A stretch of 64,000 nucleotides of DNA, from positions 1 through 64,000 of the forward strand of contig CAMWCA010000007.1 in assembly GCA_947172705.1 (NCBI GenBank), read 5' to 3'. This DNA comes from an uncultured Lachnospiraceae bacterium (GTDB lineage Bacteria; Bacillota; Clostridia; Lachnospirales; Lachnospiraceae). This document shows, one piece after another, positions 1 through 64,000 of this stretch. The first letter of the stretch is position 1. Each line of letters begins with the position of its first letter. The position numbers and the translations under genes were made by a program. Below the pieces are notes generated by a model. It searched no databases. It saw only the letters and a list, made by a program, of their open reading frames with translations, and was not told the origin of the DNA.

Positions 1-456
1 CTGGGGCTGTGGGGAGAGGTTTCTAAAGATTATCTTGGCTCCCCGGCGGCGTTTTGGGTGCTTGTGGGAACCTATTTGTGGAAAAATATGGGCTATACGG
101 TGCTCTTGTGGCTTGCAGGGCTTGCGGGGATTCCCACGGCGCTTGTGGAAGCGGCAAAAACCGACGGCGCAGGGAGATGGCAGTGTCTGTGGTATATGAT
201 CCTGCCGAATCTGAAAGGAAGCCTTTACACCATTGTGGTTTTGTCTTTCCTGAATTCCTTTAAGATCTACCGGGAGGCTTATCTTACCGCGGGCGCTTAT
301 CCGGATGAAAGCATTTATCTTTTACAGCATCTGTTCAACAACTGGTTTGTGAATCTGGAACTGGATAAAATGGCGGCGGCAGCAGTGTGTACGGGAGGAT
401 TTTTGATGGCGGTTATGATGATTTTACAAAGGCTGTGGGATCGAAATGAAAGCTAA
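1..456 (+). CDS. Carbohydrate ABC transporter permease (MalF-like), 5' truncated by window edge
   Basis: Frame 1 is open from base 1 to the stop at 456; contains EAAKTDGAGRWQCLWYMILPNL, the EAA loop of binding-protein-dependent permeases. Confidence 0.88.
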   Translation: MGLWGEVSKDYLGSPAAFWVLVGTYLWKNMGYTVLLWLAGLAGIPTALVEAAKTDGAGRWQCLWYMILPNLKGSLYTIVVLSFLNSFKIYREAYLTAGAYPDESIYLLQHLFNNWFVNLELDKMAAAAVCTGGFLMAVMMILQRLWDRNES

Positions 457-1327
457 GAGATTTAATTTACGAAAAGCGGGCATATGGCTGCAAAAAGGAT
501 TTGCGACGGCGGCGCTTCTGCTTCCGGCAGCGCTGATCCTTTTACCCCTGCTGATCTTACTGTCAGGGGCGCTGATGGACAGTTGGGAACTGGAAGGATA
601 TTTGAGAGACGTTTTTACAGAAGGAGAGAAATTTATCAGTTGGCGGTGGATGCCTGCTTATCCTTCTTTTGAAAATTATAAAAAGCTGTTGTTTGAAACG
701 CCTCAGTTTTTTGTGCTGTTCTGGAATTCCGTGAAACTGACGGGATGTATTCTTGCAGGACAGCTCCTGACGGCGGTACCGTCGGCGTGGGGCTTTGCCG
801 TGTATCCGGTAAAGGGAAGCAGATGGCTGTTTTCCCTGTATGTGGTATTGATGTTGATGCCTTTTCAGGTGACGATGCTTTCAAGCTATCTGGTGTTAAA
901 TCAATTGTCACTTTTGAATACCCACGGAGCTATTATTTTACCGGCAGTTTTTTCCACCTTTCCGGTGTTTGTGGTGTACGGGGGATTTCGAAGTATTCCG
1001 CCCCAGATGCTGGATGCGGCGAGAATGGACGGAGCCGGAGAGATGACGATATTGATCAGGCTGGGGCTTCCTCTTGGAAAGGGAGGTCTGCTCTCTGCAA
1101 TGGTGCTGGGATTCCTGGAATATTGGAATCTGATGGAGCAGCCCATGGCATTTTTGGAGGAAAAGGCTTTGTGGCCGCTGTCCCTGTATCTGCCGGAAAT
1201 TACCTGGGGGCAGGCGGGTTTTGCTTTCTGCGCCAGCGTGGTCACCCTGGTTCCGGCGGTATTTGTATTTGTGCTGGGGCAGGACTATCTGGAACAGGGC
1301 ATCATTTATGCAGGTCTTAAAGAGTGA
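446..1327 (+). CDS. Carbohydrate ABC transporter permease (MalG-like)
   Basis: 293 aa, hydrophobic, EAA-loop-like DAARMDGAGEMTILIRLGLPLGK; overlaps the upstream permease. Confidence 0.9.
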   Translation: MKAKRFNLRKAGIWLQKGFATAALLLPAALILLPLLILLSGALMDSWELEGYLRDVFTEGEKFISWRWMPAYPSFENYKKLLFETPQFFVLFWNSVKLTGCILAGQLLTAVPSAWGFAVYPVKGSRWLFSLYVVLMLMPFQVTMLSSYLVLNQLSLLNTHGAIILPAVFSTFPVFVVYGGFRSIPPQMLDAARMDGAGEMTILIRLGLPLGKGGLLSAMVLGFLEYWNLMEQPMAFLEEKALWPLSLYLPEITWGQAGFAFCASVVTLVPAVFVFVLGQDYLEQGIIYAGLKE

Positions 1328-1343
1328 AAGGAAAGGCTTTAAA

Positions 1344-2660
1344 ATGGATATAAGGTTAAAAAAGGCGGCAGTGGGATTTGTGGGTTTTCTTATCTTTATG
1401 GTAGCATGTACGTTAATTTCCAAAAGCGTATATGCCTACCGCCTGCCCATGGTCAGTACCTGCCAGCCGGAATCCAAATATATAGAACATAAAGTGGAGG
1501 CGGAGGGAATCGTGATCCCGGGAGGGGAAAAGATCGTTACCTATCAGCCGGGGGTCAGGATCGCTTTGATGCTGGTTCACGTAGGCGACCGGGTGGAGGA
1601 AGGAGCAGAACTGTTTCAAATTGATCTGGAGGATTTAAAGGAGATCATGGAGGAAAAGAAAAACGAAATTTCTCAACTTTCCCTCCAGATCAACGCGATT
1701 TTGGAGAATCAGGAGCTTGCCCGGCAGAAAAAGGAGTTGGAGCTTGCACGCGCCCGGGAAGACTACGATATTACGGCAAGGCTTCAGGACACCCAGGTGG
1801 GAAGGGCAATGGAAAGCTATGTCCAGGCGGAAGAGGATCTGGAAGAAGAGGGAGGTCAGGACGCATTGCAGGACGCGCTGCAAAGCGCGGCATACGGGGA
1901 AGCGGATGCCAGGGCGGAACGGGACGAGGCGGTAAAGCAGGCGGAAAGAAAAGTGGAGGATCTTCTTTTGCCGGAGGAAATCTCCGCAGAGCTGGATCGG
2001 CTGAATCTGGAAAAATCCCAGCATTCCGCCAGGCTACAGGAATATCAGAAGATTCTTGAGGAACAGGGGATGGTGACGGCGCCTTTTGGAGGGGTGGTTA
2101 CGGAGATCCTCACAGGAGCAGGGGAGAGGGTTCCGGACACGGCGGTATTGCTCTTATCGGACGATACCCTTCCCTGCCAGCTTAAAGTGCTGCTGGATCA
2201 GGAGCAGAAAAAGTACATTGGTCTGGGGGATCAGGTTTCCATTAAAATGGAAGGAAAAAGCAGGGAACTGGAGAAGGAGATCGCTTACCTTGCAGAGAGC
2301 AGAAGCGTCCCGGAAAAATATGAGGCATTGATTGATCTTCCGGAAAAGACAGGGACGCCGGGGGAGGCGGGAACCATTTCCAAATCCCAGAAGGGTGAAA
2401 AATATAAATTCTGCCTTCCTATGGAAGCAATTCACACAGAGAACGACAGAAGCTATGTGTATGTATTGAAGGAACGGGAAGGAATTCTGGGGGAGGAATA
2501 TTACATAGACGAGATGAATGTAAAGGTGATAGATAAAAACGACCACTGGGCGGCTGTGGAGGAAGGGAGGCTGGAGAAGGAAAGCCGGATCATACTTTCC
2601 TCTACCGGAGAAATGAAAAGAGGGGATACGGTTCGGTGGGAAGGGGAAAATTTATCATAA
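1344..2660 (+). CDS. HlyD/efflux adaptor-like membrane fusion protein
   Basis: N-terminal TM helix, lipoyl-like halves (IVIPGGEKIVTYQPGVRIALMLVHVGDRVEEGAELFQID ... GMVTAPFGGVVTEILTGAGERV) flanking a coiled coil. Confidence 0.75.
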   Translation: MDIRLKKAAVGFVGFLIFMVACTLISKSVYAYRLPMVSTCQPESKYIEHKVEAEGIVIPGGEKIVTYQPGVRIALMLVHVGDRVEEGAELFQIDLEDLKEIMEEKKNEISQLSLQINAILENQELARQKKELELARAREDYDITARLQDTQVGRAMESYVQAEEDLEEEGGQDALQDALQSAAYGEADARAERDEAVKQAERKVEDLLLPEEISAELDRLNLEKSQHSARLQEYQKILEEQGMVTAPFGGVVTEILTGAGERVPDTAVLLLSDDTLPCQLKVLLDQEQKKYIGLGDQVSIKMEGKSRELEKEIAYLAESRSVPEKYEALIDLPEKTGTPGEAGTISKSQKGEKYKFCLPMEAIHTENDRSYVYVLKEREGILGEEYYIDEMNVKVIDKNDHWAAVEEGRLEKESRIILSSTGEMKRGDTVRWEGENLS

Positions 2661-2666
2661 CAGTCC

Positions 2667-2977
2667 AGCCCTGCCGCAAGGAGCAGAAGCCTATCAGCAG
2701 CCTGGCTTTGCACCTGGGGGACATACATCCTTTCCAGACTTGTCTACGAATTGGATTTCACTAACAGAATGCGGGAAAATTTTCAAGCCGGTCGGGTCAG
2801 AGCCAGCGGCATCCGTGCCGCGAGGCTCTTAAAACCGCCGTCCTGGCGGTTTTGCCCTCGTTATAGGAGCATTCTGTAAGTGAAATTGCCAATTCTCCGC
2901 CAAAGCCTGGAAAGGATGTATGTCCCCCAGGTGCAAAGTCAGGCTGCTGATAGGCTTCTGCTCCTTGCGGCAGGGCT
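2667..2977. repeat. Giant hairpin 1: 71-nt arms (2667-2737 / 2907-2977, 70/71 complementary) enclosing structured core 2749-2894
   Basis: Direct reading: left arm agccctgccgcaaggagcagaagcctatcagcagcctggctttgcacctgggggacatacatcctttccag is the reverse complement of the right arm except at one position. Confidence 0.95.
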
Positions 2978-3016
2978 TAACTACAATGGTTTATCTATTT
3001 GAAAAAGCCGAGAACA

Positions 3017-3045
3017 TTGAAAATAGATAATAGATACAGTATAAT
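3017..3045 (+). promoter_or_regulatory. Sigma-A type promoter TTGAAA-N17-TATAAT
   Basis: Near-consensus -35 (3017-3022) and -10 (3040-3045) with 17-bp spacer, just upstream of the ORF at 3093. Confidence 0.7.
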
Positions 3046-3092
3046 ACAAAAGAATAAAGCAATGATAAGATGCTGGCAGGAGGGCTTTCTCT

Positions 3093-3725
3093 GTGCAGGA
3101 GATTTGTAATCTGGTTTTCTTCCGATCTATATTTTTAACTGTTTTATATTCGTTCATCGCCATCACAGTGATAAACTGTCTGTTGGCGGGGCTTTTGCAC
3201 CCCTATTTCGTAAAGGGAGGCTATCCTCCCCGTTTCCTGATCCTGCGTCCCAATCGAATCGACTTTCAGCAGAGCATGGAATGCTCCGCCTATGCCTGCG
3301 CCTTCGTGCTGCGGCATTATGGAAGAGAGGCATCGGGTCAGGCGCTGTACCGGGAAATGCCCTGCAAACGCAGAAATGGAACCGTGTATCCCAAGGGCAT
3401 AAAAAAGCTTTTGACCCGTCAGGGGCTGAATGCCGTGTACTGCACCGGGAATCTGAATGCCTTGAAAAGGGAAATCAGCAGCGGGAACCCGCCTATTGTC
3501 TTTATCCGGACCCGTCCCGGCAAAAACTGGCTGCATTTTGTCCCTGTAGTGGGTTATGACGAAACGCACCTTTTTCTGGCGGACTCTCTGACCGATTTGG
3601 CAAACTGTAGCGAAAATGGCTACAACAGGAAGGTAAGCAACAAGGATTTTTTAAAGCTCTGGAACACCTCCATGCTGAAAATGCCGCTGTACAGGAATAC
3701 CTTTTTTCGGATATCGGAGGTATAG
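3093..3725 (+). CDS. C39-like cysteine peptidase-fold protein with N-terminal membrane segment
   Basis: QQSMECSAYACAFVLRHYG (Cys), NWLHFVPVVGYD (His) and FLADS resemble C39/papain-like family motifs; start codon uncertain. Confidence 0.65.
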   Translation: MQEICNLVFFRSIFLTVLYSFIAITVINCLLAGLLHPYFVKGGYPPRFLILRPNRIDFQQSMECSAYACAFVLRHYGREASGQALYREMPCKRRNGTVYPKGIKKLLTRQGLNAVYCTGNLNALKREISSGNPPIVFIRTRPGKNWLHFVPVVGYDETHLFLADSLTDLANCSENGYNRKVSNKDFLKLWNTSMLKMPLYRNTFFRISEV

Positions 3726-3849
3726 GAAGACATCTGTCTGTCAATGTTTCTTATGGCATTTAAAACGAATGACTGTCAACAGTTGTCTTTTGACCCCAGC
3801 ATCATGATAATAAGCTATATAAATTGCTGTATGATATGAGGTGATTATT

Positions 3850-4188
3850 ATGTGTACGGAAAGTCAGATGAATAATATATTAAAGGAAGTATCCCAATTT
3901 TATCGTTCTGTATATGGAGACAGTATTGTTGCCATTTATTTATATGGTTCGTATGCAAGAGGGGATTATAGCGATGAATCTGATATAGATATTACAGCGA
4001 TTGTCAGAGGAGACAGAGCGGAGTTACAAAAAAAGCTAAAGCAGATATGGGATAAGTCCGCTGATGTAGGATTGAAGAATGATATTATTGTTTCGCCTAC
4101 AGTAATACCGTTTGATGAATATGAAGAATACAAGGAAATACTTCCGTATTATAGAAATATACAGAAAGAGGGTAGAAAAATTGGATAA
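3850..4188 (+). CDS. MNT-type nucleotidyltransferase
   Basis: GSYARGDYSDESDIDI nucleotidyltransferase motif; immediately upstream of a HEPN gene. Confidence 0.88.
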   Translation: MCTESQMNNILKEVSQFYRSVYGDSIVAIYLYGSYARGDYSDESDIDITAIVRGDRAELQKKLKQIWDKSADVGLKNDIIVSPTVIPFDEYEEYKEILPYYRNIQKEGRKIG

Positions 4189-4564
4189 CTTGATGAATTA
4201 CAGGCTTAATAATGCGAAAGAAAAGCTGGAATCAGCTAAGCTTTTGCTTGATGCTGGAAAATACAGGGATTCAATAGGGCGTTCTTATTATGCTATATTT
4301 ACAGCGGTTAGGGCTGTCTTGGCAAATGACCGAATGGATTTTTCGAAACATGCAGGTGTGATTGCTTATTTTCAAAAGGAATATATTAAGACAGGAAAGT
4401 TCGATGTAAAGTATTCGAGGTATTTGCAGACTGCATTTCAAATAAGGAACAGCTGTGATTACGATGACTTTTTTATAGCGTCTAAACAGGATGCAGAGGA
4501 GCAATTTCACAAGGCGGTGGAGTTTTATGATGAAATCTTTGCTTTCCTTTCAAATTCTAAATAA
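4181..4564 (+). CDS. HEPN domain protein (partner of MNT nucleotidyltransferase)
   Basis: AKEKLESAKLLLDAGKYRDSIGRSYYAIFTAVRAVL...; overlaps the MNT gene; TTG (4181) or ATG (4193) start. Confidence 0.85.
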   Translation: MDNLMNYRLNNAKEKLESAKLLLDAGKYRDSIGRSYYAIFTAVRAVLANDRMDFSKHAGVIAYFQKEYIKTGKFDVKYSRYLQTAFQIRNSCDYDDFFIASKQDAEEQFHKAVEFYDEIFAFLSNSK

Positions 4565-4572
4565 ATTACACA

Positions 4573-4608
4573 ATAAGGGAGTGATTGCAAACTCCCTTAT
4601 TTTATTTT
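4573..4608 (+). terminator. Intrinsic terminator after HEPN gene
   Basis: taagggagt ... actccctta stem followed by a T-rich tract. Confidence 0.75.
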
Positions 4609-4659
4609 ATAATGAAGTCTAAAAGTATCAGGAAATTTAAATTGCAGGAGGAAAGTTAT

Positions 4660-6948
4660 ATGATATCAGTATTGGAAGGCGGCGCCTATCTGATAAAGGG
4701 CACAGAGCTTATTCCCGATGGACCGGAGGCACTGTCCCAGATCAAAGCAAAGACGGGGAAAGAGATTACCAGAGAGGAAGCCGGAGAGCAGACCATTGCA
4801 TATAATATTTTGAAAGAACATAATACGTCAGGCAGTATGGACAAGCTGAAGATCAAGTTTGACAAGCTGACTTCCCACGACATTACCTTTGTGGGGATTA
4901 TTCAGACGGCACGTGCTTCGGGGCTTGAGAAATTTCCTGTTCCCTACGTGCTCACCAACTGTCACAACTCTCTTTGCGCGGTGGGCGGAACCATAAACGA
5001 GGATGACCACATGTTTGGGCTGACCTGCGCCAAGAAGTACGGCGGCGTTTATGTGCCCCCTCATCAGGCGGTGATCCATCAGTTTGCAAGAGAAATGCTT
5101 GCAGGGGGCGGAAAGATGATTTTAGGCTCCGATTCCCATACCCGTTACGGCGCGCTGGGAACCATGGCAATGGGCGAAGGCGGTCCCGAGTTGGTAAAGC
5201 AGCTTTTGAACCAGACCTATGATATCAATATGCCCGGCGTGGTTGGCGTTTATCTCACGGGAGAACCGGTAAAGGGAGTAGGTCCTCAGGATGTGGCGCT
5301 TGCCATTATCGGCGAGGTCTTCGCAAGCGGTTATGTAAAGAATAAGGTAATGGAATTTGTAGGTCCCGGCGTAGGTTCCTTAAGTGCGGATTTCAGAATC
5401 GGCATCGACGTTATGACTACAGAAACCACCTGCCTTTCCTCTATCTGGCGGACAGACGATACCATTCAGGAATTTTATGAAATTCATGGACGGAAGGAAG
5501 AATACAAGGAATTAAATCCCGGTGAGGTTGCTTATTATGACGGCATGATCACCATTGACCTTAGCACCATAAAACCTATGATCGCAATGCCTTTCCATCC
5601 CAGCAATACATATACCATTGAGGAGTTGAATGCAAATCTGATGGATATTTTGGATGATGTGGAGAAGAAAGCGGCAGTTTCGTTAGACGGCGCAGTGGAC
5701 TTTACCCTTAAAAATAAGGTGAAGAACGGAAAGCTGTTGGTGGATCAGGGTATTATCGCAGGCTGTGCGGGAGGCGGTTTTGAGAATATCTGTGCGGCAG
5801 CTGATATTATGAGAGGCAGTTATATCGGCTCCGACGGCTTTACCTTAAGCGTGTACCCAGCATCCATGCCTGTGTACATGGAGTTGATCAAAAACGGTTG
5901 TGCGGCGGCTCTTCTTGAGACGGGAGCGGTTATGAAAACGGCATTCTGCGGTCCCTGCTTCGGTGCAGGAGATACGCCGGCGAATAACGCGTTCAGTATC
6001 CGCCATTCTACCAGAAATTTCCCCAACAGGGAAGGTTCAAAGCTGCAGAACGGACAGATCTCTTCCGTGGCGCTTATGGATGCCAGGTCTATTGCGGCAA
6101 CGGCGGCAAACAAGGGTGTGCTCACTGCGGCAACAGATTTCGACGGAACCATAGGAAAGTATCAGTATCATTTTGACGCAAATATTTATGCCAATAGAGT
6201 ATTTGATTCCAAGGGGGTTGCAGATCCTCAGGTGGAGATCCAGTTTGGTCCTAACATCAAGGACTGGCCGGCAATGACGGAGCTTCCGGAAAACCTTGTA
6301 CTTAGAGTGGTATCTGAAATTCACGATCCGGTTACCACTACAGATGAATTGATTCCTTCCGGAGAAACTTCCTCGTACCGTTCCAATCCGCTGGGGCTTG
6401 CAGAGTTTACTTTATCCAGAAAAGATCCCGCGTATGTAGGGCTGGCAAAGGATATTCAGCTTGCCCAAAAGGCAATTATGGAAGACAAGTGCCCTGTGGA
6501 GGTTAAACCGGAGCTGAAGGATATCATGGATGTAATCAAGAAGAATTATCCGGAGGTTGGTCGCAGTAATATAGGTTTTGGCTCCACCATTTTTGCAGTA
6601 AAGCCCGGCGACGGCTCTGCAAGGGAACAGGCGGCATCCTGCCAGAAGGTCTTAGGCGGCTGGGCAAACATTGCCAACGAATACGCCACCAAGAGATATC
6701 GATCCAATCTGATCAACTGGGGTATGCTTCCTTTCCTGATCCAGGAGGGCGAGCTTCCTTTCCAAAATAAAGATTACTTATTCTTCCCCGGTATCAGGAA
6801 AGCGGTGGAGGAAAAAGCGGATAAGATCAAGGCTTATAAGGTAGGGGAAAATGGGCTTGCGGAATTTACCCTTACGCTTGGAGAATTGACGGATGAAGAG
6901 AGACAGATTATTTTGAAGGGCTGTCTGATCAATTATAACAGAGTGTAG
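4660..6948 (+). CDS. Aconitate hydratase (aconitase family)
   Basis: Full-length aconitase-like protein; [53 protein letters not shown] aggagg upstream of ATG 4660. Confidence 0.9.
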
Positions 6949-6956
6949 AACTGAAA

Positions 6957-7010
6957 TAAAAAAGCTTGCTGCTTTTGCCGGAGAGAACCGGTAAGGGTAG
7001 CAAGCTTTTA
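6957..7010. terminator. Bidirectional hairpin terminator between convergent genes
   Basis: aaaaaagcttgct...ccggagagaaccgg...agcaagctttta. Confidence 0.75.
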
Positions 7011-7029
7011 TGAATATAAGAACAGTGGT

Positions 7030-7491
7030 TTAATAAAACTGAATTTCCTTCTCCAGCAGTTTGTCGTCCTCATACACAAGCTTTAAGGTAAAAAACCGCT
7101 GTTCGTTGGAGAGAAGCAGATCAAGAAAGATTGCATCTCCCTCCCAGGTGGGAAGTTCAGGAACTTTTTCTTTATCCACCCATTCAAGAACGCCCTCGTT
7201 ACATTCGCAAAGCTCGCCTTCAAAGGCATCCGCCGTAAAAAGGCACATTGCTTCAGCTTCACATTGATTATAAATAAAGGTGATAAGGCTTCTGAACCTG
7301 TAAGAGGTCAGAGTAAGACCGGTTTCCTCGCGTACCTCCCGGAGCAGGCATTCCTCCGGGCTTTCCCCGTCATAGGCATGACCGCCTACGCCGATCCATT
7401 TATTGTGATTGATGTCGTTTTCTTTTTTGATCCGATGAAGCATCAAATACTTATTGTCCTTTTCGATATAGCATAATGTGGTTAATTTCAT
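7030..7491 (-). CDS. NUDIX hydrolase (8-oxo-dGTP diphosphatase-like)
   Basis: Nudix box GGHAYDGESPEECLLREVREETGL. Confidence 0.92.
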   Translation of the reverse strand: MKLTTLCYIEKDNKYLMLHRIKKENDINHNKWIGVGGHAYDGESPEECLLREVREETGLTLTSYRFRSLITFIYNQCEAEAMCLFTADAFEGELCECNEGVLEWVDKEKVPELPTWEGDAIFLDLLLSNEQRFFTLKLVYEDDKLLEKEIQFY

Positions 7492-7562
7492 ATGTTTTTC
7501 TCCTTTGAAAGTACAGTATATCACAGGAAAGCTTAATGCCTCAAGGCGATTTGGACTATATT

Positions 7563-8048
7563 TTATTTGAAATACTTATCAAAAAATTTATAAAAAGCAA
7601 CAGACAATCCTATAGGCAGACCGGCAAGTACACCGCCAATTAAAATTCCTGCTATGAGCTGGTAAACGGAAAAAAGATCCGACAAAAAATAATTTCTTAA
7701 TCCTAAAACGGAGTTCACAAGGAAAAGCACACCGCTGATCAATCCCGGAGAAACTTTTCTGTCCTTGATCGTATAGAAAAAATGGTCTCCAAAATTTATG
7801 ACTCCCCATATAAGAATTGCCACTCCAAAACATACGAATTTTTGATTGAATATAAATAAAAAAACTGATATAAGGAGCATTGGATAGTAAATAAACAGGT
7901 TATTTGCCATCCAGTGCCCATGTGTCATATGGTGGGGCAGCCATTTATGGTCATACATCCATTTGGGGAAATCGCCGATTGCTTCCTCAAATAAGTGAAA
8001 TGGTAAATAAATCACCAAATTTAATAAAATAAATTGTATCATAGTCAT
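7563..8048 (-). CDS. HXXEE domain membrane protein
   Basis: FHLFEEAIGDFPKW N-terminus and multiple TM segments. Confidence 0.7.
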   Translation of the reverse strand: MTMIQFILLNLVIYLPFHLFEEAIGDFPKWMYDHKWLPHHMTHGHWMANNLFIYYPMLLISVFLFIFNQKFVCFGVAILIWGVINFGDHFFYTIKDRKVSPGLISGVLFLVNSVLGLRNYFLSDLFSVYQLIAGILIGGVLAGLPIGLSVAFYKFFDKYFK

Positions 8049-8581
8049 TTTTTGTCCCTTTCTTTCGTTAATTCTTTTTCAAAATTTTCTTCCCATTTTT
8101 CCAGAGTTTCTAAAAGCAGAAATTGTTGTTCCAGTATAGTCCGTCCAAATAATGGAATATCCTTATGCAGGGGCAGCTGTTCCATAATCTGCATTTTGGT
8201 GTTTTGAATGCTGTTTTTAATATTGGCGATACATTCATCTGCAAAGGCTTCGTCAACCAACGCCATATTTACGATCACGGCATTAAAATCTAAAAATACC
8301 CTTGTTTCAGCTACGGAAAACCTGGTCATCAATTCATGAAAAACTTCTTTTCCCTTTGGCGTTATGGTGTACAATGTTTTTTCAGGCATATTGCCATTTC
8401 TGACCGTCTCGCTGACAACATATCCTTTGGCTTCAAATTGAACCACTTTCTTGTAAACGGTAAAAGAACCGATTTTTATCCATCTTGACAGGTTCCGGGC
8501 TTCAATTTGTTTTTGTAGATCATATGCGCTTTTAGGGCTTTGGCATAACGAGCCTAGAAGAATCAGATCAATCGCAGACAT
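8045..8581 (-). CDS. PadR family transcriptional regulator
   Basis: ILLGSLCQSPKSAYDLQKQIEARNLSRWIKIGSFTVYKKVVQFEAKGYV...TITPKGKEVF, winged-helix PadR pattern. Confidence 0.85.
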   Translation of the reverse strand: MSAIDLILLGSLCQSPKSAYDLQKQIEARNLSRWIKIGSFTVYKKVVQFEAKGYVVSETVRNGNMPEKTLYTITPKGKEVFHELMTRFSVAETRVFLDFNAVIVNMALVDEAFADECIANIKNSIQNTKMQIMEQLPLHKDIPLFGRTILEQQFLLLETLEKWEENFEKELTKERDKK

Positions 8582-8599
8582 ATTTTATCATCCTCTCAT

Positions 8600-8635
8600 A
8601 TTACTGTATTATATAATACTGTATTATGCAGTAAT
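8600..8635. promoter_or_regulatory. Palindromic candidate PadR operator
   Basis: attactgtattatataatactgtattatgcagtaat immediately upstream of the padR-like start; nested inverted repeats attactg/cagtaat. Confidence 0.6.
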
Positions 8636-8813
8636 TATGAAATTTGTCAAGTATGAAAATCTGTATTTAATCTGCAAAATTTTGTCTGATAGGGGTACTT
8701 TTTCAAATCAGAATAATTTTGTGGTACAGGTTGTATTTTTTTTGTGTTTAGAATATAATAAAAATGTGATTAAATACACATTAATACTAATAAAAGTGTG
8801 AAAAGAGGCATCT

Positions 8814-10154
8814 ATGGAACGATTGATTTTATCAAAACTGCTGGACTGGAAGAATTCTCCTTACCGCAAGCCGTTGATTTTAAAGGGTGTGCGTCAGGTG
8901 GGCAAGACCTGGGTTTTAAAGGAATTTGGCAGGCGCTATTATGAAAATACAGCTTATTTCAACTTTGATGAAAACGAAGAATACAAGCAGTTTTTTGAGA
9001 CAACCAAAGATGTAGACCGCATTCTGCAGAATCTGATGCTTGCCAGTGCGCAGAAGATCGTGCCGGAAAAAACTCTTATTATATTTGACGAGGTACAGGA
9101 TTGCCCTAAAGTCATCAACTCTATGAAATATTTTTGCGAGAATGCTCCACAATATCATATTGCCTGTGCCGGTTCTTTATTAGGCATCGCACTTGCAAAA
9201 CCATCTTCTTTCCCGGTGGGAAAGGTTAACTTCATGCAGATCGATCCCATGACCTTTACAGAATTCCTGATTGCTAACGGCAATGAGGATCTTGTCAGAT
9301 ATCTGGAAAGTGTGGATACCATTGAACCGATCCCGGATGCTTTTTTCAATCCTCTTTACGAGAAATTAAAGATGTACTATGTCACAGGCGGAATGCCCGA
9401 ATCGGTATTGATGTGGACGGAGGCACGGGATGTTTCCGCCATGCAGGAAGCCCTGTCCGGAATTCTTGGTGCATACGAAAGGGATTTTGCCAAGCATCCC
9501 AACATTAACGAATTTCCGAAAATTTCAATGATCTGGAAATCCATCCCATCTCAGCTGGCAAGAGAGAACAAGAAATTTATTTACAAGGTGGTCAAAGAAG
9601 GTGCAAGAGCCCGTGAATACGAGGATGCGCTGCAGTGGCTGGTGGATGCCCGATTGGTGCATAAAATCTATCGTAGCAGCGCTCCCGGTCTGCCAGTGGC
9701 CGCTTACGATGATTTGTCTGCATTTAAGATCTATCTGGTGGATGTGGGGCTGCTCCGCCGTCTGGGACAGCTGGCTCCCACAGCATTTGGAGAGGGCAAT
9801 CGCCTGTTTACTGAATTCAAAGGCGCGTTGACGGAGAACTTCGTGTTACAAACTCTGATCACGCAGTTTGAAGTAGTTCCCCGATATTGGACACAGAGCA
9901 ACCCTCCTTATGAAGTAGATTTTCTGATTCAACGTGAAAATGATATTTTCCCGGTGGAAGTTAAATCAGAGACCAATATCGCCAGCAGCAGTCTTAAGAA
10001 ATTCAAGGAACTTTTTCCGGACAAAGTGAAACTCCGCGTTCGATTTTCCATGAATAACTTGAAGCTGGACGACGACGTTCTGAACATTCCATTGTTTATG
10101 GCAGATCACGCAGACCGATTGATCGGCTTAGCAGAGAAGCAAAGTAACAGTTGA
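8814..10154 (+). CDS. AAA ATPase with DUF4143
   Basis: Walker A GVRQVGKTW, Walker B TLIIFDEVQ, C-terminal PYEVDFLIQRENDIFPVEVKSE. Confidence 0.93.
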   Translation: MERLILSKLLDWKNSPYRKPLILKGVRQVGKTWVLKEFGRRYYENTAYFNFDENEEYKQFFETTKDVDRILQNLMLASAQKIVPEKTLIIFDEVQDCPKVINSMKYFCENAPQYHIACAGSLLGIALAKPSSFPVGKVNFMQIDPMTFTEFLIANGNEDLVRYLESVDTIEPIPDAFFNPLYEKLKMYYVTGGMPESVLMWTEARDVSAMQEALSGILGAYERDFAKHPNINEFPKISMIWKSIPSQLARENKKFIYKVVKEGARAREYEDALQWLVDARLVHKIYRSSAPGLPVAAYDDLSAFKIYLVDVGLLRRLGQLAPTAFGEGNRLFTEFKGALTENFVLQTLITQFEVVPRYWTQSNPPYEVDFLIQRENDIFPVEVKSETNIASSSLKKFKELFPDKVKLRVRFSMNNLKLDDDVLNIPLFMADHADRLIGLAEKQSNS

Positions 10155-10200
10155 TACTGCCTGATGCTTTAACTTATGAATTCCAACAAAAGGGACAGCG

Positions 10201-11034
10201 TTATGATACATTTGCATAATTTTGTGCAATAAGGGTATCCATGCAATGCTTATGAGGGCTGCCGCCGCTGTCACAGTCAAAGATTTCTTCTGTGCAGGTA
10301 TGGAACATCCAGTCATGGTAATAGTGAAATAATTCTCCTGAATACCACAACGATCGCGCTTCTTCAATCCCTGTGCTGTCCGGCGCAGGGGCGATAAAAG
10401 GCTTTTGGACGAATACATTTAAGGCGTTTATTCCCATGTTTGAGGTATGAGATTTCAAATTGTCACAAAACTCTTTCCGCATTGTCTCAGGGAGAAGATG
10501 AAACACGCCGCTGCTGAATATAATGTCATATTCCTGATCAGGGCGGTAATCGAGAATATCGGCTTTAAAAAAATGGACGTTGACCTGATTATGCTCGGCA
10601 AGTGTTTTTGCCTTGTCGATTCCCGACTGGGATATGTCGAAAGCGGTTACAGAATAGCCGCATTTGGCAAAGAAAACTGCGTCTTTTCCCTCCCCACAGC
10701 CAATATCCAGCACGCGGTATGGTTTGACCGGAGGGAGGAGCTTCATGATATCATAGCAAATGCTGTTTGGCATAAGCCCCCAATAATATTCGTCGGTACA
10801 GTAGCGATTGTCATAATCTGCTGTCATACCCTTATAACCAAGCAGCGCATCGACAGTTGTGTCCAGAACAGACGCCAGTTTTGGAAGCATCTCTATATCG
10901 GGGTATGCCGTGCCCTTTTCCCATTTTGATACTGCCTGAAATGATATATTGAGGGAGCTGGCAAGCTGGTTTTGCGTCAATCCCAATTCCTTACGTTTCT
11001 TATTGATTATATCTCCTGTTTTCAGATGATTCAT
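10201..11034 (-). CDS. XRE-family HTH fused to class I SAM methyltransferase
   Basis: LGLTQNQLASSLNISFQAVSKWEKG (HTH) then VLDIGCGEGKDAVFFAKCGYSVTAFDIS (SAM motif I). Confidence 0.9.
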   Translation of the reverse strand: MNHLKTGDIINKKRKELGLTQNQLASSLNISFQAVSKWEKGTAYPDIEMLPKLASVLDTTVDALLGYKGMTADYDNRYCTDEYYWGLMPNSICYDIMKLLPPVKPYRVLDIGCGEGKDAVFFAKCGYSVTAFDISQSGIDKAKTLAEHNQVNVHFFKADILDYRPDQEYDIIFSSGVFHLLPETMRKEFCDNLKSHTSNMGINALNVFVQKPFIAPAPDSTGIEEARSLWYSGELFHYYHDWMFHTCTEEIFDCDSGGSPHKHCMDTLIAQNYANVS

Positions 11035-11242
11035 TTGAACTGAAGTTCTCCTTTGCTGATAAATGAAAAATGGTTTTCCTTTGGCTTTATCATAGTATAT
11101 GTAAAGGGTGGTTGCAATAACGTAAGAATAGAGTGTGGGGTGATAATTCGCCTGATGGTTGAATTTGGAATTCCATACATTTGACGTTGAGATGGCAATT
11201 GATGACTTGAAAGAGATTTATGAGCAAAAATGTGACAAGTAA

Positions 11243-13093
11243 TTATTTTTCCCCTGCCAGCAGATCCATCGGCTCTGATTTTAAAATGCTGCTTGTTTTA
11301 TAGATTCCCATGCCTGTTCCCCAAAACGTCATAGAGACTGAACAAGAGATAAAAACCATCAGCGTTGTATGAAAATCACTTTCTGTGTCTGGATGATTGC
11401 CTTCTGGGGTTGAAATATTTGTATTACTATAAGTTGTATCATAAATCGTATGATTAAAATCTTCTTTCGTAATTCGATTTGAAAGAATGGCACCTGCGCC
11501 GCACCCCAACAGGGTTCCCAGAACAAGAACCAAAAACATACCGGTGAGCATAGATATCATGCATTTCCGTTTAGGGATGCCCATGCATCGTTCAATTGCG
11601 ATTCTTTTTTGCTGTTTTGAAATGAATAAATAGTTATATAAAGCCAGTAAAGATACACAAATAAGTATTCCTACTGCGCAGAGAAGCAACGACATATACC
11701 GCATCTTATCAATCCCGCTTTTCAGGCTGCTGTAGCCTTTGTCATAAAATTGAATTTCCAGGTTTGCTATTTTATTTTTCCCCAATTCTTCCATGAAGCT
11801 TTCCACGCTTCCGTTTGGGATCTGAAAGGAGGAGGTATTTCCCTGCATGGCGCTGTAAGCTAAAATGTTATCTTTTCTTTTAATAGAATTTGCAGGCACG
11901 ATCATTTCATCTCCCGCCATCCCATAGCGGCTAAGCCCCGCCCCTTTAGCGGTACTATAAATGCCTACAATCCTATACCCGCTTTCTTCAAAGACTTTTG
12001 GCGTCTCTCCTCCGGCATTCAGGATATTGAAATTGAATGCCTGGCTTCCGTCCGTGCCAAAATTCTCGCTGGCGGCATTCCTGGAATTGGTGTAGTACAA
12101 TCGGGTGTTGACAGTATCCCCTATTGCCAGGTTATTATTTTGCGCAAAGGTCTCTGATACCAGGCAGACCGTTTCTCCTTTTTCATATTCCCCATCTGAA
12201 ATATCGCGCCCGTCTGTGATGTAAGCGTCCCCATTGTAAAAAGGCATAAGCAATATGGTACGGCATGTCCCTGTCACCGGAAAAGTTTTCTTCTGTAAAG
12301 CCAGGCTGCCAATGAAATTTAAATACCGCTTTCCTTCTTTTGTTTCATAAAATGACGGGACAACCTCATAATATGCAGATATATTTTGGAGGGAATCTTC
12401 TATTAATGCGCCGTTCTGGTCATATTGGGACGTTGTGAGGGCAATAGGATTGTATTCCAGCCCTCTTTTTTCATCTGTAACCATTTCCCCGTGCATCCAG
12501 TGGCTGCTTACCATATATGCAATGTAAGTTTTGTCTTTATAAATTTGCTGGGGAAACTGCTCATTGTGGCTGCAAAACCAGACCATAGTTCCTTCCAGAT
12601 TTTTATTCCCGCCCAAAACCTTATTAATCCGGATGTTTACGGACTCATTGGGAATGCAATCCTCCAGCGGGGAAAATTCAGCTACCAGGACAATCTGTTC
12701 AAATGTATTGTGGTCGCTGACCAACTGATACTCCGGGGTGTAAGAAGCATAATAACTTCTCTTTTCCGGCGGTATGGTGTAACCTGCCCCCTGAAAATGC
12801 AGGGATGAAACCGGATATATATAGGAATACTCCGGCTCCTGCCTTATGATAAAGTTCTTTTTCTCCGCATCCCAGACCATATCCTGCCTTATGGAAGAAG
12901 CTTTCTGCTCTACTGTTCCAATGGTGATAAAGGATTCCTCATATTCTTTAAGGTTGACCTGGCTTCTGGTCCACAAGCCAGCCCCGACAGTAACCAAAGC
13001 CCCGGAAAATACAATAAGCATTAAAAATATGGCTGTTTTCAAAGGCGTCCGCAGTATCTGCCGGATACTGTTTCTGATAATTATTTTATTCAA
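11243..13093 (-). CDS. FtsX-like ABC transporter permease
   Basis: N-terminal TM + large extracellular domain + C-terminal TM block, adjacent to ATPase. Confidence 0.8.
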   Translation of the reverse strand: MNKIIIRNSIRQILRTPLKTAIFLMLIVFSGALVTVGAGLWTRSQVNLKEYEESFITIGTVEQKASSIRQDMVWDAEKKNFIIRQEPEYSYIYPVSSLHFQGAGYTIPPEKRSYYASYTPEYQLVSDHNTFEQIVLVAEFSPLEDCIPNESVNIRINKVLGGNKNLEGTMVWFCSHNEQFPQQIYKDKTYIAYMVSSHWMHGEMVTDEKRGLEYNPIALTTSQYDQNGALIEDSLQNISAYYEVVPSFYETKEGKRYLNFIGSLALQKKTFPVTGTCRTILLMPFYNGDAYITDGRDISDGEYEKGETVCLVSETFAQNNNLAIGDTVNTRLYYTNSRNAASENFGTDGSQAFNFNILNAGGETPKVFEESGYRIVGIYSTAKGAGLSRYGMAGDEMIVPANSIKRKDNILAYSAMQGNTSSFQIPNGSVESFMEELGKNKIANLEIQFYDKGYSSLKSGIDKMRYMSLLLCAVGILICVSLLALYNYLFISKQQKRIAIERCMGIPKRKCMISMLTGMFLVLVLGTLLGCGAGAILSNRITKEDFNHTIYDTTYSNTNISTPEGNHPDTESDFHTTLMVFISCSVSMTFWGTGMGIYKTSSILKSEPMDLLAGEK

Positions 13094-13776
13094 GGTTCTA
13101 CCTCAAGCAGCCTTCCGTCCTGCATTTTCAGGATAACATCGGATTTACACGCTACCTTTTCATTGTGGGTTACTATAATGACTGCCTTTTTTTCTTCGTG
13201 TGCCAGGCGTTTCATTAATGCTACGATTATCTTTTCATTTTCAGTGTCCAGGTTTCCGGTGGGCTCGTCTGCTAAAAGGATCTGCCCTTCTGAAGCCATC
13301 GCCCTTGCAATGGCGCATCGCTGCTGTTCGCCGCCGCTTAACATGCCGGGGTATTTCTGAAAAGCCTTTTCACTTAATCCAACGGAAAGAAGCAGTGCTT
13401 CCGCTTTCTGCCTTGCCAGTTTTCTGTTCTTTTTCTGCAGTTCCATAGGAAACATAACATTTTCTGTTACAGTTAATAACGGGAATAAATGGAATGCCTG
13501 ATAAACGATTGAAACCTGATGCATACGGTATTTATCCCTGTCTATTTTAGCCATATCTGAATTTTCTATAAGGATTCTTCCGGACGATGGCAAATCCATT
13601 CCGGCAAGGAGGGATAAAAAGGTGCTTTTTCCGCTGCCCGATTTTCCTATAATGGAATACATCACGCCGGTTTCAAAGGTGCAGGCAATATTTTTAATTG
13701 CCTGGGTCGTTTGATATTTGGAACGATACGTATAGCTGATATTTTCTACTTTGATAATTTCCAAGTTGCCCTCCAT
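13090..13776 (-). CDS. MacB/LolD-type ABC transporter ATP-binding protein
   Basis: GKSGSGKSTF, LSGGEQQRCAIARAM, ILLADEPTGNLD; ATG at 13774-13776 overlaps upstream gene stop. Confidence 0.95.
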   Translation of the reverse strand: MEGNLEIIKVENISYTYRSKYQTTQAIKNIACTFETGVMYSIIGKSGSGKSTFLSLLAGMDLPSSGRILIENSDMAKIDRDKYRMHQVSIVYQAFHLFPLLTVTENVMFPMELQKKNRKLARQKAEALLLSVGLSEKAFQKYPGMLSGGEQQRCAIARAMASEGQILLADEPTGNLDTENEKIIVALMKRLAHEEKKAVIIVTHNEKVACKSDVILKMQDGRLLEVEP

Positions 13777-14981
13777 TATTCTGCCCTGAATAATAACTGC
13801 ATCGTCTTTATTCTCCCTATCCGGGATAAGGCAAGGGTACAGCCTGACATATACCCGCCTGCAATAACGATATCTGTAATCAGGGCAATATCCATGTTTT
13901 GGAATGCCAGGCATGTAATGTCCCCAATTATTATGCCGGTCAATGCCAGGCAAAGCTGTTCCAGCCACAATATCTTGATGCACTGCATTTTACCGGCTCC
14001 CTGCGCCCTCATCAAAGCAAACTCCTTCTCCCTGCTTGCCATAAGCAATGTGCTGGCGATATACCCCACGCCCAATATGGTGATGCATATGACCCCGAAA
14101 AAGCTTTTGAATATGCGTATTGTTTCCTGTAAATTTTCTGCCAGTGAAATAAATACCATATCCTGCACGGTTAAAGCTGATCCCTGGTAGGAATCTCTTG
14201 CCGTCCCATTCTTTTCTGTAAGCCCCAGGGATTTCATTTCTTCTTTAAAAGCATTTAACTGCAATGGGTCTGCAACATAAAAGGAGAAAAAGGACATTTG
14301 GAGGGGGACTTCCTGACGCCTATAAATGGCGTCTGCAAGACCAATTGGCAGCAGGATATCCGGCGGCATCTGCCCGGTTTCCGTGGACAGATAATCCATT
14401 GACCCGGCGATCTTAACATCCGGGACCTCCAGCGGGATGCCGTGAATCCCCTCTATATCATCATAATCGTAATACCAGAGGTTCAGGGGTATTTCCTGCC
14501 CTGCCTTCCAATTATTCTTTTCCATCAGGCTGTTTCTTACGATGCAAACAGGCTCAGATGAATGAAAGAAATCGTCCGCATCCCCATCCAGCTGTATATC
14601 CTCCCAGGTGAGCCCCGGAATTCCATTTAAATCATTCACAGCTTCCACGCACAATGTAAGGTTTTGTTCCCACTCTTCCAGTGAAAAGTTTCCGATGCCG
14701 CCGATCATCCTGACCCCATATACTGCATTTTTTATATGGGGGGAATTCAGAAGACCTTCGGTTATGTTCCTATCAATGCTGATACCGGTACTCCTTGATC
14801 CGCTGGGGTTGGTAATCTGGCAATAAACCGGAATCCTTTCCGGTAAACTTTGCAACTGTTCTTTGTTGCTTTTCATGTTGCCAAAATAAATATGAAAGGC
14901 GGCTGTTAACAAAAAGCAGATGACCACGGTAATAAAGCTTTTTTTCCTGTTGCGTATTATATTTTGGATTGCAATATGCAC
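13776..14981 (-). CDS. FtsX-like ABC transporter permease
   Basis: MHIAIQNIIRNRKKSFITVVICFLL...; C-terminal TMs, EKEFALMRAQGAGK. Confidence 0.78.
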   Translation of the reverse strand: MHIAIQNIIRNRKKSFITVVICFLLTAAFHIYFGNMKSNKEQLQSLPERIPVYCQITNPSGSRSTGISIDRNITEGLLNSPHIKNAVYGVRMIGGIGNFSLEEWEQNLTLCVEAVNDLNGIPGLTWEDIQLDGDADDFFHSSEPVCIVRNSLMEKNNWKAGQEIPLNLWYYDYDDIEGIHGIPLEVPDVKIAGSMDYLSTETGQMPPDILLPIGLADAIYRRQEVPLQMSFFSFYVADPLQLNAFKEEMKSLGLTEKNGTARDSYQGSALTVQDMVFISLAENLQETIRIFKSFFGVICITILGVGYIASTLLMASREKEFALMRAQGAGKMQCIKILWLEQLCLALTGIIIGDITCLAFQNMDIALITDIVIAGGYMSGCTLALSRIGRIKTMQLLFRAE

Positions 14982-14991
14982 TTTGTTTTCC

Positions 14992-15582
14992 TCAATATTT
15001 TATTCTATTCCAAATAGTTTTCCAGAGTCTGGTCTGGCTTTCTTTATTTCGCGCATCTTTTGACTGCAATAGTTTTATCTCGTCTGTTGAAATAATTAAA
15101 TAACGTCGTTGGTTCTTTTTATGATATGCGCTTTGAAATTCAAAATTTTCCGGCGTGCCTGCCGATCTGATGAAAACATCCAAGTCCGGATTATCTTTAT
15201 AAAAGATATCCAGTATATCTCCATATGCCCAAATATAGGGTTTTGTGTATTCGCTCACTTTGGCTCCGGGATCGCCGCTGTCGTCTGCGTCTTGGAGATT
15301 CTTCAGATGTGATTTGTAAGCTTCGGGATCGGAAGCTTGCATTTTTCGTATTAAGTCCACGTACTCTTCCAATCTAAACCCTGTTAACAGATTAGATTCT
15401 TTCGTACTCAGTTTCCACTTTCTTAAACCGGTGTCTGCTGGTTCTGTAGTAGGAAGTATGCTTCCTTCATTCGGATTTTTCCTGTTTTTCAAATCAAGTT
15501 TTTTAATACTCTCTTTTAATTTCTCTGCGTATCCAGCTGGTAAACATGCTGCGGTCATGAGACGTCTGTTTGTTACATTCAT
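14992..15582 (-). CDS. Hypothetical protein, first-operon unknown B
   Basis: 196-aa ORF, same strand and close spacing with ABC genes; no recognised family. Confidence 0.65.
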   Translation of the reverse strand: MNVTNRRLMTAACLPAGYAEKLKESIKKLDLKNRKNPNEGSILPTTEPADTGLRKWKLSTKESNLLTGFRLEEYVDLIRKMQASDPEAYKSHLKNLQDADDSGDPGAKVSEYTKPYIWAYGDILDIFYKDNPDLDVFIRSAGTPENFEFQSAYHKKNQRRYLIISTDEIKLLQSKDARNKESQTRLWKTIWNRIKY

Positions 15583-15586
15583 TTAT

Positions 15587-16480
15587 TCATTCTCCTATTT
15601 TTACACCCCACTTATAATTGCTTGGCGCCTCCAGGTTATAAATGTCCTCTCCATATGGTATACTTAGCGTGCGGTCATCACTTAATACATATTCCCTTCC
15701 GCCAACCTTCCAAACATCCCCGGACTCGTAGTTATTGAAAAATGAGGAGCCTGCTTCAGTCATTTTCCTGTATCTTTCATCATATCTGTCTTTAGAATAA
15801 ATAAGTACGCTATTTTCCCCTGTAGAATAGAAATGCGTATTTTCTTCCTCACCCATTTTAACAGTAAAAAATCCTGGCTCAATTTCTGCCTCGCCTAAAT
15901 AGTTTTTTACTTCATCTAAGGGAAATTCTAAAGTGATATAAACAGGATCTTTTGACTTCATTAGGTAATTCCAGAACCTTGCATATCGTTCCAACTCCCT
16001 GTCATATGGCGCTCCACGCATAACTTCAGAGTAAATGGAGCCTATTAAGTTGTTATCTGTGTATAAGGGATGTTCGTTCCCGTTTTTTGAAATATATTTG
16101 AAATATTGATTTTTGCCAAAGTTTAGCACATTTTTTTCTGCTTTGATTTCTTGTAAAGTATTTGTATTTATTTCAGGAATTTGTTCTGCTGAAAACTTTT
16201 TTCCATTACATTCATATAAATTTCCTGTTTTTTTGACCAGGGAAATGTCGTTATTAACCATATTTAAAAGATCTTGCGAGATATAATTTATGCTTTTTCC
16301 CATATTTGTCGTGTAATTCTCAGACTTATAAGCCAGTTCCCTTTTAGACGCAGGTAAAAATGTATCCTGCTGTTTTTTTCTACTTGTTCTTGTTCTGTTC
16401 AATAATGTATTGATTAAGGTACGTTTTGAGTTTGATTGAATATTTTTATGTGCAACGGTACAATAAAAATTGATATTCAT
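15587..16480 (-). CDS. Hypothetical protein, first-operon unknown A
   Basis: 297-aa ORF, MNINFYCTVAHKN...; no recognised family. Confidence 0.65.
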   Translation of the reverse strand: MNINFYCTVAHKNIQSNSKRTLINTLLNRTRTSRKKQQDTFLPASKRELAYKSENYTTNMGKSINYISQDLLNMVNNDISLVKKTGNLYECNGKKFSAEQIPEINTNTLQEIKAEKNVLNFGKNQYFKYISKNGNEHPLYTDNNLIGSIYSEVMRGAPYDRELERYARFWNYLMKSKDPVYITLEFPLDEVKNYLGEAEIEPGFFTVKMGEEENTHFYSTGENSVLIYSKDRYDERYRKMTEAGSSFFNNYESGDVWKVGGREYVLSDDRTLSIPYGEDIYNLEAPSNYKWGVKIGE

Positions 16481-16605
16481 TCTCGATTCCTCCGCCTGCA
16501 AATTTCTACTTAAAATTTTTCACAATAAGTTTTTTATAGAATAGCATTTTCTATGCGGGATAAAGGCAAATGGCGAATTTCATATATTTTATGGCGAAAA
16601 AAATC

Positions 16606-17097
16606 TTATGGCAATAAATCGCGCAGGCTGATGATTGTACTTCCCTTACTTTCATAATAGCGAAGCATCTCATCAATTTTCCTTTTATCATAACTGGTGA
16701 TGCAGTCTGATAATACATGAACGTCATAATTTGCTTTGCACAGATTATAACAGGTGGATTTAACACAGGCAGCAGCGTCCGCTCCGGTTATGTAAAAAGC
16801 GTTTATTTCATTTTGCCGGATGAATTCTGTAAATTCTTCGCTGGTCAATGCGTTTCCCTTGTATTTTGTAAAGATATTTTCTGACACGATTTTTAAATCG
16901 GAAGCAAATTCCGCGCCGGGCGTATTGGGTTTGAAGGTTCTTGTACCAGCCGATAAATTTTCATGCCGGATATAAACAACATGAATATCGTTATTGGCAG
17001 CCCAATCGATGGCTTTATTAATATTATCAATAATATCTTTGTAATTTTTTGTGATGTCTTTCTGAATGTCAATGACTACTAAGGCTTTTTTCTGCAT
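16606..17097 (-). CDS. Isochorismatase-family cysteine hydrolase
   Basis: KALVVIDIQKDI ... FYITGADAAACVKSTCYNL. Confidence 0.9.
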   Translation of the reverse strand: MQKKALVVIDIQKDITKNYKDIIDNINKAIDWAANNDIHVVYIRHENLSAGTRTFKPNTPGAEFASDLKIVSENIFTKYKGNALTSEEFTEFIRQNEINAFYITGADAAACVKSTCYNLCKANYDVHVLSDCITSYDKRKIDEMLRYYESKGSTIISLRDLLP

Positions 17098-17221
17098 ACT
17101 GTTTCCTCCTGACAGGTTAGATGGATGTGTTTTAACTTCGTTTATTATAACCTGTAATTATTGACAGCTATATGGCAACAATATATGATTAGAAAAAGAA
17201 ATTTTGAAAGGCAAATATCAG

Positions 17222-18163
17222 ATGAAAATCAACAGACTTGTCAGTATTATTATGACACTTCTTGACAAAAAGCGAATAGGTGCGCAAGAATTAGCGGATA
17301 TGTTTGAAGTCTCGCCTCGTACCATCTACCGCGACATAGACGCCATCAATATGGCGGGAATTCCGATTCGTTCAACCTCAGGAGTGGGCGGCGGCTTTGA
17401 AATTATGCAGGAGTACAAAATTGATAAAAACTTTTTCTCCGTTGATGATCTTTCCACACTTTTAATGGGGCTTTCCGGTCTTTCGAGCATGGTGCGGGGA
17501 GATGAAGTGGTACATGCGCTTGCAAAGGTCAAGAGCTTTATTCCCGCCGAGAGAGCAAAGGAAATTGAATTAAAAGTAAACCAAATAAGCATAGATCTGA
17601 GCAGGTGGACAGGAAATCATAACATACAACCATATCTGGAAATCATCAAAGCCGCTTTACAGGAAAACAGGCTGCTTTTGTTTGAATATGTGGCGCACCA
17701 CGGAGATAAATTGATGCGAAGGGTAGAGCCGTATCAGCTTGTATTAAAAGGCAGCCACTGGTATTTGCAGGGATATTGCCATGTAAGAAATGACTTCCGC
17801 TTATTCAGAATATCCCGCATGTCAAATCTGAAAATGCTCGATGAGGCTTTTACCCCGCGGGAATACCAAAAACCGATTTTAGATTTCTCGGAAACTTTGG
17901 AAACCATACAAATAAGAATCAAAATTTGTATTCATAGATCTATCATGGACAGGGTGCTTGATTATTGCTGCTATGAAGATTTTCTGCCGGACGGTGACGA
18001 GCATTATATTGTTGATTTCCCTTTCATAGAAAACGATTATTATTATGATATTCTTCTTGGCTTTGGGAATAAATGTGAATGTCTGGAGCCGCCGCATGTT
18101 CGGGAAAACATGCGGCACAAGATACATGACATTTCTGTCATATATGAAAGCAAAGAATGTTGA
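17222..18163 (+). CDS. YafY-type HTH/WYL transcriptional regulator
   Basis: IGAQELADMFEVSPRTIYRDIDAINMAGIPI + C-terminal WYL-like region (EPYQLVLKGSHWYLQGYC). Confidence 0.92.
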   Translation: MKINRLVSIIMTLLDKKRIGAQELADMFEVSPRTIYRDIDAINMAGIPIRSTSGVGGGFEIMQEYKIDKNFFSVDDLSTLLMGLSGLSSMVRGDEVVHALAKVKSFIPAERAKEIELKVNQISIDLSRWTGNHNIQPYLEIIKAALQENRLLLFEYVAHHGDKLMRRVEPYQLVLKGSHWYLQGYCHVRNDFRLFRISRMSNLKMLDEAFTPREYQKPILDFSETLETIQIRIKICIHRSIMDRVLDYCCYEDFLPDGDEHYIVDFPFIENDYYYDILLGFGNKCECLEPPHVRENMRHKIHDISVIYESKEC

Positions 18164-18171
18164 CGGAATTG

Positions 18172-19434
18172 TCAGTGGAGCGCAGAAATATATAACATAA
18201 CTTTAACATCAAAAATATGATCGCTGTCCGAGATTTCCATATTTCCGTGGTAGTTGTCTACCGCTCTTTTTACATTTTGTAAGCCTATGCCATGTTTTCC
18301 GGCATCCTTTTTGGTGGTCAGATACCCATTCCCCTGTTTTCGGATGCTGCCCTCATAGCTGTTTCGTATATTAATGAATAACATGCCCTTTTCGTATCTG
18401 ATAAAAACAGACAGCCATTTATCCTTTGAACTGCCTGCCGCCGATATGGCGTTTTCCAGCAGATTTCCCAATATGATATTCAGGTCAAAGGTCTGAATGT
18501 GGATTTCCTGGGGGATGTTAATTTTATACTCTACCCGTTCCAGGGTTTTTTGTGCCCTGTTCAGCATATAATTCAGAATGCTGTCTACCTCCCGGTTACC
18601 GCTGTTAGAATACTGGTTCTTATTTTCTATAAATGCCCCCATATTTTGTACGTAATCTGCAATTCCATGACAATTTTCTTTTTCCGCCATAATCGACAGC
18701 TCAATCAGATGATGCTTCAGGTCGTGGCGCAGAGCGCTTATTTTTTCTTCTGACTGTATCAATACGTCCAGTTGGTTTGCATAGCTGGCGATCTGTCTCT
18801 CAAACAGGGCATTTTCTTCTGATTTCAGGCACGCATCTAACAATGCGTTATATAAATAGAATATCAACATATTGATCAACAGAATTCCCGCGCTGACCAG
18901 TACCAGCAGCATCCGGTCGTTCAGATTATGCATCATGAGGATAAAGAGTATTGCGATACTAATGATGGGAATCAGCATCAATATATTCCAGTATGGGGGT
19001 GTAAATGCAGTTCCCTTCTTTTTTATCAGGAACCTTTCTACAATAAACTCACAAAGGCAGATCAAAAGAACCGTCACATATGCCGCAATTTCATTGTAAT
19101 CCTTCCCCACGGTATAATTTGAAAAAGAATAAACGGATAAAATATCGCAAGCCATGTTGATACCATAGATCAGAATAGACACTAATATTTTCTTTTTCTG
19201 CTCTCCTGCGTAAAGCTGTGTGAGAAGATAGATCATCAGCAGGTTAGCGGCAATGTTTGCGGGCGGAAAGTGAAACGTCAGGTAGACAGCCGTGGTCACA
19301 GCGAAAAAAGAGAAATAGAGGAAACGTTCTTTCTTTTTATCTTCTATTTGCGCAGGGAAAAAGATCGTTATAAATTTTCTGATAAGAAAGGTTCTGAATA
19401 GATTTGTGCTCAATGCCGTAATAATGTCAAACAT
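18172..19434 (-). CDS. GHKL-domain sensor histidine kinase (AgrC-like)
   Basis: LRHDLKHHLIELS, NLLENAISAA, GHKL-type KHGIGLQNVKRAV. Confidence 0.9.
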   Translation of the reverse strand: MFDIITALSTNLFRTFLIRKFITIFFPAQIEDKKKERFLYFSFFAVTTAVYLTFHFPPANIAANLLMIYLLTQLYAGEQKKKILVSILIYGINMACDILSVYSFSNYTVGKDYNEIAAYVTVLLICLCEFIVERFLIKKKGTAFTPPYWNILMLIPIISIAILFILMMHNLNDRMLLVLVSAGILLINMLIFYLYNALLDACLKSEENALFERQIASYANQLDVLIQSEEKISALRHDLKHHLIELSIMAEKENCHGIADYVQNMGAFIENKNQYSNSGNREVDSILNYMLNRAQKTLERVEYKINIPQEIHIQTFDLNIILGNLLENAISAAGSSKDKWLSVFIRYEKGMLFINIRNSYEGSIRKQGNGYLTTKKDAGKHGIGLQNVKRAVDNYHGNMEISDSDHIFDVKVMLYISALH

Positions 19435-20154
19435 TTATTTCATCTTCTCCCATTGGTTTTGCATGATCTGTTCCCGTACGGATTTTCGGTAAGGCTGGCT
19501 TATGGACAATACGGCGCCGTTCCGCATTTTTACCAATTCATAGGAGCATTCCATGACATAATCTGAATTAATTAAATAGGACTGGTGGATCAGAATAAAA
19601 TTGTGGGGAACAATATGGGAAACCTCTTTCAACCGTCCGTTAAATCGTAACGTTTCCCCTTTGAGAACAATGTTGATTTTCTTGTTATCGCTGTAAAAAT
19701 AAAGAATGTCTTTATAAGGAATTTTAAAATGCGATCCCTTTGTATGGTATTCAAAAAGTTGGTTTTGCTTTTCATATAATTTAACGCTTCTGTTCATCAC
19801 ATCGTCCACAAGATCCTGCGTCAGGGGCTTGATGAGAAAATCCAACGGCTGCAGACGGAACAGATGCATCGCATAGGTGTTTTTGGAGGAAATGAAAACG
19901 ATCATGGTTTCCAGATTTTCCAGTTCCTCCCGTATGAAGCTTCCTACCTTGATCCCATTGGTACTGATCAATTCTATGTCCAGAAATAAAAGATCCGGGG
20001 GATTCCCTTTTTCCAGAAAATCGCAAAGAAGCTCTCCGGTGTACCAGACGCTTACGTCTATTTTGACCCCGTGTGTTTTTCCGTACCTATAGAGCAAGTT
20101 TTCTAATTGGGCGCAAGTTCCCTTTTCATCGTCGCAAATTCCTATACGAAACAC
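19435..20154 (-). CDS. LytTR response regulator (AgrA-like)
   Basis: REC (DLLFLDIEL) followed by LytTR domain (ILYFYSDNKKINIVL... NFILIHQSYLINSDYV). Confidence 0.92.
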   Translation of the reverse strand: MFRIGICDDEKGTCAQLENLLYRYGKTHGVKIDVSVWYTGELLCDFLEKGNPPDLLFLDIELISTNGIKVGSFIREELENLETMIVFISSKNTYAMHLFRLQPLDFLIKPLTQDLVDDVMNRSVKLYEKQNQLFEYHTKGSHFKIPYKDILYFYSDNKKINIVLKGETLRFNGRLKEVSHIVPHNFILIHQSYLINSDYVMECSYELVKMRNGAVLSISQPYRKSVREQIMQNQWEKMK

Positions 20155-20273
20155 AGCATGTCCTCCGATCTGCTTACTGCTATATATTTTATCGGCTTGT
20201 TTGCCGGTTTCTCAATCCGCCTGGGATAAAAGTTGCATTGGACAAGGACAGGAATGCCTTATGGGAATATTTT

Positions 20274-21140
20274 TTATGTCGGAGAGCAGCCCTCAATATG
20301 ATTCATTTTATCCATGACTCCTGCAATAAAGACACCTAATGCAAGGAAAAACACATTCAAAAGCCCTTCCCTGTGGAATAGCGAAATACTCTCAAAAGGA
20401 ACGATCATAACCGTAGCGGCAATAATAATCCCCACGATCCCGTGAAACGCCTGGGAATAATGAGTTTCAAACAGGGAGTTCACAGCCTTTGAAAGACAGA
20501 CAATGGTAATGACGCCGCCGATCCCACCAGGAATCAATACCTCCGGCGCCATATGCCCGATCCCATCCACAAAAGGGGCATATAATCCCAGCGGCATCAA
20601 AAGAGCCGAAAAACTCATTCCCGGTGCAATAATACTCAAAGCGAGAGAAAAGCCGCAGAACAAGTACCACACAAACCCCGGCGTTATTTCCACAGACGCC
20701 ATGCGCAGCCAGATCAACAAAGCAAAAACCACAGACATAGCAGTAAACATGGAAATAAAAGCCTTTACAGACCTTCCCTGAAGCCCCGCTTCCTTCCACA
20801 AGGAAGGAAGCATACCAGCAATCAATCCCACAAAAAGACAAATAGAAGGGTCAGGATGTTCTTCCAAAAAATATGCAAGCAGGTTGGCAATTCCCATAAA
20901 TCCCACCACATACCCCACAATATAAGGAAACAGCCGTGGCGCATGACTCTTAAACCGGGCAAGGGGATTGGCAAGAAACTCCATCAAAGGCTTATACACC
21001 CCAAACACAACGCTCAAAACCCCGCCGCTAATCCCCGGCAGCACAGCCCCCAATCCAATCACAGCCCCCTGAAAAACATGAAACACAATTCGCAAAACCC
21101 TAGCGGAAACCTTTCCCATAAACATTAAATCCTTTATCAA
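20274..21140 (-). CDS. DUF368 membrane protein (family implicated in undecaprenyl-phosphate translocation)
   Basis: FQGAVIGLGAVLPGISGGVLSVVFGVYKPLME... and APGMSFSALLMPLGLY. Confidence 0.85.
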   Translation of the reverse strand: MIKDLMFMGKVSARVLRIVFHVFQGAVIGLGAVLPGISGGVLSVVFGVYKPLMEFLANPLARFKSHAPRLFPYIVGYVVGFMGIANLLAYFLEEHPDPSICLFVGLIAGMLPSLWKEAGLQGRSVKAFISMFTAMSVVFALLIWLRMASVEITPGFVWYLFCGFSLALSIIAPGMSFSALLMPLGLYAPFVDGIGHMAPEVLIPGGIGGVITIVCLSKAVNSLFETHYSQAFHGIVGIIIAATVMIVPFESISLFHREGLLNVFFLALGVFIAGVMDKMNHIEGCSPT

Positions 21141-21240
21141 ATCTTTATAACTAAAGATATGAAATTCCCCCTTAATTTATATTCTTAAATTTTAAAAAGC
21201 TTTCATTACCACTAACATGAGAATATCTGGAAACAGCGAG

Positions 21241-21555
21241 AGTGTGGGCAGGGGATTACAGGGAAGGAGGGAGGAGGGGTGGGCAAAGGGATGGCAAAGG
21301 GCAATGGGGTTCCAGGGCTTTAGCGAGAAATTGGCAATTTCACTTACGGAATGGAGAAATCCCAGGGTGATTCCGCCATGGAGGGTGGAATCAGGAGCCA
21401 CGCGGCACGGATGCCGCCGGCTCCGACCCGTCCAGTTATCGACACCCTTTCCCATTCCGTTAGTGAAATCCAATTTCGAGATCAGCCCTGGAACCCCATT
21501 GCCCTTTGCCACCCCTTTGCCCACCCCTCCTTCCCTGTAATCCCCTGCCCACACT
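21241..21555. repeat. Giant hairpin 2: arms 21241-21319 / 21484-21555 (one mismatch, one 7-nt indel) enclosing core 21329-21475, homologous to hairpin 1 core in inverse orientation
   Basis: agtgtgggcaggggattacagggaagg... vs reverse complement of ...ccttccctgtaatcccctgcccacact; core shares aattggatttcactaac(a/g)gaatg and gcggcatccgtgccgcg with hairpin 1. Confidence 0.95.
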
Positions 21556-21590
21556 CCCACCCCCTCCCAACTAAATTTTCCCCACCCCTC

Positions 21591-21617
21591 TAAACTAATT
21601 AAACTCTTTGCCGATAA
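21591..21617 (+). promoter_or_regulatory. Sigma-28 (SigD/FliA) promoter TAAA-N15-GCCGATAA
   Basis: TAAA 21591-21594, 15-nt spacer, GCCGATAA 21610-21617. Confidence 0.8.
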
Positions 21618-21780
21618 ATATATTGCAGGCATTACCGGCCATAATACCTGCAAAATATCGTTGATTAAGTCGCCACGGATGGTATACCTTAGGGAAACGG
21701 ACAGCCCTTTTGTATATCATTTTTGTTTTTTTCAACCAAGGAGGGGAGAATAAAGCAAGGGACGAAAAGAAGGAGGAAGA

Positions 21781-22932
21781 ATGCGAGTAAATTCCAGCGC
21801 AATTGGAATGGAGTCCAACAGAAGATACTCTTCCTTTACAGGAAGGGCAACGAGAGTTACGATCAGTAACAGCAGGCAGAAGCTGACGGATGGAACCGGT
21901 TTTTTGTCTGGAAATGCACTGAACTCCGGTGTGAATGGTGGGAAAAAGCAGACAGCTTTAAGGTCAAGCTTTGACGAACTGCGTTCCAGGAAAAATGCCC
22001 TTACATCCGGAAACATTCGCAGTGCAGATGCCGCAAGCGCGCATGAACAGTTTATGGAGATCAGGCAGCAGTGCCTTAATTTCCTGATGGCAATACTTTT
22101 CCCACAGAGAAGAAGAGACATGAGCTGGGGAGAAGACATGGGCGAGGGTACAGCTTCCACAGAGGAAGCGGTGCAGTCCCAGGCAGGTGTGGGTACGAAA
22201 ACGCTTACCTTCAACACCCAGTATTACCATGAGGAAACGGAGACCACCGGATTTTCAACTACCGGAACGGTTAAATGTGCAGACGGCAGAGAAATTAATT
22301 TTAATCTGAATCTGGAGATGAGCCGCAGCTTTCAGGAATATTATGAAGAAAGCGTAAGCTATACCCAGAAGGCAATGTGCGATCCTTTGGTGATCAATCT
22401 GGATGGAAACATAGCGGATCTCTCAGATCAGACATTCCTGTTTGATTTAGACGGTGACGGACAGGAGGAGGAAATCAACCGTCTTGCCGCTGGCAGCGGT
22501 TTTCTTGCCCTGGATAAAAACGGAGACGGAATCATCAATGATGGTTCGGAGCTTTTCGGAACGAAATCGGGCAATGGGTTTGCAGATCTTGCCGCCTATG
22601 ATACGGATCATAACGGTTTCATAGACGAAGGGGACGAGATCTGGAATAAACTGAAAATCTGGGTTACGGATGAGAATGGCAATCAAAAGCTTTATTCCCT
22701 GGCGGAAAAAGGAGTTGGCGCCATCTGTCTGCAAAATGCCTCTACCAATTATGCCATTAAGGATGAGGATAATCAGACAAAAGGAATGATCCGCAAAACG
22801 GGCGTCTTCCTGTATGAGAATGGAACGGCAGGGAGCGTACAGCATGTGGATCTGGCAATCCATAACCAACAGGAGCAGGTAAGACAAAAGCAGAGCAGAT
22901 ATGCTCAGTGGGCTTACGATATGGCAATGTAA
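21781..22932 (+). CDS. EF-hand/dockerin-like calcium-loop protein of unknown function
   Basis: Repeated DLDGDGQEEE, DKNGDGIINDGSELFG, DTDHNGFIDEGDEIW loops; RBS aaggagg. Confidence 0.85.
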   Translation: MRVNSSAIGMESNRRYSSFTGRATRVTISNSRQKLTDGTGFLSGNALNSGVNGGKKQTALRSSFDELRSRKNALTSGNIRSADAASAHEQFMEIRQQCLNFLMAILFPQRRRDMSWGEDMGEGTASTEEAVQSQAGVGTKTLTFNTQYYHEETETTGFSTTGTVKCADGREINFNLNLEMSRSFQEYYEESVSYTQKAMCDPLVINLDGNIADLSDQTFLFDLDGDGQEEEINRLAAGSGFLALDKNGDGIINDGSELFGTKSGNGFADLAAYDTDHNGFIDEGDEIWNKLKIWVTDENGNQKLYSLAEKGVGAICLQNASTNYAIKDEDNQTKGMIRKTGVFLYENGTAGSVQHVDLAIHNQQEQVRQKQSRYAQWAYDMAM

Positions 22933-22993
22933 CAAGTGATATAAAAGGTATAAAGAAGACACTTTCCCGCATAAAATAGGCTGGAGGTGTTTT

Positions 22994-23998
22994 ATGAAAA
23001 AACTTAGAGTATTTCCAACTGTCAAAATAAAAGGAATCGTACCAGGAAGCTTTCCCAAGCATCTTGGTACGGTTCTTTTATTTTTGCTTTTGTTTCCTTA
23101 TTTGATCACTTTCTTCTTTGGCAATTTGAAGGAAGGGCATCATGAACTGCCTCTGGAGGAGGAACTGAAGGAAGGAAGATTTTATGTCAGCAATATCACG
23201 GCAGTGGGAGTGGAAAGAATTCCCCTGGAGCATTATGTGGCGGATAAGCTTGCCAGATGCATTGATAACAGCTATGAGATGGAGACCCTGAAAGCTCAGG
23301 CAGTTCTTTTGCGCTCCAGTCTTTTGATGTCGGTGTGGGAGGAGGACTGCGAATATCCTGTGAGAGAAATAAAGGTGGAGGATGAGGACTATGGGGAGAT
23401 GGGAATTTCTGAAAGAATATATGAAGCGGTGGCATTGACGGCAGGAATCTATCTTGCCTGTGAAAATTGTCCTGTTAACGGCTCTTATTTTGCCCTTAGC
23501 AATGGCGCCAGCAGAAACGGAGAGGAATTACTTTTAACGGAATTTCCTTATCTGAAAAGCGTACCCTGCAGCAGAGATATTTTTTCCCCGGCGTATGGAG
23601 GAAGGGTTCTCTATGAAGAGGCGGTGTTTGCAAGACTCTGGGAGCAGACTCTTGCGGTGCAGACCACAGAGGAGGAAATTATGGAAAATCAAAAGGCAGC
23701 TGTGGAAGAGAGTATAGATGGGATGAAGCTTTACCGGGACAGTGCCGGTTATGTGCTGTATTTGGAATGGAAAGGGAAATTTATATCTGGCGAGCAGTTC
23801 AGGGAAGCCTTCCACATTCCCTCGTCCAGTTTGCATTTGACAAAGGAGGAAAAAGAAATTGTCATCACATCGGAGGGAATTGGACATGGGCTTGGTATGA
23901 GCCAGTATGGAGCCAATGAAATGGCAAAGGAAGGGGAGGATTACATAGCGATACTGAATTATTTTTTTCAAAATGTAACATTTAGAAAATTTGAATAA
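22994..23998 (+). CDS. spoIID: Stage II sporulation protein D-like (SpoIID/LytB domain)
   Basis: IPLEHYVADKLARCIDNSYEMETLKAQAVLLRS ... ITSEGIGHGLGMSQYGANEMA; ggaggtg RBS. Confidence 0.88.
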   Translation: MKKLRVFPTVKIKGIVPGSFPKHLGTVLLFLLLFPYLITFFFGNLKEGHHELPLEEELKEGRFYVSNITAVGVERIPLEHYVADKLARCIDNSYEMETLKAQAVLLRSSLLMSVWEEDCEYPVREIKVEDEDYGEMGISERIYEAVALTAGIYLACENCPVNGSYFALSNGASRNGEELLLTEFPYLKSVPCSRDIFSPAYGGRVLYEEAVFARLWEQTLAVQTTEEEIMENQKAAVEESIDGMKLYRDSAGYVLYLEWKGKFISGEQFREAFHIPSSSLHLTKEEKEIVITSEGIGHGLGMSQYGANEMAKEGEDYIAILNYFFQNVTFRKFE

Positions 23999-24118
23999 AG
24001 AAGGAAAAAGGGGCAAAACTAACCATAAGAACAATTCATGCTCATGCATGTGTTCCTGCGCATGTTCCCATATATGTGTATATATGGCAGGAAGCAATAG
24101 GAAGGAATGGAGGAAAAG

Positions 24119-24976
24119 ATGAGAAGAAGTAGAAGAAGAGGCTATGTAAAGGAAAGAATTCTTATGGTTGCCTCAGCCGTATTGGTTTTAGGTTCCCTGA
24201 CCGCTACAGGATTGTGGCTGGGAAGAGATAAAGGCAATCAGGATGAGGGATATGTGGTAGACTTAAGCGCAATCGAGAATAATACGGCGGAAGGATTTGC
24301 CGATGGAACAGGGACAAGCATGGGGGAGAGTGTGACCCAGCAGGCGGTTCCCGCGGATGATCTTGACTATGATCCCTATTATCAGGAAACAAACTCTCAA
24401 AAGGTAGAAAATCCGGATCAGTCGGAAAGCGAAAGCATGTCGGAGGGAGCGGAGCAAAGCAGCGCTGAAAAGAAACAGGAAGAGAAGAAGGAGGAGCCAG
24501 TGGCGGAAGAGCCGGCAGAAAATACCACGGCATTGTCCACGGCAATGCAGCCGGCGCTTACTTTTAGCGATTCTGATTCTCTGGTATGGCCCATTGTGGG
24601 AAATATATTGGTAAATTACAGCATGGACAAAACCGTTTATTTTCCCACCCTCCAGCAGTATAAGTATAATCCCGCGATCGTTATTCAGGCAAGCGAAGGG
24701 GATCTGATCACATCAGTGTCGGCAGGAAAGGTAATATCTGTGTTTGAGGATCGTGAAATCGGAAATGGAATTACCATGGAGCTGGGAGGCGGCTATGAAG
24801 CCACCTATGGTCAGCTTGCCAATATTCTTGTGTCAGAGGGAAGCTATGTGGCGGCTGGAGATGTGATCGCAGAGGTGGCAGCGCCAACCAAGTATTACAG
24901 TGTGGAAGGTACAAACGTCTACTTTAAGCTGACAAAGGACGGAGAACCCGTAAACCCGCTGTCCAAGTTAAATTAG
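24119..24976 (+). CDS. SpoIIQ-like protein with degenerate M23/LytM domain
   Basis: Single N-terminal TM, low-complexity linker, C-terminal M23 fold pattern (EATYGQLANILVSEGSYVAAGDVIAEV); directly follows spoIID. Confidence 0.8.
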   Translation: MRRSRRRGYVKERILMVASAVLVLGSLTATGLWLGRDKGNQDEGYVVDLSAIENNTAEGFADGTGTSMGESVTQQAVPADDLDYDPYYQETNSQKVENPDQSESESMSEGAEQSSAEKKQEEKKEEPVAEEPAENTTALSTAMQPALTFSDSDSLVWPIVGNILVNYSMDKTVYFPTLQQYKYNPAIVIQASEGDLITSVSAGKVISVFEDREIGNGITMELGGGYEATYGQLANILVSEGSYVAAGDVIAEVAAPTKYYSVEGTNVYFKLTKDGEPVNPLSKLN

Positions 24977-24994
24977 AAGTGAAAGGATCGGAAA

Positions 24995-26197
24995 ATGTTA
25001 TATATTATCGGCGGCAAAATTTTGACCATGGCAGGGAAAAGCTGGGATAAAGGATATATATGCATTGAAGACGGTAAGATAAAGGAATTGGGGCCAATGA
25101 AAGAAGGAGCCCCTTTTCCTTTGCCGGAAGGGGACAAAGTGAAGGTGATCAATGCCCTGGGATGCCTGGTTATGCCGGGGCTGATAGAGGCTCACTGCCA
25201 CATGGGCATTACAGAGGAAAAGAAAGGGATGGAAGGAGATGATTGCAATGAGACGGTAAATCCCATTACGCCTTATCTCCGTGCCATAGATGCCATCAAT
25301 CCCATTGACGCAGCGTTTCAGGACGCCCTTCGGGCGGGAATTACCTCTGCGATGATCGGACCGGGCAGCGCCAATGTGGTAGGAGGAAGTTTTTCCTTTG
25401 TAAAAACCTGGGGGAGAAGCATCGACGAAATGGCGGTGCTTTCACCGGCGGCAATGAAGGTTGCTTTTGGAGAAAATCCCAAGGTAAATTATTCGGGGCA
25501 GGGGAAATCCCCGGCAACCAGAATGGCAATTGCTGCAATGCTCCGGGAGGAGCTTTTTAAGGCACAGCGGTATTATGAAAAGAAATGTGCCGGTATGAAG
25601 CGCCAGGAGGAAGATTTTCGGTATGAATGCTGGATACCGGTGTTTGAAGGGAAGATTCCCCTGAAAGCCCATGTGCATCGTGCCGATGATATTCAGACAG
25701 CGATCCGCATTGCCAGGGAATTTCATCTGGATATGACTCTGGATCACTGCAGCGAAGGGCATTTAATTGCAGGGCAGGTAAAAAGTTCCGGTTTTCCGGC
25801 AATCATAGGACCGGATCTGTCAAGCCGCAGTAAAATAGAGGTGCAGAACATGGCGTTTAAGACCGTAGGTATCCTGAACAGAGAGGGAGTGAAAACGGCG
25901 ATCACAACGGATCATCCTGTATCCCTGATCCAGTCTCTGCCCATCTGTGCCGGGCTTGCAATAAAATCGGGAATGGATGAAATGGAGGCGTTAAAGTCGA
26001 TTACCATTAATCCCGCAGAGATTTGCAGGGTGGCGGACAGGGTAGGTTCCCTTGAGGTGGGGAAGGATGCGGATATTGCAATCTATGATGATCTGCCGAT
26101 CCGGGTGTTGACACGGACCAGATGCACGCTGATTGAAGGAAAAATTGTTTACGCAGACGAAACCTTTCCTTTACCCACAGGTGAAAAAAATGTATAA
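24995..26197 (+). CDS. Amidohydrolase (imidazolonepropionase-like)
   Basis: GCLVMPGLIEAHCHMGI ... LDHCSEGH ... TTDHPVSLIQ ... VGSLEVGKDADIAIYDD. Confidence 0.9.
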   Translation: MLYIIGGKILTMAGKSWDKGYICIEDGKIKELGPMKEGAPFPLPEGDKVKVINALGCLVMPGLIEAHCHMGITEEKKGMEGDDCNETVNPITPYLRAIDAINPIDAAFQDALRAGITSAMIGPGSANVVGGSFSFVKTWGRSIDEMAVLSPAAMKVAFGENPKVNYSGQGKSPATRMAIAAMLREELFKAQRYYEKKCAGMKRQEEDFRYECWIPVFEGKIPLKAHVHRADDIQTAIRIAREFHLDMTLDHCSEGHLIAGQVKSSGFPAIIGPDLSSRSKIEVQNMAFKTVGILNREGVKTAITTDHPVSLIQSLPICAGLAIKSGMDEMEALKSITINPAEICRVADRVGSLEVGKDADIAIYDDLPIRVLTRTRCTLIEGKIVYADETFPLPTGEKNV

Positions 26198-26230
26198 TAA
26201 ACGATGATAGTATGACAACGTGCAGGAGGG

Positions 26231-27790
26231 ATGGAATTGCGCAGGATAAAGAAAACGGCGGCGTTCCTTCTTTCCTTATGCCTGATGGGGTGTGCCGTCG
26301 GGAAAGGAGAAGGCGCCCAGGGGTCTGAAAATACATTTACCAGTATGGAGGCGGAGCCGGATCTTTCCTATGAAGTTCCGGTGGGTTCGCCTAATATTTT
26401 TGTGAATCAGCTGGGATACATATCGGAAAGTACAAAAGTAGCTGTTTTCTGCGCCGACGAGCTGCCGGGAACCTTTCGGGTAATCCGAAAGGATACGGGA
26501 GAGAGTGTATTTACAGGATATCTGGAGGAAAATGAATATCTTCATAAAACCCAGGAATATACTGGGTATGGGGATTTTTCGGAGGTAAATGAACCTGGGG
26601 TTTATTATATAGAAGCGCCTGTGATCGGAAGATCCTATTCCTTTACCATTGGAGAGGATTTGTACGATGAGGTTTTTAGGGAGGCATGCAGGCAGTACTA
26701 TTATAACCGTTGCGGCATGACCCTCTCCAGAGAGTATGCAGGTGAAATGGCGCATAATGCCTGCCATACGGGCAAGGCGCTTCTGAGGGAAGACAGCTCG
26801 GTGAGTATGGATGTAAGCGGCGGATGGCATCAGGATGAGACAGGCGCCAAGGTGGTAGAGCCTGCGGCAAAAAACATTGCCATAATGCTTCTCGCCTACG
26901 AATTATATGGTGATTCTTTTACAGACGATATGGGGATACCGGAGAGTGAAAATGGAGTGCCGGATCTTTTGGATGAGATCCGCTATGAGGTGGAATGGCT
27001 TTTGAAAATGCAAGACCCGGCAACGGGGGCGGTTTATTCAGGAGTCACCATCTATGAACAGGGAGCGGGCAGATCCGGAGCATATGTGGAATCCGGAGAT
27101 TTAGAGACGGCAAGGGCCTTTGCCATGGTACTTGCCAAATTCAGTTATCTTTATCAGCATTATGATACAGCGTATGCTACGGAATGCCTGAAGGCAGCGG
27201 ATCGTGCCTGGAAATATGCCATATTGAATGAAGACAGAAAAGAAGGTGAGGCAAGCGGATGGAAATTTGCAGCGGCAGCGGAATTGTATCGGGCTTCAGG
27301 CCAGCAGGTCTGCCATCGGTATATTTCAGAATATCTTACCGGTAAAAATCTTGAGGGGAATATGGACGAAGTCATTTTCCTAGGGTGTGTCACATATATT
27401 TCCACAAAACAGCCGGTGAAGCTTTCCCTTTGCGAAAATATTTCCAAAGCATTGATGGATAAAGGAGAGGAAATATCAGAGGCGGCAAGAGATTCTGTTT
27501 TTATGTCCACAGGAAATACAGATCAGGAGGGTCAGCAGGAGCTGCTTACAAACATGATGTATCTGACCATGATAGATCATATGATTTCCAATCATGAATA
27601 TGAGAATATGATTGAAAATCATCTCCATTATCTTATGGGACGAAATGAAAAGGCAGTCAGCTATATAGATCAGGTGGGGGAAAACAATGACAAAACGATA
27701 GAAGAAGGCGTCGGCATTATGAAGCAATTTGATGCGGACAGTAAGCTGATTTTTATGCTCAGCGAAATTGTGGGCAGGCACAGGAATTGA
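26231..27790 (+). CDS. GH9-like lipoprotein with CelD-type N-terminal Ig domain, catalytic motif degenerate
   Basis: Lipobox-like LLSLCLMGCA; IFVNQLGYISESTKVAVF; GGWHQDETGAKVV at the GGW-DAGD position; MGIPESENGVPDLLDEIRYEVEWLLKMQ. Confidence 0.8.
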   Translation: MELRRIKKTAAFLLSLCLMGCAVGKGEGAQGSENTFTSMEAEPDLSYEVPVGSPNIFVNQLGYISESTKVAVFCADELPGTFRVIRKDTGESVFTGYLEENEYLHKTQEYTGYGDFSEVNEPGVYYIEAPVIGRSYSFTIGEDLYDEVFREACRQYYYNRCGMTLSREYAGEMAHNACHTGKALLREDSSVSMDVSGGWHQDETGAKVVEPAAKNIAIMLLAYELYGDSFTDDMGIPESENGVPDLLDEIRYEVEWLLKMQDPATGAVYSGVTIYEQGAGRSGAYVESGDLETARAFAMVLAKFSYLYQHYDTAYATECLKAADRAWKYAILNEDRKEGEASGWKFAAAAELYRASGQQVCHRYISEYLTGKNLEGNMDEVIFLGCVTYISTKQPVKLSLCENISKALMDKGEEISEAARDSVFMSTGNTDQEGQQELLTNMMYLTMIDHMISNHEYENMIENHLHYLMGRNEKAVSYIDQVGENNDKTIEEGVGIMKQFDADSKLIFMLSEIVGRHRN

Positions 27791-27911
27791 TATTTTCAGG
27801 AAAAGAGAGCATTTTTTGCAAGACAGGCGGCAATCTATTCTCTGTTTTGGCAGGGCATATAGCTGTAAAGTGAGAGAAAAAAGGAGCAGGAGAGAAGTCG
27901 TGAAAGATCAT

Positions 27912-28949
27912 ATGAAAATTGTGGTACTGGCAGGAGGCATCAGCACAGAGAGGGACGTTTCTTTGAGTTCGGGGACTATGATTTACCGTGCCCTTAAGAA
28001 GAAAGGTTACAGAGCGGTTCTTTTGGATGTTTATCTGGGATATGAAGCGAATTTAACGGAAGCTGATATTGAAAAGCTTTTTCAGGAGGAGAGAGATTGG
28101 GCGAAAGCCCTTGGAACTATCACAGACAAAAATCCGGACATTGACCAGATCAAAAGGATGCGCCCGGACGGAGATAAAAATTTCTTTGGTCCTGGGGTTC
28201 TCGCCATATGCCAGGCAGCCGACGGGGTGTTTATGGCGCTTCATGGAGAAAACGGGGAAAACGGAAAAATACAGGCGTGCTTTGACCTTCTTGGAATCCG
28301 CTATACGGGAACGGATTACGTAAGCTCCGCATTGGCGATGGACAAAGGAATTTCAAAAGAATTGTTTACATATCACGGTATTCCCGTGCCCTGCGGCATT
28401 CGTCTCAGGAAGGAAGAAAAACAGGAAGAGCAGGTTCCTTTCCCCTGTATTGTGAAAGCCTGCTGCGGCGGTTCAAGCGTGGGAGTAAGTATTGCATGGT
28501 CGGAAAAAGAATATGAGGGAGCATTACAGGAGGCGTTCCGTTATGACAATGAAGTGATCGTAGAACAATACATTGAAGGAAGAGAATTTTCCGTAGGTGT
28601 GATGGACGGCAAAGCGCTGCCGGTGATTGAGATAGCTCCTCTTCAGGGCTTTTATGACTATAAAAATAAGTATCAGGCAGGCTCAACCATTGAAACCTGT
28701 CCCGCAGAACTTCCTGAGGATAAAACCAAAGAGATGCAGGGCTATGCGGAGAAGGCGTTTGCGGCACTGAGGCTCAAAAATTATGCCAGGATGGACTTTA
28801 TGATGAACGGACAGGGGGAAATTTTCTGTCTGGAGGCAAATACCCTTCCCGGTATGACGCCCACCTCCCTTTTGCCCCAGGAGGCAGCAGCCCAGGGAAT
28901 GGATTTTGGGGAACTGTGTGAGAAAATATTGGCGTTGGCATTATCTTAA
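27912..28949 (+). CDS. ddl: D-alanine--D-alanine ligase-like ATP-grasp
   Basis: MKIVVLAGGISTERDVSLSSG..., CIVKACCGGSSVGVS, EIFCLEANTLPGMTPTSLLPQEA. Confidence 0.9.
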   Translation: MKIVVLAGGISTERDVSLSSGTMIYRALKKKGYRAVLLDVYLGYEANLTEADIEKLFQEERDWAKALGTITDKNPDIDQIKRMRPDGDKNFFGPGVLAICQAADGVFMALHGENGENGKIQACFDLLGIRYTGTDYVSSALAMDKGISKELFTYHGIPVPCGIRLRKEEKQEEQVPFPCIVKACCGGSSVGVSIAWSEKEYEGALQEAFRYDNEVIVEQYIEGREFSVGVMDGKALPVIEIAPLQGFYDYKNKYQAGSTIETCPAELPEDKTKEMQGYAEKAFAALRLKNYARMDFMMNGQGEIFCLEANTLPGMTPTSLLPQEAAAQGMDFGELCEKILALALS

Positions 28950-28964
28950 GAACTGGAGGAAAGT

Positions 28965-30365
28965 ATGAAAAATATGACGCTGTCTGCAATGGCAAAGGCA
29001 TGTGCAGGGATATTATGCAAACCAGAAGGACAGAAAGGGGAAGATCCAAGAGAGGCTGCCTGCGTGGTCATTGATTCCCGCAAAATCCAAGAAAACGGGG
29101 TCTTTATTGCCACCAGGGGAGAAAAAGCGGACGGACATGACTTTATACCGGAGGTTGCAGCCAAAGGCGCGTTGGGGGTTGTGTGTGAGAAAAAACCGGA
29201 AAACTGTCCCATTCCCTATATTCTGGTGGAGGATTCCTTTCAGGCGCTGAAGGATCTGGCCGAGTTTTACAGAAAGCAGCTTTCCATTCAGGTAGTTGGA
29301 ATTACAGGAAGTGTGGGTAAAACCAGTACCAAGGAATTTATTGCATCGGTACTTTCCCAGCGGTATCAGGTTTTAAAGACCTTGGGGAATTTTAACAATG
29401 AGGTAGGGCTGCCGCTTACAGTGCTTTCGATCAGGGAGGAGCACCAGGTCGCGGTTCTCGAGATGGGAATCAGTGATTTTGGGGAAATGCACCGGTTAAG
29501 TAAAATTGCAAAACCGGATATTTGCGTGATCACCAATATTGGGCAGTGCCATTTGGAAAACCTGGGAACCAGAGAGGGTATTTTGAAAGCCAAATCTGAG
29601 ATTTTTGACTTTATGAATCCGGAAGGCTGGGTGTTTGTAAACGGTGACGATGATCTTCTTGGTAAACTTCAAAAAAAGGGGATTCATAAGCCGGTTCATT
29701 TTGGCATGGATTCCCGAAATGAAATTTTTGCTTCCAATGTAAAGGGCAAAGGATTGCTGGGAACGGAAGCGGTAATACATGCCGATTTGAAGGTCTTTTC
29801 CGTGGATATTCCCCTTCCCGGAGAACACATGGTGCGCAACGCACTGGCAGCAGCAGGGGTAGGAATGCTGCTTGGGCTTGAGGTTCGGGAGATCAGCCAG
29901 GGAATTGCCAAAGTACAGGGGGTCAGCGGAAGGAGCAATGTTCTTTCCCTCCCTGCTTATACGTTGATAGACGATTGCTATAATGCAAATCCGGCGTCCA
30001 TGAAAGCAGCGATCGATCTCCTTGCCACGGCATCTGGCAGAAAAACAGCAATATTGGGAGACATGTTTGAACTGGGGGAAAAGGAAAAGCAGCTTCACGG
30101 TGAGGTGGGAGCCTATGCAGTGGAAAAAGGCGTGGACCTGCTGATCTGCACTGGCGCGCTCTCCTGCCATATGTATCGTCAGGCATTAGAAACGGTTAAA
30201 AAATGTACCGGCGGGGGAAAAACAAAAATCTGTTATTTTGAAACCAGAGACGCCATGCTAAAGGAACTTCCTGCTATTCTGAAAAAGGGAGACACAATTC
30301 TGGTAAAAGCATCTCATGGGATGGCATTTGAAAAAGTGGTTGAAATGATAAAAGAGGCAGACTAA
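28965..30365 (+). CDS. murF: UDP-N-acetylmuramoyl-tripeptide--D-alanyl-D-alanine ligase
   Basis: VVGITGSVGKTSTKEFI, IDDCYNANPASMKAAI, follows ddl. Confidence 0.95.
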   Translation: MKNMTLSAMAKACAGILCKPEGQKGEDPREAACVVIDSRKIQENGVFIATRGEKADGHDFIPEVAAKGALGVVCEKKPENCPIPYILVEDSFQALKDLAEFYRKQLSIQVVGITGSVGKTSTKEFIASVLSQRYQVLKTLGNFNNEVGLPLTVLSIREEHQVAVLEMGISDFGEMHRLSKIAKPDICVITNIGQCHLENLGTREGILKAKSEIFDFMNPEGWVFVNGDDDLLGKLQKKGIHKPVHFGMDSRNEIFASNVKGKGLLGTEAVIHADLKVFSVDIPLPGEHMVRNALAAAGVGMLLGLEVREISQGIAKVQGVSGRSNVLSLPAYTLIDDCYNANPASMKAAIDLLATASGRKTAILGDMFELGEKEKQLHGEVGAYAVEKGVDLLICTGALSCHMYRQALETVKKCTGGGKTKICYFETRDAMLKELPAILKKGDTILVKASHGMAFEKVVEMIKEAD

Positions 30366-30384
30366 AAACCTGCCTCTTCTTTTA
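30350..30384. terminator. Bidirectional terminator overlapping both convergent stop codons
   Basis: aaaagaggcag-actaaaaac-ctgcctcttctttt; loop contains overlapping stops of murF (+) and plsC-like (-). Confidence 0.75.
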
Positions 30385-31102
30385 TTCTGAAATAAGTATC
30401 CTGAATAATCTTCTGTGTGTAAGCCCCCACTTTCTTCTGATCCTCCTTAGCCAGATCCTTTACGTAAAACGGCTTGCCGTATTCTAAAATTACATGGGCT
30501 TTTTTGATTTTAGGGAGATGATCCTCAAAAATATCCGCCGAGTTGTAGATGGTCATGGGAACAATAGGGCATCCGGTTTTGGAAGCGATCTTAAAGCTTC
30601 CCTCATGAAATTCCATAAAAGTGTGATTGACCCTGTTTCTGGTGCCCTCCGGGAAAATACAGATGGAAATGCCGGATTTCACCTTGTCAATGGCAGTCAG
30701 AATAATTTTCAGCCCCTGTTTTACATCATCTCTGTTTAAAAACAGGCAGTGGAGGTTTTTCATCCAGTTTACCAGAAGAGGCCATTTCAGCATTTCCTTT
30801 TTGGCAATATATCCGGTAGGCCTGGGTACCCGCACATAGGTGATGATAATGTCAAAATAGCTGCGGTGATTTCCAATGTACAAGACAGGCTCATCCCTGG
30901 GGACGTTTTCAAGACCTCTTACGGTCACATCTGCCCCGGAAAGAAATAAAACGATCCGGAAAGCCCAGTTTACAATGGCAAGGGAACTTTTGTTTTTCAG
31001 ATCCATATTATATTTTCCAATAATCCACTCTGCAATCAGCAGGGGGATACTGCAGATTAAAAACAGTACGACAAAAACGGCAACTAATATCAGTCTGATC
31101 AT
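30362..31102 (-). CDS. 1-acyl-sn-glycerol-3-phosphate acyltransferase (PlsC-like)
   Basis: YIGNHRSYFDII (NHxxxxD) and ICIFPEGTRNR motifs. Confidence 0.92.
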   Translation of the reverse strand: MIRLILVAVFVVLFLICSIPLLIAEWIIGKYNMDLKNKSSLAIVNWAFRIVLFLSGADVTVRGLENVPRDEPVLYIGNHRSYFDIIITYVRVPRPTGYIAKKEMLKWPLLVNWMKNLHCLFLNRDDVKQGLKIILTAIDKVKSGISICIFPEGTRNRVNHTFMEFHEGSFKIASKTGCPIVPMTIYNSADIFEDHLPKIKKAHVILEYGKPFYVKDLAKEDQKKVGAYTQKIIQDTYFRIKEEAGF

Positions 31103-31221
31103 TCTAACTTTTTCCTTTACGTATTTAAAAACATTTTCAGTATAATGGATGGGATAAATTTTCGCAATCTTTTTTAGGCTTTTTGGGGCAGAAAATGTTG
31201 CAGAAAATTTAAGGAGAAGAT

Positions 31222-31246
31222 AAAATGATAGTATAACTATCATTTT
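31222..31246. promoter_or_regulatory. Perfect 11-bp palindrome, candidate TetR-family operator
   Basis: aaaatgatagt-ata-actatcatttt upstream of a transporter-TetR operon. Confidence 0.55.
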
Positions 31247-31317
31247 GCGATTTCAATTTAGAAAATGTGTTGTGGAAGAATGTTTGAGAGAGAACTGTTA
31301 ACGGAAAGGCGGTATGT

Positions 31318-32661
31318 ATGAAAAAACTATCTACGGGAAAAATATGGTTATTTGCAGTAGGGCAGTTGGGGTGGTCCATGATGTCCGGTCTGATCTCCAA
31401 CTGGCTGGTGTACTTTTATCAGCCGGATACAGCGGCGCAGGAGGCGGGACAGACGATTTTTGTGCCTCAGGGGGCTGTGATCCTGGGAATTTTTACAGTG
31501 GTAGGAGGCATTACTGCCATGGGGCGTATTTTTGATGCGGTGACGGACCCCTGGATCGCATCTCTTTCAGACAAGTGCAGGTCTCAAAGGGGCAGGAGGA
31601 TACCCTTTTTAAAATGGGCATCGCTTCCTCTGGCGCTGACTACGGTGCTGGTGTTCTGGGCGCCGGTAGGACATAGCAGCATGATAAATGTAATCTGGCT
31701 TTTTGTGTTTGTGATGGGATATTATCTTTCCATTACAGCTTATTGTACCCCTTATAATGCGCTGATACCAGAGCTGGGGCATGACCGTGAAGAGCGATTG
31801 AATATTTCTACAGTGATTTCCCTTACCTTTATTGTGGGAACGGCGTTTGCCTATGTGGCGCCGGTCGTCTGGGGAGCATTGGAAGGAAGTATGGGACGGG
31901 TTATGGCAATGCGGGTTACTTTTGCCATTATGGCTGTGATCGCCTTTGGATGTATGCTGGTTCCGGTACTTGCTATCCGGGAAAAGGAATATGTGCAGGC
32001 AACGCCTTCTCAGGACAATGCCCTGTCATCACTGATCAAAACCTTTCGGAATCCGGATTTTCGAATTTTTGTGGGTTCTGATATTTTCTATTGGGTGGCG
32101 CTGACCATGTTCCAGACAGGACTGCCCTTTTTTGTGACTTCTCTGTTGAAGCTGGAGGAGAGTATGTCCACGATATACTTTGTGGCAATGACGGCACTTT
32201 CACTGCTTTTTTATGCACCGGTTAATTTCCTTACCAAAAGGATGGGAAAAAAGAAGCTGGTGCTTACTGCGTTTTTTCTCTTTGGGGCGGCTTTTCTGTA
32301 CACGGCGTTTATTGGGCTTATACCGGGTGTCCCGGCAGTGGCGCAGGGCTTTATTCTGGTAGTGGCGGCGGCTTTCCCCATGGCTGTATTTGGTATTCTG
32401 CCTCAGGCAATGGTAGCGGATGTTTCCCAGTACGATGCAGGAAAAACAGGAGAGAATCGGGAAGGCATGTTTTATGCAGCAAGAACTTTTGCGTTTAAAT
32501 TAGGGCAAAGTGTTTCCATGTTGATTTTTACTGCGCTTGCTACCATTGGAGCAGGAAGCGGTCTGGGATACCGGGTGGTGGCGGCAACGGCTTCCATATT
32601 GGCACTGACAGGCGGCGTTATACTGCTTTTTTATAATGAACGGAGGATCAATGAAAACTGA
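31318..32661 (+). CDS. MFS/GPH-family (MelB-like) transporter
   Basis: ~12 TM; AMGRIFDAVTDPWIASLSDKCRSQRGRRIPFLKWASLP. Confidence 0.9.
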   Translation: MKKLSTGKIWLFAVGQLGWSMMSGLISNWLVYFYQPDTAAQEAGQTIFVPQGAVILGIFTVVGGITAMGRIFDAVTDPWIASLSDKCRSQRGRRIPFLKWASLPLALTTVLVFWAPVGHSSMINVIWLFVFVMGYYLSITAYCTPYNALIPELGHDREERLNISTVISLTFIVGTAFAYVAPVVWGALEGSMGRVMAMRVTFAIMAVIAFGCMLVPVLAIREKEYVQATPSQDNALSSLIKTFRNPDFRIFVGSDIFYWVALTMFQTGLPFFVTSLLKLEESMSTIYFVAMTALSLLFYAPVNFLTKRMGKKKLVLTAFFLFGAAFLYTAFIGLIPGVPAVAQGFILVVAAAFPMAVFGILPQAMVADVSQYDAGKTGENREGMFYAARTFAFKLGQSVSMLIFTALATIGAGSGLGYRVVAATASILALTGGVILLFYNERRINEN

Positions 32662-33352
32662 GGATTCGAAGAAAAGACAGACGAGACCCTCCGACAAGCA
32701 GCAATTGCGCAGAAAAAAGCTGGTGGAGAGTGCACTTCAATGCTTTAGCGAAAAGGGAATTGAAAAGACGGCGCTTGCGGATATCGCCGCCTGCGCCCAA
32801 ACGGGAGAAGCAACCTTATACCGGTATTTTGCCAACAAGGAAAATCTGGCATTGGCGTGCGGCGTTTATTTTTGGGAGTTGGCGGCATCCCGATATGAGG
32901 AACTGATAACCCAAAGCGGTTATCAGGAAAAAAGCGGAATACAGCAGGTGGAGACGCTGCTTTTGGCAACGGAGGAGATCTTTAAAGAGCACAGGGAAAA
33001 GATGAAATTTCTCCATGATTTGGATGTTTTTATGGTATCTCATAAAATAGATGGAGAAAAACAGGCGGAGTATGAAAAACAGGTGGAAAGCTTTATGCCG
33101 CTGCTCTGTGATGCCATCGAAAAAGGGAAAAAAGATGGCTCTATCGGCGTGAGAGCAGATACCAAAGAGCTTTATTATACGCTGACGCATACGGTTTTAA
33201 GCCTGCTGCAAAAGCTGGCGGGAATGGGGCATATATTATCAGGAGACGAGCAGGTAGAGGAAGAGCGCCGCATCGAGCTTTTGCGACAGCTCTTATTAGA
33301 GGGATTGAAGCATGAATATGAAAGAAATCATTTTGAAAGAGGAGTCCTTTGA
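32651..33352 (+). CDS. TetR/AcrR family transcriptional regulator
   Basis: LVESALQCFSEKGIEKTALADIAACAQTGEATLYRYFANKENL. Confidence 0.95.
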   Translation: MKTEDSKKRQTRPSDKQQLRRKKLVESALQCFSEKGIEKTALADIAACAQTGEATLYRYFANKENLALACGVYFWELAASRYEELITQSGYQEKSGIQQVETLLLATEEIFKEHREKMKFLHDLDVFMVSHKIDGEKQAEYEKQVESFMPLLCDAIEKGKKDGSIGVRADTKELYYTLTHTVLSLLQKLAGMGHILSGDEQVEEERRIELLRQLLLEGLKHEYERNHFERGVL

Positions 33353-34283
33353 AAATCAGATGAAAACGCTTGTAGAGCCGGCGCTTGAGGCAGTCAGAAA
33401 AGAGGGAAGGCTGCGGGTGGATGGGGGAGAGCTGTATTATGAGCTGTATCCTCAGAAGGAAAAGGCGCCTGTTGTTGTGATCTGCCATGGGTTCAGCGAG
33501 TCGGCGGAAAAATACAGGGAATTTATTTATTATTTATACAGCGCAGGCTATCAGATTGCCATCCTGGATCAGAGGGGACATGGAAAGTCCTTCAGACAGG
33601 GAGAAAATCCCAATGTGGTACACGTGGAAGACTTTGAGGACTACGTGAAGGACCTCCATGACCTGGTGGAACAGGTAGTAAGACCTTTTGCGGAAGGGGA
33701 AGCTTTATATCTTTATGCCCATTCCATGGGCGGCTGTGTAGGCGCAAGATACCTGGAAAGTTATCCCGGGGATTTTGCCAGGGCAGTGTTGAATGCGCCC
33801 ATGCTTGCCATTCGGATGGGAGGATGCCCTATGGCGGCAGCAAAGGTAATTTGCGCTGCGGCAAAATCCATGGGAAGAGGGAAGAAGCGTCTGTTTACCC
33901 AGGGGGAATTCGATCCTCAGGAGCCTTTTTCGGCAAGCTGTGCGGATTCTCAGGCGCGGCATGGCTACTATCAGGAAATACGCCGAAAAACACCCTGTTA
34001 TCAAACCAGCTCTGCAAGCTATTCCTGGGGCGGCAGCGCGATTCGGGCAGGAGAAAGGGCTGTGAAACGGAAAAATGCAGCGCTGGTAGACATACCGGTT
34101 CTTTTGTGCCAGGCAGGGAAGGATGGACAGGTGAAAGCTTCCCCTCAGAAAAAATTTATCAGAAGAATTCAAAAGGGAAGCCTTCAGCGTTACCCACACA
34201 CAAAGCATGAAATTTACAGGGCGGATAACCCTGTGCTGGAGGCATATATGGAAAAAATTGTGGAATTTTATGGGGATCTTTGA
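33312..34283 (+). CDS. Alpha/beta hydrolase (lysophospholipase-like)
   Basis: VVVICHGFSESAEKY, LDQRGHGKS, YAHSMGGCVGARYL. Confidence 0.93.
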   Translation: MNMKEIILKEESFENQMKTLVEPALEAVRKEGRLRVDGGELYYELYPQKEKAPVVVICHGFSESAEKYREFIYYLYSAGYQIAILDQRGHGKSFRQGENPNVVHVEDFEDYVKDLHDLVEQVVRPFAEGEALYLYAHSMGGCVGARYLESYPGDFARAVLNAPMLAIRMGGCPMAAAKVICAAAKSMGRGKKRLFTQGEFDPQEPFSASCADSQARHGYYQEIRRKTPCYQTSSASYSWGGSAIRAGERAVKRKNAALVDIPVLLCQAGKDGQVKASPQKKFIRRIQKGSLQRYPHTKHEIYRADNPVLEAYMEKIVEFYGDL

Positions 34284-34340
34284 TAAAATAGCAGGGTAAG
34301 TGCGTATGTACAGATGCGGCAGATGGAAAGGATAATCAAA

Positions 34341-35300
34341 ATGGATAAAATTGCAGTTTTAATCCCTTGCTACAATGAGGAGAAAACCATTGCAAAGGTA
34401 ATAGAGGATACACGCAGGTCTTTGCCGGAAGCGGTGATTTATGTATATGATAACAATTCCACAGACCGCACCGGAGCCCTTGCCAGAGAGCATGGGGCGG
34501 TGGTACGTCACGAATACATGCAGGGAAAAGGAAATGTGATTCGCAGGATGTTCCGGGAGATCGAGGCACAGTGCTACATTATGGTGGACGGGGATGACAC
34601 CTATCCTATGGAGTTTGCGCCGGAGATGGTGGACAAGGTTTTAAACCATAATGCAGATATGGTGGTGGGGGATCGTCTCTCATCCACTTATTTTGAGGAA
34701 AATAAACGCCCCTTCCACAATATGGGGAATTCCCTGGTGCGGGCAAGCATCAATCATCTGTTTGGCTGTGAGGTCAAGGATATTATGACAGGCTTCAGAG
34801 CTTTCAGTTATGGATTTGTAAAGACTTTTCCGGTTTTGTCCAAAGGCTTTGAAATCGAAACGGAGATGACCATACACGCTGTTTATAATCATATGCAGAT
34901 CGACAATGTAATTGTGGAATACAGAGACAGACCTGAGGGAAGCCAGTCCAAGCTTAACACCTATTCGGACGGCTTTAAGGTGCTGGGAACGATTTTCAGG
35001 CTCTACAGAGATTACAAGCCTTTTGGCTTTTTCAGCTATCTGGCGCTTTTTCTAAGCGTGATTGCTGTGGCGTTCTTTATTCCGGTTCTTCTGGAGTTTA
35101 TGAAAACAGGTTTGGTACTTAAATTCCCCACGCTGATCGTGTGCGGTTTCGTAATGATGGCGGCGATCCAATCCTTTTTTGCCGGATTGATCCTGTCCAA
35201 TATGGCGATGAAAAACAGAAGAGATTTTGAATATCGTTTTACATTGGTGTGTCAGAAGGAAAGACAAAACAGACAAAAGGATGGAGAGGAAGAACATTGA
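34341..35300 (+). CDS. Glycosyltransferase family 2 (polyprenyl-phosphate glycosyltransferase-like)
   Basis: MDKIAVLIPCYNEEKTIAKVIED...VYDNNSTDRT...MVDGDDTYP; C-terminal TMs. Confidence 0.92.
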   Translation: MDKIAVLIPCYNEEKTIAKVIEDTRRSLPEAVIYVYDNNSTDRTGALAREHGAVVRHEYMQGKGNVIRRMFREIEAQCYIMVDGDDTYPMEFAPEMVDKVLNHNADMVVGDRLSSTYFEENKRPFHNMGNSLVRASINHLFGCEVKDIMTGFRAFSYGFVKTFPVLSKGFEIETEMTIHAVYNHMQIDNVIVEYRDRPEGSQSKLNTYSDGFKVLGTIFRLYRDYKPFGFFSYLALFLSVIAVAFFIPVLLEFMKTGLVLKFPTLIVCGFVMMAAIQSFFAGLILSNMAMKNRRDFEYRFTLVCQKERQNRQKDGEEEH

Positions 35301-37027
35301 AAAAGCTGGTTTCACGATGGTATCTGTTCTTTGTAATTGGTTTTATTGTGTTTGCAGGAATGGTTTTTGTGATCTGCGGCGAAGGAAGCACCATAGCCGT
35401 TCATGATAACCTGGATCTGTTTACGCCCCAGTTCCAGATGATGAAAGATACGGGAACTTTCTGGAAGCATGGGGTGGATGTACCCTTTTTAGGAGGAATC
35501 AGCAGAGATAACCTGCCCTCTGAATTTTCCCTGTATACCATACTTTATATGTTTCTTCCGGCGTATCCTGCATACATTGCAGGATATCTTTTAAAGATTT
35601 TTGTGGCGGTAGGCTCCTGCATTCTTCTTGCCAGAGAACTGTATGGAGAAAAGTACCGGCAGTACCGTCCCCTTGTGTGGGTATTGGGACTGGGTTATGG
35701 CGTGTTGAATGTATTTCCGGCGTTTGGGATTCCGTTTGCTTCCATTCCTCTTGTGATCTGCCTCCTTCTCAAAATAAACAGGGAGCCTTCTTTTAAGTGG
35801 TATGGGGCGCTTTTCCTTTATCCGGTTCTCTCCTATTTCTCTTATTTTGGCTTGTTTATACTGGCATATATGGCGGTGGTATTTCTCTGGATGTGGCTTA
35901 AAAATAAAAGCTTCCCGGGAAGAATGTTTTTGGCTCTCTGCGTTTTGTCGGCAGGCTGTATTGCCTGTGAGTACAGGCTGTTCGGCACTATGCTGTTGGG
36001 GGATGAGGTAACCATACGCAGCACCATGGAAGCGGGCAGCTTTACAGGAGGAGAGATCCTGAAAACCATTGGAGAGGTGTTTGCAAAAGGAATGTTCCAT
36101 GCAGAGAGCGTACACACCTGTTTGGTGCTTCCGGTCTGTGTCATTTATTTTGTGGTTTTAAATGTGGGATACATCAGAAAGAAAGACCTGAAAGGCTGTT
36201 TTCATGATGTTTATAATCTTCTGATGCTGGTTTTGGTTTTTAACAGTGTTATCTATGGAGTTTACTACTGGGAGCCATTTCGAAAGGTGGTGGAAACCGT
36301 TTGCCCGCCTCTCACCGGATGGCAGTTTAACAGAACGGTATTTTTTAATCCATTTTTATGGTATGCCGCTTTCTTCCTGGTATTGAAGCAGTTGTATGAA
36401 AAGGCGGGAAAATGGAAAAAAGGGCTGGCAAATCTGCTGGCGGTAGCTGCTGTGCTGCTGATCGTGCTATCAGGTACACGGTATAACGATCTTTATGCCA
36501 CCTGCTTTGACCAGGCATACCGGGTGATAAAGGGCACAGAGACAGACCGAGTGTCATTCCATGAGTTTTACTCCCGGGAATTATTTGAAAAAGCAAAAAA
36601 AGAGACAGGCTATCAGGGAGAATGGGCGGCAGCATATGGATTCTATCCCGCCGTACTGGAATACAACGGCATTGCTACGCTGGATGGTTACCTGGGTTAC
36701 TACGCCCAGAGCTACAAAGAAGCTTTTCGCAAAATAATTGCCCCCGCCCTGGATCGTGTGGAAGCGAGCAAAGACTACTTTGATACCTGGGGCGCCCGCG
36801 CCTACCTGTACTCAGGCACAGACCTGTCCATCGTAAGCGCCTACCGCAACTCCACCGTGACGGATCAGAATATTTACATGGATATTGATGCATTTAAAGC
36901 CCTTGGAGGAGAATACCTTTTCTCCAGAATCCAACTGACCAACGCAGAAGAAACCGGGCTTACCCACATAGGAACCTACACCGACGCATCATCTCCCTAC
37001 ACCCTATACGTATACCGTGCCCTATAG
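35297..37027 (+). CDS. Large polytopic membrane protein (DUF6044/YfhO-like)
   Basis: ~576 aa, many TM helices, HDNLDLFTPQFQMMKDTGTFW; TTG start overlaps upstream GT2. Confidence 0.7.
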   Translation: MKKLVSRWYLFFVIGFIVFAGMVFVICGEGSTIAVHDNLDLFTPQFQMMKDTGTFWKHGVDVPFLGGISRDNLPSEFSLYTILYMFLPAYPAYIAGYLLKIFVAVGSCILLARELYGEKYRQYRPLVWVLGLGYGVLNVFPAFGIPFASIPLVICLLLKINREPSFKWYGALFLYPVLSYFSYFGLFILAYMAVVFLWMWLKNKSFPGRMFLALCVLSAGCIACEYRLFGTMLLGDEVTIRSTMEAGSFTGGEILKTIGEVFAKGMFHAESVHTCLVLPVCVIYFVVLNVGYIRKKDLKGCFHDVYNLLMLVLVFNSVIYGVYYWEPFRKVVETVCPPLTGWQFNRTVFFNPFLWYAAFFLVLKQLYEKAGKWKKGLANLLAVAAVLLIVLSGTRYNDLYATCFDQAYRVIKGTETDRVSFHEFYSRELFEKAKKETGYQGEWAAAYGFYPAVLEYNGIATLDGYLGYYAQSYKEAFRKIIAPALDRVEASKDYFDTWGARAYLYSGTDLSIVSAYRNSTVTDQNIYMDIDAFKALGGEYLFSRIQLTNAEETGLTHIGTYTDASSPYTLYVYRAL

Positions 37028-37082
37028 CCCCAACTGTATTGTACTTTTCACAAAATCCAATTTAAACTGTAATATAGGATTA

Positions 37083-37292
37083 GCAAAATCCCCGTATCTT
37101 TATGGCGGCTGGAGCCTTCGAAAAGACATTTGTGCGAACGACTTTTGCACCATGGAGATGAGACTCAAAAAACACAGAAGCCAATGCTTCTGTGTTTTTG
37201 TATCAAGAGGCTCATCGGAATGCCCGGTGCAACGGAGCGAGCGCGAATTCTTTTCAAAGGCTCCAGCCGCCATAAAGATATGGGGATTTTGC
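37083..37292. repeat. Giant hairpin 3 between convergent genes: 44-nt arms (37083-37126 / 37249-37292, 42/44) with imperfect nested stem and apical 13-bp hairpin
   Basis: gcaaaatccccgtatctttatggcggctggagccttcgaaaaga vs reverse complement of tcttttcaaaggctccagccgccataaagatatggggattttgc; apical aaaaacacagaag-ccaatg-cttctgtgttttt. Confidence 0.93.
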
Positions 37293-37323
37293 GCCCCCGG
37301 CAAATGCCGCCCTTTTTACTCCT

Positions 37324-38514
37324 CTAATTTATAACCTCTCCCGCCTTATACTTTGCAACCGCCGTCTGAATACGTTCATTAGGGTCCAGCAGATCGCTGA
37401 TGGAAGCGTCATGGTTTAAGGTATCGATCAAGTAAGCAATATATTTACTCATATCACAGTCAATATACCATTCCCGCTTAAGCAGATCGGGTGTCTGATA
37501 GATCAGGTTCGTTGTCAGCACTCTGTCGATGATCCCGTTCTCATAAGCCTTATCAAACCGTTCCAGTCCGTTGGTAAAAAGACCGAAGGTAGCGCAGATA
37601 AAGATCTTACGCGCTTTCCGCTCCTTCAAAGCGGTGGCAACCTCCAGGACGCTTTCACCGGAGGAGATCATATCGTCTATGATGATCATATCTTTTCCCT
37701 CCACGGAGGAACCTAAAAATTCATGGGCAACAATAGGATTGCGTCCATTTACGATGCGGGTGTAATCCCTTCTTTTGTAGAACATACCCATATCAAGCCC
37801 AAGGACATTTGCCATATAAATGGCACGGCCCATGCCGCCCTCGTCAGGGCTGATAACCATAATATGGCTAGAATCGATCTGGAGATCCGGAACGTGCTTT
37901 AACAGCCCTTTTATAAACTGATAGGTAGGCTGAACCGTCTCGAATCCATGAAGAGGAATTGCATTCTGGACTCTGGGGTCATGGGCATCAAAGGTTATGA
38001 TATTGTCCACGCCCATGTGGACCATTTCCTGAAGCGCCAGGGCGCAGTCAAGAGACTCTCTGGAAGTTCTTTTATGCTGCCTGCTCTCATAAAGAAAAGG
38101 CATGATGACTGTAATACGCCTTGCTTTTCCTCCCACGGCAGCGATGATCCTTTTCAGATCCTGATAATGGTCGTCGGGGGACATATGATTTTCATGTCCG
38201 CACAGGGAATAGGTCAGGCTGTAATTTGCCACATCGACCAGAAGGTAGAGGTCGGTTCCCCGCACTGATTCCAGGATCATGCCTTTTGCTTCGCCGGAGC
38301 CGAAGCGGGGGACTTTTGCCTTCAGAATATAGGAATCCCGCTGATAACCGGCAAAAGCAAGACTTTCCTTGTGCTCGCTTTCCCGAACGGTACGCCATTT
38401 TACCAGATAATCATCTACTTTTTCACCGAGAGCTCTGCAGCCTTCCAGGGGAATGATGCCCAGAGAACCTACCGGTATTGTTTCCAGGTTTCTTGTTTCT
38501 TCACGATGTGCCAT
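37324..38514 (-). CDS. prs: Ribose-phosphate pyrophosphokinase
   Basis: RITVIMPFLYESRQHKRTSRESLDCALALQEM, VISPDEGGMGRAIYMA, DMIIIDDMISSGESVLEVATALKE. Confidence 0.9.
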   Translation of the reverse strand: MAHREETRNLETIPVGSLGIIPLEGCRALGEKVDDYLVKWRTVRESEHKESLAFAGYQRDSYILKAKVPRFGSGEAKGMILESVRGTDLYLLVDVANYSLTYSLCGHENHMSPDDHYQDLKRIIAAVGGKARRITVIMPFLYESRQHKRTSRESLDCALALQEMVHMGVDNIITFDAHDPRVQNAIPLHGFETVQPTYQFIKGLLKHVPDLQIDSSHIMVISPDEGGMGRAIYMANVLGLDMGMFYKRRDYTRIVNGRNPIVAHEFLGSSVEGKDMIIIDDMISSGESVLEVATALKERKARKIFICATFGLFTNGLERFDKAYENGIIDRVLTTNLIYQTPDLLKREWYIDCDMSKYIAYLIDTLNHDASISDLLDPNERIQTAVAKYKAGEVIN

Positions 38515-38523
38515 GAAGGTACC

Positions 38524-39495
38524 TCACTTTCTGTTTTGCAGTCTTTTTTTTTGCATCCGGATATCAGATCCGGTGAACTTACATATGGTATATTGATTGG
38601 TTATCCGGGAAAATACCCGATCCGAATAGCGGTTTCGTAAATCCTCCAGGGACAGATTGGTGGAGATGATAGTGGACTTTTTCCCCAGGCAGCGCTGGTT
38701 GAGCAGGGAAAAGAACACAGAAACAGCCACATTATTGGTATATTCTGTTCCCAGATCATCAATAATGAGCAAATCACAGCCATATAAATCCTCATGAAAG
38801 CTGAGAACATCTTCTTTATTTTTGTAGTCGAACATATTCCTGGATAAAGTTTCAAAGAGTCCGGCGGCGCTAAAGTAGATCACGGAATGTCCGCTCTCTA
38901 TCAGTTCCTTGGCAATACAGCCGGATAGAAAAGATTTGCCTGTACCTACTGTACCATAAAAGAATAAATTATGGTAGTCTGAATCAAAAGTTTCTATAAA
39001 CTTTTGGCACTCCCTTACCGTATTTTGGAAGCGGGTGAGATCCTCTCCCTGATAATAGTCGTAAGAAAGAGAACTGAAATTTTCCTGTTTCAGCATTTCC
39101 TGAATACCGGACTGGGCATAGAGGAGATCAATGACCGCCTGTTTAAAGCAGCTGCACTTGCTTCCGCCTATGTATCCGGTATCTTTGCAATGAGGACACT
39201 GGTAGACAGGCTCCAGATAGTTTTCAGGGTAACCTGCGCCTGTAAGCAGTTGTGTTTTCATGGAGGAAAGGCTGCGAATGGAAGCCTTCAGGTCTTCTAA
39301 CGCGTGTTCGTCACCCTCCAAAAGCTTTTTGCCCTGGGTTACGGAGATGGCAGCGATAGATTCTGAAAGCTCCCGATATCCCTCTACCTTTTGATACACT
39401 TCTGCTGTGCGTTCTTCCATGAGATGTCTGGCGCTGTTCTGCCTGTCCTCATATTTTCGCATAATTACTTCATACTGAGCGTTACTTAATGCCAC
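38524..39495 (-). CDS. DnaC/DnaI-like ATP-binding protein
   Basis: NLFFYGTVGTGKSFLSGCIAKELIESGHSVIYFSAAGLFE; DLLIIDDLGTEY. Confidence 0.93.
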   Translation of the reverse strand: MALSNAQYEVIMRKYEDRQNSARHLMEERTAEVYQKVEGYRELSESIAAISVTQGKKLLEGDEHALEDLKASIRSLSSMKTQLLTGAGYPENYLEPVYQCPHCKDTGYIGGSKCSCFKQAVIDLLYAQSGIQEMLKQENFSSLSYDYYQGEDLTRFQNTVRECQKFIETFDSDYHNLFFYGTVGTGKSFLSGCIAKELIESGHSVIYFSAAGLFETLSRNMFDYKNKEDVLSFHEDLYGCDLLIIDDLGTEYTNNVAVSVFFSLLNQRCLGKKSTIISTNLSLEDLRNRYSDRVFSRITNQYTICKFTGSDIRMQKKRLQNRK

Positions 39496-39506
39496 GTTAG
39501 GTTCTC

Positions 39507-40550
39507 CTAGTTGCTTAGAATTTCTTTTTCAAGTGCTTCAAAGTCATAGCTGTTTTGCATAAACTGGTTAAATTGTCCGGCTCCGGCGCCTGCAGGCTTT
39601 GAGGTAAAGGTTCTGCTTTTGGCGTAGGCTTCATCCAATGCCTTAATATCGGACTTGTGTCGGACCTGCTTCTGGTGCCAGCTGCTGAGAATACGGTCGG
39701 CATATTCAAAGCGGTGTTTATCGGTTGCCATTACGGTACGGTCGCATGCTTCCAGAATGATATCCTTTGTAAAGCCGTATTCCTGAATCCATTTTGTAGC
39801 AAAGGCGGCTTCCCCACGGGTAGGAGAACCGGATTTGCCCAGCGCTTTCATGATTTCATAAACGGTCTTATCATATTTTACTGCAACTGCCGCCGCCTGC
39901 TTGGGGGTAGTGATGCCTTCCTGCGCCCAGCTGATGGCAACTTTTTCTATGTAACGAAAATCTTTTTTTCCTTTATCAACGCAATATTGAATCAGATAGT
40001 CAATGAGATCCTCCGAAAATTTAAGCCTGTCTGTGAAAAAAAGGATGGTTTTGATTTCAGAAGGGCTTAAAGGCCTGCCGATATATTGCTCGGCTACAAA
40101 AAGAATCTGTGAAGTTTCCTCATTGGTCTTAAATTCCTTTAACTGATCCAGAGAATAGACCGGTTTGGAGAAATCACATTTAGGGGCGGGCGTTTCTCCT
40201 TTGGAGGGAAGCTGAACCACAGGAGCCAGCGCCGCCGGTTCGTTGGCGGAACTTTTTGCGACATCCAGAAGAGAAATTCCGGAAAGGCTCTTGTCACTGT
40301 CGTATTCCAAAGCAAGAAGCCGCTTTTTTTCCCAATATTTGAGCGCTCTAATAACATCCTTTTCGGTATGGTTGAACTGATCCGCTATGTCGGAGACACT
40401 GGTGGACAGTCCTGCACTCATGGTACGGAGAAGATATAAATATATTTTCAACTGCGCATCGTTGGCATCCTTCATGTATTCATCAATGAATAAGTTGGAC
40501 ACAACGGTCACGTCAGAACGATTTTCCTGAGAAATTTTAAAGCGGCCCAT
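39507..40550 (-). CDS. DnaD domain replication initiation protein
   Basis: Wing-helix N-terminus (KIYLYLLRTMSAGLSTSVSDIADQFNHTEKDVIRALKYWEKK) plus two DnaD-like repeats. Confidence 0.88.
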   Translation of the reverse strand: MGRFKISQENRSDVTVVSNLFIDEYMKDANDAQLKIYLYLLRTMSAGLSTSVSDIADQFNHTEKDVIRALKYWEKKRLLALEYDSDKSLSGISLLDVAKSSANEPAALAPVVQLPSKGETPAPKCDFSKPVYSLDQLKEFKTNEETSQILFVAEQYIGRPLSPSEIKTILFFTDRLKFSEDLIDYLIQYCVDKGKKDFRYIEKVAISWAQEGITTPKQAAAVAVKYDKTVYEIMKALGKSGSPTRGEAAFATKWIQEYGFTKDIILEACDRTVMATDKHRFEYADRILSSWHQKQVRHKSDIKALDEAYAKSRTFTSKPAGAGAGQFNQFMQNSYDFEALEKEILSN

Positions 40551-40677
40551 GAGGCAATCACCTAACCTTAATTTTATTTACACGAATTGAAAGCAAATTG
40601 AATTATAGCATAAGCTTTCTGAAATGAAAATAGGAAAAAATGCAGAAAAATCAGTATTTTCAAGGAACTTCAGATCT

Positions 40678-40802
40678 TGTGGAAAGTGTGGACAATGTGG
40701 ATATACGAAGGAAAAAACAAAAAAACCACCTTTTCCCAATTAAAAATATCCACATATTCAAAACAGCCTTTCAGCCTTTGAATATGTGGACAATGTGGAC
40801 AG
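40678..40802. promoter_or_regulatory. Cluster of six DnaA-box-like 9-mers (TGTGGANNN), arranged in tandem
   Basis: TGTGGAAAG TGTGGACAA TGTGGATAT (40678-40704), ATATCCACA (40746-40754), TGTGGACAA TGTGGACAG (40785-40802). Confidence 0.6.
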
Positions 40803-42182
40803 CTATCCTTTTAAAAGAGCTTCTCCAATGTTTACAATGTCTCCGGCACCCATAGTTATCAACAGATCACCTGGTGCACAACTTTTTAAAAGAAATTTTT
40901 CAATTTCTTCAAAGGAAGGGAAATAATAGCAGCTCTTCCCCAAAGCCTCGAGTTCTTTTTGAAGGGTTCTGGAGCTGATTCCAAGATCATCGGTTTCCCG
41001 GGCGGGATAAATATCGGCGAGAACCACCTTGTCAGACAAGGACAGGGCGGCGGCAAATTCCTTCATAAAGGCTTTGGTACGGGTAAAGGTGTGGGGCTGA
41101 AATACACACCACAAGGTTTTGTGGGGGTAATTCTGTGCGGCGTTTAAAGTTGCAGTAATTTCTGTGGGATGATGTGCATAATCATCTATTATAACGGTTC
41201 CATTCAGAGTGCCTTTATATTCAAAACGACGGTCGGTGCCTCGAAAATGGGACAAAGCCTTTTGAACAGAGGGAAAATCAATGGAAAGAAGGTCGGCAAG
41301 GGCAATGGCAGCAAGGGCATTGTAAATGTTGTGTTCACCGGGGACACCAAGAGAAATATTTTCTTTTGGACCATCTTTTCTCACCAGCTGGAACCGGGCG
41401 CATCCTGTTTCATTATAGCAGATCTGCTCCGGATGATAATCATGGGAAGAATCCATGCCAAAGGTTATGACCCTGCACGCAATGCCATCCAAAATGGTTT
41501 GAATTTCGGGAATTTCTCCATTGATGATCAGAGAGCCATCTTCAGGAAGAAGGGCGGCAAAACGATGAAAGGAATGAAGAATATCATGGATATCCTTGAA
41601 AAAGTCCAGATGATCTTCTTCCACATTTAAGATCAATCCTATTTTAGGGAAAAAGCTTAAAAAGCTGTTGGTGTATTCGCATGCTTCAGTGACAAAGCAT
41701 TTGCCATGGCCAATACGGATATTTCCGTCTATGGTTTTCAGAATACCGCCAATGGAAAGGGTGGGGTCGCATCCTGCCTCCAGAAGAATTTCCGAAACCA
41801 TGGAAGTAGTAGTGGTTTTCCCGTGAGTTCCACTGATGGCAATGGGAATCTCATAATTTTTCATCAGCTGTCCCAGCAGTTCTGCGCGGGTCAGGGAAGG
41901 GATCTTCCTTTTTTTCATGGCAGCATATTCCGGGTTGTCGGGGTGAATAGCGCTGGTGTACACTACCAGGTCGATGTCACTGTTTAAATTTTCGGCTTTC
42001 TGGCCATAGTAAATGCGGGCACCCTTTTTGGAAAGCAGTTCTGTCAGGGAAGATGCCTTTGTATCGGAGCCGGAAACGGTAAATCCCTTGTCGATAAGGA
42101 TTTCTGCGAGACCGCTCATACTGATGCCGCCAATTCCTATGAAATGTATGTGTATAGGATGATCAAAATCTAACTGGTACAT
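40803..42182 (-). CDS. murC: UDP-N-acetylmuramate--L-alanine ligase
   Basis: IHFIGIGGISMSGLAEIL, AISGTHGKTTTTSMVSEI, IDDYAHHPTEI. Confidence 0.96.
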   Translation of the reverse strand: MYQLDFDHPIHIHFIGIGGISMSGLAEILIDKGFTVSGSDTKASSLTELLSKKGARIYYGQKAENLNSDIDLVVYTSAIHPDNPEYAAMKKRKIPSLTRAELLGQLMKNYEIPIAISGTHGKTTTTSMVSEILLEAGCDPTLSIGGILKTIDGNIRIGHGKCFVTEACEYTNSFLSFFPKIGLILNVEEDHLDFFKDIHDILHSFHRFAALLPEDGSLIINGEIPEIQTILDGIACRVITFGMDSSHDYHPEQICYNETGCARFQLVRKDGPKENISLGVPGEHNIYNALAAIALADLLSIDFPSVQKALSHFRGTDRRFEYKGTLNGTVIIDDYAHHPTEITATLNAAQNYPHKTLWCVFQPHTFTRTKAFMKEFAAALSLSDKVVLADIYPARETDDLGISSRTLQKELEALGKSCYYFPSFEEIEKFLLKSCAPGDLLITMGAGDIVNIGEALLKG

Positions 42183-42391
42183 GAAATAGCCTCCCTATGG
42201 TTTGATGACATTAGTTTTGACTTAATTATATATAATTACACAATAAAAACCAAGGGCATTTTTGACAAAATATGCGATGATGCCCGATGAGTCGTACAAA
42301 ATATTGTATGATGAAGGGAAAATACGACTGATTTTTATGTTAAATTTTGACATAAAAGTCAACTGATACTGGAATATTTTTGTAAAAAATA

Positions 42392-42420
42392 TTCACTTTT
42401 AAGCAAACCTATGATATACT
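42392..42420 (+). promoter_or_regulatory. Candidate sigma-A promoter TTCACT-N17-TATACT for glgCD
   Basis: Hexamers with 17-bp spacing upstream of glgC. Confidence 0.5.
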
Positions 42421-42480
42421 ATTCATGAATTCCATGATTGGTACTAATGTATCAAAAAATTACTTGTAAGAGGTGATGAC

Positions 42481-43755
42481 ATGATTAAAAAAGAAATGAT
42501 TGCCATGTTGCTGGCAGGTGGTCAGGGAAGCAGATTGGGCGTGCTCACATCAAAGGTGGCCAAGCCCGCGGTATCTTTTGGGGGGAAATACCGTATTATC
42601 GACTTTCCGTTGAGCAACTGTATTAATTCAGGAGTGGATACAGTTGGTGTCCTGACGCAGTACCAGCCCTTACGACTGAATACCCATATCGGAATCGGTA
42701 TTCCCTGGGATCTGGACAGAAACATAGGCGGCGTAACCGTCCTCCCACCCTATGAAAAAAGTACAAACAGCGAGTGGTACACCGGTACGGCAAACGCTAT
42801 TTATCAGAATCTGGATTATATGGAAGGATTTAATCCGGAATATGTTCTGATTCTTTCCGGGGATCACATATATAAGATGGATTATGAGATCATGCTGGAT
42901 TTCCATAAGGAAAAGGGCGCTGATGTGACCATTGCCGTTATGCCTGTGCCCATGGAAGAAGCAAAGCGATTCGGAATCATGATTACAGACGAAAACAGAA
43001 GAATTACAGACTTTGAAGAGAAGCCGGAAAATCCCAGAAGCAACCTCGCTTCCATGGGAATCTACATTTTCAGCTGGAAGACCTTAAAGGAAGCGCTGCT
43101 TGCCAATGCAGAGCAGCCGGGGCTGGATTTTGGAAAACATATCATTCCTTATTGCCATGGCAAGGGAGACCCTCTCTATGCATACGAATTTAATGGTTAT
43201 TGGAAGGATGTGGGAACATTAAATTCCTATTGGGAAGCCAACATGGAACTGATCGATCTGGTTCCCGAATTCAATTTGTATGAGGAATACTGGAAGATCT
43301 ATACAAGAAGTGAAATTCTTCCGCCTCAGTATATCGCCAATGATTCTGTGGTAGAGAGAAGTATTGTGGGAGAGGGATCGGACGTCTATGGCAAGGTTTA
43401 TAATTCTGTAATAGGCTGCGGCGTTACCATTGGAAAAGATACCATTGTGAGAGATTCCATTATTATGAACAATACCGTTATCGGCGATGGGTGTGAGCTT
43501 TACAAGGCGATCATAGCTGAGAATGTGGAGATCAAAAACGGTGTTAAGCTGGGCTATGGCGACGAGGTGCCCAACGAAACAGATCCTCATATTTACAATC
43601 GTGGTATTGTCACAGTAGGGGAAAAGAGCGTGATACCCGAAGGTATTACGGTAGGCAAAAATTCCTGTATCTTCGGCATTACATCAAAGGAAGATTACAA
43701 GGATAACTATCTTGCAAGTGGAAAAACATTAATTAAGGCAGGTGATGAACGGTGA
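42481..43755 (+). CDS. glgC: Glucose-1-phosphate adenylyltransferase
   Basis: [43 protein letters not shown]... Confidence 0.97.
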
Positions 43756-44870
43756 GAGCAATTGGTATAGTATTAGCAGGCGGAAACAGTTATAGAATGA
43801 AAGAACTCTCACAGAAGAGAGCTGTATGTGCAATGCCCATCGCAGGCAGCTACCGAAGCATTGATTTTGCGCTGAGTAATATGTCGAATTCTCATATTCA
43901 GAAGGTGGCGGTATTTACCCAGTACAATGCAAGAAGCCTGAACGAACATTTGAATTCATCCAAATGGTGGGATTTCGGACGTAAGCAGGGCGGTTTATAT
44001 ATTTTTACGCCTGCAACCACCGCTGAGAGCAGCTCCTGGTACAGAGGCACGGCAGATGCCATTGCACAGAATCTTTCATTCTTAAAGAGCAGCCATGAAC
44101 CCTATGTGGTAATTGCATCCGGTGATTGTGTCTACAAGATGGATTACAATAAGGTATTGGAATATCACATTGCAAAGAAGGCGGATATTACGGTAGTATG
44201 CAAGAACATGCCTGCCAATGTGAATGTAGACAGATACGGCACCATTAAAATGAATGAAGAAAGCCGTATTGAGGAATTTGAGGAAAAGCCTATTGTGGCA
44301 AAGTCCAACACAATTTCCTGCGGTATCTATGTGGTCAGAAGACGCCAGCTAATAGAGATGATCGAAAAATGCGCAGAAGAGGACAGATATGATTTTGTAA
44401 AGGATATTTTGATCCGGTACAAGAACATGAAGAGGATCTACGGCTACAAGCTTCAGGATTATTGGAGAAATATTGCGACTGTGGATGATTATTTCAATAC
44501 CAATATGGATTTCCTGAAACCGGAGATCAGAGATTATTTCTTCAAACAGTATCCGGACATTTATTCAAAGGTAGATGATCTGCCTCCGGCAAAATATAAT
44601 GTAGGTTCTCAGGTGAGAAACAGTATTATTTCCAGTGGCTGTATTATTAACGGTACGGTAGAGGATTCTGTGATCTTTAAGAAAGCCTATATTGGAAATA
44701 ACTGTTACATTAAGAACTCCATTATTTTAAATGATGTTTATATCGGAGATAATACCCATATAGAAAATTGTATTGTGGAGAGCCGCGATACGATCAGAGC
44801 AAATTCATATCATACTGGCAATGATGGCATTAAGATTGTGCTAGAAAGGAACGACAGATACGTGATGTAA
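43752..44870 (+). CDS. glgD: Glucose-1-phosphate adenylyltransferase subunit GlgD
   Basis: GlgC paralogue ([43 protein letters not shown]), GTG start overlapping glgC stop. Confidence 0.95.
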
Positions 44871-44969
44871 TGCACTCAGGCAGAGAAACATGATTCGCAT
44901 TCGATGGGAGGCCAACGTTGATCATAAAAGAAGTTTAGATATTCGTGACTGACTAAGGGGGACGAGAAA

Positions 44970-45242
44970 ATGCAAATAACAGATGTACGAGTGAGAAAAA
45001 TTACAAAAGAAGGAAAAATGAGGGCAATTGTTTCGATCACGATCGATGAGGAATTTGTGATCCACGATATCAAGGTGATAGAAGGGGACAAGGGATTGTT
45101 CATCGCAATGCCCAGTAAAAAAGCAACAGATGGTGAATATCGGGATATTGCGCATCCTATTAATTCATCTACAAGAGAAAAAATACAAACGATCATTTTA
45201 GACAGGTACCAGAAGGCATTGCTGGAGCCAGACGAGGAATAA
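44970..45242 (+). CDS. spoVG: Septation/sporulation regulator SpoVG
   Basis: [11 protein letters not shown]...[35 protein letters not shown]. Confidence 0.97.
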
Positions 45243-45294
45243 GAAAGATCAAACGTCGGCGCACTTTGCGAAGCGTCTTATAAAGGCAGGAAGG

Positions 45295-45324
45295 AGATCA
45301 TCACAAGGATGATCTCTTTTTTTG
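45295..45324 (+). terminator. Intrinsic terminator after spoVG
   Basis: gagatcatc-acaag-gatgatctcttttttt. Confidence 0.85.
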
Positions 45325-45393
45325 TGGAAGTAAGAAAAAATGATTGACTATGGGGCTATTATAGGGTTTACTATGGAATGTGGAGGGAAAGGC

Positions 45394-46743
45394 ATGGAAA
45401 AGAATCTGACATCAGGCAGTGTATTGAAGAACATAGTGTATTTTTCTCTGCCTTATCTGTTATCTTATTTTTTGCAGACCCTTTATGGGATGGCGGATCT
45501 GTTTATGATCGGTCAGTTTGAAGGGGTGGAAAGTACCACTGCTGTCTCTATTGGAGGACAGGTGATGCATATGCTGACGGTGATGATCGTTGGTCTTGCC
45601 ATGGGCACTACAGTAAGCGTCGGACAGGCAATCGGGGCAGGCGACAGAAAACGGACTTCCGCTGTTGTGGGGAATACGGTTACGCTTTTTGCAGGCTTGT
45701 CTATTGGAACCATGGTGTTACTCCTGCTTTTGGTCAGACCCATCGTTGCTGTTATTTCCACGCCAGTGGAAGCTGTGCCGGGGACGGTTGCTTATCTTAG
45801 GATTTGCTTTATGGGCATTCCCTTTATTACTGCTTATAATATAATCAGTTCCATCTTCAGAGGGCTGGGGGATTCCAAAAGTCCCATGTATTTTATTGGA
45901 GTGGCATGTGCGGCTAATATTGGGCTGGATTATTTACTGATTGGCGTGTTTCATATGGGAGCGTCAGGGGCTGCGCTGGGGACGGTTTTGGCGCAGACCA
46001 TCAGTGTGATGATTGCACTGGCAGTGATTCTAAAAAGAAAAATGGGTGTTTCCCTTTTGCAGGAGGATCTCAGACCTCAGCGGGAAACCGTTGGGAAAAT
46101 ATTGAAGATAGGTATTCCTGTGGCATTCCAGGATGGTCTGATTCAGGTTGCATTTATTGTCATCACGATTATTGCAAACAAGAGGGGATTAAATGATGCC
46201 GCTGCGGTAGGGATTGTGGAAAAGGTGATTGGATTTCTGTTTCTGGTGCCATCCTCCATGCTCTCAACGGTGTCGGTTCTCTGTGCCCAGAATATCGGTG
46301 CAGGGAAAAGTAAGCGTGCCGTGCAGACCTTACGGTATGCTGTCATGATAGCGGCGGGGTTTGGAATTTTGGTGTCTGTTATCATACAATTTACAGCGCA
46401 GCCGGTGGTTGGTATGTTCACGCCTGATGCAGCGGTTATTGTATTGGGAGGGCAGTATATTCGGGGGTATATTTGGGACTGCATTTTTGCCGGGATACAC
46501 TTTTGCTTTAGCGGATATTTTTGTGCCTGCGGCAGGTCGGAGCTTTCTTTTCTCCACAACATCACGGCAATTTTGTTGATGCGCATTCCCGGCGTTTATG
46601 TGACGTCAAAGCTTTTTGCCCATACCCTGTTTCCCATGGGGCTTGCCACGGCAGGGGGATCTCTGGTTTCCGTGCTGATCTGCCTGATTGCTTTTGCCTG
46701 GCTTCAGCGCCATAAGCCGGCGGATACAGGGGGAACTTTATAA
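45394..46743 (+). CDS. MATE family efflux transporter
   Basis: ~12 TM; LPYLLSYFLQTLYGMADLFMIGQFEGVESTTAVSIGGQV. Confidence 0.92.
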   Translation: MEKNLTSGSVLKNIVYFSLPYLLSYFLQTLYGMADLFMIGQFEGVESTTAVSIGGQVMHMLTVMIVGLAMGTTVSVGQAIGAGDRKRTSAVVGNTVTLFAGLSIGTMVLLLLLVRPIVAVISTPVEAVPGTVAYLRICFMGIPFITAYNIISSIFRGLGDSKSPMYFIGVACAANIGLDYLLIGVFHMGASGAALGTVLAQTISVMIALAVILKRKMGVSLLQEDLRPQRETVGKILKIGIPVAFQDGLIQVAFIVITIIANKRGLNDAAAVGIVEKVIGFLFLVPSSMLSTVSVLCAQNIGAGKSKRAVQTLRYAVMIAAGFGILVSVIIQFTAQPVVGMFTPDAAVIVLGGQYIRGYIWDCIFAGIHFCFSGYFCACGRSELSFLHNITAILLMRIPGVYVTSKLFAHTLFPMGLATAGGSLVSVLICLIAFAWLQRHKPADTGGTL

Positions 46744-46768
46744 AAAGATAAGCGGAAAGGAAAGGATC

Positions 46769-47365
46769 ATGTTTATAATAGCAGGACTTGGAAATCCCAA
46801 AAAAGAATATGATAATACAAGACATAACATTGGGTTTGAAACAATCGATGCGCTGGCGGATAAATACCAGATTTCCGTTATGGATATTCGGAACAAAGCA
46901 ATGACGGGCAAGGGTGTGATAAACGGGCAGAAGGTGATTCTGGTAAAACCCCTGACTTTTATGAATTTAAGTGGAGAGAGTATTCGCCCTCTGACGGATT
47001 ACTATAAAATCCACATAGAAACAGAACTGATCGTGATTTCTGACGATATTACCCTTCCTCCCGGGCAGATTCGGGTAAGAAAAAGCGGAAGCGCCGGAGG
47101 GCACAACGGCCTTAAAAATATTATTCAGAACCTTGGCAGCCAGGAATTTCAGAGAATCCGGATCGGCGTGGGTGAAAAGCCCAGAGGCTATGACCTTGTG
47201 GATTATGTACTGGGGCACTTTTCCAAAGAAGAAAAGCCTTTGATGCGGGAAGGAGTGGAGAAGGCGATACAGGCAGCGGAGCTGATGCTGGAGGGCAATA
47301 CGGAGCAGGCAATGAATACGTTTAACCGCAAGGTTTCTCCCAAACAGGAAAATCAATCCAAGTAA
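46769..47365 (+). CDS. pth: Peptidyl-tRNA hydrolase
   Basis: MFIIAGLGNPKKEYDNTRHNIGF, KPLTFMNLSGES, GSAGGHNGLKNI. Confidence 0.97.
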   Translation: MFIIAGLGNPKKEYDNTRHNIGFETIDALADKYQISVMDIRNKAMTGKGVINGQKVILVKPLTFMNLSGESIRPLTDYYKIHIETELIVISDDITLPPGQIRVRKSGSAGGHNGLKNIIQNLGSQEFQRIRIGVGEKPRGYDLVDYVLGHFSKEEKPLMREGVEKAIQAAELMLEGNTEQAMNTFNRKVSPKQENQSK

Positions 47366-47383
47366 TTGAAAGGAAAGGCTTAC

Positions 47384-50300
47384 ATGAGAGTATTGACGGC
47401 GCCCCTGGAGGAACTGGGGGAGTTTTTGGAGGTAAAAGATCAGCTGCAAAAGGGCGCTGCAACGGTGGCGCTGACAGGCTGTGTGGAATCTCAAAAGCTG
47501 CATATGGTATATGGACTTGGCGATGGGTTTAAATACAGGCTCATCGTTACGTTCAGTGATCTGCGGGTGAAGGAGCTGCTGGAGGATTACCGTTTTTATG
47601 ACAGAAATGTCACAAGCTATCCGGCGAAGGACCTGATTTTCTATCAGGCGGACATTCACGGGAACCAACTGGTGACGGAGAGGGTGAAATGCTTAAAGCG
47701 TATGCTGGAGGGTAAGCCGGTTACGGTCATTACCACCTTCAGCAGTCTCATGGCGCCTCAGATTCCCCTTACCGTTTGGAAAGAGCATCTTTTATCCATC
47801 AGCAGCAGAGGGCAGGTAGATGAAAAGCAGCTTGCCCGGCGGCTGGTGGAGATGGGCTATGAAAAAAACTATCAGGTAGAGATGCCCGGGCAGTTCAGCA
47901 TTCGGGGCGGTATTATAGATATTTTTGACCTGACGGAGGAGAATCCCTATCGAATCGAGCTGTGGGGAGACGAAGTGGAATCCATTCGAAGCTTTGATGT
48001 GTTAAGCCAGCGCTCTATAGAAAAGCTTTCCGACATCACCGTTTATCCGGCAGGAGAAATGCTGCTTTCCGATCAACGCATGAAAAAGGGCATGGAAAAA
48101 ATTGAAAAAGAGGGGAAGCTTTTTTCGGAAAAGCTGAGGAAGGAATTTCATACGGAGGAAGCCCACCGGATCGATACTCAGATCAGAGAATTGAAGGAAC
48201 AGGTCTACGAATTTCGCAATCTGGTGAATCTGGATGCCTATGTACATTATTTTTATGAGGATACCATATCTTTTCTGGAAATGTTTGATAAGGATAAAAC
48301 CTGTATTTTCGTGGATGAGCCTGCAAGAGTGAAGGAACATGCGGAAGCGGTGGAACTGGAATTTCGGGAGAGTATGATTCACCGGGTGGAGAAAGGTTAC
48401 ATCCTGCCGGGGCAGATGCAGCTTCTGTATGCGCAGGAGGAGGTGGCGGCAAAGCTACAGCAGAGAAGGCTGGTTACCCTTGCTTCTCTGGAATTGAAAA
48501 ACAACCTGTTTAAGATCCACAGGAAGGTGGACTTTTCTGTGAAGAGTATTTCCTCCTATAATAACAGTTTTGAGGCGTTGGTGCAGGATTTGAAGCGTTA
48601 CAGAAAAAAAGGTTACAGAATGCTTCTTTTATCCGGTTCCAGAACCAGAGCGGAAAGGCTTGCCAGGGACTTGAGAGACGAAGAACTGACAGCCTTTTAT
48701 ACGGAGAACCCTGACAGAGAGCTGCAGCCGGGAGAAATCATGACTTTTTACGGCAGAGTCCTGAAAGGATTTGAGTATCCGCTGTTAAAGTTCGTGGTGA
48801 TATCAGAAAGCGATATTTTCGGGGCTGATAAAAAGAAGAAGAAAAAGAGAAAAACCTATGAAGGGCGTAAGATCAACGATTTTAACGAACTGAAGGTAGG
48901 AGACTATGTGGTTCATGAAAACCACGGGCTGGGAATTTACAAGGGGATTGAAAAGGTAGAGATCGAAAAGGTGGTAAAGGATTACATCAAGATCGAATAC
49001 CGGGACGGAGGCAATCTCTATGTCCTTGCCACGGGGCTGGATGTGATACAAAAGTATGCCTCCGCCGATGCAAAGCGCCCCAAACTGAATAAGCTGGGAA
49101 CCCAGGAGTGGAGCCGTACCAAGAGCAAGGTTCGGGAAGCGGCAGGGGAGGTGGCAAAGGATCTGGTGGAACTGTATGCTGCCCGCCAGCAGAAGAATGG
49201 ATTTCAGTATGGTCCGGATACAGTGTGGCAGAAGGAGTTTGAGGAAACTTTTCCCTTTGAAGAAACAGAGGATCAGATACTTGCCATTAACGCCACCAAA
49301 GAGGATATGGAAAGCACGAAGATTATGGACCGCCTGATCTGTGGAGATGTGGGCTATGGCAAGACGGAGATTGCTATCCGTGCGGCGTTTAAGGCTGTGC
49401 AGGAGGGCAAACAGGTGGTTTATCTGGTGCCTACCACTATTTTGGCGCAGCAGCATTATAACACCTTTATCCAACGGATGAAGGATTTCCCGGTGCGGGT
49501 GGATATGCTGTCCAGATTCAGGACGAATGCAGAGCAGAAAAAAACAGTGGAAGACCTGAAAAAAGGACTGGTGGATATTGTGATCGGCACCCACAGAGTT
49601 TTGTCGGCGGATGTTGTTTACAAGGATCTGGGACTTTTGATCATTGACGAAGAGCAGCGGTTTGGGGTTGCCCATAAAGAAAAAATAAAGAAAATGAAAG
49701 AGAATGTGGATGTGCTGACCCTGACGGCAACGCCTATTCCAAGAACCCTTCACATGAGCCTTGTAAGCATCAGAGATATGAGTGTACTGGAGGAAGCGCC
49801 TGGGGACAGGATGCCCATTCAGACCTATGTGCTTGAATATAATGAGGAGATGGTCCGGGAGGCGATTGTGAGGGAACTGTCCAGAAACGGACAGGTGTAC
49901 TATGTCTATAACAGGGTGAACCATATTGCGGATGTGGCGGCTTCCATCCAAAGCCTGGTGCCGGAGGCGGTAGTTTCCTTTGCCCACGGGCAGATGCAGG
50001 AGCGTGAGCTGGAGCGCATTATGTACGATTTTATCAGCGGAGAGATCGATGTGCTGGTGTCTACCACCATCATTGAGACGGGGCTTGATATTTCCAATGT
50101 GAATACCATGATCATCCACGACTCCGATAACATGGGGCTTTCCCAGCTCTACCAGCTTCGGGGGAGAGTGGGAAGAAGCAACCGTACGGCATATGCCTTC
50201 CTTATGTACAAGCGGGACAAAATGTTAAGGGAAGTGGCGGAGAAAAGGCTTGCGGCAATCAAGGAGTTTACAGACCTGGGAAGCGGCTTTAAGATCGCCA

Positions 50301-50908
50301 TGCGTGATCTGGAGATCAGAGGAGCAGGAAATCTGCTGGGGGCAAGGCAGCATGGACATATGCAGGCAGTGGGATATGATCTGTACTGCAAGATGCTCAA
50401 CGAAGCGGTAAAAAATTTAAAGGGTATCAGCACCATTGAGGATTTTACCACCACAGTGGATCTGGATGTGGATGCTTTTATTCCCCCTGCTTATATTGTC
50501 AACGAAATTCAAAAGCTGGATATTTATAAACGGATCGCCGGCATTGAAAATCAGGGGGAATGTGATGATATGAAGGAGGAACTGTTAGACCGTTTTGGAG
50601 AGATTCCCCTTGCGGTACAGAACCTTTTCCGCATTTCCATGATCCGGGTAAATGCCCATAGGCTTTATATTACAGATATCAAAGGGAAAAACGGAGAAAT
50701 TTTGATTTCCCTGAAAAGAGACGCACAGATCTATGGGGAAAAAATACCGAAGCTTTTGGATAAGCATGAAAAGCTTTCCTTTAATTATAAGATGACAAGT
50801 TTTCTGTATCGTTACAAAAAAAGCGGTATGGTGGAAAAGGATGCTCAGACCTTGCTGGAACTGACCGAAAATTTGCTGGAGGATATGAAGATCCTGCAGC
50901 GGAAATAA
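47384..50908 (+). CDS. mfd: Transcription-repair coupling factor Mfd
   Basis: ~1174 aa; RLICGDVGYGKTEIAIRAAFKAV, LLIIDEEQRFGV, LRGRVGRSNRTAYAF; RID/UvrB-like N-terminus. Confidence 0.97.
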   Translation: MRVLTAPLEELGEFLEVKDQLQKGAATVALTGCVESQKLHMVYGLGDGFKYRLIVTFSDLRVKELLEDYRFYDRNVTSYPAKDLIFYQADIHGNQLVTERVKCLKRMLEGKPVTVITTFSSLMAPQIPLTVWKEHLLSISSRGQVDEKQLARRLVEMGYEKNYQVEMPGQFSIRGGIIDIFDLTEENPYRIELWGDEVESIRSFDVLSQRSIEKLSDITVYPAGEMLLSDQRMKKGMEKIEKEGKLFSEKLRKEFHTEEAHRIDTQIRELKEQVYEFRNLVNLDAYVHYFYEDTISFLEMFDKDKTCIFVDEPARVKEHAEAVELEFRESMIHRVEKGYILPGQMQLLYAQEEVAAKLQQRRLVTLASLELKNNLFKIHRKVDFSVKSISSYNNSFEALVQDLKRYRKKGYRMLLLSGSRTRAERLARDLRDEELTAFYTENPDRELQPGEIMTFYGRVLKGFEYPLLKFVVISESDIFGADKKKKKKRKTYEGRKINDFNELKVGDYVVHENHGLGIYKGIEKVEIEKVVKDYIKIEYRDGGNLYVLATGLDVIQKYASADAKRPKLNKLGTQEWSRTKSKVREAAGEVAKDLVELYAARQQKNGFQYGPDTVWQKEFEETFPFEETEDQILAINATKEDMESTKIMDRLICGDVGYGKTEIAIRAAFKAVQEGKQVVYLVPTTILAQQHYNTFIQRMKDFPVRVDMLSRFRTNAEQKKTVEDLKKGLVDIVIGTHRVLSADVVYKDLGLLIIDEEQRFGVAHKEKIKKMKENVDVLTLTATPIPRTLHMSLVSIRDMSVLEEAPGDRMPIQTYVLEYNEEMVREAIVRELSRNGQVYYVYNRVNHIADVAASIQSLVPEAVVSFAHGQMQERELERIMYDFISGEIDVLVSTTIIETGLDISNVNTMIIHDSDNMGLSQLYQLRGRVGRSNRTAYAFLMYKRDKMLREVAEKRLAAIKEFTDLGSGFKIAMRDLEIRGAGNLLGARQHGHMQAVGYDLYCKMLNEAVKNLKGISTIEDFTTTVDLDVDAFIPPAYIVNEIQKLDIYKRIAGIENQGECDDMKEELLDRFGEIPLAVQNLFRISMIRVNAHRLYITDIKGKNGEILISLKRDAQIYGEKIPKLLDKHEKLSFNYKMTSFLYRYKKSGMVEKDAQTLLELTENLLEDMKILQRK

Positions 50909-50989
50909 AAATGCCTATACCCAAAAAGAACGAAATAGTGTACAATAAGAAATGTAGCTGCTTTTTACAAACATCCGGAGGATAGGATA

Positions 50990-52762
50990 ATGGATATTTT
51001 TAGCATACTAACGATGGTTGGCGGTCTTGCCTTGTTTCTGTATGGAATGGAGGTTCTTGGGGACGGTTTGAAAAAGGCGTCCGGGGGTAAGCTGGAGATT
51101 ATTTTGGAGAAGCTTACATCCAACAAGCTTATGGCGATTCTCCTGGGGGCGGGCGTAACTGCCGTGATCCAATCCTCATCGGCAACTACTGTTATGGTGG
51201 TAGGTTTTGTCAATTCAGGGATTATGAAGCTTTCCCAGGCAGTAGGGGTCATTCTGGGAGCCAATGTGGGAACTACGGTGACGGCATGGCTCTTAAGCCT
51301 GACAGGGGTGGAAGGCTCAGGCATGTTCCTTCAATTTTTAAAGCCCTCTTCCTTTGCGCCGATTTTAGCTTTTGTGGGTGTTGTGATGCGCAGCATGAGC
51401 AAAAGGGAAAAGCATAAAGTAGCCGCTACCATTATGATTGGTTTTGCGGTGCTTATGACAGGGATGGAAACCATGTCAAATGTGGTGAAACCCCTGGCGG
51501 AAAATTCTGATTTTACAAATATATTGCTGATGTTTTCCAATCCGGTACTGGGCATGCTGATCGGTCTTGTGCTGACAGCGATCATTCAGTCTTCATCGGC
51601 TTCCGTAGGTATTCTTCAGGCACTGTGCGTTTCAGGCGCAGTCAGTTATTCCACTGCAATTCCCATTATCATGGGACAAAATATTGGCGATTGCGTAGCG
51701 GCTCTTCTCTCCAGCGCGGGAGCAGGCAAGCAGGCAAAGAGAGCGGCTTTGATCGGCTTATACTATAAGATCATAAAAGCAGTGGCTTTTATGGCGGTTT
51801 TCTATGCCCTGAATGCGGTAATCCATTTTGAATTTTTAAGCCAGCCGGCAAGCGCGCTGGGGGTTGCAGTGATTCATACCACCTTTAACGTAGCATCGGT
51901 TATTCTCATGTATCCTTTTACGTGGGTATTGGAAAAGCTGGTATATCTCACCATTCCCGAGAGCGAAGAGGAGACTCAGGCGATCAGCGCGGTAAAGAAG
52001 GAAATCCAAATTCTGGACCCTCGTTTTTTAAATACTCCAAGAGTTGCCCTGGAGCAATGTAAAAATGCTGCTGTGGATATGGCGAATTATGCCAGGGATG
52101 CGTTGTTTATGGCGATCCGTATGCTGGATCGGTTCGATAAAAAGGAAGCGGGCAAGGTGATCGAGCTGGAGGAACTTGTGGATCATTATGAGGATGAACT
52201 GGGTTCCTATTTGATCAAGTTAAGCAGCAAGCATCTGACGGCAAAGGACAGCCAGGAGCTTTCTGTGCTGCTTCACTGTATCGGCGATTTTGAGAGGATC
52301 TCTGACCATGCCATTAATATTATGGAATCTGCAAGGGAAATGTATGAGAAGGAAATGGCGTTCTCAAGAAAAGCGGAAGAGGAGCTTGCCATTTTCACAG
52401 GAGCTGTGAAGGATATTATCAATACCTCCATTCAGGTATTCCAACAGGAGGATCTGAAGCTTGCCTGCACGGTAGAACCTATGGAGGAGGTCATTGATTA
52501 TCTGAATTCTGAGATCAAGAAGCGTCATATCAAACGTCTTCGCAAAGGGAAATGTACGATTGAGATGGGGTTTGTGCTCTCAGATATTACCACAAACTAT
52601 GAAAGAGTATCAGATCATTGCTCCAATATTGCCCTCTGTCTGCTTCAATTAAATGAAGAGAATTTTGATACCCATGAGTATCAGGACAATCTGACCAGCA
52701 AGGACAATGTGGTTTTTGCAGCAGAAGTAAAAAAATTACGGGAGCAATATGTGCTTCCATAA
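50990..52762 (+). CDS. Na/Pi cotransporter family protein with C-terminal PhoU-like domain
   Basis: GAGVTAVIQSSSATTVMVVGFVNSG and AIIQSSSASVGILQAL repeats, PhoU-like helical C-terminus. Confidence 0.95.
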   Translation: MDIFSILTMVGGLALFLYGMEVLGDGLKKASGGKLEIILEKLTSNKLMAILLGAGVTAVIQSSSATTVMVVGFVNSGIMKLSQAVGVILGANVGTTVTAWLLSLTGVEGSGMFLQFLKPSSFAPILAFVGVVMRSMSKREKHKVAATIMIGFAVLMTGMETMSNVVKPLAENSDFTNILLMFSNPVLGMLIGLVLTAIIQSSSASVGILQALCVSGAVSYSTAIPIIMGQNIGDCVAALLSSAGAGKQAKRAALIGLYYKIIKAVAFMAVFYALNAVIHFEFLSQPASALGVAVIHTTFNVASVILMYPFTWVLEKLVYLTIPESEEETQAISAVKKEIQILDPRFLNTPRVALEQCKNAAVDMANYARDALFMAIRMLDRFDKKEAGKVIELEELVDHYEDELGSYLIKLSSKHLTAKDSQELSVLLHCIGDFERISDHAINIMESAREMYEKEMAFSRKAEEELAIFTGAVKDIINTSIQVFQQEDLKLACTVEPMEEVIDYLNSEIKKRHIKRLRKGKCTIEMGFVLSDITTNYERVSDHCSNIALCLLQLNEENFDTHEYQDNLTSKDNVVFAAEVKKLREQYVLP

Positions 52763-52855
52763 GAAGTTTTTCTGAGTTAAAGTCCGTTTTATGGGACTGC
52801 CATAATGTTATTCTGATAATAGATGAAGAAAATTATCGAAATGACAGGAGGCAGT

Positions 52856-52960
52856 ATGATGAAAGGATATTTTGTAAACAATGGATACATGGGACTGGTA
52901 GAGGGAAGCTACATGCTTTTTGCCAGTGAAGAAGATTATCTGGATTATCTGGAAAGATAA
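52856..52960 (+). CDS. Small protein (34 aa), MMKGYFVNNGYMGLVEGSYMLFASEEDYLDYLER
   Basis: Strong RBS acaggaggcagt-ATG; ORF fills the gap between two genes; below the ORF track size cutoff. Confidence 0.65.
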   Translation: MMKGYFVNNGYMGLVEGSYMLFASEEDYLDYLER

Positions 52961-52978
52961 CAATGGGAATGAGGAAAA

Positions 52979-53512
52979 ATGGCAAAGAGAATGGGGCGGA
53001 AGGAGCTTACCAGACCGGCGGATGAGCTTGCGCCGGAACTTTTAGGAAAGCTGCTGTGCAGGAAAACGGATCAGGGAATTCTGAAGCTGAGAATCATGGA
53101 GACGGAATGCTATCTGGGCGAGGAGGATACGGCATGTCATGCCAGTAAGGGCAGGACGGAGCGGACAAAGGTTCTTTACGAAAAAGGCGGAACCGCCTAC
53201 ATTTATCTCTGTTATGGAATCCATTCCCTTTTTAATGTGGTAAGCGGAAAAGAGGGACATCCCCAAGCCGTATTGATCCGGGGTGTTGAAGGCTATAATG
53301 GTCCGGGTAAACTTACCAGCGCCATGAAGATTGACAGAAGTCTGAACGGCGAGGATATGGTCATATCTAAAAGTCTGTGGCTGGAGGATGATGGATACAG
53401 ACCCGCTTATGTAACGGCAAAGCGGGTGGGGATCGACTATGCCACAGAGGAGTACAGAGAGATTTTGTGGCGTTTTATTGCAGAGGATAAGAGCTATAAG
53501 CCGGTCAAATAA
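52979..53512 (+). CDS. DNA-3-methyladenine glycosylase (AAG/MPG family)
   Basis: LAPELLGKLLCRK...RIMETECYLGEEDTACHASKGRTERTKVLYEKGGTAYIYLCYGIHSLFNVV. Confidence 0.96.
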   Translation: MAKRMGRKELTRPADELAPELLGKLLCRKTDQGILKLRIMETECYLGEEDTACHASKGRTERTKVLYEKGGTAYIYLCYGIHSLFNVVSGKEGHPQAVLIRGVEGYNGPGKLTSAMKIDRSLNGEDMVISKSLWLEDDGYRPAYVTAKRVGIDYATEEYREILWRFIAEDKSYKPVK

Positions 53513-53526
53513 GAAAGCTTCTTAAG

Positions 53527-54189
53527 ATGAGAGGATTTATGAAGATCATTTACGGAACAGGAAACAATGCAAAAATTTCCTATATGCGGAGAGCGTTGGA
53601 GAAACTTTCCATGGAGGGAATTTCCATAGAAATTCAGGGTTTGTATGAAGCGGCGGCGGAAAGAAACCTGACAATTCCCCAGGTGGAGGAAAGGGGCAAT
53701 ACGCCTCTGGAAAATGCCAGAGAGAAGGCGGAGCAATATTTTGCCTTGTTCCGATGCCCTGTATTTTCCTGTGACAGCGGGCTTTACCTTTGGAATCATG
53801 GAACAGGAATGCCTTTGCCCCAGGAAAGCCAGCCAGGCGTTTGTGTCCGCGGCCGTGATGGGAAAAGGCGCAGCGACCAGGAACTGCTGAACCATTACAT
53901 TCATTTGGTAAAGAAATATGGACCCATCAGGGCAAGGTATCAAAATGCCATTTGTCTGATCTGGGACGAGCACACCAGAGCGGAAAGCCAGGCGGAGGAG
54001 CTATGGGGAGAACCTTTTCTGCTAACAGATATACCCCATCCAAGGCGGGTGGAAGGATTTCCTCTGGACAGCATTTCTCTGGATCTGAAAACGCAAAAAT
54101 ATTTTTATGATATGGAGAATAATTTGCAGGATGATTTGGTATCCCATCAGGGATTCTCAAATTTTTTTTATGAATTTTTGAAAAAATAA
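53527..54189 (+). CDS. RdgB/HAM1-like non-canonical purine NTP pyrophosphatase
   Basis: IIYGTGNNAKISYMRRAL (T-x-N-x-K), ENAREKAEQYFALFRCPVFSCDSGLYL. Confidence 0.75.
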   Translation: MRGFMKIIYGTGNNAKISYMRRALEKLSMEGISIEIQGLYEAAAERNLTIPQVEERGNTPLENAREKAEQYFALFRCPVFSCDSGLYLWNHGTGMPLPQESQPGVCVRGRDGKRRSDQELLNHYIHLVKKYGPIRARYQNAICLIWDEHTRAESQAEELWGEPFLLTDIPHPRRVEGFPLDSISLDLKTQKYFYDMENNLQDDLVSHQGFSNFFYEFLKK

Positions 54190-54303
54190 TAGAAAATTGC
54201 AACAAAAAATGCCCTAAGCGCGATGGATTACAACTATTCATTGGAATAGATGTAATTTATACTTAAACTGTTAGTGAAATACGCGAAATGGGAGAATTCT
54301 TTT

Positions 54304-54690
54304 ATGCAGGGAGTAGAAGAGAAAAAGGTTGAACAAATGATTTCACATATGATGCTGGATATGGGTGTGCCGGCGCATTTGAAAGGCTACCGCTATGTGA
54401 GATCGGCTGTTTTTATGGCTGAGGAGGATATGAAGGTGGTGGGAAGCGTTACAAAGCTTCTTTACCCGGAGATTGCAAAGCAGTATAATACTACTGACGG
54501 TAAGGTTGAGCGGGCGATTCGCAATGCCATTGAGATTTCGTGGATGCGGGGAAATAAAAAGACCTTTGAAGGTCTGTTTGGATATTGTGCGGAAAGCGGT
54601 CAGGGCAGACCTACCAACAGCGAATACATAGCGGTAATCGCAGATACCATCAGAATACGATTAAATACGGAAAGCGCTGAAGAAGAATAA
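54304..54690 (+). CDS. Stand-alone Spo0A C-terminal-type DNA-binding domain protein
   Basis: MLDMGVPAHLKGYRYVRSAVFMAEEDMKVVGSVTKLLYPEIAKQYNTTDGKVERAIRNAIEISWMRGN...GRPTNSEYIAVIAD; no receiver domain. Confidence 0.9.
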   Translation: MQGVEEKKVEQMISHMMLDMGVPAHLKGYRYVRSAVFMAEEDMKVVGSVTKLLYPEIAKQYNTTDGKVERAIRNAIEISWMRGNKKTFEGLFGYCAESGQGRPTNSEYIAVIADTIRIRLNTESAEEE

Positions 54691-54732
54691 AAGATTTTCC
54701 AGAGGCTTTCCGGGGAAGCAGAGGAGAAACTT

Positions 54733-55932
54733 ATGGAGAAGCCTGCAATTTGCGGAGGAAAGCCCATTCGGGATAAGAAAATTTCATACGGACATCAATA
54801 CATTGATGAGGCTGATATTCGTGCTGTGGTGGAGGTGCTGAAAAGTGATTTTCTTACCTGTGGACCTAAAATAGGAGAATTGGAGAATAAGCTGTGCCAA
54901 ATCACAGGCGCAAAATATGCGGTAGTGTGCAGCAGCGGAACTGCGGCGCTGCATATGGCATGTCAGGCGGCAGGAATCGGAGAGGGGGATCAGGTCATTA
55001 CCACACCCATCACCTTTGCCGCGTCGGCAAATTGTGTGCGGTATTGCGGCGGTACGCCGGTGTTTGCCGACATCAATGATGAAACCTATAATATTGATCC
55101 TGCAGAAGTGGAAAAGCTGACCAATGAAAAGACAAAAGCGGTGGTAGCAGTGGATTTTACGGGGCAGTCGGTGGAACTGGACCGTCTCCTTGCCCATTGC
55201 CGTGCCAACAACCTGATTTTGATAGAGGATGGCGCCCATGTAATCGGAACCCGTTATAAGGGAAAAAACAACGGTTCTATAGCGGATATGACTACCTTAA
55301 GCTTCCATCCGGTAAAGACGGTTACCGGAGGAGAAGGCGGGGCGGTTCTGACCAACAGTGAAGAATATTATAAAAAGCTGCTCTTATACCGCGCCCACGG
55401 CATCACCAGAGATCCGGAGCAAATGGAGCACGAGCCTGATGGACCCTGGTACTATGAGCAGATCACACTGGCAATGAATTACCGGATGACGGATATGCAG
55501 GCGGCGCTGATCATCAGCCAGCTGGATAAACTGCCTGTGTTTTCTGCAAGGAGAAAAGAGATCGTAAAAGCCTACAATGAGGCTTTTTCCAAATTGCCGC
55601 AGATCATTGTGCAGAAAGAGATACCGGAATCAGATACTACGAGGCATCTGTATATTCTCAGGCTGAAGTTGTCTGAATTACGGATAGACAGAAAGCAGTT
55701 TTTTGAAGCGTTGGATGCGGAGAACATATGCTGTAATGTGCACTATATTCCAACCTATTATTTCCCTTATTATGAGAAGCTGGGATATAAAAGGGGCTTG
55801 TGTCCCAAGGCGGAGAGGCTGTATCAGGAGATCATCAGCCTGCCTTTATATTATGCCATGACAGATCAGGATGTGCAGGATGTGATCGGTGCGGTGACAA
55901 AGATAGCGGAATATTATGGAACAGGGGTATAG
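54733..55932 (+). CDS. PseC-like UDP-4-keto-6-deoxy-sugar aminotransferase (DegT/DnrJ/EryC1)
   Basis: KKISYGHQYIDEADIRAVVEVLKSDFLTCGPKIGELE, CSSGTAALHMA, TLSFHPVKTVTGGEGGAVLT. Confidence 0.9.
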   Translation: MEKPAICGGKPIRDKKISYGHQYIDEADIRAVVEVLKSDFLTCGPKIGELENKLCQITGAKYAVVCSSGTAALHMACQAAGIGEGDQVITTPITFAASANCVRYCGGTPVFADINDETYNIDPAEVEKLTNEKTKAVVAVDFTGQSVELDRLLAHCRANNLILIEDGAHVIGTRYKGKNNGSIADMTTLSFHPVKTVTGGEGGAVLTNSEEYYKKLLLYRAHGITRDPEQMEHEPDGPWYYEQITLAMNYRMTDMQAALIISQLDKLPVFSARRKEIVKAYNEAFSKLPQIIVQKEIPESDTTRHLYILRLKLSELRIDRKQFFEALDAENICCNVHYIPTYYFPYYEKLGYKRGLCPKAERLYQEIISLPLYYAMTDQDVQDVIGAVTKIAEYYGTGV

Positions 55933-55935
55933 GAA

Positions 55936-56970
55936 ATGAAATTAAGTGTGATCGTGCCTGTTTATAATATGGCGGCAGGAGATAAGCTTACCTGGTGCCT
56001 GAATTCACTGGTGAATCAGACATTATCAGATTATGAAATTATTGCGGTGGACGATTGCTCCACCGACAATTCGCTGGAAATTCTCCGGCAGTATGAGCAA
56101 AGCTATCCGGATCGGTTTAAGGTGATCGCTTCCCCGGTGAACAAAAAGCAGGGAGGCGCAAAAAATCTTGGACTGGAAGCGGCAAAGGGAGAGTGGATCG
56201 GATTCATAGACAGCGACGACTGGGTTACACCGGATTTCTATGAAAAGCTGATTACCAGGGGGGAAGAGACGGGAGCCGATCTGGTAGGGTGCGATTACCA
56301 TCTTACCGGGGAGCACAGCATGAAGATCGGACAGGTGGTACACAACAACAAACAATCTCAGGCAGGAACCCTTACAAAAGAGAAATACAGGTCACTGATT
56401 CTGGATAGTGGAAGCCTTGTGGTAAAGATCTATAAACGTCATATCATATTTGATTTTCCCAATCGTTTTCCCGAAAATATTTTTTATGAGGATAATGCCA
56501 TCAGTAATTCCTGGATGTTGAGAGCGAAATGCTTTGCGTATCTGGAGGAGCCTCTTTACTATTATTATCAGCATGATGCATCGACGGTTCATACCATAAC
56601 CCCCAGGAGATGCCAGGACAGAATGGAAGCGGCAAGGGTGATGGTAAGGGAGGCAAAGGAATTTGGTTTTCTGGAAGAATATTATCCTGAGATCGAGAGC
56701 AGCTTTACCACGCTGTTTTATGTAAATACACTGTTTTCCTACATGGCAGGAGTGAAAAAAAGAAAATACGGTTTTGTGAAGCGCCTTGGCAGAGAGATGA
56801 GAGAAACCTTCCCCGGATTCATGGAGAACGTTTATTATCAGGAACGGGTTCACCAGGAGGAACGCAAGCTGATCAGGATACATATGCGGTCTACCCTTTG
56901 CTTTATGCTGTATTACAGGGTACTGTGGGGATATAGAAATTTGAGGAAAGCCATCGCAGGGAAGAAATAA
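55936..56970 (+). CDS. Glycosyltransferase family 2
   Basis: KLSVIVPVYNMAAGDKLTWCLNSLVNQTLSDYEIIAVDDCSTDNS...GFIDSDDWV. Confidence 0.95.
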   Translation: MKLSVIVPVYNMAAGDKLTWCLNSLVNQTLSDYEIIAVDDCSTDNSLEILRQYEQSYPDRFKVIASPVNKKQGGAKNLGLEAAKGEWIGFIDSDDWVTPDFYEKLITRGEETGADLVGCDYHLTGEHSMKIGQVVHNNKQSQAGTLTKEKYRSLILDSGSLVVKIYKRHIIFDFPNRFPENIFYEDNAISNSWMLRAKCFAYLEEPLYYYYQHDASTVHTITPRRCQDRMEAARVMVREAKEFGFLEEYYPEIESSFTTLFYVNTLFSYMAGVKKRKYGFVKRLGREMRETFPGFMENVYYQERVHQEERKLIRIHMRSTLCFMLYYRVLWGYRNLRKAIAGKK

Positions 56971-56993
56971 AAACTGCCGGAATGGAGATTAGA

Positions 56994-58154
56994 ATGAAAG
57001 TAGCAGTGATAGGCGCCAGCCAGGAGGCGCTGCATACAATTGAAAAGGCACAGGAATATGGTCTTACCGTAATGGCTTTGGACGGAGATCCCCATGCAGT
57101 GGGGCTGAGGGCATCCGATCTGGCGAAGGTGGTGGATATTTCCGATGAAAATGCCGTGATAGAGGCATTGAAAAGGGAAACGCCGGACTTTGTGCTGACG
57201 GCGCCCATTGGAAGATACTTGACCACGATAGGGGCGGTTAACGATGCTTTTGGACTGCCAGGCATCAGTAAAAAAACAGCTGTTTTATGTACCGATAAGC
57301 TTGCTTTTCACCAAAGGCTTGCCTCCGGAGGGCTTCGTAACTGTTGCTGCTATGCCGTAAGCGGTGGGGAGAAGAAGGAGTTTAAGATCACCTTTCCGGC
57401 GATCTTAAAGCCCAGGTATGGTTCCGGAAGCCGGGGGATTCATGTGGCGATGAACCGCGAGGAGCTGGAGCAGGCATTGAAAGCCCTGGAAGGAGAGGCT
57501 TACGTGCTGGAGGAATGTGTTGCAGGAGAAGAGTACGGAGTGGATGGGGCAGTGACGAGGGATGGCTTTCAGATGATTCTGCTTCGCAGAAAAGAAAATA
57601 CGCCCCTGCCTGCAAGGCAGGCAGTAGGTTATTTTTCTGTTTTACCCTCAGAGGAGTTCTGGCGCCAGGTACAGGAATATATGGTCAGGATAGTGGAGAG
57701 CCTGGGATTGGAAGAGTGCCTTCTCCATGCAGACCTGATCAGAGGCAAGGAGGGCCCGTTTGTCATAGAACTTTCTGCAAGACCCTCGGGGCATAATCTT
57801 CATAACCTGTTTACGCCTTTGTGTACCGGCGTTGACATGGCGGAGGAATATATTAAATACAGAATGGGGCTTGCCTGTGAATTTATGCCGAAATATACCA
57901 GAACCATGATGATCCATTATTTTGATATGGAAGGCAGAGTTCGTAAGATTCCGGATCGAAACAGTGTGGAGCAGGCAGCAGGAGGCGGACTGGCGGCATG
58001 GGATTGCAGGATCAGAGAAGGAGAATATCTGGAGCCTGTTTCGGACGGACATTCTCTGATGGGCAGGGGATATTTTATTCTGGAAGGAAAAGAGGCTTCT
58101 GCTTTGAGAGCCGCAGGACAGCATATAAAAGACTTGTTTTTTAATGAAAAATAG
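56994..58154 (+). CDS. ATP-grasp ligase of unknown specificity
   Basis: MKVAVIGASQEALHTIEKAQEYGLTVMALDGDPHA; FPAILKPRYGSGSRGI; EECVAGEEYGVDG; PFVIELSARPSGHN. Confidence 0.88.
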   Translation: MKVAVIGASQEALHTIEKAQEYGLTVMALDGDPHAVGLRASDLAKVVDISDENAVIEALKRETPDFVLTAPIGRYLTTIGAVNDAFGLPGISKKTAVLCTDKLAFHQRLASGGLRNCCCYAVSGGEKKEFKITFPAILKPRYGSGSRGIHVAMNREELEQALKALEGEAYVLEECVAGEEYGVDGAVTRDGFQMILLRRKENTPLPARQAVGYFSVLPSEEFWRQVQEYMVRIVESLGLEECLLHADLIRGKEGPFVIELSARPSGHNLHNLFTPLCTGVDMAEEYIKYRMGLACEFMPKYTRTMMIHYFDMEGRVRKIPDRNSVEQAAGGGLAAWDCRIREGEYLEPVSDGHSLMGRGYFILEGKEASALRAAGQHIKDLFFNEK

Positions 58155-58202
58155 AAAATTAAATTATAATTTAATATACGGAGCGCTTCGTAATAGGAAA
58201 GG

Positions 58203-59300
58203 CTACAGGGCTTTCAATGCTTCGGCAATACGCAAAGCGCCATTCCCGTCAACAAGGCTGTTCATGGTAACATGGGCGGTCTTTCTTTTGTCATAAGCAG
58301 AAGTTAAAGAACTGGTGTTATCAAATAAAAACTGAAGAATTGCCTGAAGAGATTCCTGAAAAGCGGTGCGGATATCTCCGGCATATGGGATGGCGCCTGC
58401 CTCATGGAATGCCTGAGCGGCGATAAGCTGGTTGTCGGCAATGGAAAAGCTGATGGCAGGAATGCCAAGGGCACAAAGCTCATATAAAGTGGTACCGGCG
58501 GCGGAGATGGCAAGGTCGCAGTTTCTCATAAGAGAGGCAATATCAGAGAGGTTTTCGTACAGCTTTATATGGGGATGCGCCTTCCCGATCCGGTATAGGG
58601 CTTCCTTATCCTCATTGAGGCTGCCTATTACAACATGAAAGCTAAGCTTTTGAAAGGCGTCGGTCAGGGAAGGATCTGAGGGAAGCAGGACTTCATTTAT
58701 AAGCTTCAGGGTAAAATGAAAGGGATCTGTTCCCCCGGTGGAAAGGAAGATATCTGATACGCTTTTTCTGACGGAAATAGGGTCGTTCCGGAACTGGGGG
58801 CGCAAAGGCGCATAGGCAGCCCCCAGAAGAAGCTTTTCTGCATTTTGGTAAGCAGATCGATAGGATGGCATCCGGGCAGGGGGGATCACATCGTAGTTGA
58901 CCAGCAGATGAACAGGATAATCAAAAAGCTGAAGATCATCCAAATAGGCGGTCTTCACCAGAGGCTTAAGAGTGGACAAATATTTTGCAGTGACATAATA
59001 AGAGTCCACAAAATAAATAACATGCGTATCTTTATTTTGCTCTAAGAGGGAAAGAACTTCAGGCAATTCCTTTTCCAAATCATCAAAAACGGCTGTCTTT
59101 AATCGAATCAGGGAAAACGGCGCCTGCCCGCGTGTGAGGTTACGGAGAAGAGATTCACTTTGTCCATCGGAAACCAAAAAGCAGACCTCCATGCCCAACT
59201 GGCAACAGGCATATGCCACAGAGGCGCATCGTACCAAATGTCCTGATGCTATTTTGGAGTTTCCGTCTGTGCGTATATAAATTAATCGATCAGATCCCAT
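58203..59300 (-). CDS. PseG-like UDP-sugar hydrolase / glycosyltransferase-fold protein
   Basis: IYIRTDGNSKIASGHLVRCASVAYACCQLG ... DIFLSTGGTDP ... NCDLAISAAGTTLYELCALGIPAISFSIADNQ. Confidence 0.85.
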   Translation of the reverse strand: MGSDRLIYIRTDGNSKIASGHLVRCASVAYACCQLGMEVCFLVSDGQSESLLRNLTRGQAPFSLIRLKTAVFDDLEKELPEVLSLLEQNKDTHVIYFVDSYYVTAKYLSTLKPLVKTAYLDDLQLFDYPVHLLVNYDVIPPARMPSYRSAYQNAEKLLLGAAYAPLRPQFRNDPISVRKSVSDIFLSTGGTDPFHFTLKLINEVLLPSDPSLTDAFQKLSFHVVIGSLNEDKEALYRIGKAHPHIKLYENLSDIASLMRNCDLAISAAGTTLYELCALGIPAISFSIADNQLIAAQAFHEAGAIPYAGDIRTAFQESLQAILQFLFDNTSSLTSAYDKRKTAHVTMNSLVDGNGALRIAEALKAL

Positions 59301-60334
59301 TGAAGCGGTGTTCCTTTCTTTAAGAAGGTTTTTGCCTTTTTTCCCAATACTTCCTCATAGTACATGGTATGAAGCCCATTACCGGGGCGGATAGAGCGTA
59401 TGTTTTCGGCACTCAGAAGCTCTCCCGGAAGAATATCTTTCACCACAAACAGAGAACGGGAGCCGCCATGTTCCAGTTCCTGGACAGGCGTTAACCGATA
59501 CTCGCTGCTGCCCAATGCCTTCTCCATAATACGGATATCTTTTACCATTTGGGCAAATTCTTCCGGTTCCATGGAAAAGGCGCTGTCCGGTCCTCCATCA
59601 GCCCGGCGAAGAGTAAAATGCTTTTCCACCATCTTAACGCCCAGGGCGATGGAGGCGGCGGATACAATACTTCCCATGGTGTGATCGGAGATACCCACCA
59701 GGCAATCATAGGTGCTGGCAAGGGTAGGAATTACATTTAAATTAACATCCTCATAGGGAGTGGGATAGGCGGAGACGCATTTGAGCAGAATAATATCTTC
59801 ATTTCCTTCCTCACGGCAGGTGGCAAGGGCGCGTTCAATGTCCTCAGGGTAGGCGATGCCGGTGGCAAAGATCATGGGTTTGTGGAGCTTTGCAATTTTC
59901 CGAATCATGGGAATGTCGTTGATCTCGTAGGAAGCAATTTTATACGCGGGCATGCCCAGACTTTGGAGAAAATCCACAGAGGTAAGATCAAAAGGGGAGG
60001 AAAAGCATTCCAGACCAAGCTTGTCTGCTTCTTCCTTCAGCCGGGGTTGCCATTCCCAGGGAGTATAGGCCTGCTGGTAAAGCTTGTAAAGGGTGGTGCC
60101 GTCCCAAATAGTGCCTTCCTTGATCTGAAAGCAGGGATCATCGCAGTCCAGAGTAATGGTGTCCGCCGTGTAGGTTTGCAGCTTTACAGCGTCAGCTCCG
60201 GCTTCTTTGGCAGCGTGAAGGATCTCCAGGGCACGGCCATAATCCTGATTGTGGTTTGCGGAAAGCTCCGCCACTACAAACACAGGAGAGCTTTCGTTTA
60301 TGATGTGGGTTCCGATTTTGATCTCTTTTTTCAT
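59282..60334 (-). CDS. PseI/NeuB-like nonulosonic acid synthase with C-terminal SAF domain
   Basis: FVVAELSANHNQDYGRALEILHAAKEAGADAVKLQTYTADTITLD... SRSLFVVKDILPGELLSAENIRSIRPGNGL; ATG at 60332-60334. Confidence 0.92.
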   Translation of the reverse strand: MKKEIKIGTHIINESSPVFVVAELSANHNQDYGRALEILHAAKEAGADAVKLQTYTADTITLDCDDPCFQIKEGTIWDGTTLYKLYQQAYTPWEWQPRLKEEADKLGLECFSSPFDLTSVDFLQSLGMPAYKIASYEINDIPMIRKIAKLHKPMIFATGIAYPEDIERALATCREEGNEDIILLKCVSAYPTPYEDVNLNVIPTLASTYDCLVGISDHTMGSIVSAASIALGVKMVEKHFTLRRADGGPDSAFSMEPEEFAQMVKDIRIMEKALGSSEYRLTPVQELEHGGSRSLFVVKDILPGELLSAENIRSIRPGNGLHTMYYEEVLGKKAKTFLKKGTPLQWDLID

Positions 60335-61557
60335 GGCTTTATTCCCTTCTCCCAGTGATTTTTCTGCAGAAATTCCTCGTTTGTCCAAGGTTCTCTTGCT
60401 GTAAAAACAGAACCGTCTTCCTGCTCTATATAGACAGCGGGAAAATAATTTATAAACAATGGATTTAAGCACATGGTATAGCCTCCGGCGGTGTCATAAA
60501 TGATTTTGTCTCCGGGAAGCAGCTCCACATCATCGGTAATTTCAAATAATTTATCGTATTCCATGCAGGTTGCGCCGCAGACCCACTGGCAGGAAACGGA
60601 ATTCCGCACGGAGGTGTCGGAAGCATATTCTATATGATGAGGATAAACATGTCTTGTAACCAGAGGATTCAAGTTGGTGCGGCTGCCGTCGGTGACCACA
60701 AATTTACGGTCTCTGATCTCTTTCACATCGATCACGGTGGTTTCAAAGGTGGAGGCTCTTGAAATCAGGGAAACGCCGGGTTCGGCAATAAGAATGGTTT
60801 CCCGGGGGTCGAAGTGGGCAGAAAGCTCCCGGCAGATCTCCTGAAAATAATCCCGATAATCAGGCATATCATCTCTGCCGCCAAAATAACCGCCGCCCAT
60901 ATCCACGTAATTCAGGGACAGGTCGTATTCCCGGGCAATTTTCACTGCCATTTTTGCCAGTGCGCCGAAAACCTGTACGCTTCGGGACTGCGTGGAAGAA
61001 TGTAAATGAAGACCGGAAACCCATACGTTGGGCAGAGAAGAAAGCCGGCAGATGGCGGTTTTCAGGACGCCGTTTTCATAGCAGTATCCGAATCTGCCGC
61101 CCTTCTGGGAGGGAAGGATCTCCTGGGGGCATAAAGCTGCAAGATCGCAGTTTACCCGGAGACCTACCTTAAAATGGCGATTGGGGTACAGAGAGCTTAA
61201 TTCTTCCATCCACTGAAGCTCATAGTTGGAATCCAGATTGATATATCCTCCTGCAAGAAGAACCGTTTCAAAAACTTTTTTGTCTTTGATGGGACCATTA
61301 TAAATGATCTGCCTGCTGGAAAATCCAAGCCGCAGGGCAAGCTCATATTCCGTTTTGGATACCACTTCGGCATAAAAACCCTGATCCCTCAAATAGGCAA
61401 GAAGCCATGGGAGGGAATTTGTTTTAACGGAATATCCGGCAATATAATTGCCCCAGTTCCGGGACAAAGCTTCCTTTAACAAAGTAATATCATAGCGTAA
61501 GTCTTTTTCTTTGATGCGAAAAAAAGGAGTCTGTAATGGTTTCATTTTTACCTCCAA
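60331..61557 (-). CDS. Fold type III PLP-dependent decarboxylase-like protein (LysA/ODC family)
   Basis: YSVKTNSLPWLLAYLRDQGFYAEVVSKTEYELAL; YVDMGGGYFGG; LLPGDKIIYDTAGGYTMCLNPLFINYFP. Confidence 0.88.
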   Translation of the reverse strand: MEVKMKPLQTPFFRIKEKDLRYDITLLKEALSRNWGNYIAGYSVKTNSLPWLLAYLRDQGFYAEVVSKTEYELALRLGFSSRQIIYNGPIKDKKVFETVLLAGGYINLDSNYELQWMEELSSLYPNRHFKVGLRVNCDLAALCPQEILPSQKGGRFGYCYENGVLKTAICRLSSLPNVWVSGLHLHSSTQSRSVQVFGALAKMAVKIAREYDLSLNYVDMGGGYFGGRDDMPDYRDYFQEICRELSAHFDPRETILIAEPGVSLISRASTFETTVIDVKEIRDRKFVVTDGSRTNLNPLVTRHVYPHHIEYASDTSVRNSVSCQWVCGATCMEYDKLFEITDDVELLPGDKIIYDTAGGYTMCLNPLFINYFPAVYIEQEDGSVFTAREPWTNEEFLQKNHWEKGIKP

Positions 61558-61596
61558 ATGAATCTGTTTATGAATCTGTCTCTCAAAGGCGATCTG

Positions 61597-62295
61597 TCAT
61601 GCGTCTTGGCTGTGCAGCAGGCGATATTTCATTTCGGCAAGGGTCCAGTCCTCCGGCGTGTCAATGTCCTGTACCTCAAGCTCATCAAGAACAAGGGGAA
61701 GAAGCTTTTCTACGTCTGTAGTGCCCGCCTTGAAAAAGGCATCTGTGCGGCAGGCATAAAACTGACCGCAGTCATGATAAATTTGGGGAAGGTCCTGGCT
61801 GCGTGCAGCGGCATATTGGGGGAACTCCCTCTCCACGAATCCGCTGCTGTTGATCACAAGCCCCCGCTGAGGCGGGTAGGAAAAGGGAACCACAGGCATC
61901 ACTGAGTCGGCTTGGCCAAGAAGCTCCATGGCGCCGCGGAGCCTCTGGGCGCTTAGGAAAGGAGCCGTAGGATAAATGCAGCAAAAAGCGTCAAACTGTC
62001 GTCCCATTGCCTGATATGCCTTAAGCACTTCCATAATAACATCATCGGTGGAGGCGTAATCCCCTGCATTTTCCAGGGAGCGGAAAAATGGAACTCTGGC
62101 GCCGGCGCTTTTTGCTACCTCTGCAATTTCGGCATCGTCAGTGGATACCATAACTTCTTCAAAAATACCGGCTTCCTTTGCCGCTTCTATAGAATAGCAT
62201 ATGATAGGCTTTCCGCAAAAATCTCGTATATTCTTTCGGGGAATTCGTTTGCTGCCGCCCCGTGCGGTTATGATTGCAATGTTTTTCTGATTCAT
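61597..62295 (-). CDS. NeuA/PseF-like CMP-nonulosonate cytidylyltransferase
   Basis: IAIITARGGSKRIPRKNIRDFCGKPIICYSIEAAKEAGIFEEVMVSTDDAEIAEVAKSAGARVPF. Confidence 0.93.
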   Translation of the reverse strand: MNQKNIAIITARGGSKRIPRKNIRDFCGKPIICYSIEAAKEAGIFEEVMVSTDDAEIAEVAKSAGARVPFFRSLENAGDYASTDDVIMEVLKAYQAMGRQFDAFCCIYPTAPFLSAQRLRGAMELLGQADSVMPVVPFSYPPQRGLVINSSGFVEREFPQYAAARSQDLPQIYHDCGQFYACRTDAFFKAGTTDVEKLLPLVLDELEVQDIDTPEDWTLAEMKYRLLHSQDA

Positions 62296-62431
62296 GGCTT
62301 TCCTGCCTGTTTCTTAAGATTTCTTAATACTACCGATTATACACCATTATGCGTTGCAATCAAATAAAAATATATGATAATATAAGCAGGGAATTATGGG
62401 TATACCATAAAGACAAGGAGTTTTAAAAGGA

Positions 62432-63535
62432 TTGAAAAAAACAGAGAAAAGAATTTATATTTGTCATACCTACTATCATGTTTATGTTGCTTGTCTGAAA
62501 GAATTGAACCTTCCGGTGCAGGGGGAAGGCGCAGTCAGAGGACAGGCTTCTTTGATGCTCAGCACAATGTCCACGGATTTTGGTAATTTGGGAAAACGGG
62601 CGGGCAGTTCGGGGCTTTTTAAAGAAGTGCTGGTGTATGAGGAAAAGGAGGAAAGCTTTTTTCCGGAACTGGCAAAGTATCATAAGGACAGAGGAAACAT
62701 TGTGCTTAATATGCTTTGCAGGATCAGATATACCAAGCTGCTGGGAAGGCTGCAGGCGCCTTTTGTGCCGGTGGATCTGCGGCAGTATGAGGAAATCTAT
62801 GTGTTTTGTGATTCCGATCCCATAGGCTATTATTTGAGTACGGCAAGGATTTATTATCACGCCCTGGAGGACGGGCTTGACTGTATCCGCTATTATGATA
62901 CGGCGCGCTATGATAACCGGGGGCATTTTAATTTGAAAGCGTGGATGGCGGCAAGGAATCTGATTTTTATTCAAAACGGATATTCTAAGTATTGTCTGGA
63001 TATGGAGGTGAACGATGTTTCGGTGCTTCCCTATCCCTGTTCCAAATATATTGAGAAACCCCGGAGAGAACTGGTGCAGAACCTGGGTGATCGGGAACGG
63101 GAGACGCTGGTATCTGTTTTTATAGAAAACAGGGAGGAACTGGAGGAGACATTAGCCCGGGGAGAAGGGCATGAGCATAAGGTTTTAATTTTAACGGAAC
63201 CTTTATGTGATCTGGAAACCAGAAAAAGGATTTTTGAGGATATCATAGAGGAGTACGGCGTGATTCAGGGGAAGAGAGCGCAGATCATCCTGAAACCCCA
63301 TCCCAGGGATGTGCTGGATTATCGGAAGCTGTTTCCGGAGCATGTGGTACTGGAAGGGAAATTTCCCATGGAGGTATTAAACGAAATAAAGGGGCTTGAG
63401 CTGGACCGGGTGGTTACGGTTTTCACAGTGCCGGATAGCATAGCTTTTGTGAAGGAGAAGGTATTTTTAGGGGAAGATTTTATGGATCGATATGAAGCGC
63501 CTGAAATTCACAGGCAGAATGAGCAGATCTATTAA
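62432..63535 (+). CDS. GT52/sialyltransferase-like glycosyltransferase
   Basis: IYICHTYYHVYVACLKELN N-terminus; HALEDGLD (D/E-D/E-G-like) and ILKPHPRD (HP) motifs. Confidence 0.72.
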   Translation: MKKTEKRIYICHTYYHVYVACLKELNLPVQGEGAVRGQASLMLSTMSTDFGNLGKRAGSSGLFKEVLVYEEKEESFFPELAKYHKDRGNIVLNMLCRIRYTKLLGRLQAPFVPVDLRQYEEIYVFCDSDPIGYYLSTARIYYHALEDGLDCIRYYDTARYDNRGHFNLKAWMAARNLIFIQNGYSKYCLDMEVNDVSVLPYPCSKYIEKPRRELVQNLGDRERETLVSVFIENREELEETLARGEGHEHKVLILTEPLCDLETRKRIFEDIIEEYGVIQGKRAQIILKPHPRDVLDYRKLFPEHVVLEGKFPMEVLNEIKGLELDRVVTVFTVPDSIAFVKEKVFLGEDFMDRYEAPEIHRQNEQIY

Positions 63536-63552
63536 ATTCCTGAGGAGAAACG

Positions 63553-64000
63553 ATGGAAGAAAACAGGAAAATGAAAATTGGCGTGGCAATTGCGGGTACA
63601 ATTCTTTTGATTGCCATGGCAGTATATCCGGAAGTGAAAAATGAAGCAGACGTATACCAAAGACAGGAGATCTCCCTGGAACAGCAGCCCTCTGAGGGAA
63701 CGGCGGAGGAGATAGCAAAAGCTCCTTTACAGGACTGGGAGCGTCAGAATCCGGAAGCTCTTTTGGAAGAAAAGGGTCTGGACGTAATGCTTGCCATTGG
63801 GCAGGGAGAGCGGAGCCTTCGGGTGTCTCTCTGGCAAAGTAATGACGGCATCTGCTATTTCTTTTTACCGGGGTATGCGAAGGGAATGGAATTGGCTCTG
63901 GCGCATGCAGGAGGCGGAAGTCTTCAGATTGGCAATGCAAGAGTGCAGGAGGGGGATGTTTTGAAGGAGCTCCTTTGGGAGGCAGCTTATGAGATGACGC
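63553..64000 (+). CDS. Hypothetical membrane-anchored protein, truncated at window end
   Basis: MEENRKMKIGVAIAGTILLIAMAVYPEV...; frame open to the edge; gaggagaaacg RBS. Confidence 0.65.
   Translation, partial: MEENRKMKIGVAIAGTILLIAMAVYPEVKNEADVYQRQEISLEQQPSEGTAEEIAKAPLQDWERQNPEALLEEKGLDVMLAIGQGERSLRVSLWQSNDGICYFFLPGYAKGMELALAHAGGGSLQIGNARVQEGDVLKELLWEAAYEMT

Follow-up and report, generated by a model that had tools for sequence, protein, structure and literature searches.

Background

What is the giant hairpin that separates an HlyD-like gene from a C39-like gene in an uncultured Lachnospiraceae bacterium, and what keeps its two arms so nearly complementary? The hairpin lies in a stretch of 64,000 nt (contig CAMWCA010000007.1), which was analysed as a whole and is called the window below. 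The first-pass annotation of the window had left three candidates for it, namely a structured non-coding RNA, a non-autonomous mobile element and a DNA cruciform. Its core belongs to the motif TwoAYGGAY (Rfam RF01731), and we consider it probable that the hairpin is a copy of a palindromic DNA element that is interspersed in the genome and built around this core, with pairing that would be maintained by template switching during replication. The motif is known; what is new is the view that it forms the centre of a DNA palindrome present in many copies. In the available text of Weinberg et al. (2010; PMC2864571), TwoAYGGAY is a probable RNA and not cis-regulatory. Binding of CsrA has been proposed for it, as a suggestion without a test (PMC4333381, available text), and RF01731 is also named in PMC7682815. 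The available text of the literature searched, which covered few subscription journals and no supplements, was found to mention neither multiple copies nor long arms nor an interpretation of TwoAYGGAY at the DNA level.

Results

Structure of the hairpin

The hairpin fills much of the gap between the end of the HlyD-like ORF at 2660 and the start of the C39-like ORF at 3093, the location given in the first-pass annotation. Its arms (2667-2737 and 2907-2977) pair at 70 of their 71 positions, and the sole mismatch, G2705 opposite T2939, would be a G-U pair in plus-strand RNA and an A-C mispair in minus-strand RNA. The arms are as the annotation describes them, and so are its inner inverted pair and its two small hairpins (please see Table 1 for coordinates, including the longer arms returned by a repeat finder). 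Folding of both strands, which the annotation had recommended, gave minimum free energies of -235.7 kcal/mol (plus, z -20) and -235.8 kcal/mol (minus, z -23), and none of 100 shuffles folded as well. The motif name implies two AYGGAY loops; the window copy has one ACGGAU and one AGGAC loop. Elsewhere in the window, an imperfect AT-rich palindrome (8577-8648; 41 nt arms, 76%) lies between two genes.

Table 1 Palindromic features of the window and their parts
Feature	Position	Strand	Basis or remark
Whole palindromic element (giant hairpin)	2662-2982	- (core orientation)	Inverted repeat of 80 nt, 95%; further copies in the genome
Left arm, copy-specific	2662-2741	.	Repeat finder and arm comparison
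Right arm, copy-specific	2903-2982	.	Repeat finder and arm comparison
Core, TwoAYGGAY (RF01731)	2741-2902	-	74.6 bits, gathering score 43
Inner inverted pair	2749-2772/2869-2894		As described in the first-pass annotation
Core hairpin, ACGGAU loop	2800-2828	-	GGA is plus-strand TCC 2812-2814
Core hairpin, AGGAC loop	2831-2853	-	GGA is plus-strand TCC 2841-2843
Conserved mismatch in otherwise paired stem	2763/2878	-	Minus-strand T.T (plus strand: A2763 opposite A2878)
Second TwoAYGGAY element	21240-21556	+	Core 21320-21484, 80.6 bits
Arms of second TwoAYGGAY element	21240-21271/21525-21556 and 21269-21319/21484-21534		
Second, unrelated hairpin family, similar architecture	37083-37292	+	Arms 37083-37126/37249-37292; no Rfam match

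Copy number and distribution

The genome holds 36 matches to RF01731, all above the cut-off (all 134 candidates were scored). Compared with the window element as a whole, at least five further full-length copies have 88-93% identity and one has 79% (40 of 82 candidates scored), and many fragments are situated at contig ends. Within the genus, 17 of 36 genomes carry the motif, six of them with at least 29 matches (38 candidates scored per genome); across the Lachnospiraceae, it occurs in 45 of 299 sampled genomes, many with several copies (9 candidates scored per genome). No match was found in 24 genomes that represent other families in the order or in 14 control genomes, the plasmid and phage collections gave no match to the window element, and the nearest named records are Lachnospiraceae, judged by record titles. 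The annotation had named two results that would speak against it, a palindrome made by the assembly or a hairpin that is unique and unconserved. The latter is contradicted by this distribution, and the former is unlikely because similar hairpins occur across many independently assembled genomes. In another Lachnospiraceae genome, a truncated TwoAYGGAY core lies right behind an HlyD-like paralogue (L121, 7321-7392).

The window also contains a second giant hairpin, at 37083-37292, whose core differs from TwoAYGGAY and came close to no gathering score in Rfam. It belongs to another interspersed family, in which the core is conserved. The genome has at least 33 blastn matches to this second family (40 of 47 candidates scored), and 19 of 20 fetched places, together with the window copy, have copy-specific arms of 30-80 nt, with 19 G-U and 15 A-C pairs in 20 copies. 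A search of 60 relatives with a core of this family gave matches in 10, every one in the same genus, and mainly in genomes G000 and G034. Since a second family has arms of the same kind, the architecture is not peculiar to TwoAYGGAY.

Evolution of the arms

Nearly every intact TwoAYGGAY copy has inverted arms, which pair within the copy and differ in sequence from copy to copy. The arms of 131 of 154 copies were measured, those with a truncated core or less than 60 nt of flank (23) being left out; the median arm is 82 nt, with 10,106 Watson-Crick cells in all, and the elements are mostly 270-450 nt long, roughly. Arms that seem unique to each copy could have arisen at insertion, as inverted duplications of the target flank, and be perfect through youth. 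Against this, orthologous arms have diverged by up to 30% between two species and are still self-complementary, and the outer arm ends share ancestry within subfamilies. At one orthologous site (G019 C51 23447 and G035 C9 38111), for example, 13 positions separate the two species in the left arm and 12 in the right, with 0 or 1 internal mismatches per copy. Divergence between species with internal pairing kept indicates joint evolution of the arms rather than youth. Fresh duplication is contradicted at 11 orthologous sites and is very unlikely as an account of the family, although single young copies could have arisen in this way.

In order to be counted, a changed base pair had to be Watson-Crick in at least one of the two species, which places two positions mispaired in both outside the count. 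Among the 105 such pairs at the 11 orthologous site pairs, 75 changes are mirrored on both arms and still Watson-Crick, where about 4 would be expected by chance; 38 are of transition type and 37 of transversion type. The other 30 comprise 10 G-U pairs, 9 A-C mispairs and 11 other mismatches. These counts cover 11 of 18 orthologous pairs, the omitted seven having been picked by eye after the arm comparisons had been viewed (in five the arms could not be aligned across species, one had an arm of 10 nt and one was rich in N).

Ratio of G-U to A-C pairs

An RNA helix tolerates G-U pairs and does not tolerate A-C mispairs. Where one arm of a DNA palindrome serves to correct the other, both kinds should occur at about the same frequency, since a single transition turns a Watson-Crick pair into either. 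The arms of the 131 copies contain 175 G-U and 161 A-C pairs. The cores of the two subtypes give 24:39 (66 copies) and 17:32 (60 copies), 5 of the 131 copies being unassigned; their sum of 41:71 leans to A-C and departs from the parity expected of a corrected DNA palindrome, which is a point against that explanation. Copies from 29 other genera gave 28:44, which is the weakest count and possibly part misalignment, since 10% of its cells are other mismatches. The stems of the GGA-loop hairpins contributed 4:4, alongside 2012 Watson-Crick cells.

Riboswitches put through the same pipeline behaved otherwise, with 25:2 for SAM (22 sequences) and 72:6 for TPP (27 sequences, 7 of the 34 listed matches being omitted from the alignment), or 97:8 when pooled. 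TwoAYGGAY differs from these controls with Fisher p values of 9e-19 and 1e-14, and its cores read as RNA of the opposite strand are still unlike them (p 2e-7 and 7e-7), where cells are sequences counted and not independent events. Neither the genus cores (41:71) nor those of other genera (28:44) thus have the wobble-tolerant helices on one strand that the pooled riboswitches have. REP elements of E. coli, taken as a known-DNA control, varied too little to be informative (0 G-T and 1 A-C in 207 cells of 32 REPs; a first search pattern had found 1 site and a second 36, of which these 32 were counted). Joint evolution of the arms is by itself compatible with RNA, because template switching can maintain the stems of real RNAs too (PMC8794818, available text). 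RNA would be disfavoured here solely through the missing wobble bias, which is an indirect test.

This bears on the proposal of PMC4333381, by which TwoAYGGAY would be a genuine small RNA that titrates CsrA with its two GGA-loop hairpins. The core is conserved, 112 of 131 genus copies have both GGA-loop hairpins as a CsrA-titrating RNA would, and CsrA is present in G000 and in 20 of the 22 genus genomes searched (G034 and G035 were outside this search). However, neither strand favours G-U relative to the riboswitches, orientation to genes is random (see below), among the 29 copies of other genera the same simple stem walk recovered both GGA hairpins in just 11, and CsrA occurs also in genomes that have no copies. 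In G004 (86% complete) no CsrA was found, yet this genome has at least 36 RF01731 matches. We regard such an RNA as unlikely.

Conservation of the core

At orthologous sites the median divergence is 0.037 for the core, 0.091 for the arms and 0.094 for the flanks, so that the core evolves more slowly than the arms (p 0.002) and the flanks (p 0.007). A T.T mismatch interrupts the main stem in 122 of 131 genus copies and in 23 of 29 copies from other genera; apart from it, the stem is freely exchanged. Recognition of REP, IS200/IS605 and attC hairpins takes place on single-stranded DNA and relies on conserved unpaired or mismatched bases of their stems (PMC8266576, available text). By analogy, the conserved core with its GGA loops and T.T mismatch suggests a folded single-stranded DNA that is read by a putative protein. 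An RNA-binding protein could also explain the slow core and the GGA loops.

Genomic placement and turnover

Placement was classified from simple ORF calls, made without a gene finder, after 27 of the 131 copies had been left out because they did not have genes on both sides at a distance of up to 500 nt. The remaining 104 copies lie in tandem, divergent and convergent gaps in numbers of 60, 29 and 15, against 62, 28 and 14 for background gaps (p 0.96), and at the tandem sites 26 copies run with the genes and 34 against them. Such placement does not look like that of a leader, a terminator or a gene-linked regulator. A terminator, attenuator or cis-regulatory leader for the adjacent genes could be read from the strong intergenic hairpin and from the family type in Rfam, which is cis-reg; with placement equal to the background, random orientation and the scoring as not cis-regulatory in the available text of PMC2864571, we hold this to be highly improbable. 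A bias towards one replication strand was not found among the copies counted (32:24, p 0.35), and a strand signal in GC skew with 3-kb windows (p 0.006) was lost with 20-kb windows (p 0.31).

Other features recall mobile DNA. The element could be a non-autonomous transposable element of the REP/REPIN or MITE kind, with the arms as its terminal inverted repeats. It has dozens of copies with species-specific amplification, and one site between two relatives is occupied in one and empty in the other. Of 33 pairs of genus copies less than 3 kb apart, 29 have the orientation (-,+) and none has (+,-), and the family-wide survey adds (-,+) for a further 4 of 6 close pairs counted. On the other hand, target-site duplications were not above chance (a direct repeat of at least 4 nt in 7 of 130 copies, 5.0 expected), and an adjacent GTAG tag was not enriched (13 of 130 copies, 9.4 in shuffled sequence). 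A Y1 transposase was rejected as a general partner, none being found in G013 (98% complete, at least 38 RF01731 matches), and none of the 20 Y1 loci contained a TwoAYGGAY copy. A transposon with cargo was rejected as well: the 10 proteins encoded between or beside paired copies are ordinary (they include Nudix, trypsin-like, MatE, rubrerythrin, HEAT and GNAT proteins), as are 56 neighbours in 29 other genera, among the families listed (25 of 82). A transposable element in this sense is a real possibility to which we give slightly less than even weight; it is compatible with, and overlaps, the palindrome maintained by template switching, to which it could supply the spreading step.

Syntenic blocks of G019 and G035 contain several kinds of change at the hairpins. 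One hairpin has mostly been lost between 10-nt direct repeats; one species has a chimeric single hairpin where the other has a pair; one core has been swapped, in opposite orientation, within common outer arms; in one species, the two members of a pair stand 2.4 kb further apart; and one site is occupied in G019 and empty in G035. Homogenisation of arms and inversion of the spacer are known products of template switching (PMC8604942 and PMC8794818, available text).

At the window locus, the annotation had advised comparison of orthologous sites. Neither the hairpin nor the roughly 1.9 kb behind it, as far as the aconitase gene, is present in UBA7093 (L112), the nearest named relative (window 2645-4570). 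Insertion and deletion look alike at this site. The missing stretch includes the C39-like gene and two small ORFs, which we take to resemble a nucleotidyltransferase/HEPN pair.

As a side observation, two genes (MatE and HEAT-like) lie between the members of a hairpin pair of G035 (L201, 8361-10784), where G019 has about 0.1 kb (L200, 8699-8825).

Discussion

Mirrored arms, no preference for G-U and random placement argue that the pairing is kept at the DNA level, most simply by template switching. We are fairly confident of pairing at the DNA level, as far as sequence comparison can tell, and less confident that the working form would be a folded single-stranded DNA, which is argued from analogy. 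When the strands separate, the element would fold back on itself, and replication would jump from one arm to the other as template and transfer mutations across. Such copying would leave the stem perfect and would occasionally flip or replace the core. With less certainty, the GGA loops and the T.T mismatch may be recognised on the folded single strand by a putative protein, as in REP, IS200/IS605 and attC hairpins, and this protein may once have spread the element or may still do so. Hairpin pairs may act as hot spots where genes are gained or lost.

The first-pass interpretation of the hairpin is partly supported. The non-coding RNA is what the databases offer, because the core is catalogued as an RNA motif, whereas the mirrored changes and the wobble test favour pairing at the DNA level. 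The mobile element agrees with an interspersed distribution and a copy number that varies between species, but neither target-site duplications nor a recombinase partner nor a clean insertion event came to light. What the annotation missed is that the hairpin is an interspersed repeat in which each copy has its own inverted arms and G-U is not preferred over A-C.

Quasipalindrome correction is usually reported at single sites. The element shares its two products, arm homogenisation and spacer inversion, both of which were observed here, but the process would act on a whole repeat family. Compared with TwoAYGGAY as catalogued, the core is a member by covariance-model score and has the two GGA-loop hairpins; it differs in being part of a palindrome of about 270-450 nt with copy-specific arms and many repeats, in lacking wobble of the RNA type and in having one AGGAC loop in the window in place of AYGGAY. 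REP and REPIN sequences of TnpAREP (RAYT) are likewise interspersed intergenic palindromes with pairs of fixed orientation and conserved stem mismatches. However, they are 20-40 nt long with an adjacent GTAG/CGTC tag, and the element here is about ten times longer, is not enriched for GTAG and has no consistent Y1 (RAYT) transposase partner. Terminal inverted repeats are common to it and to MITEs, but a target-site duplication is not. With attC and IS200/IS605 hairpins it shares a free stem sequence and conserved unpaired or mismatched bases (class features according to the available text of PMC8266576), and differs from them in that no cassette array or adjacent transposase was seen.

A wider interpretation is possible, though we hold it tentatively and with some doubt. 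TwoAYGGAY and the second family may form a class of strand-specific single-stranded-DNA hairpin elements of gut Lachnospiraceae, spread by a putative protein that reads the loops and the T.T mismatch, with covariation from template switching that has been mistaken for RNA structure.

Conclusions

Covariation of paired bases is the chief evidence for calling a structured RNA. TwoAYGGAY covaries strongly, but its helices do not have the wobble tolerance of RNA, and transversions contribute to the joint changes of its arms. If the explanation by template switching is true, DNA-level events can yield RNA-like covariation across an entire repeat family, the ratio of G-U to A-C mispairs would be a cheap test for other orphan RNA families, and TwoAYGGAY and similar motifs would need to be read anew. 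Dozens of palindromes in a genome, and close relatives for comparison, would make these bacteria a natural system for measuring how palindromes are corrected and lost.

Follow-up and report, generated by a model that had tools for sequence, protein, structure and literature searches.

Copies of TwoAYGGAY (RF01731), an orphan RNA family, are in one genus of gut Lachnospiraceae probably short, dispersed, non-autonomous palindromic insertion elements of a MITE-like kind, with a conserved TwoAYGGAY core and arms homogenised by template switching. Two such copies lie in the window, that is, the whole stretch of 64,000 nucleotides analysed here from the genome of an uncultured Lachnospiraceae bacterium (contig CAMWCA010000007.1). 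In this explanation, the core would form a three-way junction with two GGA-loop hairpins, centred in a long, near-perfect palindrome. Copies with GTAACAGTTCAGCC ends would be moved, or have been moved, by an ISBst12-group (IS66 family) transposase supplied in trans, while polymerase template switching would write one arm onto the other, giving mirrored substitutions and indels and an occasional inversion of the core. An additional, strand-specific constraint would hold the core, with an RNA-binding protein, the transposase or another DNA-binding protein as its candidate agent. What is new is the multi-copy genome setting together with the inverted-repeat arms outside the Rfam model.

The family itself was described in 2010 as one of unknown function, and its discoverers graded it as probably an RNA and probably not cis-regulatory (Weinberg et al., 2010; PMC2864571). 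Later studies give covariation support for RF01731, including gains with R-scape (PMC11701678; PMC7657543), and put it forward as a CsrA-binding RNA on the basis of a match to the CsrA site (PMC4333381); in the literature passages on the family, no description of it as a mobile element was found. Both window cores match the full RF01731 model (positions 1-168) by cmscan above its gathering score of 43 bits, copy 1 at 2741-2902 on the minus strand (74.6 bits, E = 9.6e-11) and copy 2 at 21320-21484 on the plus strand (80.6 bits, E = 4e-12). Given these scores and the 73% identity between the two cores, chance is excluded as the source of their likeness. The original prediction, made from the window alone, held that compensatory base changes between the two copies reveal selection on folding. 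Its observation is real, and its core claim, the structure and covariation of what is RF01731, is already known.

The A-T to G-C swap on which it rested can be read directly: aacAgaatg (2763-2771) pairs with cattcTgt (2870-2877) in copy 1, and aacGgaatg with cattcCgt in the reverse complement of copy 2. Among 101 copies of the subfamily, this same column pair (27/139) reads AT in 67 and GC in 32, and on the Rfam strand a conserved T.T mismatch adjoins the outer-stem strand at 2763-2771. The second hairpin (2831-2853, minus strand) does match between copies, with aaaaccgcc/ggcggtttt (2831-2839/2845-2853) in copy 1 and gattccacc/ggcggaatc in copy 2, but the copy 2 stem has one position that is not Watson-Crick, an A.C as originally read and a G.U on the Rfam strand. 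The hairpin said to be invariant, gcggcaTCCGtgccgc (2806-2821, minus strand), indeed has the same sequence in both copies. Its supposed TCCG tetraloop is the complement of an AYGGAY loop (ACGGAT on the Rfam strand), as the reading had been made on the strand complementary to that of the Rfam model. Each copy has one degenerate loop, the pairs being AGGAC and ACGGAT in copy 1, where AGGAC closes the hairpin at 2831-2853, and ATGGAG and ACGGAT in copy 2. The limits given for the copy 1 core (2749-2894) are too narrow, since pairing extends to about 2657-2987 in copy 1 and to about 21240-21556 in copy 2.

With these arms included, copy 1 is an element of 331 bp on the minus strand with probable ends at 2657 and 2987, in which the left arm (2657-2740) pairs with the right arm (2903-2987). 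The arms are at least 95% identical, and about 99% identical across the 71 columns outside the Rfam boundary. Its ends, ATAACAGTCCAGCC and (as reverse complement) ATTGTAGTTAAGCC, are similar to the terminus GTAACAGTTCAGCC of the family, and AATTTATC (2649-2656) and GGTTTATC (2988-2995) are tentative left and right target-site duplications that agree at 6/8 positions. Its length equals that of another copy, L290 (331 bp), which has a 7/8 target duplication, and in BLAST searches with 2600-3050 the other copies in the genome align to query positions 59-375/383. For copy 2 the inverted repeat spans 21240-21556 (plus strand), with arms at 21240-21319 and 21485-21556 that are 90% identical with one 7-bp gap; the left arm is unrelated in sequence to the arms of copy 1. 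Across the genus, inverted-repeat arms beyond the Rfam model were found in 142 of 148 full copies (score of at least 20; shuffled maximum 12.5), with a median length of 84 bp and a median identity of 95.7%, and their sequence varies from copy to copy. Arms occur in other genera as well: those in G216 are 100-154 bp long and mostly 90-97% identical, those in G178 are short, and those in G302 and its relatives are long, pair imperfectly and have an outer palindrome that differs from copy to copy.

Copy number is high and uneven. The window's genome has at least 36 RF01731 matches over the Rfam cut-off, compared with none in 14 controls, and this count is a lower bound because BLAST with copy 1 also finds contig ends. 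Within the genus the number per genome ranges from 0 to at least 36, with many species having none and six species having 29 to at least 38, while across the order copies were detected in 20 of 295 genomes, belonging to 12 of 130 genera, mostly with more than one per genome. The copies are intergenic, and every orientation relative to genes is represented. Searches of plasmid and phage collections with copy 1 gave no match at blastn sensitivity. In G302, a near-complete genome from a different genus, contig 1 has six copies among the matches listed (L434-L439), all on the plus strand, which have an imperfect inner stem in common and copy-specific outer palindromes.

Insertion polymorphism is seen directly in the closest relative, G034, whose neighbouring genes are 87-90% identical and which has neither window copy. 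The site of copy 2 is empty there, the intergenic region being intact and about 340-360 bp shorter; similarity stops on the left at about 21210 and restarts on the right at about 21551, and the two sides are contiguous in L480 with an overlap of 7-8 bp. At the site of copy 1 the two genomes differ in the 3' end of the upstream gene. Some copies combine GTAACAGTTCAGCC ends with 8-bp target duplications, which are perfect (8/8) in L233 and 7/8 in L290, L006, L141, L205 and L066; those of the coreless derivatives L240 and L253 are 8/8. Just 17 of 151 copies have GTAACAGTTCAG ends that can be recognised at either side, and five of these 17 have a duplication of at least 7/8, compared with none of the shuffled pairings. 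The remaining copies end otherwise, for example in GTTACATTTCAC or CAATGTYATTAAG; window copy 2, like most copies, has other or decayed ends, and copy 1 has diverged ends. Given that most copies have different or decayed ends, one mobilising transposase is not demonstrable for all of them. In L221 and L067 the second end type, CAATGTYATTAAG, surrounds TwoAYGGAY cores with possible duplications of 7-10 bp, and this end type perhaps represents a different mobilising enzyme.

The GTAACAGTTCAGCC end is present in 28 of 37 genomes of the genus and absent from the control. It also delimits short elements without a core (L288, 172 bp; L312, 140 bp; G030:C14, 171 bp, in several copies; and elements of about 144 bp in G029, G001 and G027), two of which have 8/8 target duplications. 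Since MITEs such as L288 and L312 have the same ends without a core, the core is unnecessary for that kind of transposition. As to the source of the ends, an intact single-ORF IS66-family element of the genus, L272, has ends GTAACTATTCAGCC, an 8/8 duplication and a 485-aa transposase, and ISDge4 of the ISBst12 group has ends GTAACTGCTCAGCA and an 8-bp repeat (PMC12898284). Multi-gene IS66 loci of the canonical kind (L256-L269) were considered as a source and rejected, as they do not share the GTAACAGTTCAGCC end. IS66-family transposases were found in G023, G018 and other genomes of the genus; none was detected in the window's own genome (G000), and for this reason the copies are not assigned to IS66; some of them simply have IS66-type ends. 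The subset with GTAAC..TTCAGC ends and 8-bp target duplications resembles the ISBst12 group of IS66 (PMC12898284; PMC11946415), but the copies are about 0.3 kb long and have no internal transposase, compared with 1.8 kb for that group, and most have no recognisable ends. The likeness to bacterial MITEs is closer in form: the copies are short (about 307-342 bp where ends are well defined), non-coding and non-autonomous, with terminal inverted repeats and many dispersed copies, and with target duplications in a subset and insertion polymorphism. Unlike in those MITEs, the arms here are long, nearly perfect and copy-specific, and a structured core is kept across genera.

The arms change in concert, in situ. 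When left and right arms were compared four ways in 26 disjoint pairs of related copies, there were 397 paired columns, 121 single changes and 12 arm-specific shared changes. At 13 pairs of orthologous sites, chosen by alignable flanking DNA on one or both sides (for some, on one side only), 140 substitutions were paired vs 52 single, and the paired ones comprised 74 transitions and 66 transversions (47%). Gap columns at these sites were mirrored in 136 cases and unmirrored in 5. For example, L145 and L190 have three paired changes in common, including one T-A transversion, and L185 and L193 have in common a 24-bp deletion present in both arms, the core being inverted between the two. A second inversion of the core relative to orthologous flanks, again with matching arms, is seen in L117/L206. 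An apparent third, in L032/L079, was dropped, as L079 is one of a pair whose other member matches L032 in the same orientation. At a single intergenic site, different core subfamilies or inverted cores were also seen between species (L117 vs L206; L062/L159 vs L121).

Arm homogenisation with inversion of the spacer is the published hallmark of a polymerase switching templates between inverted repeats (PMC8604942), and compensatory changes in hairpin stems have been shown to be explicable by the same process (PMC8794818). The core inversions with matching arms in L185/L193 and L117/L206 are as predicted by template switching (PMC8604942). The copies share arm homogenisation, mirrored multi-base changes and spacer inversion with the quasipalindrome correction of those studies, which concern mainly short repeats and RNA stems, whereas the arms here are 50-150 bp long and present in dozens of copies. 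As template switching would yield mirrored changes, most paired changes would need no selection for folding.

The types of mismatch bear on the same question. Where RNA pairing is selected, imperfect pairs read on the functional strand should be G.U more often than A.C. In the arms the ratio of G.U to A.C was 173:190 (12,255 columns, p = 0.40), and in arms of other genera 133:147. In the core hairpins it was 24:21 (193 unique hairpins), with G.U making up 1.4% of pairs; an excess of about 20:3 in the inner domain, obtained by column count, had suggested a strand bias and was gone on this recount by hairpin. By comparison, 10 tRNAs from the same loci gave 15:0, with G.U at 6.4% of pairs, and the difference from tRNAs was significant for both hairpins (Fisher p = 5e-4) and arms (p = 2e-5). 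Mirrored indels, transversion pairs and equal G.U and A.C fit DNA template switching between arms and not RNA compensation. Most paired changes look mutational and not selective, at least in the arms, where they would be mostly a by-product of DNA copying. Of the original argument from covariation to selected folding, the premise stands, in that pairing is conserved and covariation is extensive over many copies; the inference fails for most of the paired region, where arms change in concert and G.U equals A.C. R-scape, the check then proposed, would not tell RNA selection from template-switch copying.

A stronger version of this reading, which we hold tentatively and as somewhat less than an even chance, is that RF01731 is not a functional RNA at all: it would be the inner part of a DNA palindrome multiplying in the manner of an insertion element, with covariation arising from template-switch copying. 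If so, covariation statistics would need a control for copying, such as G.U vs A.C and mirrored indels, before they could prove RNA structure. Covariation counts as the strongest evidence that an RNA is structured, and here, in more than 100 copies, most paired changes arise at fixed positions, include mirrored indels, and show no sign of the wobble intermediates expected of RNA evolution. The comparison of G.U with A.C and the search for mirrored indels offer an easy test for other orphan families as well. This family, for its part, gains a genomic identity, as the probable centre of a self-correcting palindromic insertion element in this genus.

The core is a different matter. It keeps a T.T mismatch in TTA/TTA, an asymmetric two-base bulge, the junction nucleotides AGGG and GACCCG, and the GGA loops, two GGA hairpins being detectable in 145 of 225 cores and one in 76. 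Because these features are retained though arm copying would erase them, they indicate a sequence-specific and strand-specific constraint on the core, and some selection beyond palindromy appears to be implied. A functional structured RNA could supply it: the element would be transcribed, the folding of core and arms kept by compensatory mutation, and the repeats would serve the host, for instance as a CsrA sponge or a 3' UTR stabiliser. That the GGA loops of both hairpins are conserved strand-specifically in 12 genera would be expected of such an RNA, as would the published CsrA-site match noted above, and csrA is present in 33 of 37 genomes of the genus. It is present in most of them regardless of copy number, however, including genomes where copies are absent, and was not found in the copy-rich G004 and G034 (assemblies 86-89% complete). 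Also in favour of an RNA, copies often lie just 3' of stop codons: of 60 close genes located 3' of the core, 43 have their stop codon toward the element, the core being antisense to the gene. Against such an RNA stand the mirrored arm indels, a G.U share of only 0.7-1.4% of core pairs and its equality with A.C in the hairpins, beside the tRNA values above, the mixed orientation of neighbouring genes, and the lack of both window copies in the nearest relative, and we consider it unlikely.

Mixed gene orientation also bears on the annotation of the family. Rfam gives RF01731 as a cis-regulatory RNA, whereas here it is multi-copy, randomly oriented and intergenic, with long copy-specific palindromic arms absent from the model. 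To judge from the gene maps, this mixed orientation would argue against cis-regulation by RF01731 copies and places the cis-regulatory label in doubt; a cis-regulatory leader was considered and set aside on this ground.

Orientation is not without regularities. Genus-wide, 17 of 18 pairs of neighbouring copies within 600 bp of each other are divergent (left minus, right plus) and none is convergent. The divergent arrangement is seen for instance at L003, L123, L119, L078 and L116, and also in window copies 1 and 2, which are 18 kb apart. Palindromic ends should leave orientation indifferent, and divergent neighbours are not predicted by the insertion-element explanation; together with the stop-codon-facing genes, they point to some function or insertion rule. 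Copy orientation showed no relation to replication strand as judged by GC skew (65/147). REP and BIME sequences are dispersed intergenic palindromes found near stop codons, often as inverted pairs, although TwoAYGGAY elements are much longer and have a three-way junction core. A host-maintained DNA element of this style, in which pairing at the DNA level is itself selected through cruciform extrusion or binding of an architectural or restart protein, would be consistent with mismatches without strand bias, with intergenic positions near gene ends and non-random divergent pairing, and with some sites being common to several species. It is distinctly improbable, in view of arms that are free to change and differ wholly among copies, of genomes of the same genus with zero copies, and of the insertion polymorphism.

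A last alternative, in which the core is itself mobile and inserts into the centres of pre-existing palindromes of several MITE kinds, would account for cores whose arms are unrelated and whose ends differ, for the copy-specific outer palindromes of G302 and for same-end MITEs without a core, but is very doubtful, as the arms of related copies are homologous together with the core and the coreless same-arm relatives resemble central deletions, not empty targets. These relatives (L240, G000:C28:5076-5117, 42 bp; L253, G000:C77:9728-9800, 73 bp; L238, G000:C3:4308-4499, 192 bp) keep their ends and 8-bp duplications, suggesting from their sequences that the centre of the palindrome was lost after insertion.

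Apart from the question of mobility, copy 1 contributes to a coding sequence. The stop codon TAA (2658-2660) of the HlyD-like gene at 1221-2660 comes from the end of the element, and the C-terminus of the protein differs in the closest relative. The flanks of copy 1 (1221-3725) encode HlyD-like and C39-peptidase-like proteins, which suggests a peptide export locus.

Follow-up and report, generated by a model that had tools for sequence, protein, structure and literature searches.

TwoAYGGAY hairpins in a Lachnospiraceae genome: a conserved RNA core in probable MITE-like elements whose arms turn over while remaining self-complementary

A 64,000-nucleotide stretch of DNA from an uncultured Lachnospiraceae bacterium (hereafter the window) contains two giant hairpins, designated hairpin 1 and hairpin 2, which resemble each other in their cores and differ in their long self-complementary arms. 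The question raised by this locus is how a palindrome can persist while the sequence that composes it changes. An earlier reading made from the letters alone (the sequence-only reading) offered two answers, namely an element whose insertion targets or generates inverted duplications of about 70 bp, or a family in which arm pairing is selected while arm sequence drifts freely.

Hairpin 2 occupies positions 21240-21556 of the window (317 nt) and forms a single fold in RNA folding, with an MFE of -240.8 kcal/mol against -119.8 +/- 5.8 kcal/mol for shuffled controls, a z-score of -20.9 that places its stability well beyond chance. Its centre (21320-21484, plus strand) is a TwoAYGGAY RNA core, which in a covariance search matched the full model (1-168) of RF01731 at 80.6 bits (gathering value 43, E = 4e-12). 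The core carries an ACGGAT terminal loop inside a GCGGC/GCCGC stem, and its other loop is degenerate (ATGGAG). The purine-rich left (5') arm of approximately 80 nt (21240-21319, plus strand) pairs with a C/pyrimidine-rich right (3') arm of approximately 72-73 nt (21485-21556, plus strand), and an inverted-repeat search resolved this pairing into two blocks, 21269-21319 with 21484-21534 at 96% and 21240-21271 with 21525-21556 at 100%. These blocks, together with the fold, bear out the self-complementary arms reported earlier; the arm length of 72 nt given with them suits the right arm (about 73 nt), whereas the left arm is longer owing to a 7-nt bulge. Transposon ends are not recognisable at hairpin 2, where they have been lost. 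About 120 bp from the element, two AYGGAY-type, CsrA-like motifs, ACGGAT (21675-21680) and ACGGAC (21697-21702), lie in a conserved leader belonging to the gene at 21781 and are kept in G009, G020, and G035.

Hairpin 1 belongs to the same family. Its core (2741-2902) matches the full RF01731 model (1-168) at 74.6 bits (gathering value 43, E = 9.6e-11) on the minus strand, and the two cores are 76% identical, confirming the homology proposed from the letters. ACGGAT forms one loop of each window copy; the second loop, which is AGGAC in hairpin 1, retains GGA in both and the full AYGGAY motif in neither. The core is flanked by one arm at 2662-2740 (minus strand), whose sequence is common to at least six other copies, and by the other at 2903-2982 (minus strand). 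An eroded transposon-type end, ATAACAGTCCAGC (consensus GTAACAGTTCAGC), lies at 2657-2669, and erosion is stronger at the opposite end (2974-2987).

The hairpin tips thus belong to the known RNA family TwoAYGGAY. The family is listed by Weinberg et al. 2010 (PMC2864571) as probably RNA and not cis-regulatory, with occurrences in the human gut, gamma-Proteobacteria, and Clostridiales. CsrA binding has been predicted from its loops (PMC4333381), and titration of CsrA by the GGA loops, as has been guessed in print, would be a possible function. The presence of csrA was discarded as an uninformative correlate of TwoAYGGAY copy number, CsrA (PF02599) being nearly everywhere (the host genome, G000, has it, as do 34 of the 38 genomes in the genus) whatever the copy number.

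A genome search of the 3.49-Mb host MAG returned 36 TwoAYGGAY copies, in 35 of which the sequence flanking the core is self-complementary over approximately 50-140 nt, the exception being cut by a contig end. Across 120 copies from four genomes (the host and three congeners), median arm length is 85 nt (range 51-169), and the two arms of a copy share a median identity of 94%; measurements are distorted in a few copies that are interrupted by N stretches or placed at contig ends. The sequence-only reading had named two outcomes that would speak against it. The first, copies mostly devoid of self-complementary arms, was not what this genus showed; the second, arms homologous across copies, was found in part. 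Hairpin 1 has arms in common with six others (L027, C15b, C12e, C32, C85, and one G035 copy), so that arms of this subfamily occur at seven different loci, whereas the arms of most copies are unalignable. The claim that arms are unrelated accordingly holds between hairpins 1 and 2, which cannot be aligned, and fails family-wide. Copy pairs with alignable arms make up 12% at a core identity of 85-90% and 36% at a core identity of at least 90%. Since arms are shared among subfamily copies yet are mostly unalignable between copies, they are part of the element, and their turnover outpaces that of the core.

Several host contigs (C76, C40, C43, C47, C25, and C14) end inside hairpin-1 subfamily copies, indicating that these repeats break the assembly and that the true copy number exceeds 36. 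Within the genus, copy number ranges from 0 to more than 38 across congeners, and in homologues from other families, inspected as a single example per genome, the arms are often short or missing. On the model strand, 98 of 124 copies have a C-rich 3' arm, and the G+C content of the arms exceeds that of their flanks. Regarding a terminator role of the arms, inspection of the host copies found no consistent T-run beyond them.

Comparison with relatives bears on the origin of the arms. The 377 bp of the host at the window site correspond to approximately 20 bp in the close relative G035, the site is also empty in G020, and arm sequence is absent from the empty site in both; the site of the C85 copy is likewise empty in three relatives. 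In G009, the same intergenic region contains a like-oriented element whose arms differ in sequence but are again self-complementary; it may have inserted independently or be an ortholog in which the arms have been replaced. If the element made or entered an inverted duplication of its target, the arms would be copies of flanking host DNA, and it would be natural for those of different copies to be mostly unrelated, as they are; moreover, in one ortholog pair about 11 bp of the left flank has been copied into the right arm, which shows that arms can grow outward. However, neither arm matches the unoccupied sites in relatives, a check that the sequence-only reading had suggested, arms travel with their core between copies of the hairpin 1 subfamily, and in copies with an 8-bp target duplication (TSD) the arms lie inside the ends. 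The proposal of an inverted duplication was therefore rejected as largely refuted by the empty sites, and we hold it to be very improbable.

Several TwoAYGGAY copies are bounded by GTAACAGTTCAG...CTGAACTGTTAC, with 8-bp target duplications. In a search reaching 220 nt from the core, an outward CTGAACTGTTAC with at most two mismatches was present on 33 of 260 copy sides, compared with 0-2 in controls (motifs and positions), mostly at a distance of 82-103 nt. For the eight copies with both ends recognisable, the flanking 8 bp match at 5.4 of 8 positions on average, against a permuted mean of 1.7 and a maximum of 3.75 in 20000 permutations; the duplications include one perfect ATAAGGAT pair and several that match at 7/8. 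Features of MITEs seen here are multiple copies, dispersal, short length, lack of coding capacity, variation between relatives, terminal inverted repeats, and a duplication fixed at 8 bp. Judged by these features, TwoAYGGAY hairpins appear to be MITE-like mobile elements, a claim that draws on a minority of copies and on the subfamily homology, with most copies, hairpin 2 included, now lacking transposon ends.

IS66 elements typically have GTAA ends and produce 8-bp duplications. One congener contig of 1824 bp constitutes a complete element, bounded by GTAACTATTCAGCC...GGCTGAATAGTTAC and encoding DDE_Tnp_IS66, and a second congener contig, which starts with GTAACAGTTCAGCC, also encodes DDE_Tnp_IS66. 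Neither the host MAG nor G020, with its 39 TwoAYGGAY copies, yielded an IS66 transposase, and we therefore infer the mobilizer from relatives: an IS66-type transposase would have moved the TwoAYGGAY elements. The 12-mer end motif is strongly over-represented in the genus and also delimits further small palindromes (29-188 bp), of which four have exact 8-bp duplications; these other palindromes gave no Rfam match except a neighbouring tRNA. Elements of 101-188 bp at loci L247, L248, L249, L250, and L251 (in G031, G008, and G019), with GTAACAGTTCAG ends, internal hairpins, and in several cases exact 8-bp duplications, are additional candidates for RNA-bearing MITE families.

How the arms stay matched can be followed by comparing orthologs. 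Arm divergence is 1-13% within a copy versus 19-46% between species orthologs (6-21% for the core), and because arms that separated before speciation are nearer each other than to their orthologs, homogenisation or constraint is needed. At eight secure orthologous sites, among which some re-insertions may be included (compare the window site, occupied in G009 and empty in G035 and G020), changes affected both arms in 143 columns and a single arm in 57; the two-arm changes comprise 70 transitions and 73 transversions. Multi-base insertions and deletions have also occurred in concert in both arms, for example at L011 and L024.

Constraint could arise if the arms belonged to an RNA (or dsRNA) with a function, their pairing being kept by purifying selection and compensatory mutation; arms are indeed nearly universal among the copies of the genus, and their GC-richness and strand asymmetry relative to the core (the C-rich 3' arm) are not obvious for a purely neutral palindrome. 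RNA pairing acting as a filter would favour G-U over A-C, which is the pattern of the core, where 18 inner pairs across 127 copies gave 1939 Watson-Crick, 219 G-U, 17 A-C, and 58 other combinations, in cells that are not independent owing to the shared ancestry of the copies. Mismatches in the outer core stem (143 G-U, 223 A-C, and 980 other) are dominated by fixed internal loops and were left out of the argument. In the arms of 130 copies, by contrast, 184 G-U and 186 A-C mismatches were counted (p = 0.96), in copies that are again not fully independent and with a symmetry that would also be expected under transcription and equal selection of both strands or under selection on a DNA hairpin. 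The signature of RNA selection thus lies in the core and not in the arms. Half of the concerted changes are transversions and some are multi-base indels, and the armless or short-armed homologues in other families likewise argue against functional arms, an explanation that we consider improbable. Selection on arm RNA pairing is accordingly disfavoured as the main cause; the earlier statement that pairing is kept while sequence drifts survives as a description, given 120 copies with arms that are mostly unalignable between copies and a median arm identity of 94%, and not in its appeal to selection.

Alternatively, a DNA hairpin or cruciform may itself be what is selected, for instance through transposase recognition or single-stranded replication, so that the palindrome is kept without copying. 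Selection of this kind would tolerate G-T and A-C alike, as the arm mismatches show, and would explain why arms are universal in copies that are still moving. Nevertheless, arms are well matched even where the ends have eroded, and concerted insertions and deletions require copying and not point-by-point compensation, which leaves this explanation with a slim chance, somewhat below that of functional RNA arms.

Copying of one arm from the other would account for these features. Template switching has been proposed for the stems of RNA genes (PMC8794818) and predicts homogenised arms along with occasional inversion of the spacer (PMC8604942). In one same-site pair, L018 of the host (G000) and C57:15725 of G035, the core is inverted between the arms. 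The combination of homogenised arms and an inverted core, as template-switch work predicts, makes template-switch copying the best-supported mechanism, and we infer both this copying route and the enzymology of arm copying.

The explanation that we favour, and regard as likely, is therefore a non-autonomous MITE-like element with an RNA-selected core, IS66-type ends, and arms homogenised by arm-to-arm template copying. Such an element of approximately 330-370 bp would consist of a TwoAYGGAY core (about 165 bp) and two self-complementary arms of about 85 bp each, with RNA-level selection acting on the core, on the Rfam strand, and not on the arms. A young element would carry terminal inverted repeats GTAACAGTTCAG, of the type found in IS66-family insertion sequences of the same genus, and an 8-bp target duplication; after insertion, its ends would erode and its arms would gather substitutions. 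One arm would then repeatedly template the other, by template switching as the DNA is replicated or by arm-to-arm conversion in a DNA hairpin, so that both arms change together and the palindrome survives despite the quick turnover of its sequence.

The arrangement of copies in the genomes also shows regularities. In the copy lists of G000, G035, G014, G020, G036, G004, and G031, 24 of 30 neighbouring copies at most 3 kb apart are head-to-head ('-+') and none is tail-to-tail ('+-') (p = 4e-10), with neighbouring copies spaced 182-2608 bp apart. With ORFs called mechanically, a gene 3' end facing the 3' side of the element lies at a median distance of 17 bp, with 50 of 61 such ends no more than 60 bp away, whereas the corresponding distance on the 5' side is 71 bp (Fisher p = 2e-4). 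The window contains other palindromes as well. A giant hairpin at 37083-37292, with 44-nt arms and a 122-nt spacer, is not TwoAYGGAY and has 24 matches in the host genome and 15 in G035; the central part of this query (62-195) is widely common in G035, and its outer arms match few copies. It would represent a second family with a core/arm split of the TwoAYGGAY type. An AT-rich overlapping palindrome with 41-nt arms (76%) lies at 8577-8648.

A broader view, which we put forward tentatively as one possibility among others, is that of a dispersed family of regulatory RNAs that multiply by transposition and whose long palindrome is preserved by template switching even as its sequence is exchanged; function would be confined to the tip, and copies would form head-to-head dyads, possibly serving as a genome-wide CsrA sink. 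The individual components are known, and their combination appears undescribed in the literature searched. Whether compensatory selection or templated copying preserves long stems is a long-standing question, for which the TwoAYGGAY family offers a natural many-copy experiment: within a single molecule, the core bears a signature of RNA selection and the arms one of DNA copying. This serves as a warning that covariation in long stems can arise without selection on pairing.

Compared with known systems, the window hairpins share with published RF01731 a full-model match far above the gathering value, a defined strand, and multiple copies in Clostridia. Mobility, transposon ends, and concerted arms of 50-170 bp are features added here to the listing of the family in PMC2864571, and none of the three was found in the literature searched for TwoAYGGAY; an orphan Rfam family thereby gains a mode of spread. 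Like bacterial MITEs (reviewed in PMC10969869), the elements are short and multi-copy, need no ORF, and have inverted terminal repeats and an 8-bp target duplication; IS66-family elements with matching ends in congeners are their candidate autonomous relatives. Unlike those MITEs, they carry as cargo a conserved structured RNA with its own selection, and the sequence between core and ends mostly turns over while remaining palindromic. With the template-switch correction of quasipalindromes (PMC8604942, PMC8794818), they have in common arm homogenisation, spacer inversion, transversion-rich concerted changes, and an asymmetric base composition of the stem. However, the published quasipalindromes mostly involve short arms or isolated events, whereas in TwoAYGGAY the arms are about 85 bp long and the process extends over a whole dispersed family and reaches species-level divergence.
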